From the NCBI GenBank assembly GCA_028753945.1, contig JAPNXP010000008.1, positions 4,216,001 through 4,280,000 of the forward strand: 64,000 bases of DNA, given 5' to 3'. The notes under the pieces are model-generated. The model searched no databases, had not been told where the DNA came from, and saw nothing but the letters and a program-made list of their open reading frames with translations. Shown here in pieces: positions 1 to 64,000 of the stretch (its first letter is position 1; every line of letters starts with the position of its first letter). The DNA comes from Hexactinellida sp. DTS-2022. Its lineage: Eukaryota; Porifera; Hexactinellida. The translations under genes and the position numbers were made by a program.

Positions 1-1162
1 TGAATACTGTAAACGGAGTGCTGATTATTAATGGGAATATAAACCCAGATTGTTGAGAGCGAATACTACAGGCTATGTAGCTGATGGTGTATGCAAGCAA
101 TGCGAATATTATATTAACCGCTAGGACGGCTGAAAGCGTGCCTCCTAAATCGAATGCATTTCCAAGTTCCTCGAAAAATGTATCCATGTTACCCAAGTTG
201 TGTAATATAAAGATCACCGGTCCTATTATTAAGAAGGCAAAGAACCGAATTAGCGAGTACAGCAAGCCGCCCTTCCACCTGGCATTGGCCTGCACACATC
301 TATCCGGTTCTCTACCGGAATCCACGAATTTGAGGAGTAACGCTTCTCTCACAGTTGCGAGCGTGAGGTGCGGTTGTACTGTTAGATTCTGGATATTGGG
401 GCTCCATAGGAGAGATAGCATTAGCAGGCTTAGGATGAGAATTACGTAGGAAGAAATTTGCATACTTCTTTCACCGATAAGTTCTATTTGCAAATAATGC
501 CCAATAATTAGCATGATGGGTATTCCAACTAGGGCCGCTGTATGTATTGTAAACGACAAAAATAGCAAAATATTTTTCCCAATGCAAGGCCATGAGAGTT
601 TCATTCCGTCCTTAACTGTGTTTAAGGTTTGCAGCAGAATAGTTGCTGAGAAAGTCCCGGCCAGAATAAGCAGGAATATGTCCGGCTCAAGGTAGGGGCC
701 CGAGAAGAATAAAATCTCGCTAATGCAGAGTATTTCTAACAATGTCACCGTTAATCCTATTATCAGAGAGATCGCGTTTGGCCAGGGGTAGGTTATAGCG
801 TTCTTAGCGAAGGTCCCGACCAGGTAACAACGTACTGCATTGAATAGATTGGGCACCAGTACTATGAACATCAGCATTAGGAATCCCTTTACATTTTCTG
901 AGAATTGAACATTTCCATCGATTTTGTTGAGTAAAGAGACTGTCTTTGCAAGGGTTATTTGGTTGAGAACAAGACTCAGCAGCATCACCGAGAATAACAC
1001 AGTGGCTACGACCCACTTTAGCACAGTGTACACACGCGCTTGCAGCTCTGGCTGTTGTCTGTCGATATTCTCCGATTCATTGTCTTTCGGTTCTGGGAGT
1101 TTTTGCAGACTTTGTATGTCTGTTAGCAGCGTGTTCGTAATGCTTGTTGCTTCAAATGCCAT
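1..1162 (-). CDS. Chitin-synthase-like N-terminal multi-span region (partial)
   Basis: One open frame runs on the minus strand from ATG at 1162 to the window edge: 387 codons with no stop, so the gene continues beyond the window. After a polar N-terminus of about 45 residues there are several hydrophobic segments: WVVATVLFSVMLLSLVL, FLMLMFIVLVPNLF, ISLIIGLTVTLLEILCI, FLLILAGTFSATILL, ILLFLSFTIHTAALVGI and others. The order and wording (PNLFNAVR..., then ...ACSIRSQQSGFIFPL) resemble the membrane-embedded N-terminal part of metazoan chitin synthases, which precedes the GT2 catalytic domain at the plasma membrane. The catalytic motifs (EDD, QRRRW) lie outside the window, so the call rests on the N-terminal pattern only. 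Transcription diverges from the GALNT gene 461 bp away. An unrelated multi-pass protein cannot be excluded. Confidence 0.6.
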   Translation of the reverse strand, partial: MAFEATSITNTLLTDIQSLQKLPEPKDNESENIDRQQPELQARVYTVLKWVVATVLFSVMLLSLVLNQITLAKTVSLLNKIDGNVQFSENVKGFLMLMFIVLVPNLFNAVRCYLVGTFAKNAITYPWPNAISLIIGLTVTLLEILCISEILFFSGPYLEPDIFLLILAGTFSATILLQTLNTVKDGMKLSWPCIGKNILLFLSFTIHTAALVGIPIMLIIGHYLQIELIGERSMQISSYVILILSLLMLSLLWSPNIQNLTVQPHLTLATVREALLLKFVDSGREPDRCVQANARWKGGLLYSLIRFFAFLIIGPVIFILHNLGNMDTFFEELGNAFDLGGTLSAVLAVNIIFALLAYTISYIACSIRSQQSGFIFPLIISTPFTVF

Positions 1163-1623
1163 TTGAACACAAGAGTGTACTAGCTAATAATATACACTCT
1201 TATATATACTGTCTAAGTATCGAGTTATAGTTACTGTTAATAATAATAATTACTCAACATGCTCTGTAATGCTTGTTGTGACCATAAGCTCCAAGTTTGG
1301 GATTTTATGCAATTGTTAGGGAGTTTGACACACCTTTAGGTTAATAGTATTACTTTTTAACTTATACGTATGTACGGTAAACTAGATTAAAACTACTGTC
1401 ATATATATGTAAGATATATGTAAGATATATGTAAGAAATAATTTATTTAATGGTTTAGTAATTGACCCCCCCTCCCTCCAGTTTTTGAAGAGATATCGTA
1501 TATCGTTTAGAGATATGTGACTCTACATATTCTCATTAGTACACAGGCTAGGAAACTAGTTAACTTGTAACGATTATTCCATGCTAGTTCAATGCTTTAT
1601 CCTCACATACGTGACGCCTCGTT
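1163..1623. promoter_or_regulatory. Divergent intergenic region, chitin-synthase-like / GALNT
   Basis: This 461-bp AT-rich spacer lies between two divergent starts and must hold both promoters. Visible landmarks are TATA-rich runs near 1190-1210 and a short triple tandem of ATATATGTAAG at about 1401-1436. A C-rich run sits at 1467-1480. No specific factor site can be supported. Confidence 0.35.
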
Positions 1624-4405
1624 ATGAAGAAATTAGTTCGATTTTGCGTGTCTTGCATTATAATATCAATCGTACTCCTCACAACACTGATACTATGGCT
1701 GCTAATCCCATCGAGAGCTGACCCCTATCTGCATTTCCCAGATCAGACCCAGCAGGATAATTCACAGCACGAAGATTCCCCAGTAGATACCAACCCCTCA
1801 CTTGGTAACCTAATGTACTTCGATGAACAGAGTTACATAGCCGGGACGCTTATAAAGCCTGGAGAAGATCCTTATGCTAAGCATGCGTTTAACCAAGAGG
1901 CTTCTGATGCTATTCCTGCCGGCAGAGACATACCTGACTACAGACACGTGCAGTGTAGGATAAAGGCTTACGGCTCTCAGCTGCCCTCCACTGCTGTCAT
2001 TATCTGTTTCCATAACGAGGCTCGCTCCACTCTCCTGAGGACTGTGGTCAGCGTTCTAGACCGCAGCCCTCCTGAGCTAATTAGAGAGATTATACTGGTA
2101 GATGACTTCTCGGACGATAGTGAAACTGGAAGGTAATTATACTATGTCTATTTAATTATCTTTAATTTATTAGCAATTTGTTTTCATTTTGCTAAGTTAT
2201 TTATTGATCTCTTTATTTAGATTTATTTATCCATTTGTTTAATTATTTATTTATCTTTTGTTTAGTTAGTTAGTTATCAATTTGTTTATTTACCCATCAA
2301 TCTATTTAGTATTTATCAATTTGTTTATTTACCCATCAATTTATATATGTATTTATTTATCAATTTATTTACTATGTATCAATCTATTTATGTACTATGT
2401 ATCTCCATTATTTCACCTTGGTTAATATATGTAGTTTACTGGTATCTATTCCCAAAGTGCGGCTAATCCGAACTGAGAAGCGGGAGGGCTTGGTGCGGGC
2501 CCGCGTTATGGGCGCCACCGCCGCCACTGCGCCCGTGCTCACATTCCTGGACAGCCACTGCGAGTGCAGTCCCGGCTGGCTGCAGCCGCTCCTGGCGAGG
2601 GTTGTGGAGAAAAGGAATGTTGTCGTCTCTCCCGTTATCGATATAATAAGCATGGATGACTTCAAGTGAGTTTCCTACCTCTCTCAGTTTGTACGTACAT
2701 GGGTTTTCTATTAGTATACTAATAATTATATTTTATTTGTACTTCTATCTACGTACAGTGATGAACTAATTGGTTATAAATTGCAAATGATAGATGAGTT
2801 AATCTCAAATTAGAGACATCCCTCTTGATAGTGTAATTAATGCGTGGAGGATTTGCTGTTATTCTAGTTGGAGTTTGTCATAAGGATTATTCCAAATTAT
2901 TAACTAATGAGATTGTGCTATAACTAATTCTAATAATAGAATACTTCTCTTCCTCTGTCAGAATAACAATATATTATTGCGCTATTACTCTGCAGATACA
3001 TCTCCGCCTCTTCTGAGCTTAAGGGGGGGTTCGACTGGAACCTGCACTTCAAGTGGGACGCGCTAACCGAGAGGGACAAGAAGCAGCGCTTCTCCTCCTC
3101 GGACCCGATCTCCACTCCGATGATAGCCGGCGGTCTCTTCTCAGTGGACACCAGCTACTTCTCTGAGATCGGGGCCTACGACACCAAGATGGACATATGG
3201 GGAGGCGAGAACTTCGAGATATCATTTCGCGTCTGGCAGTGCCACGGGGCGGTGGAGATCCTCCCCTGCTCGCGCGTGGGGCACGTGTTCAGGAAGAAAC
3301 ATCCGTATTCCTTCCCGGACGGAAACGGTGCCACCTACACCAAGAACACCAAGAGAACAGCCGAGGTATGGATGGACGGGTTAGTTAAGCTAACATTGTA
3401 CACTAACAGGCCAAATGTATGCGAACAACAACAATAGTATTCTTATATTCAAGCTTCTATCAGCATAATAAATGGCATGGAATTATAATATTTTTTAATT
3501 TCTAACTATAGTAAGATATTTATAGTCATTTCAGAGTTTAAACAGCCGTTAATAAGCTATCAGACGAATATTGTGTCTGCATTAAAAAGCCTGTTGTTCA
3601 CATACTTATGCTGGTTAGTGCACTATAGCATATCTATAACTGCTTATCGCTATACAGATACAAAGAGTACTATTACGCCGCGAGACCCGGGGCCCGGAAG
3701 TTCGCAGCTGGAGACCTGACGGAGCGTAAGCAGCTGAGACAGGACCTGAAGTGCAAATCCTTTCAGTGGTACCTGGAGAATGTGTATCCGGAGATGCTCC
3801 CCTCCAGCGACCAGAAGATAGGCAGCATCAAGAATAACGGTACAGTAATCCTCTCTCAGTACCAACACGTTAATTCATATGGAATTCCGGTTAATATGAA
3901 TACTATTTCAGACCTTTCAAAGCCTTTTCAATACAAATTATATTTGGTTAATACTATCATATTGATTAATTCGGTCCCCTGGTGTTCGTACTAACGAGAT
4001 TATACACTAGTTTAAGTGCGGTATATTACATAGTGCTTATACACTGTTTCCACAGATAACTACTGCCTGGATACGCTAGGCCACACCAGCCACGGGTCCG
4101 TGGTGGGACTGTACCCTTGTCACGGAGAGGGCGGCAATCAGAACTGGATGACAAGCGACAAACACGAGATTAAGAACGAGAACGCGTGTCTCTGTGCTGA
4201 CGGGACCTTCACAAACCTGCTACAGACCTTCTGTTCCTTTCGCTCTGAGTGCCAGTGGGATATGACCGGAAGAGCTGTCAAGCTGCTTAACGGGGACAAG
4301 TGCTTTTCTCGGTCTCAGGACAATTCCTTCGTGATTTTAGAAACGTGTCAGGACACCCCTGGACAGCACTGGGAGTTCTCCTCCCTCTCTGTCATCGCGC
4401 CGTGA
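1624..4405 (+). CDS. GALNT: Polypeptide N-acetylgalactosaminyltransferase (5 exons)
   Basis: This Golgi enzyme starts mucin-type O-glycosylation by moving GalNAc from UDP-GalNAc to Ser/Thr. Exons are 1624-2132, 2435-2665, 2996-3379, 3658-3839 and 4056-4405, all with GT-AG borders and matching phases, giving 551 aa. The protein has a short cytoplasmic tail and one signal-anchor helix at about residues 8-28. The GT2 domain follows, with VDDFSD, the metal-binding DSH at 209-211, [20 protein letters not shown] and [11 protein letters not shown]-terminal ricin-type lectin domain has paired cysteines ([25 protein letters not shown]). The loop between DDFSD and KVRLIRT is a little shorter than usual; no extra exon is visible in the 302-bp intron 1, which is made of TTTATTTAYC-type simple repeats. 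Intron 4 is filled by a TIR element. The paralog within the GALNT family cannot be assigned. Confidence 0.93.
3843..4007. mobile_element. pogo-type TIR element (MITE) filling GALNT intron 4
   Basis: The element starts with CAGTAATCCTC directly after the donor G|GTA, so its TA target site overlaps the splice donor. The right end is GTACTAACGAGATTATACACT, the degraded inverse of the TIR. The interior (CCGGTTAATATGAATACTA, CGGTCCCCTGGTGTTCGTA) matches the elements at 46298 and 52813. It has no coding capacity. Confidence 0.6.
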
Positions 4406-4594
4406 GCCATTCTCTTATGCTGTCTAATAGCTTATGCGTATGGGCACCTGTGTATTCTGATGTATATTTGTGGATTATTTTCTGCACTAATATACCGCAT
4501 TAATTAATCGTAAAATATTTACTAATTCGAACTTGTTGTATTTCACTTGAATGCCAGTTCCATTTAGCGAATAACATATTTGGAATTATAACCA

Positions 4595-7500
4595 ATGGAT
4601 GGGGATCGCAGCTCCCGTATGAGTCCTTACAACACAGTTATGAACTCAGAACCGAAGTTATCTGTTCGCGATAACATCTCTCTCCCTGCTGCCAGCGCTA
4701 ACGACAGCTCAGCTATCAACTGCAGCGCTAAGCTAAGCGGCATTCCTCTAGTGAGCAACCCCTACTCGGAGATACAGGTTAGCTAGCATTGTAATGGTAT
4801 TAAGCAATTCCATTGTTTCATTATCCGTCTATCTAGCCACATATAAATCCCAATATTTATATAGGCGATTAAGTCCTAGTGAAATATGTGAAAACTACAT
4901 TAGCCTGAACCAACAGATGTAAATACGTACATGCAGAGGCGTAGCCAGGTTGCTACGCCTCTGCGTACATGGTAAATCGATATAACTGTCTATAAACGAG
5001 ACTAATGCATAGAATAGTGTATTCGGTTTCAATTACATTTGCTTATTTCCACAGGTGCTCACTTCTCCCCCGGAACAGCGACCCGCCCACTTACCGGCCC
5101 CCATCCCTGTCCCCCCCATCCCCAGCAGGAACATGTCCACAGACCAGTTCCTGTCTCTCCTCAATCAGCTGATCACCTCCCAGGAGCCAGCTGTCCCGGA
5201 GCTCTCCTCTCCGCTCCCCGTCCCTCCGGAGCCGAGCGAGACTCTCCCGCTCCCGCCCGCTCAGAGCCAGAGCTTCAGACTCAACAGAGACTACAGCATA
5301 GAGCCGATAGCTGGGACCATGGACGACATGCACACATTGCCCTATAGAAGGGATAGCGAGGAGAAGAGAGCTTCTCTGTCAAAATCATTTTCGGTTCCCT
5401 CTCTCTTGAACTTGTCTTCTTACCCTACTCACACCCTGGATACCAAATCGAGATACGAGTCAGCTGATCCCTCCCTCGCCCCCACTGAGCCTCCCAAGCT
5501 GGTGTGCGGACCGCAGACCGCAGAGCAGCTGCCCCCCGGAGTGCGGCAGCCTCTGGCCCACTCTCTCGTCCCTCCCGTATACAGCGAGCCACAGCAGCCA
5601 GACCCTGTAAATACTATAGTAGAACCTCGGAAAGTGAACACCTGGGGACCAGCCAAAATGTTTATTTTTGAGAGGTGTTCACTTTTCATGATTTATCATA
5701 ACGTGTGTGTAAAGCAATGTCAAAATTTTTGGACCGAGAAAAGGTGTTCATATTTTGGAGTTATTCATTTCTTGAAGGTGTTCACTTTTGGAGGTTTTAC
5801 TGTATATTGATACTACACTATACTGTACTGTCTATTCTATTCTTATTTGCTCCCAAAGGCTATAAAGGAGTCGGCTCATTATGTTCCCTCCCCTTCCCAA
5901 CCTGCCCTCTACACACTGCCAGCCAGCAGCTCTGCCACATTCCATCAGAAGCCGTCTGCACAGCTCCCAGAGACGGAGAGCAGCAGGGACCTGCTGGGAC
6001 AGCTGGAGCTGCTGCGGAAGCGCGAGCAGATGCTGCAGACCGCAAAGTCACAGCTGGAGGAGAAGTGCGCCGCGCTACTCGATAGAGTGGATACCATGGA
6101 GACCAAAGAGCATGTAAGGAGTGCCCCTGGAGTTATAATTACAGTCGACTCCGCTTAATAGAGTCACCTCGGGACCAGGTCGCTTTGACCCGATTAAGCG
6201 GAGAAATATATTACCGAAAATATTTTAAGCCAAAATGTAATTCCGTCCTATAAATCCTATGAAATTTTTACCCAATTAAGCAGTGAAATCTATTAACCGG
6301 TGGCTCTATTAAGCGGAGTTATAATTAATTGTATGTTGCCCCTCTTATCGCTGTATTAGAGACTTGAGCACGAACTGGGCAGCTTGGTTCGCATCAGGAG
6401 CGAGCAGGAGCAGAAGAACAGTCAGCTGGAGCAGTACAACCAGCTGCTTATGCAACAGCTGGAGAACTCCCGACAGCACGTCACTCAGCTGGACAGACGC
6501 GTGGAGGGTCTGGTGCAGCAGTGCAGACTCAAGGAGGAGGCTAATTCTCAGAACAGCGAGCTCTACCAGAAGCTGGAGGCTGCCGACAAGATGATCAATG
6601 TGTTCCAGGTAGAGCCGAGTTATAATTACAATTACATATTATGGAGCAAGTACAGTAGAACTCGGTTATAACGTACCCCTTGGGAAAGGAAAATAACTAC
6701 GTATTATCCCAGTGTATGTAGTAACTAAGTTTACCCTACATATAAATACATACTGCTTATAAACTTGTTTAAATTAAATTTGTAACCGGTTTTTCCTAAC
6801 CAATTCTTTGCATGGAAATAAAGTAAGAAATATCCGATAGTTTGAATAAACCCATTGAAAATATAACAAAATTGGAATTTCTTTCAGATCTAGAATAATA
6901 GTTAGTTAGAAAAAAACAATTTGTTCGAAAAAGAGGTTTCGACTGACGTACTAAGCCGAAGGACGTACTAACCCCGGTACTTTATAACGGGGTTCCACTG
7001 TATAATTACTGTTTGTTAGGAGAGACTGGACTCCTCGCGTCTGCAGCTGTCCCAGCAAGAAGCGCTCATAAACAGCCTGGACACGCGGGCCCGGGCCGCG
7101 GAGTCTGCGCTGGTGCAGTGCCAGCAGGAGGCCGGGTCTCTCGGCAAGGAGCGACTGAGAGAGAAGGAGCGCTACACACAGGAGCTGCAGCGCGTGCAGA
7201 CAGAGCTGCAGGCAGACAAACAGCGACGGGAGCAGGAGATGGCGCGTGTGAGGAACCAGCTCGTACAGGTGGTGTTATTCGTATGTCTTGTTACCTCTGA
7301 CCTGAGAGTATACTGTAGTATAGTCAGGTCTGCTTATTGTGAACCATTTTTCGTCTGCTTAATATTAAAACTTTCTATTATGAACAAGCCCTATGGTTCC
7401 AATTTAACAAATTACATAGAGTTTATATTTAGTTGAGTTCTCTTATTAAGTTTTTCTACTATGAACACAATTATGGCCCCTTGGATGCTCATAATAAACT

Positions 7501-9086
7501 AATCTTATTGTATTTCAGGAAAATGAGAAGTTCAAAGAGGAGTACAACAGGCTGAGAGAGGAGTATGACAATCAGAAGAATAAGTTCGATCGCTTGCTAG
7601 AAGAGTTCCGGCTGACACAGACAGAATTGGAACGCAAACAAAACTTCATTTCTGAGTTAGAACTTGAGTCCCGAGACAGACAGAGCGAGCTGGGTAACCT
7701 CAAGGCTACCGTCAGCAAGTACGAGTCTATGGAGGATAACTATAAGCGTACTTTGATGCGCAAAGAGGAAGACATACGACATCTGCAGCATACCAACAAC
7801 AGGTAAATATACGTAGTGGATACCAATAGTCTATACACATGTATGCAAGTGAATACGGTTATTACGAATACCGGATGATACGAACAAATTTGGGCGGTCC
7901 CCTGTTGTTCGTATTCGAAAATCTACTGAATTCTTATTTTTCATAAGAATTACATTTCTATCCTTGCATTTTGTTATATGTATTTTCTTATCATAGACTC
8001 CACAATCTGGGTTCACTGCAGACTACATTCCAGGGTCAATCAGACGTTTCTAAGTTCCAATACGCCCCTGCCTCTCCCCAGCTGGACTCCCCCTCCTATC
8101 GCTCGGCTGTCCCTCCCTCCTCCGGATACCCGCGGCACTGGGACCCGTCTCCGGAGATTCCGCGAGAATTGAGATCCAGCTCTTCCCTAGCGGACCCCAT
8201 CTCCTCTCGTACAACTGCCCCCTCTCATGTCTGGCCTTCCGACTCGGATAGCGAGTACCCCGAGGCTCTGTTGAGACCTCCTGTCAGGGGCTACGATGCC
8301 GCTAGGACGCAGCACTCTTCTCACAGTGAGCTATGCTTATCACTGCTGTTAGTGCATTAGTTAACTGTTGTTGTTGTTGTAGAAGATAAACTGAACTGCT
8401 CGTTTGACCTCTCATACCCGAAGGACAGTTTGCCCGCTCAGCACGAGCGCGCTAAGGCCGCAGCGCCGCACTCGGAGCCGCGTAAGAGGATGGCCTGGAT
8501 AACCGAGGAGCCGGATACAGGGACAAGCAGCGGCATTTCCGATGAGGAGAAGTACAAAATGCTACTCGCACTGGATCAGAACAACTTCAATAAGCAACAG
8601 GTTTAACTAGTATAGTATTTTTGCATAATAGCAAGTAGCATTTTTATAAGAAATTTGCTTTGCTATTAGAGGAACATAACTATAAACATTAAATGCTCGC
8701 ATGGGGACTAAAAATAGTTTGCTAATAGAGCAATATAATATATTGCGATTAGGCGAACACTACTGTATATTATATTAGTAATTATTATAGCTGTTGAATC
8801 TCCTTCCTTATAGGCTTATAAAGGGCCTAGATCGAGTTCCTATGCCAAGCCAGAAAAGCCTTCCTACACCATCTGTCTGGATAAGGTGTCTGAGGTAGAG
8901 GAGATGTATGACAGTCTCCAGAGCGAGAGACAGCTGCTGGAGTCGAGTCTGAACAGAGGGTCCAGTCGGGCCAGTCGCCAGTCCAGACAGAAGAGAGAGG
9001 ACATTGAGTCTCGTCTGGAGGAGGTCATGAAGGAGCTGGGGTCTTATAGAATGAAGCTACGCGTGTTGGGCATACTCAAGACGTGA
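4595..9086 (+). CDS. Centrosomal-type coiled-coil protein, possibly MPHOSPH9-like (9 exons)
   Basis: Nine exons join in frame: 4595-4777, 5055-5606, 5859-6113, 6360-6608, 7020-7268, 7519-7802, 7997-8325, 8383-8600 and 8814-9086, giving 863 aa. The N-terminal third is Pro/Ser-rich and disordered (PIPVPPIPSR, PLPVPPEPSE). From exon 3 to exon 6 there is a long parallel-type coiled coil (LLGQLELLRKREQMLQTAK, LEQYNQLLMQQLENSRQ, KERLREKERYTQELQRVQ). Then comes a Pro/Ser linker and a final helical block of about 55 residues ending SRLEEVMKELGSYRMKLRVLG. That last block resembles the C-terminus of MPHOSPH9, a centriole protein, but I recognise it only weakly. Introns 1-6 all carry inverted-repeat elements or pieces of them; intron 7 is only 57 bp. 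Other centrosomal coiled-coil families are possible. Confidence 0.75.
4935..4966. repeat. GC-rich hairpin in intron 1 of the coiled-coil gene
   Basis: GCAGAGGCGTAGC and its exact reverse complement GCTACGCCTCTGC form a 13-bp stem with a 6-nt loop. It stands out from AT-rich surroundings. The wording GAGGCGTAGCCAGG is typical of TIR ends of several DNA transposons, so this looks like two TIRs with almost nothing between them. Confidence 0.6.
5617..5802. mobile_element. TIR element (MITE) in intron 2 of the coiled-coil gene
   Basis: The left end AGTAGAACCTCGGAAAGTG and right end CACTTTTGGAGGTTTTACT are inverted copies with a few mismatches, and GTGAACACCT continues the left arm. TA flanks the right end. 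It is about 186 bp and non-coding, and takes up most of the 252-bp intron. Confidence 0.7.
6142..6322. mobile_element. TIR element (MITE) in intron 3 of the coiled-coil gene
   Basis: The left end CAGTCGACTCCGCTTAATAG is mirrored by CTCTATTAAGCGGAGTTAT on the right. TA precedes the left end. A shortened relative with the same interior (CCGATTAAGCGGAGAAAT, ACCGGTGGCTCTATTAAGCG) lies at 9958-10048. Confidence 0.72.
6653..7000. mobile_element. TIR element (MITE, about 348 bp) in intron 4 of the coiled-coil gene
   Basis: It runs from CAGTAGAACTCGGTTATAAC to TTATAACGGGGTTCCACTG with TA on both sides, the target duplication typical of Tc1/mariner/pogo elements. The TIR wording is pogo/Tigger-like. 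It has no open frame. Shorter relatives lie at 10782-10928 and 14850. Confidence 0.78.
7322..7500. mobile_element. TIR element copy 1 (GTCAGGTCTGCTTATTGTGA family) in intron 5
   Basis: This repeat is shared with SPS2 intron 4 (15602-15795): both have TCAGGTCTGCTTATTGTGAA, then TTTTTCGTCTGCTTAATAT, CTATGAACAAGCCCTATGGT and ACATAGAGTTT in the same order. Copy 2 keeps the full right TIR (AAGAACCTGACTG); this copy has a weaker right end at ATGCTCATAATAAAC. Confidence 0.7.
7849..7930. repeat. TIR-element fragment in intron 6 of the coiled-coil gene
   Basis: It contains CGGTTATTACGAATACCGGA and GCGGTCCCCTGTTGTTCGTA, the right-hand part of the element family seen complete at 52056-52208 and 46298-46470. 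The left TIR is missing. Confidence 0.55.
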
Positions 9087-9348
9087 AACTCCTTACACTT
9101 ACTATTCTAACTTTAATCACACAAATCTAGCAAATGATCCAGTTACTATCATACTAATCTTATCTACTGATAGCTTATCCCTGCTTTGCGTGATCATGCA
9201 GTACATATATCCCAGATACTCTAATGGTTGTATTTTGGAGACAATTTAATATTTTCGGTTACTCTACTACTTGAAAGATACATTGGACTGGTTTATTGAT
9301 AAATTGCTTATATTATTATGCATTCTTATAATTAGTATTACAGCCCTT

Positions 9349-11234
9349 ATGCTGCGTTCTATCTGTCAGTACGCAGCTCGCTGTACCTACAGCACATCTC
9401 CACTCCAACAAGCGCCCAAGATACCCAGTGCCGGAATAACCCCCAAAGAGTTCTCATTGGATTACGAGCATCATGTCCGTGTTAGAGAGAAGCACTTGAG
9501 CCCAGCCATATTCTCCCACTTCAGCAAGCCGCTGCTCATAACTCAGGGCTACAAACAGTACCTATGGGACCACACTGGCAAACAGTACATAGACCTAACT
9601 TCCTCAATCGTGACTATTAGCGTGGGACACTGCCACCCTCTCGTGACATCACACCTTAAGGAAGCAGTGGACACCCTATGGCACTGCACGAATATGCATA
9701 TACACCCCAACATGACTCGTCTGCTGGAGAAACTCACTAGCAAGCTACCGGAGCATCTGGACACCGTGTATCTAGTTAGTAGCGGGAGCGAGGCTAACGA
9801 GATGGCCATATCTCTGGCCAGACTGTACACCGGCGCATGGGACTTCCTGAGTCTTAAGAACGCCTACCACGGCATCACCAATACTACCATAGGACTGTTG
9901 AATATGGGGGCATGGAAACCACAGGTTAGTAATTATTACTTGTGTTCACTTTATGTACAGTCGAAACAGCCTATAAATCCTGTGAAATCTTGACCCGATT
10001 AAGCGGAGAAATCTATTAACCGGTGGCTCTATTAAGCGAGTTGACTGTATTTATACTTGTGTTTATTTTCTGTATTTATGCTTGTGTTTGCTTTCTGTAT
10101 TCATCCTTGTGTTTGCAGATGCCTAGTGGCTTCGGGATACACAGCACTATGAACCCAGATGTGTTCAAAGGGATGTGGGGCGGCAACAAGTGTCGAGACG
10201 GGCCAGCTCAAACGATCAGAGAGTGCAACTGCGCCGAGGGAGCTTGTATGGCCACTGAGAACTATCTGGGGGTCCTGAGCGATATATTCAAACACTCGCT
10301 ACCAAAGCGGGTCGCTGGAATGGTGATAGAGCCGATACAAGGGGCGGGCGGGGGTGTACACATCCCTAAGGGGTACATGAAGGGTGCTTTTGAGATGGTG
10401 AGAGAGAGAGGAGGGCTGTGTATATCTGATGAGGTGCAAACTGGGTTCGGTAGACTAGGCTCTCATTACTGGGGCTACGAGTACCATGGAGTTATTCCGG
10501 ATATTGTTGTCACTGCCAAAGGTATGGGGAGCGGATTCCCGATAGCAGCAGTCATCACTACGAAGGAGATTGCCAGCTGTCTGGCCAGAACAATGCACTT
10601 CAATACTTTCGGTGGAAACGCGCTTTCTTGCGCTGTGGGTGTTGCCACCATTGACGCTATCGATTCTGAGAATATGCAGGCGAATGTTAGAGACGTGGGA
10701 GACTATTTGTTGAAAGGCCTTCTTAAGCTGAGGGACAAGTGAGTAGCTTTTGGTGTTGGCATTATTCCGCTTTCTGTAATACAGTAGAACTCGTTATAAC
10801 GCACCACTCAGGAATGGAAATAAGTATTATCCGAGTGTATGTACTAACCGAGTTTACCTACATAGAATGCATACTGATTTATAACCTTAGTTAAAATAAC
10901 CCAGGTACGTTATAACTGAGTTCTACTGTAACATTTCCAAATGTATAATATTTCTGTTGTCTGTAGATATGAGTTCGTGGGAGATGTCCGGGGGATTGGG
11001 TTTATGGATTCTCTCGAACTGGTTACCGACAAGAAATCTAGAAATACGTTTCCTGCTAACGACTTGGTTAAGATATTGGAGGACTGTCGTGATATGGGAG
11101 TGTTGGTGGCAAAGGGAGGTTTGTACGGAGCCCTGAGAATTAAACCTCCCTTCACTACTACTATGAAGGATATGGAGTTTGTATTGGAGGTTTTCGATGT
11201 GGCTTTCAACAATCATTTGCAGAGAAAGAAGTAA
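9349..11234 (+). CDS. AGXT2: Alanine-glyoxylate aminotransferase 2, mitochondrial (3 exons)
   Basis: This is a PLP-dependent class III aminotransferase of the mitochondrial matrix that transfers the amino group from alanine (and beta-aminoisobutyrate or dimethylarginine) to glyoxylate or pyruvate. Exons are 9349-9924, 10119-10738 and 10967-11234, giving 487 aa. I chose ATG 9349 because it begins MLRSICQYAARC, an Arg-containing presequence without acidic residues; the frame is open upstream but only a TTG codon precedes. Diagnostic parts are SSGSEANEMA (cofactor phosphate site), CISDEVQTGFGR with Asp296, and VVTAKGMGSGFP with the Schiff-base Lys326, then FGGNALSCAVG. Length is normal for AGXT2. 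Both introns carry TIR elements. Confidence 0.92.
9958..10048. mobile_element. Shortened TIR element in AGXT2 intron 1
   Basis: It begins CAGTCGAAACAGCC and ends GCGAGTTGACTG, with TA on both sides. The interior matches the right half of the element at 6142-6322, so it is an internally deleted copy. Confidence 0.68.
10782..10928. mobile_element. TIR element (MITE, about 147 bp) in AGXT2 intron 2
   Basis: It has ends CAGTAGAACTCGTTATAACG and TATAACTGAGTTCTACTG, with TA at both flanks. It shares GGAAATAAGTATTATCCGAG-type interior sequence with 6653-7000 and is a shorter member of that family. Confidence 0.75.
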
Positions 11235-11494
11235 TGATTTATACCTTTCGTCGTATTAGGTAAAACTCTGTTTATTTATTTATTGATTTACATTTTTTTA
11301 ATTTCATAATTTCTCGGAATCAATTTACTAACGCTTTATTCAGAAATGTACATTGTTAGTACGTATATGTTTTGTTTTACTGTACATCTAGCTACGTATA
11401 TTAAACTTCAGTAATCAGTGATCCCTTGTTGTTTTATAAGCTCATCTAAATCCATACAATTGACGATATAACATTGTGTGAATTAGTTTAATTA

Positions 11495-12673
11495 ATGACT
11501 CTGGTATGTCTGATCTGTACAGATGAAATAACTACCGATTGTTCTGCGCCTAAATGTGGCCACATATTCCACTCTGAGTGCCTCAAACATTGGCTCCAGC
11601 TCAACAAGTCGTGTCCCCAGTGCAGAGCTAAATGCTCTAAGAATACTGACGTCATTAAGTTATATTTGAATGCAGGGGAGGAAGCGAGCTGTGGCGACGC
11701 CGGTCCATTAGTTGATAGGGAAAGTAGTCCGGGGAAACTTCGTTCTCGTATCTGTGAGTACGAGCGTAACTTGTCTGAGAAAGAAACAGATCTCTCCATC
11801 ATGAAAGAAGAGTTTACTTTCTGCAAAGAAGAGCTCGCTTCCCTTAAGGCTTCCAGTGCCAAGTTGGAAAAGAAATACGCAGAAGAACGTAGGGTTGGGT
11901 CTCTGCTTAATAGAGAACTCAAGTCGGTCTACGGGCAGTTTGATAAAGTTAAAGATGAGTATATTGTAACCTCTCAGCGCTGCCAAGAGCTGGAGAGTTC
12001 GGCCAAGGTATACCGACTCATCCAGTCTGTTATAGATAATGGTAAAACTGAGATCGAGTTTTTGGTAGCAAGTTATGGAGATGGCCCGAGTGCTGTGAAG
12101 TCAATGGCCCAATCTTTGTTCCATTTGAAAAAGAATTATGACGAATTGAGAGCGATGAATGATTCTATTCGCGGCGAGAAAGATAAAGTTGTTTCAGAGA
12201 ACAAAGAATTGGAAATGAAATCTACACGAAAATCACAGCAGCTCGTAAAATCGAACTCAAAAATTGTTCAATTATCCAAAGAATATACTAATCTCAAACG
12301 TAATTTCCATTTACTAAAAAAGTCATTGAAACCCCCAGAGCCTGAACCGGTATTGGCATACTCATTCGACTCTCCTCAAGATTCAAAACCAATGGCGAAA
12401 CGTCCCAAGGTACATTCTGAAAATATTATCGATCCCCTCTACATGGATACATCAGTGGCATTTGGGAATTCTATCAAGCCTAGTTTCACAGAAAAGGAGA
12501 CTTCTAGTATTTCTCACTTTAATACAATTCCCAAAGAATCGCTTCCTCTGAACCTGCGACCTACCTTCAGGAAGTTCTCTCTCTCCGACACAGCTGTGAA
12601 GAGAAAGTTTGCGCTGAACAAAAAGATAGGATTGAATCCTTCTAAATACCGTGTAGATAAAACAATTTTCTGA
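11495..12673 (+). CDS. TRAIP: TRAIP-like RING E3 ubiquitin ligase
   Basis: This is a single-exon gene of 392 aa. The first 45 residues are a RING finger: CLICTDEITTDC, then CGHIFHSECLKHW and CPQCRAKC supply the zinc ligands. A long coiled coil follows (about residues 85-280), then a basic, Ser-rich tail ending NPSKYRVDKTIF. This layout is that of TRAIP, a nuclear ligase that ubiquitinates the CMG helicase at converged forks and inter-strand crosslinks. The assignment rests on a TRAIP-like RING placed at the very N-terminus plus coiled coil plus size; other RING-coiled-coil ligases are possible. It converges on PARL with 171 bp between stop codons. Confidence 0.75.
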   Translation: MTLVCLICTDEITTDCSAPKCGHIFHSECLKHWLQLNKSCPQCRAKCSKNTDVIKLYLNAGEEASCGDAGPLVDRESSPGKLRSRICEYERNLSEKETDLSIMKEEFTFCKEELASLKASSAKLEKKYAEERRVGSLLNRELKSVYGQFDKVKDEYIVTSQRCQELESSAKVYRLIQSVIDNGKTEIEFLVASYGDGPSAVKSMAQSLFHLKKNYDELRAMNDSIRGEKDKVVSENKELEMKSTRKSQQLVKSNSKIVQLSKEYTNLKRNFHLLKKSLKPPEPEPVLAYSFDSPQDSKPMAKRPKVHSENIIDPLYMDTSVAFGNSIKPSFTEKETSSISHFNTIPKESLPLNLRPTFRKFSLSDTAVKRKFALNKKIGLNPSKYRVDKTIF

Positions 12674-12844
12674 TTTTATAAATTGGCAATCACACCTGCA
12701 CTCAAGCCAGATTTACTTCTGTATTTGCGACCAAATCAGACTTATTAATTAACACAACTATTTCACTTAATTATTAAATTTATTAATCAATTAATTATCA
12801 TAGAAAGTGGATGGTTGCTTTATGTATTTCACTTTAGATTTCGG

Positions 12845-13789
12845 TTAGTATCTCCTCTCTCTAATTTGTCGCCATTTGCTCTTTACCGTCTTTGCGTGTT
12901 CTACGTAGAATCTGTGTATGTACTTGTGCCAAATAAATCCATACCATATGCCTGCTAAATGAGCCATGTGGTCTATCGTAGGCAAAAATCTATTGTAGAA
13001 AACTCCAAGTAAACTCACCCCTACCAATCCGAACACAGCAACTGAAGCATCGAACGATATTACAGGAATTATAAATGTTAGTTTTCTGTCCGGAAAAACA
13101 GATGTGATCGACATTACAACAGCTAGAATGCCTCCAGAGGCTCCAAGGGAGGGAGTAGCTATGCCTCTGATTATCTTATACAACACATTTATGTAGGAAG
13201 AGCAAACGCAGCCTGTAAAGAATATAGCGATTGTTCTCGCTGGTCCGAAAGTTCCGTCCATGATTGGTAGGAATGTCCATAGACAGTACATGTTGATGAA
13301 CAAGTGCAGGGTAGAACTGTGGCTCATGGTAGAAGTGAGGAGCGTAATCGGATTTGAGCTGCTCCGTAGGGCCCACCATCTTAGCATCTTCGGAAAGAGG
13401 TTCTTCTTGTGCAAAGATCTTTTCCAAACGATATGGACTCCTATATTGAAGACTATTATTGCGAGAAATGCCTTCTGTGACGGCACAAGTCCGCTGAAAA
13501 ACTCCCCTACTTTCTCCCATAATTTCGTCTCTTGCACGTGCGGTCCCATCCACATTTTCTTTTTATAGAAGCTAGACTGCGGGCTGATCCCACTTATGTA
13601 GCTCCTCTGTTTCCTCGCCAGCTCATACTCCGCCACCGCTGTGGCCACTAGCGCTGTGCCTGTGAATGCCAACGTGAATACTGTGTGTCCCAGCACACGC
13701 TTGAGGGTCCCTCCTCTCAACACTCGGGTACTATAGCTATAGTGTTGGAGACTAGACAGTCCTTTGAATAGCATATGTCTGCTTATCAT
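12845..13789 (-). CDS. PARL: Mitochondrial rhomboid protease PARL
   Basis: This single-exon gene encodes 314 aa, a serine protease of the inner mitochondrial membrane that cleaves PINK1, PGAM5 and related single-span substrates. The N-terminus is basic and hydroxylated (HYSYSTRVLRGGTLKR), fitting a matrix presequence. The rhomboid core follows: NPITLLTSTMSHSSTLHLF in the loop, catalytic Ser218 in GASGG, and catalytic His277 in DHMAHLAG. One extra transmembrane segment before the six-helix core (about residues 36-53) is the PARL-type arrangement. The translated length is slightly below the vertebrate protein. Ser and His are both present, so an active protease is expected. Confidence 0.9.
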   Translation of the reverse strand: MISRHMLFKGLSSLQHYSYSTRVLRGGTLKRVLGHTVFTLAFTGTALVATAVAEYELARKQRSYISGISPQSSFYKKKMWMGPHVQETKLWEKVGEFFSGLVPSQKAFLAIIVFNIGVHIVWKRSLHKKNLFPKMLRWWALRSSSNPITLLTSTMSHSSTLHLFINMYCLWTFLPIMDGTFGPARTIAIFFTGCVCSSYINVLYKIIRGIATPSLGASGGILAVVMSITSVFPDRKLTFIIPVISFDASVAVFGLVGVSLLGVFYNRFLPTIDHMAHLAGIWYGFIWHKYIHRFYVEHAKTVKSKWRQIRERRY

Positions 13790-14221
13790 CTATAAATAGC
13801 TTATTTATGGGGCGTGCTCAGGAGTAACTTAGCTCTCCTAATATCTTTATGTGTATGTGGTCTCATAAGAAAGCCCATGTAAAATACATTGTTTATCATC
13901 CAGAATTTTTGGAAAATACAAACGGTTTTAATTTATATCAAATGATATGCTTCAATCCTAAGTCAAACAATAAAGATTACTAATTTTATGAAATATGATG
14001 AACATAAAGCAACGCCCGTGTTCATATCAATTTTAACAGTTCTGTATTTACGCTCCCAACTAAATTGGTACTGTAATACGAATCAATGGCTGTTGATGAT
14101 AAACGTAATGTCTTTATATGTCCTATTGTGTCACAATGACACTTGTAACTAATACTTCCCAACTTAACTTGCCACTAATGTAAATAGCTAGTATTACATA
14201 AGGGCGAGTAGGTTAAGTAGC
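13790..14221. other. Divergent intergenic region PARL / SPS2
   Basis: This 432-bp AT-rich spacer holds the two 5' regions. I see no repeat family, open frame or RNA gene in it. Confidence 0.4.
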
Positions 14222-16181
14222 ATGGCCGCGGGTAACTGTAAAGAGTCCCCAGCACTAGGAACTGGATATCAGAAGATGAGAGAGAAGCACGAAGAGTTCG
14301 ATCCTGTCCAATACGGACTAGCGGCGAGCTTCAGACTGACCAGCTTCACAAAGCTGAAGGGATGAGGCTGTAAGGTTAGTACGTAATTATAGACTGTATA
14401 CACACAGCATACTCATGTCCTGTATTAGATCCCCCAGCGTGAGCTGATGAACATGCTGGTGGGGATCGAGAAGAGAACAGGCGAGGAGGTCGGGGTGGGG
14501 CTAGACAGCTGCGTCCTACCCACCAGACACAAGGGAATATCAATCGTGCAGACAACTGACTTCTTCTATCCGCTCGTAGAAGATCCCTATATGCAGGTAG
14601 GCCCTGTTAAACTATTCGGCTTACGAAGGTTTATTGCATTATTGTGTTTGAATAGGGAATGATAGGGTGTGCCAATGTGTTGAGTGACCTGTACGCTATG
14701 GGGGTATCGGAGTGCGACAATATGTTAATGCTGCTGGGAGTGAGTACTGAGCTTACCAAGGAACAGGGAGCTGTTGTGAATCCGCTAATGATACGAGGGT
14801 TTAACGACCAGGCTAGGTTCGCTGGTGAGTTGTTATAATTTGTATACTACAGTATAACTCGGTTATAACTTACTCCCTTGGTAATGGAAATATGTAGCTA
14901 CGGATTATACAAGTATACGTACTAACTAACCAGATACACGCACTACATAGAAATAGATACTCCCTTACAAACTTGGATAAATCTAAAATTACAAGTGTGC
15001 TACATAATTGTTTAAAACAAGTGTTTTTCTTAAATTTGACGTATGATTAAATAGTTTACTTATCCACCGATCATCGGCGTTTGTATTAAAAAACCTCTCT
15101 ACTTTCTACCGATTGTTTTTTTTATGTTTATAAAAAACACCATCGGTAGAAACTAGCCAGGTTATTTAATACAAACGCCGATGATCGGTGGATAAGTAAA
15201 TTCTTATTAAAATATAAGCGAGTATACTTTCATTGCATGAGTTGAATAATAATATTAGGCACGAGTGTGAATGGCGGACAGACCGTTTTGAATCCATGGT
15301 ACATAATCGGAGGGGTTGCCAGCGGCGTGTGCAGTCGAGACGAGTTCATTATCCCAGATGCAGCGGTAGAGGGAGACCTGATTATACTAACCAAACCTTT
15401 GGGAACACAGATAGCAGTGAATGCACACCAATGGCTGGACAAGCCTAATTGGTGGCATAAGATAAAAGGTATAATTACAATTCAGGAAGTTAAGACTGCG
15501 TATCTAGCTGCTATGTTCTCTATGGCGAGACTCAACAGGACTGCTGCTACTCTTATGCACAAATACGGTGAGTAGCACTGCACTAGTTAATACTGTAATT
15601 ATAGTCAGGTCTGCTTATTGTGAACAGTTTTTCGTCTGCTTAATATGGAGAACTTTTTCTATGAACAAGCCCTATGGTCCCAATTTAACAACTTACATAG
15701 AGTTTGTATTAAGTTGAGTTCGCTTATTATGAAGTCTCTCTATTATGAACACAATTTTTGATCCCTTGACTGTTCATAATATAAGAACCTGACTGTATAA
15801 GCATTGTATGTAGGCGCTCATGCAACGACAGACGTGACTGGATTCGGTATACTCGGTCACGCCGAGAATCTAGCAACGCATCAGAAAGCAAATGTTGATT
15901 TCGTACTCGAGTCTCTTCCTATTATCGCTAATATGAATCGAGTGGCTGAGACAGCTAAAGGGGAGGGTCTGAACTTTAAACTTGTCGATGGGTACAGCTC
16001 GGAGACGTCTGGAGGTCTCCTGGTGTGTTTGAGGCCTGAAAATGCGAGTAAATTCTGTGAAGACATACTACAAACTGAGGGGTTTGATGCTTGGGTTGTG
16101 GGTAAGGTTATTGCTGGCAGTAACAAGGCGATTATTTCACAAGACGTCAAAGTTATCGAAGTTAATTGTTTCTCTAAATAA
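14222..16181 (+). CDS. SEPHS2: Selenophosphate synthetase 2, a selenoprotein (UGA = Sec48; 5 exons)
   Basis: The enzyme makes monoselenophosphate from selenide and ATP, the selenium donor for selenocysteine synthesis. Exons are 14222-14374, 14429-14596, 14656-14824, 15259-15567 and 15814-16181; phases agree and the product is 388 aa. Exon 1 contains an in-frame TGA at 14363-14365 inside [13 protein letters not shown], exactly where SPS2 proteins carry Sec and E. coli SelD has its active-site Cys. The frame continues cleanly through GCK|IPQREL. Family landmarks downstream are [41 protein letters not shown] and [21 protein letters not shown]-like hairpin follows in the 3' UTR. Introns 1 and 2 are tiny (54 and 59 bp); introns 3 and 4 are swollen by inverted-repeat elements. 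A gene finder that reads TGA as stop would lose the first exon. Confidence 0.94.
14850..14990. mobile_element. Decayed TIR element in SPS2 intron 3
   Basis: TA then CAGTATAACTCGGTTATAAC starts a copy of the 6653-7000 family; GGTAATGGAAATATGTAGCT and TACTAACTAACCAGA follow in the same order. No right TIR is visible before the foldback element at 15055. The right boundary is approximate. Confidence 0.5.
15055..15200. mobile_element. Near-perfect foldback element in SPS2 intron 3
   Basis: The outer arms TTTACTTATCCACCGATCAT... and ...ATGATCGGTGGATAAGTAAA are exact reverse complements for about 36 bp. An inner arm pair (TTTCTACCGAT / ATCGGTAGAAA) continues the pairing, leaving a small AT loop. 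The whole 146 bp can fold into one long hairpin. It has no coding capacity. Confidence 0.8.
15602..15795. mobile_element. TIR element copy 2 (GTCAGGTCTGCTTATTGTGA family) in SPS2 intron 4
   Basis: The left end AGTCAGGTCTGCTTATTGTG is mirrored by TCATAATATAAGAACCTGACT; TA follows. The element matches 7322-7500 through most of its length. Confidence 0.75.
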
Positions 16182-16219
16182 TAATATTTATTTTAGTTTG
16201 TGAATAATTAAGCTGCTCT

Positions 16220-16290
16220 TAAACAGATACGAACTATGATGCTACAGTTGGAAACCGTCAATTGTAGCTGATTTTATTGTTTTCTGAATA
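16220..16290 (+). promoter_or_regulatory. SECIS element in the SPS2 3' UTR
   Basis: The core spans 16236-16272. ATGAT at 16236 and TGAT at 16269 can form the non-Watson-Crick quartet. Between them GCTACAGTTG pairs with CAATTGTAGC (10 bp including one G-U), and the apical loop begins with GAAA, giving the required unpaired As. Stem length and loop fit the eukaryotic SECIS consensus (form 1 loop). It lies 55 bp after the stop codon. The lower helix is weak and I could not fold it by program. Confidence 0.82.
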
Positions 16291-16390
16291 CCTGCAGGCT
16301 TATTCGAATTTTATTTATTTTTGATGAAGTTTATTAACATTATAAATTGTAGTATAAAAGTTATAAAAATGATACGTTGATTATGCTAGA

Positions 16391-17743
16391 TTAAGTGATC
16401 ACCCATTTGCTTATTATTTCTCGTACGAACTTGTCATCCAGGGGTTCGAATCTCTTTATAATCTGACTCTTTCTCGTCTGAGGGAGGGTGTGCGTACTGT
16501 CTTTCTTCTTCGGTGACTTGATTTCCTCCTGGAGTGACTTGAATGTCCTGTCTACTGAAGCGAGAAGGTTTGGAATAGGGTCGTATTTCGGATATACTTC
16601 TCTTTCTTTGGGGTTATCTTCTCTCAATTCTTTCAGCTTCTTTTCGTACTTTGTCTGACTACGAATCATCTCCCATTTCAGATCGATAATCTCTTCTTCC
16701 CTTTTACTCAGTTCCTCGTGAAAAGAGCTCTGTCTTCTCGCAAACTGGTGGAACCCCAAGCCAGGGTACCTGCTAGTATCCAACTGACCATAGTCTATTA
16801 TAGCGACTGTTCCTTTCTTCCTTATCTTGACAACTGCTTTGGTACTTTTGGGACTTTCGAAGTACCCTGCTCTCGCCCGCCAGAGTCCCCACTCAGAGGC
16901 TTTATACTTCTCGTACTCTCTCGCTAGGTCCTCGCGAGATCTCTCATACATTTCCAGCCGCTTGCTGGGATTAACCAGGTTCCTAAGATCTACTTTCTGC
17001 TGCTTAGTCTGCACAGGCTGGTATATCAGCTTCCGATACTCCTCATCCAGAGCAGTGAGTATGCGTTCGTACTGGAGCCCTTCTAGCTGGTTGGGAGGAG
17101 AGAGAATGAATCTACCCTCCGCGTCCCTCCCTGTCGGCAGGTCCGGGACAGCTGTCTGCTGCTCCCAATAAGACAGCGACTGAGACACCAGATAATAGTC
17201 TATAAGCTCGTACATAGCCAGGTGCTTTCGCGCCGCGAGGGCATCTCTCCTCCTCGCGATCTCGTCTTTAAGCTGCAGGGGCCCGATAACTCTGTCGCAC
17301 ATCTTGAGCGCGCCTAGAATAGTAGCGTTATCCAGTGGCATGCCATCTCCGTCTCTGCCTTCGTAGAAACCGAACACGCGAGATATCTGTTTGAGTTCTG
17401 AGAAGCCGAGTTTCTCATCCCCCAGCAGCCGCACTACTCTACGGATTAACTTTTCGTTGTACTCCTGTGTGTGTATGTTCATTGTCTTGTGGATGCTGAT
17501 ATTGAACTCGCGCGTGTAGAGCAAATCCAGTATTTGTTCGGATGGCACGCCCTCCTCATCGAGCGTCTCAGTGTCAAGATGCGCGAAATGAACAGTAAAC
17601 AGATTTGTATTGAAGCCGATACAAAGCGCGAGTCGTATAAGCTCTCTTCTATTGAAGAACCCTCTGTTCTTCGGAAAATCTATTCTGTATTCAGTTTCCT
17701 CTTCTAAGCTGGCTATGCTCCCACCGTCATCCTCTGCATCCAT
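16391..17743 (-). CDS. Unrecognised 450-aa protein with coiled coil and an EF-hand-like loop
   Basis: This is a single-exon frame of 450 codons. I do not recognise the family. The N-terminus is acidic (MDAEDDGGSIASLEEETEY), followed by a globular helical region. Around residues 125-140 FYEGRDGDGMPLDNATIL looks like a degenerate calcium loop. A charged helical second half (LARRQ..SSFHEELSKREEEIIDLKWEM...) predicts a coiled coil, and the tail is basic (SPKKKDSTHTLPQTRK). Such a mix of EF-hand-like and coiled-coil parts is common in ciliary proteins, but no function is claimed. It converges on SPS2 with 209 bp between stops. The long codon-biased frame makes it a real gene. Confidence 0.85.
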   Translation of the reverse strand: MDAEDDGGSIASLEEETEYRIDFPKNRGFFNRRELIRLALCIGFNTNLFTVHFAHLDTETLDEEGVPSEQILDLLYTREFNISIHKTMNIHTQEYNEKLIRRVVRLLGDEKLGFSELKQISRVFGFYEGRDGDGMPLDNATILGALKMCDRVIGPLQLKDEIARRRDALAARKHLAMYELIDYYLVSQSLSYWEQQTAVPDLPTGRDAEGRFILSPPNQLEGLQYERILTALDEEYRKLIYQPVQTKQQKVDLRNLVNPSKRLEMYERSREDLAREYEKYKASEWGLWRARAGYFESPKSTKAVVKIRKKGTVAIIDYGQLDTSRYPGLGFHQFARRQSSFHEELSKREEEIIDLKWEMIRSQTKYEKKLKELREDNPKEREVYPKYDPIPNLLASVDRTFKSLQEEIKSPKKKDSTHTLPQTRKSQIIKRFEPLDDKFVREIISKWVIT

Positions 17744-18176
17744 CTGCAGTGCCTTATGCTATGCTAGAATCATAAGGTGCGAACTCCATAATAGTAATCA
17801 CTTAACTTATGCAAACTTAATGCTCGAGAGAATAACTAGCACAGATGTGTGTCTGTTTATCCACTAATACTGAATAATAAGTAGTTAGGCCAGACTAACG
17901 TATGTTTTTGTAAATAATCAACAAGTACCATCTGCAAATGCAAATTATCTAATTAATTAATTTAAAATTATGTATCCACATGATAGGATCGGATTTCTTA
18001 CTGTATTATTATGAAACTGTTTATCTATTTTGTTCCTTTTGTGGGCAAATAAAGTACGTAGATTATATAATATTGAAGAACTAAGTAATAAATTTGGATA
18101 AATTATTTCCCTACAAAATATACAAATGCAATTTACTATACGTATTTCTATAAGGATCTGGTCTCAATAGTTAGCA
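17744..18176. other. Intergenic region, 433 bp
   Basis: AT-rich spacer between divergent genes, with TTAATTAATTTAAAATT-type runs near 17951-17966. I see no gene or repeat family. Confidence 0.4.
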
Positions 18177-19011
18177 ATGATTTCTGACAAACCTCATAGC
18201 TCGTCTACTCCTGTCGTTACCAAACAACAAAAACAGTTGAATGTAAACAGTGCTGGAAAGACTAAACTTGTTCAGGCCAGTAGCGCTAAAAAACCGCAGC
18301 AACAGCAGCAGCAGAAGCCGCTACCAAAGAAGAGAACTTTGGTTTCTAAACCTCAAACATTAAACGGAGCGTCAAATTCATTCAAACACGCTACTAGTTC
18401 CCTTACAAATGGAGGAGATAAGAGTTTGTCCAATTCATATGCAAATAAGATAACAAAAGAAGATAGAAAAGTCAGTACTAGCTTGTCAGCAGAACCTGTT
18501 GTAAAGGACAATATGAGGTACGTACGTATTGTAATGTAATGTTAAAGTTAGAGCTATTATACTCACAATTGTACAAGTATTAACTTCTAACGTGATTGCT
18601 CTGCTAAATTAGAAATATTCAATTAATCTATTATCTTAAACAGAGCGTTAGCATATTCTACTAAAATAAGCTAATTATATTGTAGCAACAATCCAATTAT
18701 CACATCATTTCCCATATCAGTATTGCATTGTATTTGAGGACATTTGATCTACTTTGTGTTGTGGGTTGTTTCTATCTAGGTCAGATCCCCGAGAACTCCG
18801 TGAGCTTCTCTCTGTAAGAATTAACATAAAACCTACCTCTTATATATTTTTATCTATTATCCAATTTTTTACAGTCGTATTTCCATCCGTAACTACTTAT
18901 GGGTTGTTCAAAGGAAATAATCAAACTATCCCTCTCTATGATCTTACAACCCGGCAGTGGTACCCACAGTACTGTGGGGAATTAGCCAGAATTAAGCTAA
19001 TTATAACTTAA
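18177..19011 (+). CDS. Uncertain small gene with basic low-complexity N-terminus (2 or 3 exons)
   Basis: The first exon, ATG 18177 to about 18515, encodes a Lys/Gln/Ser-rich stretch (KKPQQQQQQKPLPKKRTLV) of about 113 aa, not recognised. A donor AG|GTACGT near 18515 joins in frame to an acceptor at 18779 (CTAG|GTCAGATCCC), giving R-SDPRELRELLS. After that the structure is unclear. Reading through gives ...PLYDLTTRQWYPQYCGELARIKLIIT and a stop at 19009-19011; using GTAAGA as a donor to TTTACAG gives an early stop. The 3' part may be UTR. The low-complexity exon looks genuinely coding, but function and exact ends are open. Confidence 0.4.
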
Positions 19012-19650
19012 GGGATTGTTATTAGCTAATTATAAATTAACATGTAATAAAAGTTCATAATTTATTTAGTTAGAACAAGACTGAACCACTAAATCTTTAT
19101 ACAACCGTTTTAAATATTAAATTTCTTTATTTCTCCGGACTAACTATTGTTTGTATTTACATTATAGCAGTGCCCATGGGACAAAGCAATTGTTCCACTA
19201 TGTACTCTCAAATTTAGATAAGTTCCAAATATAATACTACCATAGTAGCTAATAATACAAATAATATCTATAATTTGATGGGCTCTTATAAAAATAGAAT
19301 TCAGGCTTATATAATTATGTAACGTTGGAATAATTTTCTAATACTTGGATATTTCTAGACTCGTAGAGTATATTACCCATTTGTTTAGGTTCGACAAAAT
19401 AGTTTAGATTTATCGTACGTAGTGTCGAAATCTACAAAATTATAGATCTAGGCTAAGTTTGTCCCTGATCACTTGTATTCTGTAAGGTATCTACAGAATA
19501 TTTATTCATATATCCGAATATTACTACCATCCATTTGAGTTGTCCGAAGCTTATAATTATTCCACAATATAATATAACCAGAAGCAATAGCATTCAACTG
19601 AGTTGGATTTACTATAATCAATTCAGTGATTCTTTGATACTAATTATTGA
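19012..19650. other. Intergenic region, 639 bp
   Basis: AT-rich sequence upstream of COG2. The frame ending in COG2 is open for some distance upstream but in a different register, and I see no supported exon. No repeat family from elsewhere in the window was found. Confidence 0.4.
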
Positions 19651-21738
19651 ATGGATTTACCTGCAGGGTTGCCTCGTCCGCCTGATATTATTTGTTTTTC
19701 TGGTAATGAATTTCTTGGGGAGGATTTTACCGTTGAAACCTTTATTTCTCAATGCAAGTCCCGAGGAGCTTCTTTGGAGCAATTGCGAGATGATTTGGAT
19801 ATTTATTTCAGGCTTTTGAAGAATACGCTTATCGATATGATCAACAGTGACTATTCAGAGTATATACAAGTTTCGCAGAGTATGGTCGGTTTAGATTCGC
19901 ATATCATTCAAATTACCGGACACACTCAACTTGTTCAGGATAAAATACTAAAAATTAAGACCAAAATAGGCAAACATTTGGAAGATATCGATTTAAAACT
20001 TATGCATCATCAAGACTTGATGGGGAAAAGGAAAAACCTTCAATCGTTGGTACAGATTTCTGAACTTGTGAAGAACTTTGAATTCGGACACAGCTGTGAT
20101 GGCTTGCTAGCTCGACTCGAGAAATCCTCTGTTGACATAGCCACTCTGCAGCACTTGCTATGCAGAGTGCATCCTAACATAGGGAGGAGGTACGAGGGGA
20201 AAGTCAATTCTCTCAGGAATGGATTGTCCGAGCAATTGGGTTCTGCTTTTCTGGATAGTTTGAATAGAAACGAAAAAGAGTCGATTAGGAAATGTTTGAA
20301 GTTATACACGAGTCTCGGGCTGCAGGGTGAAGCAGAGGATTTGTTCCGTAGACAGATTGTACATGGGTTTATGTCGGAGATTATCACAACTCCCAAATTG
20401 GAAGAATTAGGCTTGGAACAGTTGTATCAAGCGATCCTCGAGTTTGTACCGACTCACTGCACTAATCTTCTTAGACTGACTAGCGAAAGGTCTTCCGGTT
20501 ATGACCCCAGTCTCCTTAAAATGGGTGTGGGATTTGATTCTCTATTCGTGCATGGCTACAACTTTTTGGCCAGGGCCGTGTGGCCTGCCATTACCGAGTT
20601 ATTCGTTCAGAATATATCCGATACATTCTTGGTCACAGATATTTCGACTTTCCACCACAACTACACCCACACTCTAAGCTTCATTCACCAGTTTGAGTTG
20701 CTTTGCGAGACTAAGCCTAACGTGTCCCAGCTCCGAGACCACTGGAGCTACGTAGAGTTCCTAGAGAAGTGGGACCTTAGGGTATACTACCAGCTCTGCT
20801 TCAGGGAAATAGCCGGTCTCCTGGAGCACAAGTTAGACGATCCGTTTGATACAAACACGCCTCCAACTGACTCCCCGTTTAAGCTCCAGGTGTTCTCCAC
20901 CCTCTGGGCCTGTCTCTCTCGCTGCTGGACAGACAACACGTTCCTTCTGCCACTCGCTCATCGATTCTGGAAACTAACCCTCCAGCTGTTGTCTAGAACT
21001 TCCACTTGGTCCCATGCACTCGATAGAATCCCGAATATAACTGTTGACACATTCGCTCTGCTGCTGCATGACTTTGATATTGTAGTTGATGAGATTCCTA
21101 AATTCTGTAGCTCTACCATTAAGCCTAGGCTATTTCTTCTGCCCGACTCTAATGAAACTATGCTAGATGACGCCATTCAGTGGTCTCAGAAACAGTTTTC
21201 AGAAGCAGCTCCGTTCGCCCTTAATTCCATTGTGTCTCATTTGACGCAGCAGTGCACACACCCGCTAGAACAGGCCCACTCCATACCGCGACTCTACAGG
21301 AAGACAAACAAGGAGCAGCCCTCTCGCGCCTCCGCCTACGTCACAGCCTCCATCCAGCCTCTGCTTAACTTCAGCACAGCCTACTCCCCCTTGCTGCTTC
21401 CTCACAGAACCGCAGCTGTTCTTACTGGCGTTATTCAGCAGACCAGCGCGCGGTATTTGGTGGTTACAAACGAAGTTCTGACGGCTGTGAAGCGGACAGA
21501 AGATTCTCTGCTCCGAATCAAACAGAGGACCGGCAGCCTGGCGCCTCAGCTCTCAGCCTCTGCCGACGGGTCTCCCGCTATGTCGGACGACAACAAGATA
21601 CGCCTGCAGCTAGCCATAGACTTGGAGGAGTTTCTGAGGTTACTCGCTCAGCTGGTAGCTATGGATCCTATTGGGGAGTGTAGTGCGCTGTTTGAGTGTG
21701 CTGCTAGCGCGAGAGTAGAGATTGAAAATGTTAGTTGA
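19651..21738 (+). CDS. COG2: Conserved oligomeric Golgi complex subunit 2
   Basis: This single-exon gene encodes 695 aa, close to the vertebrate length. COG2 is a lobe A subunit of the COG tether, which captures vesicles for retrograde transport within the Golgi. The N-terminus carries the COG2 signature: CFSGNEFLGEDFTVETFI, then LRDDLDIYFRLLKNTLIDMI and a helical segment (SQSMVGLDSHIIQITGHTQL) that in the family forms a coiled coil for complex assembly. The middle reads LEFVPTHCTNLLRLT and ends in a helical bundle typical of CATCHR tethers. ATG 19651 gives the conserved N-terminus directly. Loss of all coding introns is the only unusual feature. Confidence 0.92.
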   Translation: MDLPAGLPRPPDIICFSGNEFLGEDFTVETFISQCKSRGASLEQLRDDLDIYFRLLKNTLIDMINSDYSEYIQVSQSMVGLDSHIIQITGHTQLVQDKILKIKTKIGKHLEDIDLKLMHHQDLMGKRKNLQSLVQISELVKNFEFGHSCDGLLARLEKSSVDIATLQHLLCRVHPNIGRRYEGKVNSLRNGLSEQLGSAFLDSLNRNEKESIRKCLKLYTSLGLQGEAEDLFRRQIVHGFMSEIITTPKLEELGLEQLYQAILEFVPTHCTNLLRLTSERSSGYDPSLLKMGVGFDSLFVHGYNFLARAVWPAITELFVQNISDTFLVTDISTFHHNYTHTLSFIHQFELLCETKPNVSQLRDHWSYVEFLEKWDLRVYYQLCFREIAGLLEHKLDDPFDTNTPPTDSPFKLQVFSTLWACLSRCWTDNTFLLPLAHRFWKLTLQLLSRTSTWSHALDRIPNITVDTFALLLHDFDIVVDEIPKFCSSTIKPRLFLLPDSNETMLDDAIQWSQKQFSEAAPFALNSIVSHLTQQCTHPLEQAHSIPRLYRKTNKEQPSRASAYVTASIQPLLNFSTAYSPLLLPHRTAAVLTGVIQQTSARYLVVTNEVLTAVKRTEDSLLRIKQRTGSLAPQLSASADGSPAMSDDNKIRLQLAIDLEEFLRLLAQLVAMDPIGECSALFECAASARVEIENVS

Positions 21739-22894
21739 TTGTGTGTGGCAAACTAGAGATGAATCTATTGTGACAATCCGATTCTTAGAAAAGTAAATTC
21801 AGTTTTCTAAGAATTACATTGTAGGTTTTGCTTAGATAGCAACAGAATAATTTAATTAATTAATAATTAATTAATTATATATTGTTGGTTGAACATAGGG
21901 ATTTCTAATTTAACTGCATTAGGTTCCTTCCTTGAATACAGGCTTTGATACTCTGATGCCATCTAATCGCGCTTAGTTGATTCATTTGTCGAATTCTCGC
22001 ATTAAATTTAATTTCGCATACAATGTCTGATTGTTATTCAACTCCAGTCAGGCTTTTAATTTGTGCTAGGTCTTGGTATATAATATGTTCAAAAGCCTTG
22101 AATATCGTATTTGTTCAATACTTTTATTTAATTATTAATTTAACAGCCTATGCTACGTATATAACGATTCATAGGACTGTATTAATATTACTAAAGCTAA
22201 TACAGTCCTTGTATTAATATTACAAAAGCTTATACAGTCCTTGATTGTGGGTTATTGTACCTTTCACAAAAGTTTAGCAAATGTTTGAACCATTCTACGT
22301 GCAACCTGCAACAGCCGTACGTCTTTATATAATGCATGCGTCTAATACGATATTACTCCTACTGGTACAACCGACTGATTTCAATTCTGCTCTCGAATTT
22401 AAATTAGCATATATTTGAGAGTATGATGTATCTTACCGCCAATTAAACCTTTAGAAAGCAAGCATTACAATCTTTTAATTTTCCATCACTTAATGAATTA
22501 ATTAATAATTTTGAATATTCCTAAATATTTTAATTTACTGATATTGCCCATTGTATTAATTCATTATTATTAGTATTCACGTGAGTTATGACGAACGAAC
22601 AAGCTGAGGGTTACTAATTACTGTGTATATGCGACCAGTTTCTTTAATTATGGGGTTCCCTGTCTTGAACTACATGCACACTACATGTCACATGATCGTG
22701 CCATCTAATTATCGTACTTTGTCTTTCGCTATATGATTATTTTCTCATTTTGTACCTTGCACTGGTTTCTCTATTCAGACTTACATCGTATCATTGATAA
22801 TTATAGTTGTTACAGTATACACAACATTTGTATTTAAAGATGTGATAGGTTAAACTGCATACAAATTCAGATTAAATTAACCATTTGCTTCAAG
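21739..22894. other. Intergenic region, 1156 bp
   Basis: AT-rich, without a supported gene. TTAATTAATTAATAATTAAT-type runs occur near 21854-21873. At 22173-22244 a duplicated hairpin-like motif uses GGACTGTATTAATATTACTA, followed by TACAGTCCTTG twice. The 5' end of the importin-beta-like gene must lie toward 22894. Confidence 0.45.
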
Positions 22895-25456
22895 ATGACA
22901 CTAGTCACTGATATTCTCAACAAACTCGAGCTGGCCAGGCTGCAAGATAGGCCCGAGCAGGAGAGAATCGCTCAAACGATTCGACTCAACTCAAATGATA
23001 GTTTGGAAAAAACGATTTCAATCCTCAACAAGGAATTCTCTCAGATAAACAAGAGGAAGCGTTCACCTGAAGAGATTATTTCCGACAACCCCAAATACAC
23101 CGAGATCTCGTTAACAGAACCCCAGGCTATCAAGATATACAACCACATGTACAAGCTGTCTCTCCTCCTCTCGCAGGCCCCGCCCACCCAGGAGCAGCTC
23201 CCTCCCCTCTTCACATTCATCCGGTCCTGTCTATCCAGTGTGAGCATAGACGAGAGCATCGCGCTCTGCTCTCTCTACTGTCTGTGGGTGTTGGTGCCGC
23301 ACTCGGGTCGCTACTTCACGCAGAAAGACGAGCGGGAGGGGCTATTCAAGCTGCTGCTTAACTCCATTAAATCGGAGAACACGAACGCGAGACAGATCTC
23401 GTTTGAGATCCTGTGTCTCACAGCTGAGCTCTACGCGGGGCTCCTGCAGGACCAGCTGGAGGTTATATTCGATAACGTGAGCAAAGCAGCTGTTGTCGAG
23501 TGCAGCGAGATTGCTGACGTCGCTGTTAGGTTTTGGATCTCGTTTGTAACAGCTGTTATTCGGTCGCAGGAGCAGGGCATAGAACACACCCAGGAATACG
23601 ATATCCTGAAACCTCTGCTCTCTCGAATTGTGTCGCTGCTGCTGGCGCTGCTCACTAAGCAGTCAGCTGAGCTGATCGCGGATCCTAGCACGGATACGAC
23701 TGAGGTGACGAGAACAGCTGCTGAAGCTCTCTGCCTATTCTGCAAGACTTACAAGAACGACTGTGTTCGCATAGTCCTGCCTTATGTCGAGAAGCACATC
23801 GAGAACTCAGATTTCCGTTTCAGGGAGGCCGCCTTGGTTTCTTTTGGTTCTTGTTTGGAGAACAACGAGGATTTCCTGCTGCCCTACCTCAAGCTGGCTC
23901 TCCCCACATTCGTTAACTACCTCAAGACGGACGACATTGTGTTGGTTAAGGACGCCGTTTGCTGGGTGCTGGCCGGCGTATACGAGTTCATGCCTAAGAT
24001 CGTGTTGGACTTCGCTAGCGAGGCGGAGTCTCAGAGAGGCAACACGTACAACCATATAGAGCACGTCGTGCCTGTGTTGGTGGACACGCTGAAGAACACT
24101 GAATCCCTAGCTAAGAATGTAATAGACGCTCTCACGAATCTTCTCAAGATACACGAGGCGGAGATGGAGAAGGGCGGGTTCTCCCTCGTGACCACAGACC
24201 CTGACCACCTGCCCACAATCACAAAGTCCCTCATTTCCTTCATCCCTCAGATATACAACTCTCTTAAGGGCCTACTCGACAATCCTAAAACGCGGAATTT
24301 CTCACATATAACATCTGAGACCATCTGCATACTAGTTGACCTCTGTCCAGCGCCCCTAGTTGACGTCGTTAAGAAAATACACGTGGAGAGTTTGCATAAA
24401 ATAAAAGCCCTGATAGTCCCTGAGGACCTTAAGAACTTGTTCGACATGACGGTCGAGAAGGCCCAGGAGTTCGACGAGTTCTACTCTGCCTACCTCGCTA
24501 TCTCCGGCAGCTGCATTCGGAAACTCGCGCAAATGTTGTCCTTAAACAGTGGAATCTGTAACAACGTAGTTGTGATGCTAATGCAGATTCTGTTCCACTT
24601 AAACCAAGCGCAGGTTAGCTTCGACATCCTGCCCTCCCTGTACGAAGAGCTGCTGTTTAACCTCTCACAGATAGCCTCTGTCGAGTACCTCATCGACACC
24701 AACCCTCTCATCTCCAAGGCGGAGAGTCTGCTGCCGCTCATCATTATGATCCTGGAGGAGGGGTTCCGTAACGAGGGCCAGTGGCCTGAGTACATGCCAT
24801 ACAGCATGATAGAGGTGTCGCTAGACCTGACAGTCCTGCTATACAGGCTAGCGGCCGCCACTGACACTATAGATAAGTACTCGCATCAGGTGTGGAATGC
24901 GCTCAGCGATTGCTTAGTATACCCGGACTATGGATGGGTTATTCGGCCCATGATCTGTAAGGTTGTAGGCGAGTTGAGTCAGGTCATGAATCAGAGGTTT
25001 GAGCCTTTCCTCCAGCAAGCAATGAAGATCCTACTCGACTCATTTTCCCACTACAAGGAGCATGGCGTGCAGTTCAGGGGGGCAATGGTTGAGGATTATG
25101 ACGATCGGTTTTTGGAGAATCTGTTCGATGGATTCACTGGGATATTCATCAGTCTTTCGGGAGCGCAGGCCCCGACTGAGAAATCGATTCCCTACGTCAG
25201 TTTAATCGTTGCTTCCATGCTGGACGCGCTTAATAGCGAGGATTACGTGGGTCTCCCCAACAGAGATGTGCTGGTTGCTTCTATGGAGCTGATAATACAA
25301 ATGGCGTCAATTGGGGTGCTCGTACGAGACTGCATGAACTCTTCTGATCTGTTCGAGCTGATCGAGGTGTGCCGCTCCTCGGACGATGCGGAGCTGGTAA
25401 TTATTGCTGAAACAGCCAACGATAAGATGAACGAACTTCTGAATGATGACGTTTAA
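22895..25456 (+). CDS. Importin-beta-like karyopherin (HEAT repeats)
   Basis: This is a single exon of 853 aa. Importin beta carries cargo, often through importin alpha, across nuclear pores under RanGTP control. The protein is built of helical HEAT repeats. The clearest homology is around residues 290-355: VLPYVEKHIENSDFRFREAA, then FGSCLE and VKDAVCWVLAGVYEFMPK, which parallel the importin subunit beta-1 stretch with FIKEHIKNPDWRYRDAAV, FGCILEG and VRDTAAWTVGRICELLP. The first 90 residues do not resemble the usual importin-beta N-terminal Ran-binding repeats. The length is close to KPNB1 (876). I call it KPNB1-like rather than KPNB1 because of this divergence. Confidence 0.75.
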   Translation: MTLVTDILNKLELARLQDRPEQERIAQTIRLNSNDSLEKTISILNKEFSQINKRKRSPEEIISDNPKYTEISLTEPQAIKIYNHMYKLSLLLSQAPPTQEQLPPLFTFIRSCLSSVSIDESIALCSLYCLWVLVPHSGRYFTQKDEREGLFKLLLNSIKSENTNARQISFEILCLTAELYAGLLQDQLEVIFDNVSKAAVVECSEIADVAVRFWISFVTAVIRSQEQGIEHTQEYDILKPLLSRIVSLLLALLTKQSAELIADPSTDTTEVTRTAAEALCLFCKTYKNDCVRIVLPYVEKHIENSDFRFREAALVSFGSCLENNEDFLLPYLKLALPTFVNYLKTDDIVLVKDAVCWVLAGVYEFMPKIVLDFASEAESQRGNTYNHIEHVVPVLVDTLKNTESLAKNVIDALTNLLKIHEAEMEKGGFSLVTTDPDHLPTITKSLISFIPQIYNSLKGLLDNPKTRNFSHITSETICILVDLCPAPLVDVVKKIHVESLHKIKALIVPEDLKNLFDMTVEKAQEFDEFYSAYLAISGSCIRKLAQMLSLNSGICNNVVVMLMQILFHLNQAQVSFDILPSLYEELLFNLSQIASVEYLIDTNPLISKAESLLPLIIMILEEGFRNEGQWPEYMPYSMIEVSLDLTVLLYRLAAATDTIDKYSHQVWNALSDCLVYPDYGWVIRPMICKVVGELSQVMNQRFEPFLQQAMKILLDSFSHYKEHGVQFRGAMVEDYDDRFLENLFDGFTGIFISLSGAQAPTEKSIPYVSLIVASMLDALNSEDYVGLPNRDVLVASMELIIQMASIGVLVRDCMNSSDLFELIEVCRSSDDAELVIIAETANDKMNELLNDDV

Positions 25457-26008
25457 ACTGAATATCACGTAACTCCTGCAATCAACAACTTTTATTTACT
25501 TTTCAAATGCGGACCGTTTTCAACTCCTCTGTAGCTGATTTCTCTTTTTTGAATGGATGGTGTTGAGAATTAATATTACTATTACTATTATTACTACTAT
25601 TATTATTATTATTGTTGTTATTATAATTGACTTTGTTGATCTAAAATTTCATATCATTAATAATATCTCCCTTACCTTCTATTTTGAGTCTCCACAGTAC
25701 TTGTGAAGTATAAACTAGCATTTACCAAATCTAATGTATCAAATTTTCTATAGAATTCACTGTTGTTTGTAGTTAAGTGGTATAAGAGGTAATAATTTGG
25801 TTCACGTATAATACATATAAATTTGATTGTATAAATTGTGAGAGACTCAGGAAATGAAATACTAAAACGATAAATATGTTAGTGTCGAAATACACCTATT
25901 ATGTATAATAATAAGACCGTTTATTTATGTACACTATATTTGTAATACGGTATTATACAACTTCGTTTGTAGGATATTACGGTGTAATGCATGTTTATTT
26001 ACCAACAG
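25457..26008. other. Intergenic / 5' region with ATT microsatellite
   Basis: An imperfect (ATT)n/(ACT)n tract covers about 25573-25626. The rest is AT-rich. It must contain the upstream exon(s) and promoter of the gene whose last exon begins at 26009, but I could not identify them. Confidence 0.45.
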
Positions 26009-26276
26009 GGTACCAGTCCTACTTCAGTCCAAACTAACTCCCCCTCCTCCCCCTATTCTGAGCCCTCAGAGACCCCTCCCAAAAGTGGACTCCTTCTGGA
26101 ATGTGGCCATTCGGGAGCACGAGCTCAGCTACCGGTGGACGGAGGATATCGAGGAGGAGGGGCGTTTGTCCGCTTATAAAGAAGCCAGGCGCCAGAGGTA
26201 TATAAAGGCACTGCAAGCACAGAAAGAAGAGTTGGGGATTAGCGAGAATAGACGGAAATATTTATATGCACCTTAG
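26009..26276 (+). CDS. Terminal exon of an unrecognised gene
   Basis: After an acceptor ACCAACAG at 26001-26008 an open frame in phase 1 reads VPVLLQSKLTPPPPPILSPQ, then RPLPKVDSFWNVAIREHELS and continues with charged helical sequence ending ISENRRKYLYAP and a stop at 26274-26276. Codon use and the well-bounded acceptor support a coding exon of about 88 residues. No in-frame ATG exists within it, so at least one short exon must lie upstream. The Pro run followed by an aromatic and charged helix has the look of a small ciliary or cytoskeletal protein; I do not recognise it. Confidence 0.55.
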
Positions 26277-26646
26277 CTGATGAAACAATATTTATCGACT
26301 TTATTTAAAGTTATATTACAATGCAACTTACGCTCTTTGTATTTAATACCGATGATTATGTATATTGGGACATTATATTGTTCATTTGTATTTATGTATA
26401 ATAACCGACTATTTAATTAACATCAACATTAATAATATACACGTAAATAACATCATGCGTAGGTAATTAGTTGTATTACTCTATGATTAATTGACCCCGT
26501 AATAATGCCATCATACAACTCAACTATGACGAAAGTACTATGTAATATAAGGTCAAAGTTTTTGGTGTAATCTATGTATCTAAAAAAAGATTCACAAACC
26601 ACTAATATAACCTGCAACTTAATATAGCAAATAAACTGGTCCTTAA
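26277..26646. other. AT-rich spacer, 370 bp
   Basis: Follows the terminal exon; probably 3' UTR and spacer. No feature seen before the foldback element at 26647. Confidence 0.4.
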
Positions 26647-26772
26647 AAAAATCCAAAATTGCAGCCTGTGCCGACAGCATGTTCCATTGGAGGCACTATC
26701 AATAAACCAACCAACAAAATATAGTGCCACCAAAGGAACATGCGTCGGCACAGGCTGCAATTTTGGATTTTT
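26647..26772. mobile_element. Foldback element copy 1 (126 bp)
   Basis: The ends AAAAATCCAAAATTGCAGCC and GGCTGCAATTTTGGATTTTT are exact reverse complements, and pairing continues inward through TGTGCCGAC and CATGTTCC with few mismatches. The loop is about 25 bp. Copies 2 and 3 of the same family lie at 28015-28134 and 63328-63450. It has no coding capacity; presumably it is a MITE moved in trans. Confidence 0.85.
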
Positions 26773-27299
26773 ATGATTATTCTTTTTTACTATGTGTCAG
26801 AATTGAGTATTTATTACTAATGAATTGCTCAGTGAATGAATTGCTCAGTAAAGTAAGTTACGATGTAGTAGATGATACCGCAAGACTTGATATATCTTGA
26901 TATTGATATAGATATAGTTATAGATATAGTATACTTGATATAGTATCATGATGATGATACTGCAAGACTTGATATATTATCTTCTCGTGGGTTTTTGGGG
27001 GGTCGATTTGAAAAAGCAATCTATGATATAACATATAAGGATATAAGGATCCCGCCGACTATCCAAGGTTTCTAGATCTCAAGAGCTAGAGAAGCGTAGA
27101 AAATATCAACAACGGTGCTTGAAGTTGAAAAGTCATCTTTCACACCTTTAGTATTCTCTGCTTGTGGCGGAATGGGACATACAGCAAACATTTTCAACAA
27201 TTGTCTAGACAGCCGGACAGTTTGTTGGCTGCGCACAGACCTCCCTTTTGCACTACTCCGCTCTGCAATTTTATGCATACAGGGCAAACATATTAGAAG
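26773..27299. other. Spacer with GATATA-type simple repeats
   Basis: Runs of CTTGATATA / GATATAGATATAG occupy about 26889-26983, including GATGATGATACTGCAAGACT given twice in similar form. The part 27100-27299 is not repetitive and leads into the minisatellite. Confidence 0.5.
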
Positions 27300-28014
27300 G
27301 ACAAAGAATCCGATGCAAGACCAAGAAATTCAATTTCAAGAACAAGAAATCCTATTCAAGACCAAGAAATCCAATTTCACGACCAAGAAATCCAATTTCA
27401 CGACCAAGAAATCCAATTTCACGACCAAGAAATCCAATTTCTCGAAGAAGAAATCCAATTTCACGAACAAGAAATCCAATTTCTCGAACAAGAAATCCAA
27501 TTTCTCGAACAAGAAATCCAATTTCTCGAACAAGAAATCCAATTTCTCGAACAAGAAATCCAATTTCTCGAACAAGAAATCCAATTTCTCGAACAAGAAA
27601 TCCAATTTCTCGAACAAGAAATCCAATTTCTCGAACAAGAAATCCAATTTCTCGAACAAGAAATCCAATTTCACAAACAAGAAATCCAATTTCACGAACA
27701 AGAAATCCAATTTCTCGAACAAGAAATCCAATTTCTCGAATAAAAAATCCAATTTCTCGAACAAGAAATCCAATTTCACGAACAAGAAATGCAATTTCTT
27801 GAACAAGAAATCCAATTTCACGAACAAGAAATCCAATTTCTCGAACAAGAAATCCAATTTCTCGAACAAGAAATCCAATTTCTCGAACAAGAAATCCAAT
27901 TTCTCGAACAAGAAATCCAATTTCTCGAACAAGAAATCCAATTTCACGAACAAGAAATCCAATTTCACGAACAAGAAATCCAATTTCACGAACAAGAAAT
28001 CCAATTTCACGAAT
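27300..28014. repeat. 21-bp minisatellite, about 31 units
   Basis: The unit is 21 bp with core GAAATCCAATTTC, then TCGAACAA or ACGAACAA. From about 27363 to 28014 there are 31 near-identical units, with degenerate starter units from 27300. Two main variants (T or A at one position) occur in blocks: the first three units and the last four carry A, most of the middle T. Because 21 is a multiple of three and the unit lacks stops in most frames, long open frames arise on both strands; they show repeats such as KKSNFSN, EQEIQFL or FLVREIG. I treat them as by-products, not genes. The array ends directly at foldback copy 2. Confidence 0.9.
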
Positions 28015-28134
28015 AAAATCCAAAATTGCAGCTGTGCCGACGCATGTTCCTTTGGTGGCACTATATTTTGGTGGTGTTTTATTGATAGTGCCTCCAAAGA
28101 AACATGCTGTCTTCACAGCTGCAATTTTGGATTT
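28015..28134. mobile_element. Foldback element copy 2
   Basis: It runs from AAAATCCAAAATTGCAGCTG to CAGCTGCAATTTTGGATTTT, with inner parts CATGTTCCTTTGGTGGCACT and AGTGCCTCCAAAGAAACATG pairing. It is the same family as 26647-26772. Its left edge touches the minisatellite. Confidence 0.82.
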
Positions 28135-28766
28135 TTTTCGCCATGTCATGAACGCCTCATGGTGTTTAGACTCATTTAACAAGTTGTTACGGGACTAAGT
28201 AACTATTGTTGAATTTGAAGTTTATTTCTATCTTAAACCATCTTTAATTTATTGCCATTCATTATGTATAGATAATAAATAATATAAATATTTAATTATT
28301 TTAGCAATGTTATCCAAGGTGAGTTGTTTAAATTCAACAAATTCCTTATTTAATTAATTTAATTTGATTCAATCCATTGTATTTGTATAGGTACAATTAC
28401 AAGTTAAATCAATTTAATTATCGCAAGTTGAAACAATAGTGAAAAGATTTAATAAGTTAAATCTTCTTACTCTCGACCAATTAAACTACAGCTTCAGTTA
28501 GGCATTCTATATGCACACTAACAAATGATAGAAAATCCTTTTATACTAATTGGATGCTAGCTGCTAATTCATACTGGGACAACCCTCGAATTTAATTGGC
28601 TAAGCCATAATTGGATTAAATAGGTGTTAAAATTATTTGATCATAAATCGTAACCCCAGGTGCAAATTAGAAGGGCACTCCGCACCTACATGCCAAATTT
28701 AAGCTCTCTATGTATAAAGGTGTGGCCAGGGCACCGTCTACGGAGAAAAAAAAAAAAAAAAAAATA
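28135..28766. other. AT-rich spacer with an inverted Helitron-derived segment and a poly-A run
   Basis: The part 28490-28600 is the reverse complement of about 29877-29990 in Helitron copy 2 (shared words include GCTAGCTGCTAAT / ATTAGCAGCTAGC and TAAAAGGATTTT), so a piece of a related element sits here in opposite orientation. A run of about 20 A lies at 28746-28764, directly before Helitron copy 1. No gene seen. Confidence 0.5.
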
Positions 28767-29688
28767 TCTTATATATTAAATCACAATGATTTTTTGTTTT
28801 TGTTTGTTCAGAATTGATTGAGGAACTGGTAAGAGCTACAGACTTGAAATTTGGCAGGGGGATAGGGAATAGTGTATCTAGAAACAAGTTCTAATATCTA
28901 AGAAAAATATTCTCATCTTCCTTCCCTAAAGGTGACAAAACCTTTAGCTGTTAAGTATGCATTATAGAAAGCCTGTAATTTAATTGGCTGAAAAAATAAA
29001 AACAAATAATTATGGGCCAATACATTTGACCAATAAATTTTACCCTATAAGTTAGTACTTAGATAGTCCCATAAATCGCATAAATAGTCTATTTAGTAAA
29101 AGTTAACCTCAAACCACCCTATAAACTCTTCATTTCCAAACTTTTGATTAATTAATTAATTAAAACCTTCATAATGCCCCGAATTACTAAACGCGGACCT
29201 CAGCGCAAATCACGTTTTACTAAAAACGATGCGTTGAGAATGGAAATTGTGAGGACTAATGAAACATTAAATGCTAAACAAGCCAGGCTTGAAAAACAGC
29301 AAGAGTACTGTACTATATATTAAACGCGATGATTATTTGTCCGTCTGCACTTTAATTCGGAACTGTAATTATAAGGGATAATTATATAATTGAAATTTGG
29401 CAAGGAGATTTGGTTATAAATTGAAGGAGCAGTTAAATAATAAACGAATTATGCGAACCTCGCTGAATAAACCAAACATATTTTATTTTTTAAGAATTAT
29501 TTAAATATTAGTAATAATTGTCTCTTCAGCAATTGCACAAGATTGCACGAATTTTTTCGTTACATTCCATAATATGGAATTTATTACAAACGGCATAACA
29601 TCAGAAAGAGCATTTACTTTAATACAAGCGAGGGCCGCAGGCCCGAGTGCAAGTTGTAAGAACGCGCGTAGCGCGGACGAGCAGCTTG
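28767..29688 (+). mobile_element. Helitron copy 1 (non-autonomous, 922 bp)
   Basis: The 5' end is TCTTATATATTAAATCACAA followed by a T/G-rich run (TTTTTGTTTGTTC) and ACTTGAAATTTGGCAGG, the layout of many animal Helitron 5' ends. The 3' end has a hairpin CGCGC-GTA-GCGCG, 13 nt before the terminus CAGCTTG, with a second small palindrome (GGGCC-GCA-GGCCC) further in. There are no TIRs and no target duplication, as expected of rolling-circle elements. The next element starts at the very next base. A decayed 49-codon frame inside (29174-29323) looks like a remnant of a Helitron protein. Confidence 0.82.
29174..29323 (+). pseudogene. Short relic frame of a Helitron-encoded protein
   Basis: ATG 29174 opens MPRITKRGPQRKSRFTKNDA and continues RTNETLNAKQARLEKQQEYC before a stop. 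The basic start and the N-E-T...A-R-L-E-K wording recall the Arg/Glu-rich N-terminal repeats found in proteins of autonomous Helitrons and Pif1-type helicases. Only 49 codons remain; no Rep or helicase domain is present. Confidence 0.4.
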
Positions 29689-30724
29689 TCTTATATATTA
29701 AATCACAATGATTTTTTTGTTTGTTTGTTCAGAATTGATTGGGGAACTGGTAAGAGCTACATACTTAAAATTTGGCAGGGGAGTAGAAAATAGTGTATCT
29801 AGAAACAAGTTCTAATATCTAAGAAAAATATTTACATCTTCCCTCCCTGAAGGTGACAAAACCTTTAGCCTATAAAATTCGAGGGTTTTCCAGTATGGAT
29901 TAGCAGCTAGCATTCAGTTTGTATAAAAGGATTTTAGAGTATCTATCAATTGTTAAGTGTGCACTATAGAATGCCTATCTGAGACTGTGATTTAATTGGT
30001 CGAGAGGAAGTTCATTCATCCAATCAGTTATTGTGTTCCCTCTGTCTACCCATACATTTTTAACATTCCATTGTGTCTATTTGATAATGACCAATCTATT
30101 CAATAACTTCTCCACAGCCCAAAGTCAGGGGTCCACAGAGTTCTACAGTACAGTTCCTAAGTGATATTTATTTTATATTTGGAGTTAGTTTATTAATATA
30201 CACGGACATGCGTTAATATCTAGAAAACTGTCAGTTCTAATTAGCATAATATTCAACAATACAGGCGCTGATTAGTATTTCCCAATGTATTTTTTATGTC
30301 CTTATGCGTTCATATATACTTATGGTTGGGGACCTGGGATCCACGGATAAATAGACAGCTTAGGGGGGCACAGCCCTACTCTGAAACAATAGCAATACTG
30401 TTTTGTGGGTCACTAGCGGTCACCTAAATATTTCCATTAGATTCCCGTACTCAATGGGGTAAGTGTTAACTTACAACCCGTCCTTTCTATTTCAAAAATG
30501 ACAAAAAGCGTGATGTAGGGAGGGGTATATAATTTTTTCGTCGATTTCTCGCTCCATAATCGAAAGTTTTTTATAGGAGCCTAGATTCAGTTTAAGTCTA
30601 TTGGAGTACGTAATTAAATACAACCGACATTTAATTTGAAAAGGCATGTGTTTTGAAATACAAGCGAGGGCCGCAGGTCCGAGTGCAAGTTGTAAGAACG
30701 CGCGTAGCGCGGACGAGCAGCTTG
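29689..30724 (+). mobile_element. Helitron copy 2 (non-autonomous, 1036 bp), head-to-tail with copy 1
   Basis: It starts TCTTATATATTAAATCACAA at the base after the CTTG end of copy 1 and ends with the same 3' hairpin and CAGCTTG at 30724, followed by T. The last 68 bp differ from copy 1 at one position only. The 5' 200 bp also match copy 1 closely, while the interior differs: copy 2 has its own segment (about 29880-30560) with no coding frame. Confidence 0.82.
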
Positions 30725-30951
30725 TAGTATATAATAAAGGCAGTGATTCCAATACTGGGCCACTATACTATAGTATAGTCGGCACAGTAAAAAGAATGGC
30801 TTGGTGACCCTCACAGCTTTGCAATAACTACTTTGGCTATTCACTATTAGTTCACTCGCGTGTCTGTACTTTGTATCAAGTTTCATTATAATTATGCTCA
30901 ATCAATTGGTCAATAATTATCTCCTATTTCTATTATTCCCGAATTAACAAA

Positions 30952-32859
30952 ATGTCTCTGTCTGCATCGAATCTGCATAACCTGCGTGTGAGCCCGCCCG
31001 CCCCTTCCGAGAGGTCGAGTCTAGTGTCCACAGCTGAAGACATACCACTGACCCAGGACGGGAGTCCATTTAGAGCTCTCTGCTTTTTCGGGGGGCCCAG
31101 GATCCCGTTACACGATCGCTATAGACTCTACTACTTCCTATTCATTCTAGTACTGCAGCGGATTTACTACTATAACAGTACATCTCTGCTTAGTGAAGTC
31201 CTTACGAATAGTTTTGAGGTGTTTAAGAACGATGGTTCCTTCATTCTATCCATCCTCCTACTCTCTATTCCGGTGCTGCTAGCTCCTATATTCGGATATC
31301 TGTCGGACTCGCCTAGATTCCCTAGACAAAAGCTTTTGAATCTCAGTCTCTTAATTTCCTTCGTATCCAGCTTATTCTTGTTAGCATGCTATACAGTACT
31401 ACAGGTAACTTCTACTAATTATGAATACCCTTTCCACAACTTGTCACCCGTGCCCCACACTGTGATACAAGTGTTGTCTGTTCTCAGTTTGGTGCTTTTT
31501 ATTCTCGGATTTGCGCTATTTCTTCCCCTCTCATGCCCTTATGGTCTGGATATCTTGCATCAGAATATCATTCCTACCCTCATTCTGTACTTTTCTATGT
31601 TCTACGTAGCAAATAACATAGGCTCGCTCCTGGCTTACTTCCGCTATTTATACTTTCCGCACAGTCAGCTGGTATACCACTCAATCGCTGCTTCTCTCGT
31701 TATATTCTTTACCTGGCTGCTGTTTGTATTAGGCAGGTTCTATAACATCCTGCCCAGGTCTCCAGTTGTGACGAATACGTTCTCTTTCAAGAAGGGGTTT
31801 GGCGTAGTAGCCCAAGCTATAAAAAGGCGAATTGTTGAAGGAAAAACTCTTGGGAATGTTTCGATATTGAAATACGCACTAAGAGATCACGGAGGTTCCT
31901 ACAGTTTGAATGTAGTGAGAGGGACCAGCTCTTTGATAAAGATTAATTTCGCTCTAATTATGCTGCTATTAGTATTCGGTGTATACCAGACAATAGAACA
32001 GCTGTTCCCAACCCAATCCAATTTCCTTCGCTGGCCTCAATTTAGGAATATCTCAAAGTCTTATTGCTACCAGGAAAAGTATGTTCATTTTAAAAATATT
32101 TCACTTGTGGATGATATATCTTTGATTCTGTTTGCTCCTGTTTTCGAATACTTTTTCTTTGACGTGACGTTTGGGTATCAAAGTAACTCGTCTCGCCTCC
32201 CTTGTTTTATTAAATGCATTAGAATAGGGTTCTTAAGGAGAATGGTTTTTAACATTCGTTATTATCTAATCCGCTACCTGTTCGTGGAGAACTTGCTGAA
32301 GAGAATGCTGTATGGCCTCCTTATGTGTCTCCTCGGAATTCTCATATCACTCGGTGTTGATGTTGCTAGAGTAAAAGCTAATACTGAGCAGCTATACTGT
32401 CCAGATACTAATAAAACAATTTATTTTTCAAATCTCTCCATTTTTGCTCAGATTCCCCAGTACATTTGTATTGGATTTCTAGAAGTGATTACAATAATCG
32501 GTTCTCTCCAATTCGTGTACTATCAGTGTAGTAAGCATTTTGGTAGCGCAATGAAGGGGTTTTTCTTTGGACTATACTATTTCTATCTTGGCTTAGGAAC
32601 GCTCTTTGCGAATATTTTCTATTTAATATTAAACCAGATTTGTATAAGCTACGGTTGTAACTATTGCATGGTGTACACACCGCATTGTACAGAGGGAGAA
32701 CTGAGCATCACTTGGATACCCTGGATAGTCGTATTCTTTGTTTGCCTGTTTTGCAACTTTATTCCTTTCTTCGTTTTCGCACATTCTCGACAATGGAAAC
32801 TTGAGAAGAATGAAGTGGAGTTTGAGGGACAGTCAATTCATATAATCGTTAATCCCTAA
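30952..32859 (+). CDS. POT/SLC15-like peptide transporter, paralog 1
   Basis: Single exon, 635 aa, major-facilitator fold with about 12 hydrophobic segments. The proton-coupled oligopeptide transporter family moves di/tripeptides or histidine. Family features are GYLSDSPRFPRQ (loop 2-3), LPLSCPYGLDIL and FYVANNIGSLLAY (the POT F-x-x-x-N-x-G-S motif), and IPQYICIGFLEVITIIGSLQ with the conserved Glu of TM10. It resembles SLC15A3/A4 most. The TM1 ExxER proton-coupling motif is replaced by LQRIYYYN. It is the most diverged of three tandem paralogs; all are on the same strand with spacers of 280-420 bp. Confidence 0.8.
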   Translation: MSLSASNLHNLRVSPPAPSERSSLVSTAEDIPLTQDGSPFRALCFFGGPRIPLHDRYRLYYFLFILVLQRIYYYNSTSLLSEVLTNSFEVFKNDGSFILSILLLSIPVLLAPIFGYLSDSPRFPRQKLLNLSLLISFVSSLFLLACYTVLQVTSTNYEYPFHNLSPVPHTVIQVLSVLSLVLFILGFALFLPLSCPYGLDILHQNIIPTLILYFSMFYVANNIGSLLAYFRYLYFPHSQLVYHSIAASLVIFFTWLLFVLGRFYNILPRSPVVTNTFSFKKGFGVVAQAIKRRIVEGKTLGNVSILKYALRDHGGSYSLNVVRGTSSLIKINFALIMLLLVFGVYQTIEQLFPTQSNFLRWPQFRNISKSYCYQEKYVHFKNISLVDDISLILFAPVFEYFFFDVTFGYQSNSSRLPCFIKCIRIGFLRRMVFNIRYYLIRYLFVENLLKRMLYGLLMCLLGILISLGVDVARVKANTEQLYCPDTNKTIYFSNLSIFAQIPQYICIGFLEVITIIGSLQFVYYQCSKHFGSAMKGFFFGLYYFYLGLGTLFANIFYLILNQICISYGCNYCMVYTPHCTEGELSITWIPWIVVFFVCLFCNFIPFFVFAHSRQWKLEKNEVEFEGQSIHIIVNP

Positions 32860-33141
32860 ATATTTATTTAACCAGTGAGCTTGTTTATGAATTGTATTGT
32901 TTATCCTATTATTATATTATCCATTCGTTATTTCTCTATCATCAATGTCGTAATATGATATTGTCTGAACCTTCATAGTATCCGTAGACAATGTAATATG
33001 TCCTGAAATACAAACAAGATTGTAGTCCTTCCAAGTCATTGATAAAATATCCCAGCTATACATTTTGCTGAAAGACGATATTATTTATTGAGAAACATTG
33101 TGTTATTTGTTGTTTGTACAAATATTACTAAGATAAACTGA

Positions 33142-35061
33142 ATGGCTACTTGTGATGAAATTGAAGAAAGTCTTCCCCTTAACCAGAGTTTTAATACCCT
33201 AAGTACGAAACAATATTACGATAGCATTGAAGGGCTCGGGACTTACAATATAATTGAAAATATCGAACCTACAATTCCTGGCGAAGAGAACGGAGTAATA
33301 CCTATCTTGCTTATATTTGGCCCTAAACTTAAGTTGATTCGGTTTGTTCGTTTGATTTTCTTCTTGCTAATTGTATTAATTACTAACATTTACTTCGCAA
33401 ACTCACATGGCCTTCTATCTACAGTGGTTTTTGATATTACTCATAGTGATACTTTAAGTTTAAGTGATCAAGGTCCTGTTGTTGTTTACTTAATTCCTTT
33501 TCTGCTGTCAGGCCTCCCTCTTATGCTCTCCTTGTTATTCGGGTTTATTTCAGACTACACTCATTATCAGAGAACGTATCTGATTAGCTATAGTTTGGTA
33601 TTTGCGTCTTGTTCTTCTTTCTTCTTGATGTTGTGTAGTATTTTGCTAGGCCCCCCCACATGCTCATGCGACAAAATAACTGCAGTCACCCTGGCATTAG
33701 TCACATTCTCAGTTATATTTTACATTATTGGTTATGCCATATTTCTACCCATATCTTTGGCATATGGCTTAGATTTGTTAGAAGGCACCAGTTGGGAAGT
33801 GAAATACTTGTATTTTCCGATGATTTACGTCGTGATTAAGTTGGCACAAACACTTGGGGTTACTGTGTATACTTATTTCCCAGCATCTTATTTTATGGAG
33901 AACTGCATAATATTGTTTTCTATTATATTTTTCGCGTTGCTTCTATTCATCATACTGCGCATCTGTCAAATATTCCCAATTTTTGATAAGAAAAGCAATG
34001 AATTTGAGGTAATTTCATTTCGTAAAGCGATGGAAATATTTTGGAATGCTTTAAAAGTTCGTTGTTCTGGACAAAAGTCACCTCGAGGCCATTGGTTCAT
34101 TCAACTCTCCTCAGATGCACATTACGGAAAATATCCAAGGAAACAGGTACAGATGGTTGCATCTTTATTCGAGATGAATTTTCTATTTCTAATTATTTTG
34201 TTTTTATTTATTACTTCTCAAACGGCATTAACTTTATTCCCAAAACAAGGAAACCTTTTGCATCATCCGATATCCAATATTTCAGAGGTTTGCATGGATA
34301 CTGAAGGCCCTACGCTGATCAATCTTAATTTTATTAACTTCATCACCATTGTACTATGTACTCCATTCATTGAGTATTACTTCTATAAAGTCATTTTCTA
34401 CTTTAATTCCACTGATAACCTGAAAAATATTAACAAATCCGTTTGGCAAAAAGTAAAGAAATGTCTCCGTTGTTTCGACCGCTACTGGCTTGTGTATGAT
34501 CCCATTCTGAAGAGAATATTTTTGGGATCTTTTTTTGGTCTTATTAGCATGGTGTTTGCTTTTTCTGTTGAAATTGTTCGCTTAAATTCGAATACTTCTA
34601 CCCTCACATGTTATGACAATAGTTCTTTTCCGCCCTGGGTGTATACTATATCAGATGTGAGTATTTTCTTCCAAGTTCCACAGTATATTGCATCTGGTAT
34701 CCTGGAAATACTGTCTTACATCGGCATCCTTCAATTCGTATATTTTCAGTCAAACAGTACCTACCAAGATGACCTGAAAGGACTTTTCTTTGGTTTATAC
34801 TATTTCTATTATGGACTGGGTAGTGTAATTTCCTTGTTGGTTTATTATTTAATGGCTCTTCTATGCTCTGCTACAAGGGGATTATGTCTCATTTATGTTG
34901 AAGAGCACCCTTCTTATGTTTACCCATTGGGTTGGTTGCCGTTTGCAATTCTTGTAGCAGTTTGTCTGATAGCCATAGGAGTGCTTGCTTATTTTGCACA
35001 CTATCGACACTGCCAACTTTTCAAGATAAAAGCCAATTTCTTTGTTGATGAAGAAGGATAA
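33142..35061 (+). CDS. POT/SLC15-like peptide transporter, paralog 2
   Basis: Single exon, 639 aa. The order of parts is as in the family: GFISDYTHYQRTYL, FLPISLAYGLDLL, KYLYFPMIYVVIKLAQTL, a cytoplasmic loop with FRKAMEIFWNALKVRCSGQ and GHWFIQLSSDAHYGKYPRK, then VPQYIASGILEILSYIGILQ with the TM10 Glu. TM1 (VRLIFFLLIVLITNIYFANS) has no ExxER. The cysteines and N-glycosylation sites in the large loop (NISEVC, NSST) suggest a lumenal or extracellular domain. The loop between TM6 and TM7 is identical to that of paralog 3 for 57 residues. Confidence 0.8.
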   Translation: MATCDEIEESLPLNQSFNTLSTKQYYDSIEGLGTYNIIENIEPTIPGEENGVIPILLIFGPKLKLIRFVRLIFFLLIVLITNIYFANSHGLLSTVVFDITHSDTLSLSDQGPVVVYLIPFLLSGLPLMLSLLFGFISDYTHYQRTYLISYSLVFASCSSFFLMLCSILLGPPTCSCDKITAVTLALVTFSVIFYIIGYAIFLPISLAYGLDLLEGTSWEVKYLYFPMIYVVIKLAQTLGVTVYTYFPASYFMENCIILFSIIFFALLLFIILRICQIFPIFDKKSNEFEVISFRKAMEIFWNALKVRCSGQKSPRGHWFIQLSSDAHYGKYPRKQVQMVASLFEMNFLFLIILFLFITSQTALTLFPKQGNLLHHPISNISEVCMDTEGPTLINLNFINFITIVLCTPFIEYYFYKVIFYFNSTDNLKNINKSVWQKVKKCLRCFDRYWLVYDPILKRIFLGSFFGLISMVFAFSVEIVRLNSNTSTLTCYDNSSFPPWVYTISDVSIFFQVPQYIASGILEILSYIGILQFVYFQSNSTYQDDLKGLFFGLYYFYYGLGSVISLLVYYLMALLCSATRGLCLIYVEEHPSYVYPLGWLPFAILVAVCLIAIGVLAYFAHYRHCQLFKIKANFFVDEEG

Positions 35062-35478
35062 GATTCTCATTAGTTTTAAGTTGAATTATTTTACAATCCA
35101 TTTTGTTTTGATGATATTCCTGTTAAATTGTTAAAATTGTTAACTTTTATCTTAACATTACTTGGTGCTGAAATGGCATATTTTCTGGCTGTGCACGAAA
35201 TGGGGCAATATTAAGAAATAATAATTTATTTAAATTGTTTGCATGGAATACTACAAACACATTTCATTCCGTGTCAAGGCTGAATTTTCAGTAGGTTTAC
35301 TGTTTCCAAAATAATTAATTAAGAACACGTGAGTTAATATCTGCTATGGTGTGCATCCAACAATTGTGTTGGTTTACTTGTGCTATTCGATTCTTGAAAT
35401 ATCATATTGCAGTTCCCTATTATATAAAGTCCGCTTATTAATTAATATAATATTATCAAAAATAAAGAAAAATGATTA
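35062..35478. other. Spacer between transporter paralogs 2 and 3, 417 bp
   Basis: AT-rich. It must hold the 3' UTR of paralog 2 and promoter of paralog 3. No repeat or gene seen. Confidence 0.4.
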
Positions 35479-37362
35479 ATGGCTGTCTTTGAGACTGATC
35501 GAGTGCTCCCGTTAAATGATTTAAGTCAAGATTCGTACTATAGATATATCGAATCAACTAGCACCTACACTATATTAGGAACTCTCAAGCCAATTTCTCC
35601 AGATGAGCAAGATGGAAAGGTTCATATCTTGCTCCTAGCCGGTCCTAAAATTACAATACTACGGTTCGTACGTGTGGTTTCATTTTTTATAATTGTGTTC
35701 CTCTTTGGTATTTACAAGACAAATATTCATCGACTTTTAGATATAGTGGTTTACAATATTTCTAAGAATAGCACTGACGAAGCACATTTAACGTTAAATA
35801 CTATTCTAATTGTGCCCGTTATCATGTCAGGACTGCCTCATATGCTAGCTCTGCTGTTTGGATTTTTCTCAGACTACACTCACTTTCAGAGAGTGTATTT
35901 GTTAACTTTTAGTTTGTGGTCCTTAACCTTATCGGCTCTTTTCTTGATGTTGTATAGCTTTTCTGTTTCACCAGACAACGCATACCCACCAATAGATAGA
36001 ACCAATGAGGCATTAGTTGTGCTGTCGATTATATTTTACATTTTTGGGGTTGCCATGTTTCTTCCCACATCATTAGTCTATGGCTTGGACTTGTTGAGAG
36101 GCACCAGTTGGGAAGTGAAATATTTGTATTTTCCAATGTTTTATGTCGTGATAAATCTAGCTGATACATTCAAATATGTTGAATACTTTTCCTTTCCTTA
36201 TCCGAATATCCAAAATAAATGTGCTACTACTTTTTCAATTATGCTATTTACATTGCTCATGTTTTTCTTGTTTCGTGTGCTTCAAATATTTCCGATTTTT
36301 GAAAAGAAGTGCAATGGGTTTGAGGTCATTTCATTTCGTAAAGCGATGGAAATATTTTGGAATGCTTTGAAGGTTCGTTGTTCTGGACAAAAGTCACCTC
36401 GAGGCCATTGGTTCATTCAACTCTCCTCAGATGCACATTACGGAAAATATCCAAGGAAACAGGTACAGATGGTTGCATCTTTATTCGAGATCCATTTTCT
36501 ATTTCTATTTCTTTTGTTTACTTTCGTTATATCCCATATGATCTCAACATTATATGCGAAACAAGCTTCCTTTCTGTATCCTCCAAATTCTTTCAATTGC
36601 CATGATGAAGAAAGTCCTAAACGGATTAATATTCATCCTATCAACTCCATCACCATTGTACTGTTTACTCCATTCATTGAGTATTACTTTTATAAAATGA
36701 TTTTCTATTTCAATTCCACTGATAGCCTGAAAAATAAGAACAAATCCGTTTGGCAAAAGGTAGTGAAATGTCTCCGTTGTTTCGACCGATACTGGCTTGT
36801 GTGTGATCCCATTCTGAAGAAAATATTTTGGGGATTTATTTTCGCTCTTATAAGCATAGTGTTTGCTTTTTCTGTTGAAATTGCTCGCTTAAATTCGGAT
36901 ACTTGTAACTTCATATGTCTTGACAATAGTTCTCTTTCGACCAGGGTGTATAATATATCAGATGTGAGTATTTTCTTCCAAGTTCCACAGTATATCTCCT
37001 CTGGTATCCTAGAAATTTTATCATATATTGGTTGTCTGCAGTTCGTTTATTTCCAGTCAGCAAGTACGTATAAAGAGAATTTGTTGGGCCATTTCTTTGG
37101 TCTATTCTACTTCTACTATGGCCTAGCTACCGTATTCTCTTCTTCAGTTTGTTACCTGCTGTCTCTTGTATGCATTCAGGGATACTGCTTTGTTTATATG
37201 GATAGGTTTTCTCTAGCTCATTACCAAAATGTTTGGTTGTTGTTTGTTGTTCTTAGCTTAGCCTTTTTGGTCGTTATAATACTGTTTGCTTGGTTTGCAC
37301 ATTATCGCCACTATCAACTTTCTAAAATGAAACAGAATTTTTTTGTTGATGAAGAAGGATGA
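35479..37362 (+). CDS. POT/SLC15-like peptide transporter, paralog 3
   Basis: Single exon, 627 aa, clearly closest to paralog 2 along its whole length, including the C-terminus (FVDEEG in both). Motifs: GFFSDYTHFQRVYL, FLPTSLVYGLDLL, the shared loop FRKAMEIFWNALKVRCSGQ, and VPQYISSGILEILSYIGCLQ with the TM10 Glu. TM1 again lacks ExxER. I chose ATG 35479 because it aligns with the start of paralog 2 (MA..ETDRVLPLND against MATCDEIEESLPLN). Recent tandem duplication is evident. Confidence 0.8.
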   Translation: MAVFETDRVLPLNDLSQDSYYRYIESTSTYTILGTLKPISPDEQDGKVHILLLAGPKITILRFVRVVSFFIIVFLFGIYKTNIHRLLDIVVYNISKNSTDEAHLTLNTILIVPVIMSGLPHMLALLFGFFSDYTHFQRVYLLTFSLWSLTLSALFLMLYSFSVSPDNAYPPIDRTNEALVVLSIIFYIFGVAMFLPTSLVYGLDLLRGTSWEVKYLYFPMFYVVINLADTFKYVEYFSFPYPNIQNKCATTFSIMLFTLLMFFLFRVLQIFPIFEKKCNGFEVISFRKAMEIFWNALKVRCSGQKSPRGHWFIQLSSDAHYGKYPRKQVQMVASLFEIHFLFLFLLFTFVISHMISTLYAKQASFLYPPNSFNCHDEESPKRINIHPINSITIVLFTPFIEYYFYKMIFYFNSTDSLKNKNKSVWQKVVKCLRCFDRYWLVCDPILKKIFWGFIFALISIVFAFSVEIARLNSDTCNFICLDNSSLSTRVYNISDVSIFFQVPQYISSGILEILSYIGCLQFVYFQSASTYKENLLGHFFGLFYFYYGLATVFSSSVCYLLSLVCIQGYCFVYMDRFSLAHYQNVWLLFVVLSLAFLVVIILFAWFAHYRHYQLSKMKQNFFVDEEG

Positions 37363-37630
37363 AATATTATTTTAATTCATGTTTTCCTTGTACGTGTAAT
37401 GACTAATATATTTATGTTTAGTTTGTAAGTATATTTTGTATGATATTGAACCCTTAATCATTACGTCTTCGTTCTATTTTAAGATACTACCTATCAAATG
37501 CAGTGATACTAACTATTAATTGTTATTATGTTGAATGTGGAAACTGGGATTTTTACCATGCAATGAAGCTTTATAATTATCACAAACTTACACTACTAGT
37601 CTGTACTAATAATACTTAATATAGTGCTAA

Positions 37631-38965
37631 ATGGCCACCAAGCTACCAGAATCAGCTGATCCAGCACTAACTGCTATTAACAACACTCCACATTCCACAC
37701 CAAATACCGAATTAATCGCCATTAACGACAATAAGCCTATAGAAAACTCGCCAGTTGTCAGGTGTCAATACTACCTGTCTCAGAAGAAGAGAGTGTGTAG
37801 AATGATGCCTATCTCCAACACTGGGTTCTGTGGGCTCCACTTAGCCCTGTCTGATGCAGGTGTGCATATCCAATACAAGCGGGTCCCCTGTCCTTACGAT
37901 CCGAACCATTCAGTATACCCTGCTAAGCTAGATAAGCACCTTCTCAAGTGCAATGCCAGACCTAAGCCCAAGCCTGTTTATTATGTAGCTGGAATAAATA
38001 GTGGGCTCATTGGACACGTGCCTTGCTTAGAAGAAATGTACAATTTAGCTTCATTTCCAGAGGAATACCTAAGGGATCTAATATCTCGAATTGAAATCGC
38101 TTACAGTGACACTGTATGTTCTGTTGGTACCTGTTACATGACACACTTGAGTATGCAAGCTGAGTTAACTGATGCTAACAACGGAGAGACAGCTCGCAAG
38201 CACTTGCTGCAACAAGCTTCTCTTATCGGACACATCCATAATACAATGTCGAGTTGTAGTGACGTCACCTTTGTAGAATTCGGTGCTGGAAGAGGGAAGC
38301 TATCTCATTGGGTACAAAGGTCACTGCCTGAATCCGCTGTGAACACTGATTTTATTGTTGTGGATAGATCAGCTTGTCGCTACAAATACGATAGCTACCA
38401 TAAATCAGTTGGCCCTGTCTTCCGTAGGTTGTTCATTGATATCGAGCATCTCTGTCTCTCTAAAGTGGACGGAATTAAGCTAGGGAATCCTATAATAGGC
38501 TACTGTAAGCATTTGTGTGGTGCAGCAACAGATCTAGCTATTTCCTGCCTAATGAACACGTTAGGTGGCAGCCCACCCTCGCTAGCTAACCGTCCCAATG
38601 CGTTGGTGATGGCGCCATGCTGTCACCACCAATGCACCTGGCCTGCTTACGTGGGTAGAGATTTCTTCGAAACACAACTCAAATTCAGCTCTATTGACTT
38701 CCATGCGATTTCGCTACTGACCAGCTGGAAAACTTGTGGAATGAAATACGAGAAACCCGATGATGTCAAATGTGACCGGTCGCTCCAGTCAATCAGAGAT
38801 TGGCCTGCTTGCTTCAAGGAGGAAATTGGATATAAATGTAAGAGACTGATTGACATGGGTAGGGTAATCTGGTTGCGCAATAACGGCATGCAAACTAAGC
38901 AGTTAATGTATGTTCCAGAGAATGTCACAATAGAGAATGTTGTAATTGTTGCAACACCAAAGTAA
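37631..38965 (+). CDS. TRMT13: tRNA 2'-O-methyltransferase TRM13 homologue
   Basis: Single exon, 444 aa. TRM13 methylates the 2'-OH of residue 4 in the acceptor stem of some tRNAs. Order of parts: a CCCH-type zinc finger (CQYYLSQKKRVC, CGLH), a U11-48K-like CHHC finger (CPYDPNHSVYPAKLDKHLLK then C), then the methyltransferase with SAM motif I VEFGAGRGKLSHWVQ, the family motif YCKHLCGAATDLAISC and ALVMAPCCHHQC. The length is close to the human protein (481). All key parts are present. Confidence 0.92.
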   Translation: MATKLPESADPALTAINNTPHSTPNTELIAINDNKPIENSPVVRCQYYLSQKKRVCRMMPISNTGFCGLHLALSDAGVHIQYKRVPCPYDPNHSVYPAKLDKHLLKCNARPKPKPVYYVAGINSGLIGHVPCLEEMYNLASFPEEYLRDLISRIEIAYSDTVCSVGTCYMTHLSMQAELTDANNGETARKHLLQQASLIGHIHNTMSSCSDVTFVEFGAGRGKLSHWVQRSLPESAVNTDFIVVDRSACRYKYDSYHKSVGPVFRRLFIDIEHLCLSKVDGIKLGNPIIGYCKHLCGAATDLAISCLMNTLGGSPPSLANRPNALVMAPCCHHQCTWPAYVGRDFFETQLKFSSIDFHAISLLTSWKTCGMKYEKPDDVKCDRSLQSIRDWPACFKEEIGYKCKRLIDMGRVIWLRNNGMQTKQLMYVPENVTIENVVIVATPK

Positions 38966-39080
38966 CTAGATCTTGTGCTTATACTGTATATATTGATAGC
39001 CTCAACTAGTCTGATTTGTTCACTAAATAATTGGAAACTACATAAACCCTGAAAACAATGATTTGATTTAATATTATTAT

Positions 39081-39345
39081 ACTTCCAATTTGTGTGTTGT
39101 TTGTAACGGAGGTATAGCGTCTCATGAGTCTGGTTGTATCATGATTCGTCGCAGCAATAATGAACACGATACTTCATTGAATCTACACTTTCAGTTATTC
39201 TACATATATTTAGTAAACTAATTACATTAGTTTACATCTGAGATCATTATGGAACCATTATTGTCTGTTTTCATTCATCCTTACTGCTGACCGTTTCTAA
39301 AGCAAATGGTATAAAACCAACATATTATATGCTTAAATAATAAAT
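39081..39345. repeat. Direct repeat, left copy
   Basis: It begins CTTCCAATTTGTGTGTTGTT and ends near GGTATAAAACCAACATATTA. The same words occur in the same order at 39749-40147 (CAGCAATAATGAACACG, TGCTGACCGTTTCTAAAGC, TATAAAACCA). It lies just 3' of TRMT13. No open frame. Confidence 0.7.
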
Positions 39346-39351
39346 TATATA

Positions 39352-39746
39352 CAGTCAGCTCCCTTCATAACCAATTTGGATTTAACGAAGTACCTGCTTA
39401 TAACTAAGTCATTAATTGGTCCGGAAATCCTTTATCTTATTACATTATTAAAACTTCGGTTACAACAAAATGGATATAACGAAACTCCGCTTATAACGAA
39501 GTAATTTAAATCCCATATAGCCTCTAAACTATTGATTTTACTCCGGTTATAACAAATTCTGCTTATTACGAAATCCGTTTATAACGAAATCGGTTTATAA
39601 TAAACTCCGGTTACAACGATATTCATCTTGTAATGAACTCTTTTAAGATCGAATTCCGCTTATAACGAACTCCGCTTATAACAAACTCCGCTTATAACGA
39701 AATGAAACCACGGTCCCGAGCACTTCTTTATAACGGGAGTTGACTG
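39352..39746. mobile_element. TIR element (MITE, about 395 bp) with internal TIR-like tandem repeats
   Basis: The ends CAGTCAGCTCCCTTCATAAC and TTATAACGGGAGTTGACTG are inverted copies; TA flanks both sides. The interior holds a dozen or so imperfect repeats of TCCGCTTATAACGAA, themselves like the TIR sequence. It sits between the two direct-repeat copies. Confidence 0.75.
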
Positions 39747-39748
39747 TA

Positions 39749-40147
39749 CTTCCAATTAGTGTGTTGTTGTGACGGAGGTATAACTGTCTCGTGAGTCTGT
39801 TATGATTCTCCGCAGCAATAATGAACACGGTACCCATTAGATCTACACTTTTTCGTTGTTCTATATTTATTATCATTGTATCTACACCGATATTTAGTAT
39901 TTATAACTACAGTTTTAGTTTTTGATATTTAGTATCATTATAAGTTATAACTACACTTTTTCGTTAATATATATTTATTATCATTATATCTACACTTTCA
40001 GTTATTCTATATTTAGTATAAAATAATTACATTAGTTTTACTTCTGGTTCATTATGGAAGCCTTTATTGTCCGTTTTCGTTCATCCTTAACTGCTGACCG
40101 TTTCTAAAGCGAGTGGTATAAAACCACCATATTATATGCTTAAATAC
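39749..40147. repeat. Direct repeat, right copy (internally expanded)
   Basis: Matches 39081-39345 at both ends, but the middle (about 39855-40020) has grown by repeated ATCTACACTTT / TATTTATTATCATT units, giving 399 bp against 265 bp. Confidence 0.65.
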
Positions 40148-40625
40148 AATTGTTATTCTATAAATACGTAGATAAGTATTGATTCTATTAAGAATGCCGG
40201 TAATTGGTATTATTTACTTCATGGTTTTCAGTCTACCCCAATTATTAATTTATTATAAGTTATTAGCGAATCCTGACTATTGCTTTGTTGTCATTTTAAT
40301 GCTTTCTTCCTAAAAATAGCTTGAATTCAATTAAATATTTTAGATGAGCTGTATTACATATTTCTAGCGAGTAGTCAAATTCTTGATCTAATGCTTTGGG
40401 TTTATGTTTGCCTAAATTAGGCCTCGAAAGCGACTTTGTTAATTCTGAAGCCTGCTGTCACTGCACTTGGTTCAGTAGTGTGTATGGCTTGCTCTGAGGG
40501 GTAGTGATTATTGTGCACTCATTCATATTCATATGCGCATTCGAGCAGTATTTATATGTTATTCAGTGCTACTAATTACATTCACTCATTTCTTCCGTTC
40601 GAAATAGCAATAACACGACTGTAGA
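40148..40625. other. Intergenic region upstream of the RhoGAP gene, 478 bp
   Basis: Moderately AT-rich, no repeat recognised; it must contain the promoter. Confidence 0.4.
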
Positions 40626-42797
40626 ATGGCTACTGTTAGTTCAGTTTCCAAGCAGTTCCGGCGAATGCAGCAGGCCGCTAACGAGAACATAGGACTGCGC
40701 AACAAAACAGACGAGCTGCACAACGATATCGAGACCCTCGGGAACAGTGTCGATGGGATAAAGAAGGCTTTCCAGATGACGTCATCAAAGGTTCCCTCCC
40801 TCTACCAAGGCAGTGGGGCTACTCACGAGAAGCGACGTAACAAACTTCCGATTGTGGCGCTCGCTAACAGCATGCAGGAGTGCGCCACTCGCATTCACGG
40901 CGAGTTTGATGAGATCGAGAGAATCTACCCTCAGACGAAAGGCTCAGTTCTCTCAAAGACACTCGACATGTGTTCTAACGTGCAACACACCCTCGCGACC
41001 AACCAAGCAGACTACGAATTGGGGCTCGAAATACAGGTAATGATTCGTATTATAATTCGCAATATACTTTGATCTTATAGCAGGTATAGCTATATAATAA
41101 CTCGGTCTTTGTATCTTCCTTGCAAGCACTGATTCTCAAAACTCCATTGTTTCGTAAATGTGTAATTATTGTTCTGTGAATCTCTTCACGCGCCACTCTG
41201 TTATTACCCACACAGGCATCTGTAGGCATCGGCTTCCCTCAACTGGCATGCTACAAATGACCAATGTATTGTATTATGAACACAAACTAGTGTCCAATCA
41301 AAGGAGATTAGTTAATACAAGTGCTCTTCACTTTTGAGTTTCAGGTATTAACTATTCAATTCGCAGGTAGTGAAACCGTGTAACGATCTGCTTGAGAGAG
41401 ATGTGCACTTACTCGAGAAGTCCCGAAAGAAATTGCGAAACTCTCGCTTAGACATGGATGCCGCGCGCAACAAGATGATGTCAATGGAGAAAATACAATT
41501 GCAGAACCCATCGCCCGCCAATCAAAGCAAGTTGGACGCAGCTACATTTGAGTTCGACGAGTCCTGCACTAAGTTCGAACAGACACAGGACGAATATGCG
41601 TGCACTCTCCTCATATTCCTCAGCAAGCAGACCGAGCACGCAGGCCTGTACAGATGCATGATGGAGAGACAGCTGGAGTACCACCGCAAGTGCTTAGAGA
41701 GCATCGAGAGCGTCATGCCCTGTCTCAACAAGAACATCGACAACTTCCCAATCCGCCCCGTTTTCGGGACTCCCCTTGAGGAGCACCTGAGGGTCACAAA
41801 CAGGAAGATATCCGTGGTGCTAGACGAGTGCGTTACGTACCTGCGCACGTACAACTTCCTGGACACAGAGGGGCTCCTCAGGAAGACGGGGGGCACGGCT
41901 AAGACGAAGCACCTTAAGGCGTCCCTCGACGCAGGTGTGGGCACCTGCTCCTACTTCTGCACCCACCAGGCGGACCCACACACGATCGCCTCGCTGCTCA
42001 AGATGTACCTGCGGGAGCTGCCAGAGCCGCTGCTGACGTATGACTTCTTCGACGAATGGATGAAGGCCGCGCAGGTGGATAAGCCGCAGGAGAGACAGCA
42101 GGCACTGTTCAATGTGCTGGACCAGCTCCCGCCCGCTAACTTCTCCAACTTCAGATTCCTAGTTGAGTTCCTGTGCGAGCTGAAGGCTTTCTCTGAGCAG
42201 AACAAGATGACTGCCTCTAACATCGCTATTGTGGTTGCGCCTAACATCCTGTGGCCGGCGGGCGGCGAGAGCGGCGCAAACGCGACGCACACGAGTCTCG
42301 CCTCTCGCATCGTGGAGAGCTTCATTGAGAACTTCAAGCAGTACTTCAGCGCTTCCAACTGGACAGTGGCCAGCCCCGATACGCCGGATTCCAACAACTC
42401 CTTGTACGCGGAAGTTAAGAAAGTGCGGCCCGTTAAGAGCCCGCTCTCCTCCCCTGTAATGGCAGCGCTCTCTCACTCGAACGGAGATTCTCACAGCGAA
42501 GAGCTCATCTCCATAGAGCCCTCTTCCGTCTACAAACCTCCTATTGTTATCAAACCGAAAGTTAAGACTAAGCCAGACAGGACAGCTCCCTCCAACCCTC
42601 AGGCCTACAGGGCCCCCTCCCCCCCACAGGCCCAGCTGTACCCCGCATTCTCCAGCAACACCCCTGGGGTCCCTGTGCCCCTTCCTCGCAGCTCCAGCTC
42701 TAGCTCAGGGAAGCCAACCCCGAACCGAGCGCCCCCTTCCAGCCCGAATCAAAACCAAGTGTTCACGTCTAAACTCCATAGTAAATATGTAGTTTGA
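40626..42797 (+). CDS. BAR-RhoGAP protein, ARHGAP17/ARHGAP44/SH3BP1 type (2 exons)
   Basis: Exons 40626-41036 and 41367-42797 give 613 aa. The BAR domain fills about residues 1-260, starting KQFRRMQQAANENIGLRNKT as in RICH proteins, and bends or senses membranes. The RhoGAP domain (about 270-455) opens with FGTPLEEHLRV and has the arginine finger Arg309 in EGLLRKTGG, plus LRELPEPLLTYDFF and NKMTASNIAIVVAPNILW; it stimulates GTP hydrolysis on Rac/Cdc42. The tail is Pro-rich (RAPSPPQAQLYPAF, VPVPLPRSSS), suited to SH3 partners. The C-terminus HSKYVV could be a weak PDZ ligand. One ancestor of the vertebrate trio is likely. Confidence 0.9.
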
Positions 42798-43342
42798 TAT
42801 TTTCATTTGAAGCTTTTAGTTTTAATAATGCTACTCGCATTATCCCTGTTCCAGCCCTGAGTGAGTGTACACATTTTGCTCTTAGCTTCTTAATTACGGA
42901 ATTAACCAAGTTGTACATAATTATCATTGTTGTCAGCTGGGAATTGTATTTGGTATAATGATTTAAGTTTTTACATTTCAATCGTTTTACTCATTTGTAG
43001 ATTGTCTTTATTACATTGGATATTCAATGCTATATATTATATTATGTTGAGGTATCCGTTACTGTTCATCTGGGGCCATTTCTATCCAGTTAAACCATAC
43101 TTTTGGGTATAGCTAGTATCTAAATAATAAGGCCTTTTGGACAGTTCCTTACGTGACAGGAATGACTACAGTAAGCCTTAGTCATAGTAGGCTATGCCTT
43201 TGCTTTATACTTGCGATTCACCAGATTATACATCGAAAAATAACTCATTAAGTAGAAACAAACCACTTTAATTAAATATATTTTATATCCCCATCCTCTA
43301 ATTGCTGGTCCCATAAGTTGACAACGTCGCAGGTATTGTAGA
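42798..43342. other. Intergenic region, 545 bp
   Basis: AT-rich, no gene or repeat family seen. A short inverted motif GACAGGAATGACTACAGTAA / TTAGTCATAGTAGGC near 43155-43195 may be chance. Confidence 0.35.
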
Positions 43343-44770
43343 ATGGCGAGTGGGGTCGATGAGAGCCCAGCTGTAACAGAAGTGGACTATGTAGCTGTAC
43401 TGAATGGAAATATTAAGAGTAAAAAACAAAACTTATCCGATCAATTTGTTCGGATTCGTAAGATCCTGGATGAAAAGGAATCTGCTATCAGAAACCAGAT
43501 AGACAGAATACACAAAGAAAAGCAGGAGGAAATTGGGAACCTTCAAGAGATGAGATCTCACTCAATCGCACTGAAGAAAATTATGGACAAGAAACCCAAT
43601 GCAATTCAATTGGGAAATATTAACGACTCTATTAGAGAGCTTGACGATCAGCTGTCCGCTCTACCCGCTATTGAAGATAAATGGGATTTAGACAATATCG
43701 AAAATATGTTGGTTAATATAAATGCACAAAAATTACCCGTTGATACACCTAATGATGCGAATAAAATAACCGCAGAATTCGAGGTTCTTGCTAGCATTGC
43801 CAAAGGCAGCGAGTCTAGCCTAGGCCAGCTGTCGAAACAGCTGGGAGGAATGGTAGCGGACGAAGATACGGGCCGGCTGTACATAGCAGATAGGGGCAAC
43901 GACTGTATCCAGGTGTTCGGTAGAGACGGAGCGTTTCTGTTCACTATTTCCCACGAACTGATGGTGTCACCAAGCAGTATTAGCATCTCTGGGAAACACG
44001 TATATGCCTGCAATAGAAAGCTTGGCGAGTGTCATATAAAAAGTAAAAAAAATCAAGCAAATCAATGCTTTTGCCGAACAGACAGTTTGCAGTGCAAATT
44101 TTATAATCAATATTTACTTAAATTCTCTAAGAAAGACGGACAGATAATCGGCTTCACAAATATAAACTCGAGTTTCGGTTTATTATCCGCTAACAACAGC
44201 TCTCTCTACCTATATTCCTACGGGTATCAAACGGAGTTTACATCCGGAAAAAATGAGATTACTCTGAGCACTAGCACGAGTGTACTTGAGACTATAGTGA
44301 GGTACGATGAGATATTCCAGAAGGAGGATACCCTGTCTCTCTCCAATCAAGCATTTCCCAGTACTACTGGCTGTCTAAACTGCGCCGAGGAAGTAACTCC
44401 AGTTGTTGCAATGCAAGCTTTCGAAGACGAGGTACATATCCTATATCGGAATGCTATTGTAAAGTCCTACAACTTAAGGACTCGTTTGCAGAGGGAGATT
44501 AACTTGCAAAACCTAACTGCTATCCCTAGGAAAATACCCTACTTATGCTGGGACGGCAAAGCCAATGGAAAGCTGATTCTCACCGACTCTAAGAATAATA
44601 TCCTAATCGTTATATCCCAGCTGGGGAGACTGTGTAGCGAGATGGAGGTAAGGGACAGTAACAAAGAGCTGGTATCACCTGTAGCCATATCAAGGGGTGC
44701 GCACGGGTACAATATAATATCCGAAAGTGGGGAGAATAATTGGATTTTACACGGACTTAAGTTAGCTTAA
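43343..44770 (+). CDS. Coiled-coil plus NHL-type beta-propeller protein (TRIM-like without RING)
   Basis: Single exon, 475 aa. Residues about 25-110 form a coiled coil (KKQNLSDQFVRIRKILDEKE, IRNQIDRIHKEKQEEIGNLQ). From about 155 on there are NHL-like blades: LGGMVADEDTGRLYIADRGN, DCIQVFGRDGAFLFTI, then weaker blades (YLLKFSKKDGQIIGFTNINS, SNNKELVSPVAISR). TRIM2/3/71 proteins combine RING, B-box, coiled coil and NHL; here RING and B-box are missing, so ubiquitin ligase activity is not expected. It may bind RNA or protein through the propeller. A shorter relative lies at 54653-55495. Confidence 0.7.
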   Translation: MASGVDESPAVTEVDYVAVLNGNIKSKKQNLSDQFVRIRKILDEKESAIRNQIDRIHKEKQEEIGNLQEMRSHSIALKKIMDKKPNAIQLGNINDSIRELDDQLSALPAIEDKWDLDNIENMLVNINAQKLPVDTPNDANKITAEFEVLASIAKGSESSLGQLSKQLGGMVADEDTGRLYIADRGNDCIQVFGRDGAFLFTISHELMVSPSSISISGKHVYACNRKLGECHIKSKKNQANQCFCRTDSLQCKFYNQYLLKFSKKDGQIIGFTNINSSFGLLSANNSSLYLYSYGYQTEFTSGKNEITLSTSTSVLETIVRYDEIFQKEDTLSLSNQAFPSTTGCLNCAEEVTPVVAMQAFEDEVHILYRNAIVKSYNLRTRLQREINLQNLTAIPRKIPYLCWDGKANGKLILTDSKNNILIVISQLGRLCSEMEVRDSNKELVSPVAISRGAHGYNIISESGENNWILHGLKLA

Positions 44771-45143
44771 AGAGACTCCAAATAATTGTTCGTAGAATTT
44801 CATTTTATTCGATAACTAGTATTCCATTGGAATAGTTGATTTGTAGTATCTTTCTTTTTATTTTATATGTGTGCTTTGGGATTTAACCAGTTACATTTTC
44901 CTTAGAATATTCATTTTATAATTCCCCAACTTATACCAATTCTTGGGTATACAATTCGCTATGTGCTGTAATTCATGCTAAAATGCTTACAATACTACTT
45001 ACGTACTATATAGCAATATAACCTATATAAGAAGACTAATAATAAAAGTAATTTAATCATTTATTATTTAATAAATCGACAGATACAATTTAGTAAGAAA
45101 TATTGTGTATATTCGCTATTATAGAATTATTAAGTGTGCAATG
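44771..45143. other. Convergent intergenic region, 373 bp
   Basis: AT-rich 3' regions of the propeller gene (+) and SOD2 (-). No feature seen. Confidence 0.4.
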
Positions 45144-46696
45144 CTATTTCGCCTGGAGTAGCCTCTCGGATACGTTGCTCCAGTTAACCACATTCCATAT
45201 GGCTTTAAGGTAGTCAGGACGTACGTTCTTATACTGCAGATAATAAGCATGTTCCCACACATCAATTCCTAGCAGAGGGACGAGTCCTAGAGAATAGAAA
45301 GCTCCTTAATAAGATCTCTTTAAAGCACAGGTTTTCATAGAAATGTATGTATGTGTACCTGTCATGGCTTGTAGAGGGTCCTGGTTGGCACATCTTGCTA
45401 TTACCAACCTCTTCTGGTCTGGGTTATATCCCTACACAGTAGCACTCAATACATTCGTGGTTTAACTTGTTTTCAATTTAGAAATTGCAGTTACAAACCA
45501 ATATATACACTCCACTTATTGGGTTAACATTTCACTAACAGGATTTACTGAAAGAAATACAAATAATCTAGGTTAAATGGGTCAAACTATGACCCAAAAG
45601 TGACCCAATTAAAGCAATTGTATCCACTAAAACTAATTGAAATAAGTATGTATCTGCCAAAGCATCAGAACACCGTCCCAGGAGAGAAAGTGTTAGTTTG
45701 CAATGAGTGTATAGCACGGGCTCTGGCTGTAGACAGAATAACTGTATACAGAATCCTAGCCATGCTACTACAGTTCAGCAACCGTTTGTTAAGAGTTTGA
45801 TTTGAATACAAAGCTTATTGGATGGCAATAATGTATAGAATGCACTCACCAACCAAGCCCATCCAGATCCCTGTACTCCTGTAGCCGCAGCGGTTAACTT
45901 AGATTTAAATTCTGCGAAAGAACCAAACTCCGTATTCATAGCTTCTTGCAGCTCTCCTTTGAGATACAAGCACTTAAAATAAATACAATATACAACGTTA
46001 ATACGAACACCAGGGGACCGTCGCAAATCTATTAACCGGAATCACTTGCATGTATTTATATAAGCTATGATAATTAACTGTGTATACTCCTTAATTGATA
46101 TTTCGCTGTATCCGTGTCCCTATTAATTAACAAAGCATTCAGCATACCCTGTGGCTCTCCTCCCCCAGCAGGCGACAGGTTGGTCCAGAAAATAGAGTGG
46201 TTGATGTGACCGCCTCCGTTGAACTTGATAGCGCCCTCTAGTGATACCATGCTAGATATGTCCCCTATAGACAGTAATAATATTGCTGTTAACATTACAG
46301 TAGAACCTCGTTAGTAGGAACACCAGTGGACCGTCAAAATGTGTTCACCTTATCCGGAATTAGAATTATTAACTAATATCATTTGTATTGAAAAGGCTTT
46401 GAAGGGGACTGAATGTACGTGTTAACCGTAAATTCGTATTATCAATGTTCGTGATAACGAGGCTCTATTGTATAAGATATAATCTAACCCGAGTCGACTG
46501 CGGTCTTCAGTTTCTGCTCTGCCGCGTTGAGGTTAGTGACGTAGGTAGCGTGGTGCTTGCCGTGGTGTATCCGCATTATGTCCGCGCTGATGTGCGGCTC
46601 CAGAGCCTCGTAGGGGTAGGGCAGGGGAGGGAGGGTGTGTTTGGCTCGTAAGAGGGCAGCTAGCGGTCTTATTGGAAGCGTCCGTAACCCAAGCAT
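45144..46696 (-). CDS. SOD2: Mitochondrial manganese superoxide dismutase (5 exons)
   Basis: Exons on the minus strand are 46489-46696, 46148-46264, 45850-45956, 45359-45431 and 45144-45286; phases agree and the product is 215 aa. It converts superoxide to peroxide in the matrix. A presequence [18 protein letters not shown] precedes the mature start [18 protein letters not shown]. Metal ligands are His44 in MRIHHGKHH, the His of [11 protein letters not shown], and the Asp and His of [23 protein letters not shown] and NVVNW are also typical. Intron 1 holds a complete TIR element and intron 2 a piece of one; intron 4 is 72 bp. Every expected segment is present, so the gene looks functional. Confidence 0.94.
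45995..46030. repeat. TIR-element fragment in SOD2 intron 2
   Basis: TTAATACGAACACCAGGGGA then CCGTC and TTAACCGG match the interior and left arm of the element at 52813-52974. Confidence 0.5.
46298..46470. mobile_element. TIR element (MITE) in SOD2 intron 1
   Basis: The ends CAGTAGAACCTCGTTAGTAG and TAACGAGGCTCTATTG are inverted copies with TA on both sides. Interior words ACACCAGTGGACCGTC, GTGTTCACCTTATCCGGAAT and TATCATTTGTATTGAAA are shared with 52813-52974. Confidence 0.78.
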
Positions 46697-46910
46697 TATA
46701 GCTATCTATTGGATAAACCTTTAAACTTCAGAACTTTGATTTGATTAGATAATAATGAGATCAGCTGATAATTAAATAGAAGAGAAATAATTAATAATAT
46801 GAGAATTTGTAGTTTAATTAATAGAGTATGAGCCGTCCCGTTAATTATAGCTCGATGACGTAATATCCGAGAATCAGCACAGAACTAATCTAGCTAACGG
46901 ACAGAGCAAT

Positions 46911-48266
46911 TCACTGATTGTACTTTCCCTTTGTCTTACTCAGGAGTCCGTACGGGTCCACTGCTTTCTGCACCGCCCCCGGAAAGCTCTTTATAACATT
47001 AACCACGTCACAGTCCCACAGCTCTCCGGTTATATTCTCAGCGCTAACCCACTCCAGCACTTCCTTGCACTCATCCTCGCCTGTCCCGAGCCGCGAGTTG
47101 TTCCTGCTGCTGTTCTCTGCGTAGCAGAATGTGGTCTGTAGGATGCACGAGTTGGAGTAGGACGAGTCTGAGGTGTCCTCGAACATCCCTGGTCCGCCGG
47201 AGCTCTCCAGCAAGCTGCTGTCCAGGGAGGGAGACTCGTAGGAGAGAGACCGATTCGGATCCACACTAACGGAGCGCGTGCGGCTCCTACGCAACAGGGG
47301 TGTGTGATTGGAATGGCTACGCGCCGACCAGTCTGGGCTCCTGCTCATGCTGCTGCTGCTGCTGCGACTCATTATGCGGCGCATTCGCTTGGTTATGTTG
47401 TAGGGAGAGCTGAGTCGGTTGTGGCTGTACTTGCTGCGCAGCCAATGAGGGTCCCCTCGAGACCCCACGGTGTACCCGCGAGGGTTCATTTTGTGACGAC
47501 ACGACGTGATGACCGACTGGAATAAGCTGAATGTCATGTACTCCGAGTTGAAGAGGGGAGAGCTGGAGAAGGCTACTTCGAACAGGGCGATTAAGCCGTC
47601 TAGCAGTTTGGACATCTGTAGGTAGTTTGCCACCCAGAGGAGCTGGAAATATGAATCAATGGACCCTCTCCATCTGCCGGCGCACACGAGCTTATCGGCT
47701 ATGTTTCCCTTGTACACGTAGCGCAGCGCTTCCTCGAACATCTCCGGGTGCTCCAGGGAAATGTCGACTTCTCTCTTTGCGCTCTCCGAATAGCCGGGGC
47801 AGAACATGGCGCTGAAGTATGAGCTCTCCTTGCTCAGGTAGGAGCGGTGGCAGTAGAATCGCCGGGGCTGCTCCTTAACGGAGAGCAGGCAGTCCGAGAG
47901 GAAGGGGTTGTTGAAGAGGATCGGACGTAGGGAAGCGAGCTGGTCAGGATTGGGTGCTAGAGAGAGTCCGTTTATCTCTGGGAGAGATAAGCTAATGCCT
48001 ACAGGGGATATCTGCATTGAGAATGTCCTGTCTGACTCTCTCTCATTCGAGCTGATGAGCTCGCTGCTGTGCGGTGCGACGAGAGGGGAGTCGTTGAGGG
48101 TTATGTTCAGTTTGGAATACTTTCCTAGCTCGCGCATGCTCTCGTGGAACAGTCTCAGATGATGGATGGCGTTAGCCGCCAGCAGGTAGGAGGGGGTCGA
48201 GTCCGTTGAATTAGAGGGTCTGGAGACTGTGAACTCCTTAGGGAGAGCATCAGAGTTATCAGACAT
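46911..48266 (-). CDS. BTB/POZ-domain protein
   Basis: Single exon, 451 aa. The BTB fold covers about residues 118-225: LRPILFNNPFLSDCLLSV, FYCHRSYLSKESSYFSAMF, the acidic strand, MFEEALRYVYKGNI and LLWVANYLQMSKLLDGLI. BTB domains dimerise and often recruit CUL3. After it come an Arg/Ser-rich region (MRRIMSRSSSSSMSRSPDW, RRSRTRSVSVDP) and an acidic, Ser-rich stretch, with no Kelch or zinc-finger repeats. The C-terminal block CKEVLEWVSAENITGELWDC is BACK-like in tone but not clearly a BACK domain. I cannot assign a named orthologue. Confidence 0.8.
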   Translation of the reverse strand: MSDNSDALPKEFTVSRPSNSTDSTPSYLLAANAIHHLRLFHESMRELGKYSKLNITLNDSPLVAPHSSELISSNERESDRTFSMQISPVGISLSLPEINGLSLAPNPDQLASLRPILFNNPFLSDCLLSVKEQPRRFYCHRSYLSKESSYFSAMFCPGYSESAKREVDISLEHPEMFEEALRYVYKGNIADKLVCAGRWRGSIDSYFQLLWVANYLQMSKLLDGLIALFEVAFSSSPLFNSEYMTFSLFQSVITSCRHKMNPRGYTVGSRGDPHWLRSKYSHNRLSSPYNITKRMRRIMSRSSSSSMSRSPDWSARSHSNHTPLLRRSRTRSVSVDPNRSLSYESPSLDSSLLESSGGPGMFEDTSDSSYSNSCILQTTFCYAENSSRNNSRLGTGEDECKEVLEWVSAENITGELWDCDVVNVIKSFPGAVQKAVDPYGLLSKTKGKYNQ

Positions 48267-48897
48267 CCTTATAAGGAATATATTATCTAGCTAACTAGTA
48301 TAAATGGTATACGTTCTTATTCTAATAGACTCAAACAAAATAAAATTCATAATATAAATTCATTTTCATAATTTCATTTAGGACCGACCATTGAAAGTTT
48401 TCTTATAATATTCCTACCATTTGTATTTAAATTTTTCATTATTTATATGGTTTCTTGCGCAGCAGGAGCTCATTAGTCATTAGCACCTACTCAGTGAGAG
48501 CTCCCGTCCTAATCCACTATCGTAGTCTGCATAGGCGTAGGCTCCGGTAGAGCTGGTGGGGACATGGCCCTACCAATAATGGTATTTTCTCCATATAAGC
48601 TAACATAAATATGCCAAGATGGCCCTACCAATCCTAACATCCAGCCTATAAGGGCCCTACTAATCTCCAAAACGAGTCTATGCCCCTGTAGTCGCAGGAA
48701 CTGTACCTTGGGGGCGAGATTACGCTGGAGCACCTCGGTAATTAGTAATTACGGACAAATATGTTGAGCTCTGAGATTATACAAGCTGAGTTGCTAATTC
48801 AATTCAATATTCAATTCAATTCAATTCCATACTCTAGAGATGCTAACAACAAGGCTAGTAGACCTCAGTTGTTACATTTATTTATTCAGTCCTTATA
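48267..48897. other. Intergenic region, 631 bp, with a possible decayed inverted-repeat element
   Basis: Between about 48518 and 48700 ends like GCATAGGCGTAGGCTC and GAGTCTATGCCCCTGTAG are rough inverse copies, and GGCCCTACCAAT occurs twice with GGGCCCTACTAAT once. It looks like an old TIR element. CAATTCAATTCAATT simple repeats lie at 48798-48823. No gene seen. Confidence 0.4.
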
Positions 48898-50033
48898 TCT
48901 TATATATTAAATCACAATGATTTGTTTTTTTGTTTGTTTGTTTGTTTGTTTGTTTGTTTGTTCAGAATTGATTGAGGAACTGGTAAGAGCTACGGACTTG
49001 AAATTTGGCAGGAGGGTGGGAAATAATGTTTCTAGGAACAAGTTCTAATATCTAAGAAAAATATTCATATATTCCCTCTCAAAAGGTGACAAAACTATCA
49101 GCTGTTAAGTAGGCATTAAAGAGAGCCTAACTGAGACTGCAATTTAATTGGCTGAAAAAATAAACACAAATAATTCTGGGTCACTACATTTGACCAATAA
49201 AATTTACCCTAAGTTAGTACTTTAATAGTCCCATTAATCGCATAAATAGTCTATTTAGTAAAGTTAAACTCAAACCTTTCATTCCACCTTATAAAATCTT
49301 CATTTCCAAACTTTTGATAAATTATTCAATTTGATTTCAGATTTGCTACTCATAAACCCGAAAAAAGATAGATTTGTCAGTTAGGAAAAAATTCCGTATC
49401 AATGACTTTTGTTGGCATGAATTAATGTATTTATTTACCGAGGATCATGAGCATATATTATTATGATTTAGTCTAAAAGTTTGAGCTGTTTACTTTCTTT
49501 CTGAAGTAACAAATTTGTCTAATCTAATTAAGGAATCAAATTGTTGTAAATACACGCGAGGGCCGAAGGCTCGAGAATAAGTTGTGATAACGCGCGTAAC
49601 GAAGCCGATCAGCTTAAATATACTGCACAGCTCAATAAGGTTGGGATCTGATACCTACATACTGTATAGTAGAATCTGCTAAAGGTTACTCTATACAACG
49701 GTCATTTGTACATAGGCTAGCGGTCAGCTATTATAATTCCTAAAAGATTTCCCGTAATATAATTAACTTGCGTATGAGGCTTTCGAACGTTACGTAACGC
49801 TTTGGAGGGGGGAGAAGGATTACGAATGTCACAGATCGTACTTTTTATTCCAAAATGGCAAAATCTTGACGTAAGGAAAGGGATGTATAATTTTCGTTAA
49901 ATTTCCGTTACATTCCACAGTATTTAAATACAACTGGCATAACATTTGAAAAGGTATTTGCCATGAATACAAGCGAGGGCCACAGGCCCGAGTGCAAGTT
50001 GTAAGAACGCGCGTAGCGCGGACGAGCAGCTTG
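48898..50033 (+). mobile_element. Helitron copy 3 with two 3' ends
   Basis: It starts TCTTATATATTAAATCACAA (preceded by A), followed by a longer GTTT run (TTTGTTTGTTTG...) and GGAACTGGTAAGAGCTACGG as in copies 1 and 2. A first, diverged 3' end lies at about 49551-49615 (GCGAGGGCCGAAGGCTCGAG ... AACGCGCGTAACG ... CAGCTTA). A second, well-kept 3' end lies at 49967-50033 (CGCGC-GTA-GCGCG, CAGCTTG). The 350 bp between them resemble the 3' part of copy 2. It has no coding frame. Confidence 0.75.
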
Positions 50034-50789
50034 TTATTAATAATTTTGCTATTAGCGATGCAAGATTAATCTTAGGTGTACAGTCTTCTTATTTATACGA
50101 TATGTATGTACGTATTGGTAATAAATTATACAAGGTGAAAAATAAACCAAGAATTCATTAGCGGTAACTATTTATAATGAAGCATATCCCTATAATAAAT
50201 ACATCACCAAATAGAGTAAACTGATAGAAAACTGATAGAAAAAAATTCCTGTATATACAGTGGATGCCGGTTATAAGCACATCGTCGGGAACTGCACTTA
50301 ATATAAGAGCCCTTCGGTCTCGGTCGCTTCGCGACGGATCACTCTCTCACAAAGGACAACGCGTGTTTTATCCGCAATATTGATTGGAAAATTACAATTC
50401 CATTGGGATTATATACGTATAGTAGTATGATTTAAAATGATATTTTACCATTTGTAATAAAGTAATTTCCATGCAACAATGTTGCGCTAAAATAAATGTT
50501 GCATGCAACGTTTTGCACCGTGTATGTTACCTTGTTGCATGCAACAAAGTTGCATTGTGTAATATGGTGGGCTTTAGGTGCTCGTATAGGAGCGACAGTG
50601 GCTCCAATAAGAGCATCTATTCTGCTTTATTTCTTACAACTTGACTTTATTTATACTTCTCGTGTACAATCAATTTTTATTTGTTTATGATAGCGATTCC
50701 AAACCCTTTATATCCGGACAAACAAACAAACAAACAACAATCGAGTTTTAATAATATAGATTTATATTAACATTGTTCATATAATTAGT
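50034..50789. other. Intergenic region, 756 bp
   Basis: At 50260-50300 CAGTGGATGCCGGTTATAAG starts a truncated pogo-like TIR sequence (TA before it) with no matching right end. At 50471-50560 the palindrome TTGCATGCAA occurs twice within related words (GTTGCATGCAACG, GTTGCATGCAACA), with ATGCAACAATGTTGC and AAAGTTGCAT nearby. The last 80 bp should be the tetraspanin promoter/UTR. Confidence 0.45.
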
Positions 50790-52610
50790 ATGGATAAACA
50801 GGTGTTTATGAAAGCGGACAGCAAAGAAGAGAACGAAGCCCCTGTCCCCTCAGCGCCAGTCCACAAGAAATTAATTCTGCGCGTAAAAACTGTAGCCAGA
50901 AGGAAGTATCGCTGTGGATTCTACTTCTATAGGAACTTTCTCATTTCTCTCAATGTGCTATACCTGGTAATCCATAATTAACTCCGGTGAAAGCGCGTTA
51001 TGGGGACCCCCCAGCATTTAGGGGCTCCTGTCCTATAGCTATAATCGCTAGCGTATGGGCCCCCTGGGATTGAAAACACTAGCGATATGGGGACGGGCCC
51101 TAAAACGCTGGGTCCCCAAAACGCGTTTACACCGCTATTAGGCCTTATTTTAACAGTTATTTTGTTCCTACAGCTTGTCTCTGTCTCTCTGTTGGTGCTG
51201 ACCATAGTAGCTAAGACTGTGATGTACCTGACCAGCACTCCGGTGCTGGGAGGGGTTGCCGCGGCGGCTGCCACTCTCTTCGTCGTCGCTATAATTGGAC
51301 TCGTGGCTATTGTCAAGCAGCACCAGATTATACTCTTCTTCGTATCCTCCTCTTACTTATTAGTTATTCTTGTAAACCCTAAGCGGCAGTTCAAACTTTC
51401 TTAACGCAAAACTCCAGAAAATTAGATCCCACCCCTCCCTATGTCACGTTTTGGACCATTTTGTAATACAAAGTTTGGCTGTCACACATTGGTTGACCTC
51501 CCTCCCCTTATGAAGCGTTACGTAACTTTTGGACGGCCCTTAAGGCTTGAAATTAATAATCGCTTTGGCTACTCAAATATTCAAATTGAGAGTTTAAACT
51601 TGATTGCTATTTCAGTTGATAATTTTAATACTAAAAGCCTATCGTTATTTACACTGCCTTATACAATACTATTGTGTGTACTCCTTAACTCGCCAGTACA
51701 TGGTTACGCTCGGCTTCACCTCTGTGATCTGCTTCTCCCTCTCGGTGGCCTGCATGGCCCTGCCCGCCTACGGACAGTACCTGCTGCTGCTGGACGTCTG
51801 GCTCTCGATGGGCACAGCCGGGAAGGCGGGCTTGCAGACTGCGCTTAACTGCTGCGGGTTCGACGCTAGCAACGAGTCCACAGCTCGCGACAACCCGCCT
51901 TGCTACTCCAGCGACCAAACTGGACCGGTAGGCCTATCTATACACAGTGTTTAAGCTAAGGATTTTAATAATTTATAATGCTGTGACCTTAGTATGGAAA
52001 TGAATCTATTATGCCAAAATTACATTGTTGATTTAAACTCTTGATAAATACTATACAGTAGAATCGCGTTATTATAACATGGTAAATACGAACACTATTT
52101 CAGTCCCTCAAAACCATTTCAATAGAAATGACACCGGTTAATACGAATTCCGGATACGGCGAACTCATTTAGACGGTCGCTGGTGTCCGTAATAACGAGG
52201 TTATACTGTATATATATATATCATACGCCTAAAACACTGCTAATTACTACTTTATTTACATATTATGAATGTTATTCCACTGTAGGAGTGCTGTGAGGGA
52301 GAGAACTCCACTGTTGCCATTGCCCTGCCCCTCTCCAGTGGCTATATAGGAATGCAGCTCGTACACACTACCGAGTATTGTCCGGATTGCCTGCACTGCT
52401 ATCCTCTGTGGCGAGATGCGATAGCCAATGCCTTGTACGCTGCTGGGGCAATAGGGTTCTTATTCAGTATTATTCAGGTAAGTATTAGCTAGGCTGTTAA
52501 TGGACCATGGATTTAATTACTCTCCATCTCAGATTCTAGGTATCTATATGGTGTATCGGTACAGACATTGCCGTAATCCGGAAATAAACCCTTACAGGAA
52601 TTTCCTATAA
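50790..52610 (+). CDS. Tetraspanin, TSPAN13/TSPAN31 type (5 exons)
   Basis: Exons 50790-50966, 51174-51341, 51697-51927, 52286-52477 and 52533-52610, all in phase 0, give 281 aa. Four transmembrane helices: NFLISLNVLYLLVSVSLLVL, GGVAAAAATLFVVAIIGLVA, LGFTSVICFSLSVACMALPA and NALYAAGAIGFLFSII. The large extracellular loop carries the CCG motif (LNCCGFDAS) and further cysteines (PPCYSS, ECCEGENS, CPDCLHC). HQIILFF after TM2 and the tail ILGIYMVYRYRH...NPYRNFL match TSPAN13/31, which end ILGVWLAMRFRNQKDP...NPSAFL. Tetraspanins organise membrane microdomains and partner trafficking. The N-terminal tail of about 45 residues is longer than usual. Confidence 0.88.
50990..51130. mobile_element. Foldback-type element in tetraspanin intron 1
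   Basis: The arms GCGCGTTATGGGGACC...CAGCATTTA and AAACGCTGGGTCCCCAAAAC...GCGTTT are rough reverse complements over about 30 bp. A second inner pair (CGCTAGCG / ACACTAGCGATA region) adds to the fold. GC-rich against its surroundings. Confidence 0.55.
52056..52208. mobile_element. TIR element (MITE) in tetraspanin intron 3
   Basis: The ends CAGTAGAATCGCGTTATTAT and AATAACGAGGTTATACTG are inverted copies, with TA on both sides. The interior shares CACTATTTCAGTCCCTCAAA and CCGGTTAATACGAATTCCGG with the GALNT intron 4 element, in matching orientation. Confidence 0.75.
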
Positions 52611-52812
52611 TAGAATAATCTAGTCACTTATACTCTCAACTCACTTCTGTATATGTCGTATTGAGTGCACGCGAGACAGAATTAAACTGTTGAATGATTC
52701 TAGGATTCTAATTGACTTTATATATCACACACTTTGATACTATTTATGGTTTGATACTTTATTTAATTTATTGGAGATGCACATGCACAATTAATTCATC
52801 TTGTTACTTATA

Positions 52813-52974
52813 CAGTACTAATACCTCGTTAGTACGAACACCAGGGGACCGTCAAAAATGTGTTCACCTTATCCGGAATTATTAACCAATATCATTTGTA
52901 TTGAAATTCGACTGAAATAGTGTTTGTATTAACCCGAATTTGTATTAACCGTGTTTACTAACGAGGTTCTACTG
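52813..52974. mobile_element. TIR element (MITE) upstream of PIGU
   Basis: CAGTACTAATACCTCGTTAG at the left and CTAACGAGGTTCTACTG at the right. TA precedes the left end. It shares ACACCAGGGGACCGTC and TTCACCTTATCCGGAATTA with 46298-46470. Its right end lies 42 bp before the PIGU ATG. Confidence 0.75.
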
Positions 52975-53016
52975 AATTGAGTCACTGATGTGTGTTTATT
53001 ATTTAGCTGTATTAGT

Positions 53017-54312
53017 ATGCTCCTGTATCGAGGTAGTATTATTTGCGTATTCATTTCACTGCGCGCTCTGCTCCAGTTGTCTGGAATTTCGGAATATTTG
53101 GTCCAACAACAGATCCTGTCCACGCCCCTGACCAGTCAGCTGAGAGTCCGCGAGGCTCTCTACCTGCGGGAGCGGGGGCACTCCCCTTATGACGCTGACG
53201 TCATACACGAGACTCCACTGGTCATAGCGCTAATGGCAACTGCTAGCAAGCTCAGTGATAAGTATGGTATGGTAATAATGCTCGTGTTGTTGGATATTCT
53301 GACTGGACTGATAATGGTGGAAGGAATCGAGTCTCAGAGACAGTTACAAAAGCAACTGGAAAATAGGAGAAATTATGATACCAAGAACAGCGATACGAGT
53401 TATAACGAGATGCGTGTAAGACTACAGTTTACACCAGATGAAGGCTGGGAGAGAATTAAACTAACTTCATTCGCTCTCTTTTTTCTCAATCCCCTCACGC
53501 TACTCGTCTCTGCCACACAGAGTTCTGTTGTTATACACAATTTCGTGTTTTCACTTTGCTTCTATTCTTCACTCAGATCTTCTCTCACAGCTCCTGTTTG
53601 CTTAGCAGTGGCTACTTACTTGAATATGTACTCGGTGTTTCTAATTGTACCATTTTTCCTAATTACTAGGAGCATGAAGAATGTATCAGTTCCACTGTAC
53701 TTTATTTCCTATAGCGTATCCCTGGTTTGTTTATTGTTTGGATCCAAGTTAGTGTTTAACGATTGGAGCTTTCTGAGCAGTGTGTATGGGTGTTTGTTAA
53801 CTGTGTCAGACTATACGCCAAACCTAGGTTTCTTTTGGTATTTCTTTATGTTAACTTTCAAGCATTTCAACGCGTTCTTTATTGCTGTGTTCCAACTCAT
53901 AATTCCTTCTCTCCTGATTCTGCTAACTTGTAGGTTCCATAGAGATCCCAGTTTCCTGCTATACACTACCATTTCTGTAATTTGTATTTTCAAATCCTAC
54001 CCGTCGTTAGGGGACGCTATTCTCCCTCTCTTCCTAGCGTTTTCATGGAGTCACCTGTTTCCCTGTTTGAGACAAGTGCTGATTGTATCCGGAATGTTTA
54101 TAGCCACTTGCGCTCTGCTCCCGGGGTTCTATTTCCTATGGATGTACTCTGGGTTTGGAAATGCAAACTTTTTCTTTGCTATAACACTAGTGTACAGTCT
54201 CGCCCATCTCTTCTTCGTTACGGACATGATACGAGCGTATCTGTCCAGAGAGAAGTTTCTAGATTATTCTATGTTGCAAACAAATACTGTAGAGGATGAA
54301 TCGGAGAATTAG
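53017..54312 (+). CDS. PIGU: GPI transamidase subunit PIG-U
   Basis: Single exon, 431 aa from ATG 53017 (the frame extends upstream only with non-ATG codons, in DNA next to a transposon end). PIG-U is a multi-pass ER protein of the GPI transamidase complex, which attaches GPI anchors. Family landmarks in order: GHSPYDADVIHETPLVIALM, LTSFALFFLNPLTLL, VYGCLLTVSDYTPNLGFFWY, FFMLTFKHFNAFFIAVFQL, CIFKSYPSLGDAILPLFLAF and NANFFFAITLVYSLAHLFFV. These match human PIGU segment by segment (SDLTPNIGLFWYFF, IFKSYPTVGDVALY), and the length is almost identical (435). Confidence 0.92.
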   Translation: MLLYRGSIICVFISLRALLQLSGISEYLVQQQILSTPLTSQLRVREALYLRERGHSPYDADVIHETPLVIALMATASKLSDKYGMVIMLVLLDILTGLIMVEGIESQRQLQKQLENRRNYDTKNSDTSYNEMRVRLQFTPDEGWERIKLTSFALFFLNPLTLLVSATQSSVVIHNFVFSLCFYSSLRSSLTAPVCLAVATYLNMYSVFLIVPFFLITRSMKNVSVPLYFISYSVSLVCLLFGSKLVFNDWSFLSSVYGCLLTVSDYTPNLGFFWYFFMLTFKHFNAFFIAVFQLIIPSLLILLTCRFHRDPSFLLYTTISVICIFKSYPSLGDAILPLFLAFSWSHLFPCLRQVLIVSGMFIATCALLPGFYFLWMYSGFGNANFFFAITLVYSLAHLFFVTDMIRAYLSREKFLDYSMLQTNTVEDESEN

Positions 54313-54652
54313 TTAGTTTATTTGTTTGATATAATAATTCTATTCAAAAGAAGAAGTGGGATTTATTTTTAATTTAGAAATCAAATATAAGACTCGCTAA
54401 ATTTAAATTTATAAATATTTATATTGCATTCAGTATTTGGCACATAAAATTTTTGATGGTCAACGTAAATCACCAGTTTGTATTATAGTAGCTAAAAAAA
54501 CACCACTTGACTATCAATATTGAAAATCTTGATTTTTATTTTCCTAGTTTATAGACCAGTGGCCCTTACACCACCTTTGGCGAGCACTAAAAACACTCCT
54601 AATTAACCTGCCTCTATTAATTAGTTTAACAAGAAATACCTAGATCTGTGTT
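54313..54652. other. Intergenic region, 340 bp
   Basis: AT-rich; no feature seen. Confidence 0.4.
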
Positions 54653-55495
54653 ATGGCTACTGATCAGGAATTGCACTATGATAAGAGGAGAATGCCTGTT
54701 GCGGTGTATGAATTTCCAGTCAAATATTTCTCTCAATGGAATACATGCCAAGAGATTAAGATTGCAGTTGATCCCGTAACAAATGAGTTGTATATTTTCT
54801 GCAATTTTGGGATGAATTGTAAAATACTGGTGTTCGATGATACCGACTTTGTGAGGGAAATAAGAAATGAGTGCTTAGGATTTTCTCACGAAATACTTTT
54901 GTCAGATTCCGCGATATTTATCTATCAAAGGAAGGGGGATTACTCTTGTCCCTATTCTATTCTAAAGCTTTCTAAAAATGGAAATATTCTTTCAAAGATT
55001 CGTACTAAAATGTTTCAGAACATGTGTTTTTCACAGGGGATGTTATATGCAATTACTTGCGAAGAAATGTTTGTGTTTGATGAAGATCTGAGATCACTTT
55101 TTGACTGTGAGTTAAACGAAAGTATTTCTCTGCTATTGGGAGTAACAATAAAGTTTAATGTCGTGTTTATTTTCACTAGGGTAATAACCGGTTTGAAAAT
55201 AAACATATACACGCTAGATGGATATTTTATTTCGTATTTTTTGGTAAAGCAAGATTCCATGAACATGATATATGTAAATAACTTTATGTGTATGGACTCA
55301 GTTGGTAGCATTATTCTACCCGAAACTGGTTTGGAGAATAGTCGGCTTTCTGTTAAAATGCTGGAATTCGGGCAAAGAACTGAGCGTTTAGGAACAAACT
55401 TATTGAGCAATTTTAAAGCTGTTATTATCGATAATAAAGGTAGAATTGTATGTGTGACCGGTCGATCTATCACGTATAATATTTATATATTCTGA
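54653..55495 (+). CDS. Small beta-propeller-like protein (280 aa)
   Basis: Single exon. No RING, B-box or coiled coil. The sequence shows repeated strand-rich blades of NHL-like pattern: KIAVDPVTNELYIFCNFGMN, CKILVFDDTDFVREI, SILKLSKNGNILSKIR, MLYAITCEEMFVFDEDLRSL, FKAVIIDNKGRIVCVTGRSI. About six blades fit the length. The style resembles the propeller part of the 43343-44770 protein, though pairwise identity looks low. Function unknown. AT-rich codon use differs from the GC-rich AK9 gene downstream. Confidence 0.65.
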   Translation: MATDQELHYDKRRMPVAVYEFPVKYFSQWNTCQEIKIAVDPVTNELYIFCNFGMNCKILVFDDTDFVREIRNECLGFSHEILLSDSAIFIYQRKGDYSCPYSILKLSKNGNILSKIRTKMFQNMCFSQGMLYAITCEEMFVFDEDLRSLFDCELNESISLLLGVTIKFNVVFIFTRVITGLKINIYTLDGYFISYFLVKQDSMNMIYVNNFMCMDSVGSIILPETGLENSRLSVKMLEFGQRTERLGTNLLSNFKAVIIDNKGRIVCVTGRSITYNIYIF

Positions 55496-55691
55496 CTCTC
55501 AGTTTAATTATGCTTTATTTGTCTATTTTATTTATTTAATACACGATTATGTTTGTGTATTACTATTTGAAAGCATTTTTTTCACTTTCTTCTAAATTGT
55601 ATTTGTTGTGTTTACAACTGAAACTTGCTATAACATTAGTATTTAAATTGCTAATAGCAAACACTAGATTTCAAATTCTGTTCACAACAAA

Positions 55692-56726
55692 ATGGCTGCT
55701 CTTCACAAGCCTTTCTACCTTTCCAAAGATTTCCATTTTTCTGAGATAATAGGTCGAAGAGACAAATCGACAGTGTACTTAGCACTGAATAAGAGACTGA
55801 ATCCCGACTTCATAGTAGTGCGTGTTATAAATCTAGAGCTGTGTTCTAATGAGGATTACGAACAGTTGTACCACGAGTTGTCTCTGGCATCCAATATAAG
55901 ACACCCTAACCTTCTGCAGTACATAGCTAACATGATCGTAGGGTCAGAAGTTTGGGTAGTAATGCCGTTCCAGCACTTCGGATCCTGCACTGATTTGATG
56001 AAATCATTTTTTGACAAAGGGTTCCGAGAGGAGGTTATTTTCTACATTCTAAAAGATGTGCTTTTGGCCCTCAACTACCTGCATAGCATTAAAGTTATTC
56101 ACAGAGGCATTTGTGCCAGACACATATTAATACAGAGGGACGGTATGGTTAAGCTATCGGGGCTGCGTGGCTCTACGCATTTGTTCTACAAGAGCGACAC
56201 CAGTAGAGCCTACCGCATTCCCGACCAGACGCTGGACATCGTGTGTTGGCTAGCGCCCGAGGTCCTAGCCCAGGACTGCAAGGGATACACGTTCTCGTCC
56301 GACATATACTCCATAGGAATAACAGCGCTGGAACTGGCGACTGGAGAAGCGCCTTTCGCGGGCCTGCCCGTGACTGAGATAATGCTGCTTAAGCTGAAGG
56401 GAGCGAGCCCGCCCCTCTCGCCAGACCTCCCTCACGACTTCGCATTCTCCACTGTCTTCTCCCAGCTGGTGGATCTGTGTATTCACCACAATCCGAACAA
56501 GCGACCGAAGCCCTCAGAGCTGCTCAGCATCCCGTTCTTCAAACTTAAGAGAAAGTATTCGCGGTCCCAACTGCCCAAGCTCCTGCGGCCCGTGCTGCCG
56601 CGAATAGATCAGCTGAGTCTAGACGCAGTGCCGAAGGAGTGCACTGCGAAACCTGACACAAACAAACTAGCAAACTCATCCAACACCCACACAACCAACA
56701 ACCACATTTGGAATTTTAAATCATAA
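55692..56726 (+). CDS. STRAD: STRAD-type pseudokinase (LKB1 activator)
   Basis: Single exon, 344 aa. STRAD binds MO25 and LKB1 and switches LKB1 on without phosphotransfer. The kinase fold is clear (YEQLYHELSLASNIRHPNLL, LLALNYLHSIKVIHRG, WLAPEVLAQDCKGYTFSSDI, YSIGITALELATGEAPFAGL), but catalytic parts are lost: the glycine loop reads GRRDKSTVYLA, the VAIK Lys is Arg (VVRVINLE), HRD is HRG, and DFG is GLR. These are the changes known from STRAD (human: HRSVKASHIL, SGLRSNL). The C-terminus HIWNFKS matches the position of the human C-terminal Trp-Glu-Phe motif that docks on MO25. Confidence 0.9.
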   Translation: MAALHKPFYLSKDFHFSEIIGRRDKSTVYLALNKRLNPDFIVVRVINLELCSNEDYEQLYHELSLASNIRHPNLLQYIANMIVGSEVWVVMPFQHFGSCTDLMKSFFDKGFREEVIFYILKDVLLALNYLHSIKVIHRGICARHILIQRDGMVKLSGLRGSTHLFYKSDTSRAYRIPDQTLDIVCWLAPEVLAQDCKGYTFSSDIYSIGITALELATGEAPFAGLPVTEIMLLKLKGASPPLSPDLPHDFAFSTVFSQLVDLCIHHNPNKRPKPSELLSIPFFKLKRKYSRSQLPKLLRPVLPRIDQLSLDAVPKECTAKPDTNKLANSSNTHTTNNHIWNFKS

Positions 56727-56841
56727 CTAATACTATTGTTATTATTATTAATGAGTCCTATTGTATGCGCATTGATTAAATACTTGTTTAATATCGAATT
56801 TATTTATACTATTTAATAAATCTCACTGCTTTATTTAGTGA

Positions 56842-59800
56842 ATGGAATCGGGATTCATTTTCGATGATGACGAGGCCGAAAAGACCTTTCTCTCGCAGCC
56901 CCCAGTTTCGTTCCTGGTTGTAGGCAAGCCGTGTGTCGGCAAGACCACCCTGGCCCGGGCCGTATCCTCCTTGTGGTCCTGCAAGCTAATAGCGCCAGAC
57001 GCGCTAGTGTCAGAGCTGCTGGCTTGTAAAGACGGGACCACGGATGCTGAGCAGACAGGGGAGGAGGCGGACCTGGAGCTGTTCCACTTCGAGGCGAGTC
57101 TCCAGAGGGAGAGAGCCGAGCTCGCCAGGGGCTGTCTGTCCGGCCTACTTGAGGGCGGCTGCATAGAGGAGCAGTCCGTATACGAGCTGCTAATGCGGCA
57201 GCTGAGCTCCGAGGAGACTGCGCACTATGGATATGTTCTGGACGGACTCCCCTGTTGGGGCAGCGCCGACTGGAGATCTGTCTCGGAGCAGATAACCGCT
57301 ATTATGGAACTGCCACTGAAACCAGACTTCATAATACACGTTAGGATATCTGATGACGATGCCAAGCTCGTCTATTCGCACCTGAGAGTCTCCCCCTGCT
57401 CGGGGGCCGTATTCTCGCGGCGGTTCCACTCCCCCTGCGAATACGCACTCCGCAGGAAGCTGCCGCTGCCGACCCACAGACCCACGGACCCCGACGCGGG
57501 CAGCCAGGACTCGGAGAGCGAGCTGGGCGCCGCAGATGATGCCAGCGCGCAGTCGGAGGAGGGAGACGCGAACGCTATTTTCGACTTCTCGTTCCTAAAC
57601 CTGGATCCCGAGGAGGGCAGAGGCGCCCTGGTGTCGCGGCCGGAGGACGGGGACCCGCAGCAGATCGTGACTGCCTTCAGAGAGAGCAGCCTGTCGGCGC
57701 TGGAGGGGCTAATGGCGCTCTACGGGAAGAACAGGATTATAGAAATAGACGCGCTCGCCTCCCCCGAGCAGATGCTGCAGTCTGTGACGGACCAGCTGGC
57801 CTGCTTCAGTATACAGCCATCCATGGTCCCCCAGCTGCTGTTCCCGCCCGAGGAGGACGCGGACGACCTGGACACAATGGACGACGAAGAGTTCCTCTCG
57901 CACCTGAGGTCCACCAACCCGCTGCACCCCAACTGCAGATGGAAGATATCCCGGTGGGGCCGGTTCTGTCCGGTCGCTCTCAAGTCCGGGAAGATGATTC
58001 CCGGCAAGCAGCAGTTCTCAGTTTCCTTCCTCGACAAGCTGTACTGTCTCTCTTCTCAGAGAGCGGTCCAGCTGTTCCTCCGGTGTCCCCGGAAGTTCCT
58101 GCTTCCGCCGCAGCCGATGCTGCCCTGCAAGCTGGCCGTGGTGGGCCCGCCGCTCTCCGGCGCGAGCGCCCTGGCCGCGGAGCTCTCCAGGTACACGGAC
58201 GCCGTGGCTGTGGACCCGAGACAGCTGGTCGGTCCGCTGCTCGCGCGGGAGAAGGAGCAGCGCGCCGACGCGGCCGAGGAGCAGCCTACGGTCGCTGCGC
58301 TCGCGGCTCTACACAGCCAGCTTAGCAACCAGCTGAAGGCGGAGAATGCGTCTGAGGAGCAGACAGAGCGGGAGCTAGGCTCGCTAGACACCTCGCACTC
58401 CGATGTCCAGCGGGCGGGATTAGCCGCCAGACAGGAAGTGCTGGACACGGAGCTACAGGCCACCGGCACGATGTACGTGTCTGCTATATCAGAGGTGCTA
58501 GCCAGACTGAGAGAGGCCCGCAGGGAGGAGGGACAGGCCCCGGAGGGGGGCTGGGTCCTGGATGGGGTGCCCTGCGACCTGGAACAGTGGGGGCTCCTAA
58601 CGGACGCCGCTATCCTCCCGGAACACGTGATCTCTCTCGCGGACCCCAGCGAGGAGGGCAGGTTCCTTATGCTGAGGCATGCGGCCGCGCTGGGCATGCC
58701 AGACCCGTACAAACCGGTACCGGATAACTTGGCCCCTCCCCCCGAGCCCATCGCCCGGGAGCAGAGCATCGAGCAGATTATAGCCGCGAAGGAGAAGGCT
58801 GAGAAAGCTGAGCAATCCGAGGAGTTCTCTCTCCCGCCCGCTCTGGAGGAGTTCCAGCAGAAACGACAAGCCTACGACAGAAACTGGCAAAAGCTAACTG
58901 CAACACTTAAAGGTGCCAATGTTCCGGTTATCAGTGTTAACTGCCACCTAACGACGGAGGCCATGCGAATGGAATGCATGAAGCAGCTCGAGAAGGTGTT
59001 CTGCTACAAACCCTACGACTACCCGCCCCGCGACACAGAGGACGGAGACGCAGACCCCATAGACCCCCAGCTGACACCCCTCGAGCTGGGGCTAGCCAAC
59101 CGCGACTCGGAGCTGGAAGAGGCGGTGGAGGAGAAGACTGCGCTCGAGGCCAAGCCCTGGGGGGACACGAACCAGTTCTGTCCGGTGTCCCTGGTCCAGA
59201 GCAATGTGCTTGCGCCGGGCAAGGAGGACCTGGGCGTCAGGTATCGGGAGAGAGTGTACAGCTTTGTTAGCCAGGAGGCCAAGGACGCATTCAGTATAGC
59301 GCCGGACGCTTTTATAGCGACTAGCAGGCCCCTGCAGCCGCCGCCCATACGCGTGTTTATACTGGGACCCCGCTACTCGGGCAAGACAACGGCCGGAGCC
59401 AAGATAGCGGAGAAGCTGGGTCTCTTCTTCATCTCGTTCCCCGAGTGGATCCAGGAGAAAGTAATGCACAAGCTGCATAGGAAGCCGCCGCTGGTGGACG
59501 AGGAGGATCTGGAATCTCCGGGAGCGGACAAACCAGTTGAGTCTCCGACAGATGAGAATAAGGAGGAACAGCTGATCGGTAATCAGCTGAGCGAGGAGCT
59601 GGACGCGACCGAGGAGGCTATTCGCAGCAACCTGACCGAGAGGACGCCTCTGCCTGAGGATGTGCTGGAGTGGGTTAAGCAGTTCTGGTTAGAAGATCCG
59701 TACAAATCTACCGGGTTCGTTCTCGAGGGATTCCCACGCACGAATGAAGAAGCTCAGTTCCTAATCAATAGCGGACTGTTCCCCGACAGCATCGTTATGC

Positions 59801-62106
59801 TATCGGTTAGCGACGAGGATGTGATTAATCGGGTGATGCCTGCGAAACTCGAGATCCTAACCAGAAAACAGCAGAAAGAGAAAGAGGATTATGAGAAGAA
59901 ACTAGCGAGGAAGGCAGATACCCTGAAGCGGAAGATAGAATCTAGAGAGCGGGAGCTAAGAGAGGAGTTCTCTCAGCGCAAGAAGCAGGTCCAGGAGGAG
60001 CACCGAGGGAAGAAGGGCACGGACGAAGAGACGGACGAGGACGATCTCCAGACGGAGCTGGACGCGCTGGAGGAGGAGCAGAAAGAGAAGCTGCAGGAGG
60101 GCCGCGAGGAGGAGGAGGGCGGGCAGTCCGAGACAGAGGAGCTCGAACAGGAGCCGTTCGAGGACGCGCGAGAGCGCATGCGCACTGCTATCATAGACAA
60201 GTACGAGGCAGAGATGGATGGGTATCGAGAGGTGCAGGAGCTAATGGGCGAGGCAAGCGTGGCCTGGCACAGCGTGGAGGGGAGTAGGAAGCCGAACTCT
60301 GTGCTCAGGGGCATTGAAGCGTTTCTGAGGCCAGCCGTACAGTTCCGCCATTCCATGCTGACTAAGGTTATCCCTATTGATCTGGGCCTGGCGCACATAC
60401 TGGTGAAGTCCCGTTACAAACAGCTGACTAAGTTCGGATGGTGGTGCCCCGTGCAGCTGTTTGACGGGATTAACACGCCGCCTCTCTCCATCGCCTCTGC
60501 CGCTATCTACCGCAGTTACGTCATATTCTTCTCTTCCACCAAAGCCCGCTCCAGGTTCAAATCGGACCCGTTTCTCTTCCTGGGCGCCGCCGCCCCCGGG
60601 CCCCTGGTTCCCGTGCAGGTGGCGGTCCTGGGTCCGCCCCGGTCCGGCAAGACGGGTCTCTCGGAGCGGATCGGTCGGGAGTACGGCTGTCTCGCGGTGT
60701 CCGCGGGCGGGGCCATACGGCGGGTGCTGAGGGAGCAGCACTGGTCCGCGCTGGCTCAGGCTCTCGAGGGCAAGCTGAGGGCGGGAGAGGATATTCCCGT
60801 AGAGTATATTGTGAAAGCTATTGAGTCTAGCCTGCTGCAGCCCAGTGTGGTGAGGAGGGGGTTCGTATTGGACAGCTTCCCGGTCACTTTATCGCAGGTC
60901 GCACAGCTGGCAGAACACCGGATACTCCCAGGAAAGATACTCGAGTTAGAATGCTCGGTTAGTGAGTCCGTGAGGAGAGTGGGGAAGAATCCTAAGGTTT
61001 GTAACGCAGAGAGTCCCTTGCCCTTCCACGAGAGTGCAGACGCTATCAGAGAGACTTGCGGCTGCTACAGCGATAACATTAGCGGAGTTCGATCTCATTA
61101 TTCCGACAAGTACCATAACTATGATGGCATAGATGCAGAGAAGTCCCAATGGAATGTGTGGAGCCACGCTAAGAAAGGGATAGACCAGAACTTCAAGCAG
61201 ATCCAGTGCTACATAGAGTCCCAGTCGCTGGACAGTCCGGCCCGACTACGCGGTCTCTGCATTACCAGACAGGAGTTCGAGGAAAAGCTGGGCGAGTTTC
61301 TACACTACTGTCCGGTTAGCTTGGTTATAGAGGGCGCATTGGTGGACTGTGAGCAGGATGTGGTGTACCAGTTCGGTGTTGAGTACCAAAGCAAGCGCTA
61401 CCTGTTTGCCGACGAGAGAGCGCTCTCTGTATTCGTGTCAGACCCTGACAGGTTCGTAACGCAAGAGGCCCGGGCCCTACTGCCAGTGGACAGGCCGCAT
61501 AAGCTGACTCGCTCTCAGGTCAAGTCCAGGTTCCCTCAGCAGGTCGAGCTCAAGAGCTACTGTCCGGTCTCGTATGTGGAGAGCGGGCAGTGCTACGAGG
61601 GACTCGTGACGGGAGAGATGGAGTTTGTAGCGGAGTACAAACAGAAGCTGTACGCAATGGCGACAGAGGAGAAGAGAGATTCGTTTATGCGGTTTCCAGT
61701 TATGTTCTCCGACGTGACTCTCCCTGCCAAACTTCCGCCACTGAATGTCAGCCTGCCTCTGAACCGACTCCCAATGTTGGGGTACCTCGAGCAGACGGTG
61801 TCTGTAACTCTACAGAAATCCCTGACTGCTCTCGGGGAGTTCAAACCTAAGTTTCCATTCGTGTCTCCTTCCGTCTCTGCCCAGATATTCCTAGCTCTGC
61901 ATCTGAAGGCATACAACCCCCGCAGCTCCGAGCATATCAAAAACAAATACAAACAGAAGCTGGCTAGATTCGAAACGCACTGCTCGCTGGTAAATTACCT
62001 GGGAATGCATATGGGCCCGAGACGCACCCCAGTGGAGGAACTGCCAAGAGATTTCGATGATAAACTAAATTCCTTTTTCTCTTTCCAGACAACTCATGCC
62101 AAATAA
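56842..62106 (+). CDS. AK9: Adenylate kinase 9-like multi-domain protein, 1754 aa
   Basis: One exon of 5.3 kb. AK9 is a large nucleoside mono/diphosphate kinase linked to cilia. There are four P-loops: GKPCVGKT (28-35), GPPLSGAS (about 435), GPRYSGKT (about 841) and GPPRSGKT (about 1264). The second has lost the Lys. NMP-kinase context follows the good ones (GFVLEGFPRTNEEAQFL, RRGFVLDSFPVTLSQVAQL). Between them sit five CPV modules (FCPVALKSGK, FCPVSLVQSN, WCPVQLFDGI, YCPVSLVIEG, YCPVSYVESG) typical of AK9 and resembling iron-sulfur or YHS-type modules. Charged coiled segments lie at about 1010-1120. Human AK9 is 1911 aa in many exons. The gene is GC-rich compared with neighbours. Confidence 0.9.
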   Translation: MESGFIFDDDEAEKTFLSQPPVSFLVVGKPCVGKTTLARAVSSLWSCKLIAPDALVSELLACKDGTTDAEQTGEEADLELFHFEASLQRERAELARGCLSGLLEGGCIEEQSVYELLMRQLSSEETAHYGYVLDGLPCWGSADWRSVSEQITAIMELPLKPDFIIHVRISDDDAKLVYSHLRVSPCSGAVFSRRFHSPCEYALRRKLPLPTHRPTDPDAGSQDSESELGAADDASAQSEEGDANAIFDFSFLNLDPEEGRGALVSRPEDGDPQQIVTAFRESSLSALEGLMALYGKNRIIEIDALASPEQMLQSVTDQLACFSIQPSMVPQLLFPPEEDADDLDTMDDEEFLSHLRSTNPLHPNCRWKISRWGRFCPVALKSGKMIPGKQQFSVSFLDKLYCLSSQRAVQLFLRCPRKFLLPPQPMLPCKLAVVGPPLSGASALAAELSRYTDAVAVDPRQLVGPLLAREKEQRADAAEEQPTVAALAALHSQLSNQLKAENASEEQTERELGSLDTSHSDVQRAGLAARQEVLDTELQATGTMYVSAISEVLARLREARREEGQAPEGGWVLDGVPCDLEQWGLLTDAAILPEHVISLADPSEEGRFLMLRHAAALGMPDPYKPVPDNLAPPPEPIAREQSIEQIIAAKEKAEKAEQSEEFSLPPALEEFQQKRQAYDRNWQKLTATLKGANVPVISVNCHLTTEAMRMECMKQLEKVFCYKPYDYPPRDTEDGDADPIDPQLTPLELGLANRDSELEEAVEEKTALEAKPWGDTNQFCPVSLVQSNVLAPGKEDLGVRYRERVYSFVSQEAKDAFSIAPDAFIATSRPLQPPPIRVFILGPRYSGKTTAGAKIAEKLGLFFISFPEWIQEKVMHKLHRKPPLVDEEDLESPGADKPVESPTDENKEEQLIGNQLSEELDATEEAIRSNLTERTPLPEDVLEWVKQFWLEDPYKSTGFVLEGFPRTNEEAQFLINSGLFPDSIVMLSVSDEDVINRVMPAKLEILTRKQQKEKEDYEKKLARKADTLKRKIESRERELREEFSQRKKQVQEEHRGKKGTDEETDEDDLQTELDALEEEQKEKLQEGREEEEGGQSETEELEQEPFEDARERMRTAIIDKYEAEMDGYREVQELMGEASVAWHSVEGSRKPNSVLRGIEAFLRPAVQFRHSMLTKVIPIDLGLAHILVKSRYKQLTKFGWWCPVQLFDGINTPPLSIASAAIYRSYVIFFSSTKARSRFKSDPFLFLGAAAPGPLVPVQVAVLGPPRSGKTGLSERIGREYGCLAVSAGGAIRRVLREQHWSALAQALEGKLRAGEDIPVEYIVKAIESSLLQPSVVRRGFVLDSFPVTLSQVAQLAEHRILPGKILELECSVSESVRRVGKNPKVCNAESPLPFHESADAIRETCGCYSDNISGVRSHYSDKYHNYDGIDAEKSQWNVWSHAKKGIDQNFKQIQCYIESQSLDSPARLRGLCITRQEFEEKLGEFLHYCPVSLVIEGALVDCEQDVVYQFGVEYQSKRYLFADERALSVFVSDPDRFVTQEARALLPVDRPHKLTRSQVKSRFPQQVELKSYCPVSYVESGQCYEGLVTGEMEFVAEYKQKLYAMATEEKRDSFMRFPVMFSDVTLPAKLPPLNVSLPLNRLPMLGYLEQTVSVTLQKSLTALGEFKPKFPFVSPSVSAQIFLALHLKAYNPRSSEHIKNKYKQKLARFETHCSLVNYLGMHMGPRRTPVEELPRDFDDKLNSFFSFQTTHAK

Positions 62107-62375
62107 TACGAAATTTATGATAGAGCTAAATCATTCTATTTATCATATACGCATTAATTAATTAAGCTAATTAACTCTGTCACTTATAATCTGTATTGTA
62201 TTCATGATTGAAACTTGGTAATTCTAAATACGAATATATTCTATTTCTTTATAAGGAAAATCTTAATTTTGTAAGAATAATTATCCCTTGAATTTGTCAG
62301 CTTAGTACAAGGTTATTTCGTGAAAGTATCGTATCCTCTCTAGTATTGTTTGTCAGTTGATATAATTAACTATTC

Positions 62376-62819
62376 ATGTCCAACAAGGCGAGTACCCCAG
62401 GTAAATCACCTTTCAACAAACCATTCAAATCCCCGCTTGTTACCAGAACTAAGACATTCATATCGCCATGTCCCTCCTCCCTGGTTACCAGTTGCTCTGG
62501 GGCAGAAGAAGGCAGTGAAGAAATAAATTCTCTTTTGAGAGAGAGAGATAATCTCAAAGCTGAGATTAAAACTATGAAAAATCGATTTGCCAAATTAGAT
62601 CGGGTAAGAATATTTAAAGATAAATTGAAAACTGCGGAATTTGGTGATATCAACGAGCTTATAAACAAATGGAGGAAAGTATCACAGGAAATTATCCCTA
62701 TTCTCTTAACAATGTTTAAGCTACGAGACCCCAATACCAATGTATTACAGCTCCTCACTGCATGGAACATACCATTGGCCCTGGTTAAGTACGATGAAGA
62801 TTGCGAAGAATTCTATTAG
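62376..62819 (+). CDS. SFR1: SFR1/MEI5 homologue (SWI5 partner)
   Basis: Single exon, 147 aa. SFR1 pairs with SWI5 and stabilises RAD51 filaments in homologous recombination. The N-terminus is Ser/Pro/Lys-rich and disordered (SPFNKPFKSPLVTR). A coiled coil begins at about residue 48 (EEINSLLRERDNLKAEI), followed by the conserved block ELINKWRKVSQEIIPIL, like LQSLIKKWRSCSQLLLYEL in human, and the tail ALVKYDEDCEEFY, like LHYNRSEEEFI. It is shorter than the human protein (245) because the disordered N-terminus is short. Confidence 0.85.
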   Translation: MSNKASTPGKSPFNKPFKSPLVTRTKTFISPCPSSLVTSCSGAEEGSEEINSLLRERDNLKAEIKTMKNRFAKLDRVRIFKDKLKTAEFGDINELINKWRKVSQEIIPILLTMFKLRDPNTNVLQLLTAWNIPLALVKYDEDCEEFY

Positions 62820-63327
62820 CGAGCGCATCAAATCACTTTGTTAAACTATCCTGTTTTATGATGGGAGTTAACTATTAGCAAATTTAGACTAATTTACTCA
62901 TTATTATGTACAAAAGGGACATTATTTGGAGTGACTATTCCACTTATTGAGTTGAAGCCATTTGTATTATGCTATCATAGACTGTCGTGCTGAACTTCCT
63001 ATAAATTTAGACTTTGCTCATCTTATCCGATTAATTGTATTTACTGGTTCATTAAGTTAATTAATTAAGTTAATAATTATAACTGTTCTATTTTGATTAT
63101 TAGCAGATCACAACCTGATTGTCTCCATATAAAACGTATAAAGCGAACCGAATAACTCACTTGTAGTAATATGTTGCAAGTAATGGCTCTTTTCCATTAT
63201 AATTTGGCAGTATACAAGGAAACACTTGTTTATTAGTACTTGCACTATGGGACTCAAGGGCCATAGCAAGTCAGATTTAAATTCGTACTTTCAGTTACTG
63301 TCAAAGTTTGTGAAGTTGGTCACGCTT
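62820..63327. other. Intergenic region, 508 bp
   Basis: AT-rich (TTAATTAATTAAGTTAATAA runs near 63057-63076). No gene seen before the foldback element. Confidence 0.4.
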
Positions 63328-63450
63328 AAAAAATCTAAAATTACATCTGTGCCGACAGCATGTTCCTTTGGAGACGCTATACTTGTGGCTGGTATATGGT
63401 AGTGCCTCCAAAAGAACATGCTGTCGGCACAGAAGTAATTTTAGATTTTT
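63328..63450. mobile_element. Foldback element copy 3
   Basis: AAAAAATCTAAAATTACATC at the left and GAAGTAATTTTAGATTTTT at the right pair, as do GTGCCGACAGCATGTTCCTT and GAACATGCTGTCGGCAC. Same family as 26647-26772 and 28015-28134, about 35 kb away. CTGTGCCGACAGCATGTTCC is nearly shared by all three. Confidence 0.83.
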
Positions 63451-63779
63451 CGTTACGTCATCATCACTATAAAGACGTTAAACCATTTCAGAAAGGTGTT
63501 TCGGAAGGTAACGACCCTTAAAAATTTGTACGGGCCTGGAAACTAAACTTATTCTCCAATAAATGAATAAATGGAGTTTAGCTCTCTTCATAAAACGAAA
63601 GTCACAAATACATAGAAAGTCATGCTTGAGGCAATTGTTCTTGAAAATCTAATTCTTCAGAAACCTTACGAGGTTTTGCTATCCACTCCAATCCTAATAG
63701 AAATTGAATTTTCCATTTTAGATGTTAATAATTAGTTATTAGCAGTTAATTAAATAATTCAGTACATTTATACGTAACC
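63451..63779. other. Intergenic region, 329 bp
   Basis: AT-rich 5' region of the last gene. No repeat or gene seen. Confidence 0.4.
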
Positions 63780-64000
63780 ATGGCGACAGCAGTTCGACCT
63801 GCTAAGCAGAAACAACCGCGCGCAAAGAAGCGCGAATCCGCGATTCAGTACCAGAGTAAGGAGGAGGCTGTATCAATAGCAGCAGTGGAGGAGACAAGAG
63901 ATGACGTCAAGTCTAAGCTAGAAACTGAAACTGCTACAATCCCTAACGGGAGTTTGGGCTCGCTAGAGCTACCAGCAACTACAGATGTGTTTGACACAGC
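63780..64000 (+). CDS. Start of an unrecognised gene (partial)
   Basis: ATG 63780 opens MATAVRPAKQKQPRAKKRES and stays open to the window end (73 codons). The visible part is basic, then acidic and Ser/Thr-rich, and probably disordered. CATGG gives a good Kozak context (ACCATGG). No domain is visible, so no function is given. Confidence 0.6.
   Translation, partial: MATAVRPAKQKQPRAKKRESAIQYQSKEEAVSIAAVEETRDDVKSKLETETATIPNGSLGSLELPATTDVFDT

What the first reader, a model, noticed from the sequence alone, without database searches (positions are those of the whole stretch)
28767..30724. Two Helitrons joined exactly head to tail
The 3' end CAGCTTG of copy 1 (29688) is followed at the next base by the TCTTATAT start of copy 2, with nothing between. 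The two 3' tails differ at one of 68 positions, but interiors differ. Such seamless tandems are predicted by rolling-circle transposition when insertion targets an element end or when the 3' terminator is passed; they fix both termini of this family (TC...CTTG rather than the common CTRR).
Basis: partly seen in the sequence, partly recalled or inferred. Interest (0 to 1): 0.72.

Follow-up and report, generated by a model that had tools for sequence, protein, structure and literature searches.

The report
Two Helitrons stacked head to tail
Two different members of one jumping-gene family (Helitrons) sit end to end with nothing between them, most likely because the newer one landed exactly on the front edge of the older one; such pairs are already known from maize and bats.

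Summary
Copy 1 (28767-29688) ends CTTG and copy 2 (29689-30724) starts TCTTATAT at the next base. Both are short derivatives of a Helitron family with about 640 left and 640 right ends in this 112-Mb genome, inserting between A and T. A 7.0-kb element on C1 with the same ends carries Rep, PIF1 helicase and OTU domains. The pair is not a rolling-circle dimer: copy 1 is 97.7% identical to a solo copy elsewhere, and partners were not nearest relatives in any of five pairs measured. The simplest history is that copy 2 came first and copy 1 inserted at the A^T formed by the host A and the T of copy 2's TC. Nine independent loci have a tail within 30 bp before a head, three of them exact; target-weighted random insertion predicts 0.004-0.11 exact joints, but interior nesting also occurs (L048), so the size of the excess is uncertain. 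One other pair, whose inner tail lost its final G, has moved as a unit; bypass is not needed here. Exact head-to-tail Helitrons and CTTG ends are in print: a new example of a known kind.

The parts
28766..28766 (+). host A of the A^T target, left of copy 1 (and, by inference, formerly left of copy 2)
   Evidence: A precedes 33 of 35 heads that start TCT, G the other two, which are the window and C7 joints
28767..29688 (+). copy 1, non-autonomous Helitron, 922 bp, TC...CTTG
   Evidence: 97.7% identical full-length solo copy L009 with unrelated flanks
28767..28948 (+). left terminal region (head) of copy 1
   Evidence: 92.9% identical to the copy 2 head; aligned with the autonomous element
29174..29323 (+). 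49-codon ORF start (MPRITKRGPQRKSRF...) whose DNA is also present near the 5' end of the autonomous element
29309..29409 (+). second, internal Helitron head-like stretch (TATATATTAAACGCGATG ... GAAATTTGGCAAGG): copy 1 looks like a chimera with two heads and one tail
   Evidence: repeats D3 and D6; alignment break against the autonomous element
29621..29688 (+). right terminal region (tail) of copy 1, ends CAGCTTG
   Evidence: 641 genomic places of its last 23 bp at <=3 mismatches
29663..29675 (+). subterminal hairpin CGCGC-GTA-GCGCG, 13 nt before the end
   Evidence: folding z only -1.55; the stem is visible in the sequence
29688..29689 (+). seamless joint CTTG|TC
29689..30724 (+). copy 2, non-autonomous Helitron, 1036 bp, TC...CTTG
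   Evidence: nearest of 41 other sampled elements L050/L041 at 91.1%
29689..29869 (+). left terminal region (head) of copy 2
30657..30724 (+). right terminal region (tail) of copy 2 with hairpin at 30699-30711
   Evidence: (z -0.59)
30725..30725 (+). host T of the A^T target of copy 2
   Evidence: T follows 44 of 44 tails in the C1 sample

Best explanation
Two non-autonomous members of one canonical Helitron family inserted one after the other. Copy 2 went first into A^T (28766 | 30725). Copy 1, a different chimeric subfamily, then inserted at the A^T made by that same host A and the first T of copy 2's 5' TC. Its CTTG end was joined to that T, which leaves a seamless, same-orientation CTTG|TC joint with the younger copy upstream. 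The RepHel transposase of a relative such as the 7-kb element, acting in trans, is the inferred enzyme. Shown: ends, A^T rule in the sample, different lineages, a RepHel element with the same ends. Inferred: the order of insertion and the enzyme.
For: A before 33 of 35 TCT heads, the two exceptions being the exact joints themselves, and T after 44 of 44 tails in the C1 sample: only upstream insertion of copy 1 respects A^T; copy 2 landing after copy 1 would need G^T. Copy 1's nearest relative is solo L009 at 97.7% and copy 2's are L050/L041 at 91.1%; in the five tandem pairs measured (two of them the same composite at two sites) partners are 88-94% identical where they match and are not each other's nearest relative. 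The A^TC site at a head is an acceptable target in a shift-tolerant model (4.3% of background A^T sites score as high). An insertion inside a resident head is seen at the C1 trio: left flank ...TCTTATATACTACGTATATA, right flank TATATATTAAATCAC. The autonomous candidate has TC head, CTTG tail, Helitron_like_N, PIF1, Pif1_2B and OTU.
Against: No empty site or population sample was available, so the order is inferred. In the fixed-position target model the A^TC site scores poorly (19% of background A^T sites score as high; only 7% of real sites score as low). Some published Helitron insertions lie outside A^T (PMC4778049, PMC2267711, passages read), so G^T insertion of copy 2 is not impossible. 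The lower divergence of copy 1 from its nearest relative is weak evidence of age, since only 42 of roughly 640 elements were compared.
Confidence: 0.85

Rival explanations
1. Rolling-circle concatemer: replication passed the terminator of one element or ran round a circular intermediate and laid down two copies in one event.
For: Gives exact CTTG|TC joints; transposon circles with precise head-to-tail joints are described for Helraiser (PMC5876387, passages read).
Against: A concatemer has two copies of one sequence; here the matching stretches cover only 24-27% of each partner and copy 1 exists solo (L009). In none of the 5 tandem pairs measured are the partners nearest relatives.
Confidence: 0.03
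2. Copy 1 was resident and copy 2 inserted behind it at G^T.
For: Du et al. 2008 leave this order open for the maize pair (PMC2267711, passages read).
Against: T follows 44 of 44 sampled tails, and A precedes every listed TCT head except the exact joints; no independent G^T case was seen in those samples.
Confidence: 0.08
3. The pair arrived already joined, as a composite transposon copied from another pair elsewhere.
For: Composite movement does seem to occur in this family: L003 and L004 share the whole two-element unit at 97% with different flanks on both sides.
Against: Only one other place has the exact CTTG|TCTTATATATTAA joint (C7) and its partners are of other subfamilies. The first tail here keeps its final G. 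A source pair with a decayed joint could have been missed.
Confidence: 0.04

Closest known systems
Adjacent head-to-tail Helitrons of maize (AF466202; Du et al. 2008, PMC2267711, passages read)
   Same: 3' end of one abuts the 5' TC of a different Helitron, G/T joint, different contents, explained by consecutive insertion; the same two orders are discussed.
   Different: Maize ends in CTAG and was one case; here there are three exact joints plus near ones in one family, which lets A^T usage be counted.
Perfect head-to-tail Helitron junctions of Myotis lucifugus (Pritham and Feschotte, as cited in PMC2267711; original not read)
   Same: Seamless junction of the ends.
   Different: There interpreted as tandem repeats; here the partners are different lineages.
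Pleurotus HELPO2 (PMC4289320, passages read)
   Same: Helitron with A^T insertion, TC or TG 5' end, subterminal hairpin, CTTG 3' end.
   Different: Fungal family; its relation to this one was not tested.
Helraiser / Helibat1 (PMC4778049, PMC5876387, passages read)
   Same: A^T insertion, AT-rich preference strongest on the 3' flank, 3' hairpin terminator that can be bypassed, RepHel protein.
   Different: CTAG end; whether it has an OTU domain was not looked up.
FoHeli of Fusarium (PMC5148889, passages read)
   Same: One insertion 2 bp upstream of another's 5' end, elements with several 5' termini and one 3' terminus, composites by self-insertion.
   Different: Helitron2-like ends with asymmetric inverted repeats.

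Membership tests
Helitron (canonical, Helitron1) | 5' terminal TC | tested here: met
   35 of 41 distinct head contexts start TCT; four of the other six are tandem joints
Helitron (canonical, Helitron1) | strict 3' CTRR | tested here: not met
   CTTG at 44 of 46 tails matched with <=2 mismatches in the C1 sample, CTTA in 2. CTTG is reported for Helitrons in PMC4289320 and PMC4778049, so this excludes only the strict textbook motif
Helitron (canonical, Helitron1) | insertion between A and T without target duplication | tested here: met
   T after 44 of 44 tails, A before 33 of 35 TCT heads, exceptions being the exact joints; no filled/empty allele pair was available
[quoted passage not shown]
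   CGCGC-GTA-GCGCG ending 13 nt before the terminus; energy z-scores weak (-1.55, -0.59)
Helitron (canonical, Helitron1) | autonomous partner with Rep (HUH, two Tyr) and PIF1 helicase and the same ends | tested here: met
   C1:3607610-3614650 minus: PF14214 2.5e-63, PF05970 2.7e-79, Pif1_2B, OTU; LPHAHILV and YLYKYVYK (meaning of these motifs recalled). The frame is read stop to stop; mobility not tested
Consecutive-insertion head-to-tail pair (maize type) | seamless joint, different interiors | tested here: met
Rolling-circle concatemer | adjacent copies identical or nearest relatives | tested here: not met
Helentron / Helitron2 | asymmetric terminal inverted repeats | not tested
   not searched for specifically

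The most novel reading that the evidence does not exclude
Resident left ends are preferred landing pads for their own family because the transposase cleaves A^TC in a resident copy just as it does in the donor, so younger copies stack upstream, in the same orientation; once the inner terminator loses its last base (CTTG to CTT), the stack moves as one new composite Helitron.
Probability: 0.4. Interest if true: 0.5.

Novelty: new member of a known kind. Interest (0 to 1): 0.3.

Why it matters
It gives, for a new family, a likely answer to the order question left open for the maize pair (A^T on the outside, G|T only at the joint). It also points to a set of about 640 copies in which self-targeting at the 5' end and escape through a damaged terminator could be counted rather than illustrated by single cases.

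Tried and rejected
Rejected: dimer by one rolling-circle event; chance joint. Target preference alone as an explanation: two models give 0.0037 and 0.11 expected exact joints against 3 seen, and 0.065 and 0.28 expected within the first 24 bp of heads. The models rest on 44 tails from 40 stretches of contig C1 (0.8-13.5 Mb); one of the 44 (C1:12372388) was included because one search had hit it, the rest were taken without regard to their flanks.

Against the self-targeting reading: insertion into element interiors does occur. In the C1 sample one element of this family lies inside another in opposite orientation (L048). Scaled from that single event, about 15 interior insertions genome-wide would give about 0.35 per 24 bp, so local clustering could raise the expectation several-fold. 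The two interior controls gave 0 hits but cover only two 30-bp windows in one orientation; their motifs occur in 36 and 31 of 42 sampled elements against 36 of 42 for the head motif. The reversed-head control gave 1 hit (C12:5264739), which was read (L074) and is not a head; 0.09 would have been expected, so its absence carries little weight.

Dropped rows: 3 of the 12 hits (C1:12372388, C13:2304129, C17:2985976) are AT-rich flanks, not heads. A further same-orientation pair with an 86-bp spacer (C1:15502871, L072) is not counted among the nine loci. In one search only 40 of 1,682 candidates were scored, so near joints with decayed ends may have been missed.

Inconclusive: at L002 and L006 the joined flanks do not restore a TC head, so those residents either had damaged 5' ends or another history; at L005 the join resembles a head only loosely. 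At L007 the upstream copy's head is too degraded to tell. At C6 (L014) the restored head has extra TA units, so the three-layer reading is good but not letter-exact. Tail hairpins fold only weakly better than shuffles. Literature searches (listings, plus passages of seven papers, of which PMC13286980 and PMC6544945 added only background): nothing on this particular family was recognised.

Full report
What is there. The window is G000:C17:4216001-4280000 of a 112-Mb, 18-contig assembly, eukaryotic by its genes (my reading). Copy 1 is 28767-29688 and copy 2 is 29689-30724. The joint is GAGCAGCTTG|TCTTATATATTAAATC with no base between. The 68-bp tails differ at one position and the heads are 92.9% identical over 182 bp. 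Copy 2 then carries about 80 bp that copy 1 lacks; apart from a short stretch that can be aligned by eye, the interiors beyond are unrelated.

The termini are real. L009 on C1 is a solo, 911-bp, 97.7% identical copy of copy 1 bounded by A| and |T; its 100-bp flanks match the bases beside copy 1 at 25% and 31%. Genome-wide there are 641 tail places and 640 head places at up to three mismatches (reversed-pattern controls 0 and 14). In 44 tails from 40 stretches of C1, T follows 44 of 44. Of 35 distinct head contexts that start TCT, 33 are preceded by A; the other two are the window and C7 joints. The 3' flank has a consensus close to T-N4-ATAA, in line with the 3'-sided AT preference reported for Helraiser (PMC4778049, passages read).

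Family. An element at C1:3607610-3614650 (minus strand, 7,041 bp) has the same TC head and CTTG|T tail and a 1,640-codon stop-to-stop frame with Helitron_like_N, PIF1, Pif1_2B and OTU domains; whether it is active was not tested. It is a canonical Helitron whose 3' end, CTTG, departs from strict CTRR; CTTG has been reported for HELPO2, and for maize and some Helraiser products (PMC4289320, PMC4778049, passages read). Copy 1 looks like a chimera: its first ~545 bp, including a 49-codon ORF start, follow the autonomous element, and then a second head-like stretch begins near 29309, followed by one tail. Elements with several 5' ends and one 3' end are described for FoHeli (PMC5148889, passages read).

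How the pair arose. In one search, 42 elements were compared. In the five tandem pairs measured (window, L002, L011, and L003 and L004, which are one composite at two sites) neither member is the other's nearest relative: copy 1 goes with L009 (97.7%) and copy 2 with L050/L041 (91.1%). So the two copies are separate insertions. Given the A^T rule, copy 1 landing on the A^T formed by 28766 and the first T of copy 2 is regular, while copy 2 landing on G^T is not. Du et al. raised these two orders for the maize pair (PMC2267711, passages read).

How unusual it is. One search (tail, up to 30 bp, head motif) gave 12 places, of which 9 are heads on inspection. Three more came (L005, L007, L014). After merging a duplicated trio on C1 and the two copies of one composite, these 12 places are 9 independent loci: three exact CTTG|TC joints (window, C7, C6), one resident head split further in (C1 trio), four at heads or head-like stretches that lack TC (L002, L005, L006, L007), and one with an 8-bp spacer. 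At C6 a further Helitron of another family, about 1.5 kb long, sits 7 bp inside the resident head; the resident head continues after it, with extra TA units. Reversed orientation gave no real case (1 hit, not a head) and two interior windows gave none. Expected exact joints are 0.0037 with a fixed target model and 0.11 with a shift-tolerant one; for the first 24 bp of heads the figures are 0.065 and 0.28. Against this, the C1 sample holds one element nested in the interior of another, in opposite orientation (L048), which scales roughly to 0.35 per 24 bp. I read the excess at heads as real but its size as uncertain.

Terminator bypass very likely occurred in another pair. L003 (C1) and L004 (C10) share a complete two-element unit at 97% over about 2.2 kb, with different flanks beyond the outer TC and the outer CTTG. 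The inner tail has lost its final G (CTT-TAATAATAA|TC), and only these two places matched that joint at up to three mismatches. The simplest reading is that a pair with a damaged inner terminator moved as one unit. Ten of the 40 C1 stretches also carry an internal tail ending CTTA, which may record an earlier bypass in one subfamily.

Verdict. A correct and well-observed case of a known configuration. Most interesting is the collection: it would allow a test of whether a transposase treats resident left ends as targets.

Noticed in passing
window 28466-28603: Inverted relic of a related element just upstream of copy 1 (83.7% to copy 2 positions 177-322, minus strand).
   Followed up: no
window 30731-30798: A ~65-bp palindrome-bearing repeat beside copy 2, matched at some 40 places or more, often in short tandem runs (40 of 161 candidates scored); similar letters flank the Helitrons in L032 (3') and L036 (5').
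   Followed up: partly
window 27322-28013: 33 copies of a 21-bp unit, open in several frames on both strands.
   Followed up: no
G000:C6:89909-165310: Seven exact heads on one strand within about 75 kb, perhaps a segmental array.
   Followed up: no
L003 479-2694 and L004 (minus): Two-element composite at two unrelated sites; the inner tail lost its terminal G.
   Followed up: yes
L048 1498-2572 inside 936-3118: One family member nested inside another in opposite orientation.
   Followed up: partly
genome-wide: 151 Helitron_like_N matches from 150 of 292 scored candidates, in at least two score classes (about 220 and 104 bits), several in open frames of about 1,700-1,930 codons.
   Followed up: partly
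window 30892-37362: Three long neighbouring ORFs of similar multi-membrane-span proteins by eye, apparently a tandem gene family.
   Followed up: no
L068, about 75 bp upstream of the autonomous element: Head-like stretch TTAAATCTCGATTGTTGTTTGTTTG of a second Helitron family, also seen in L014.
   Followed up: partly
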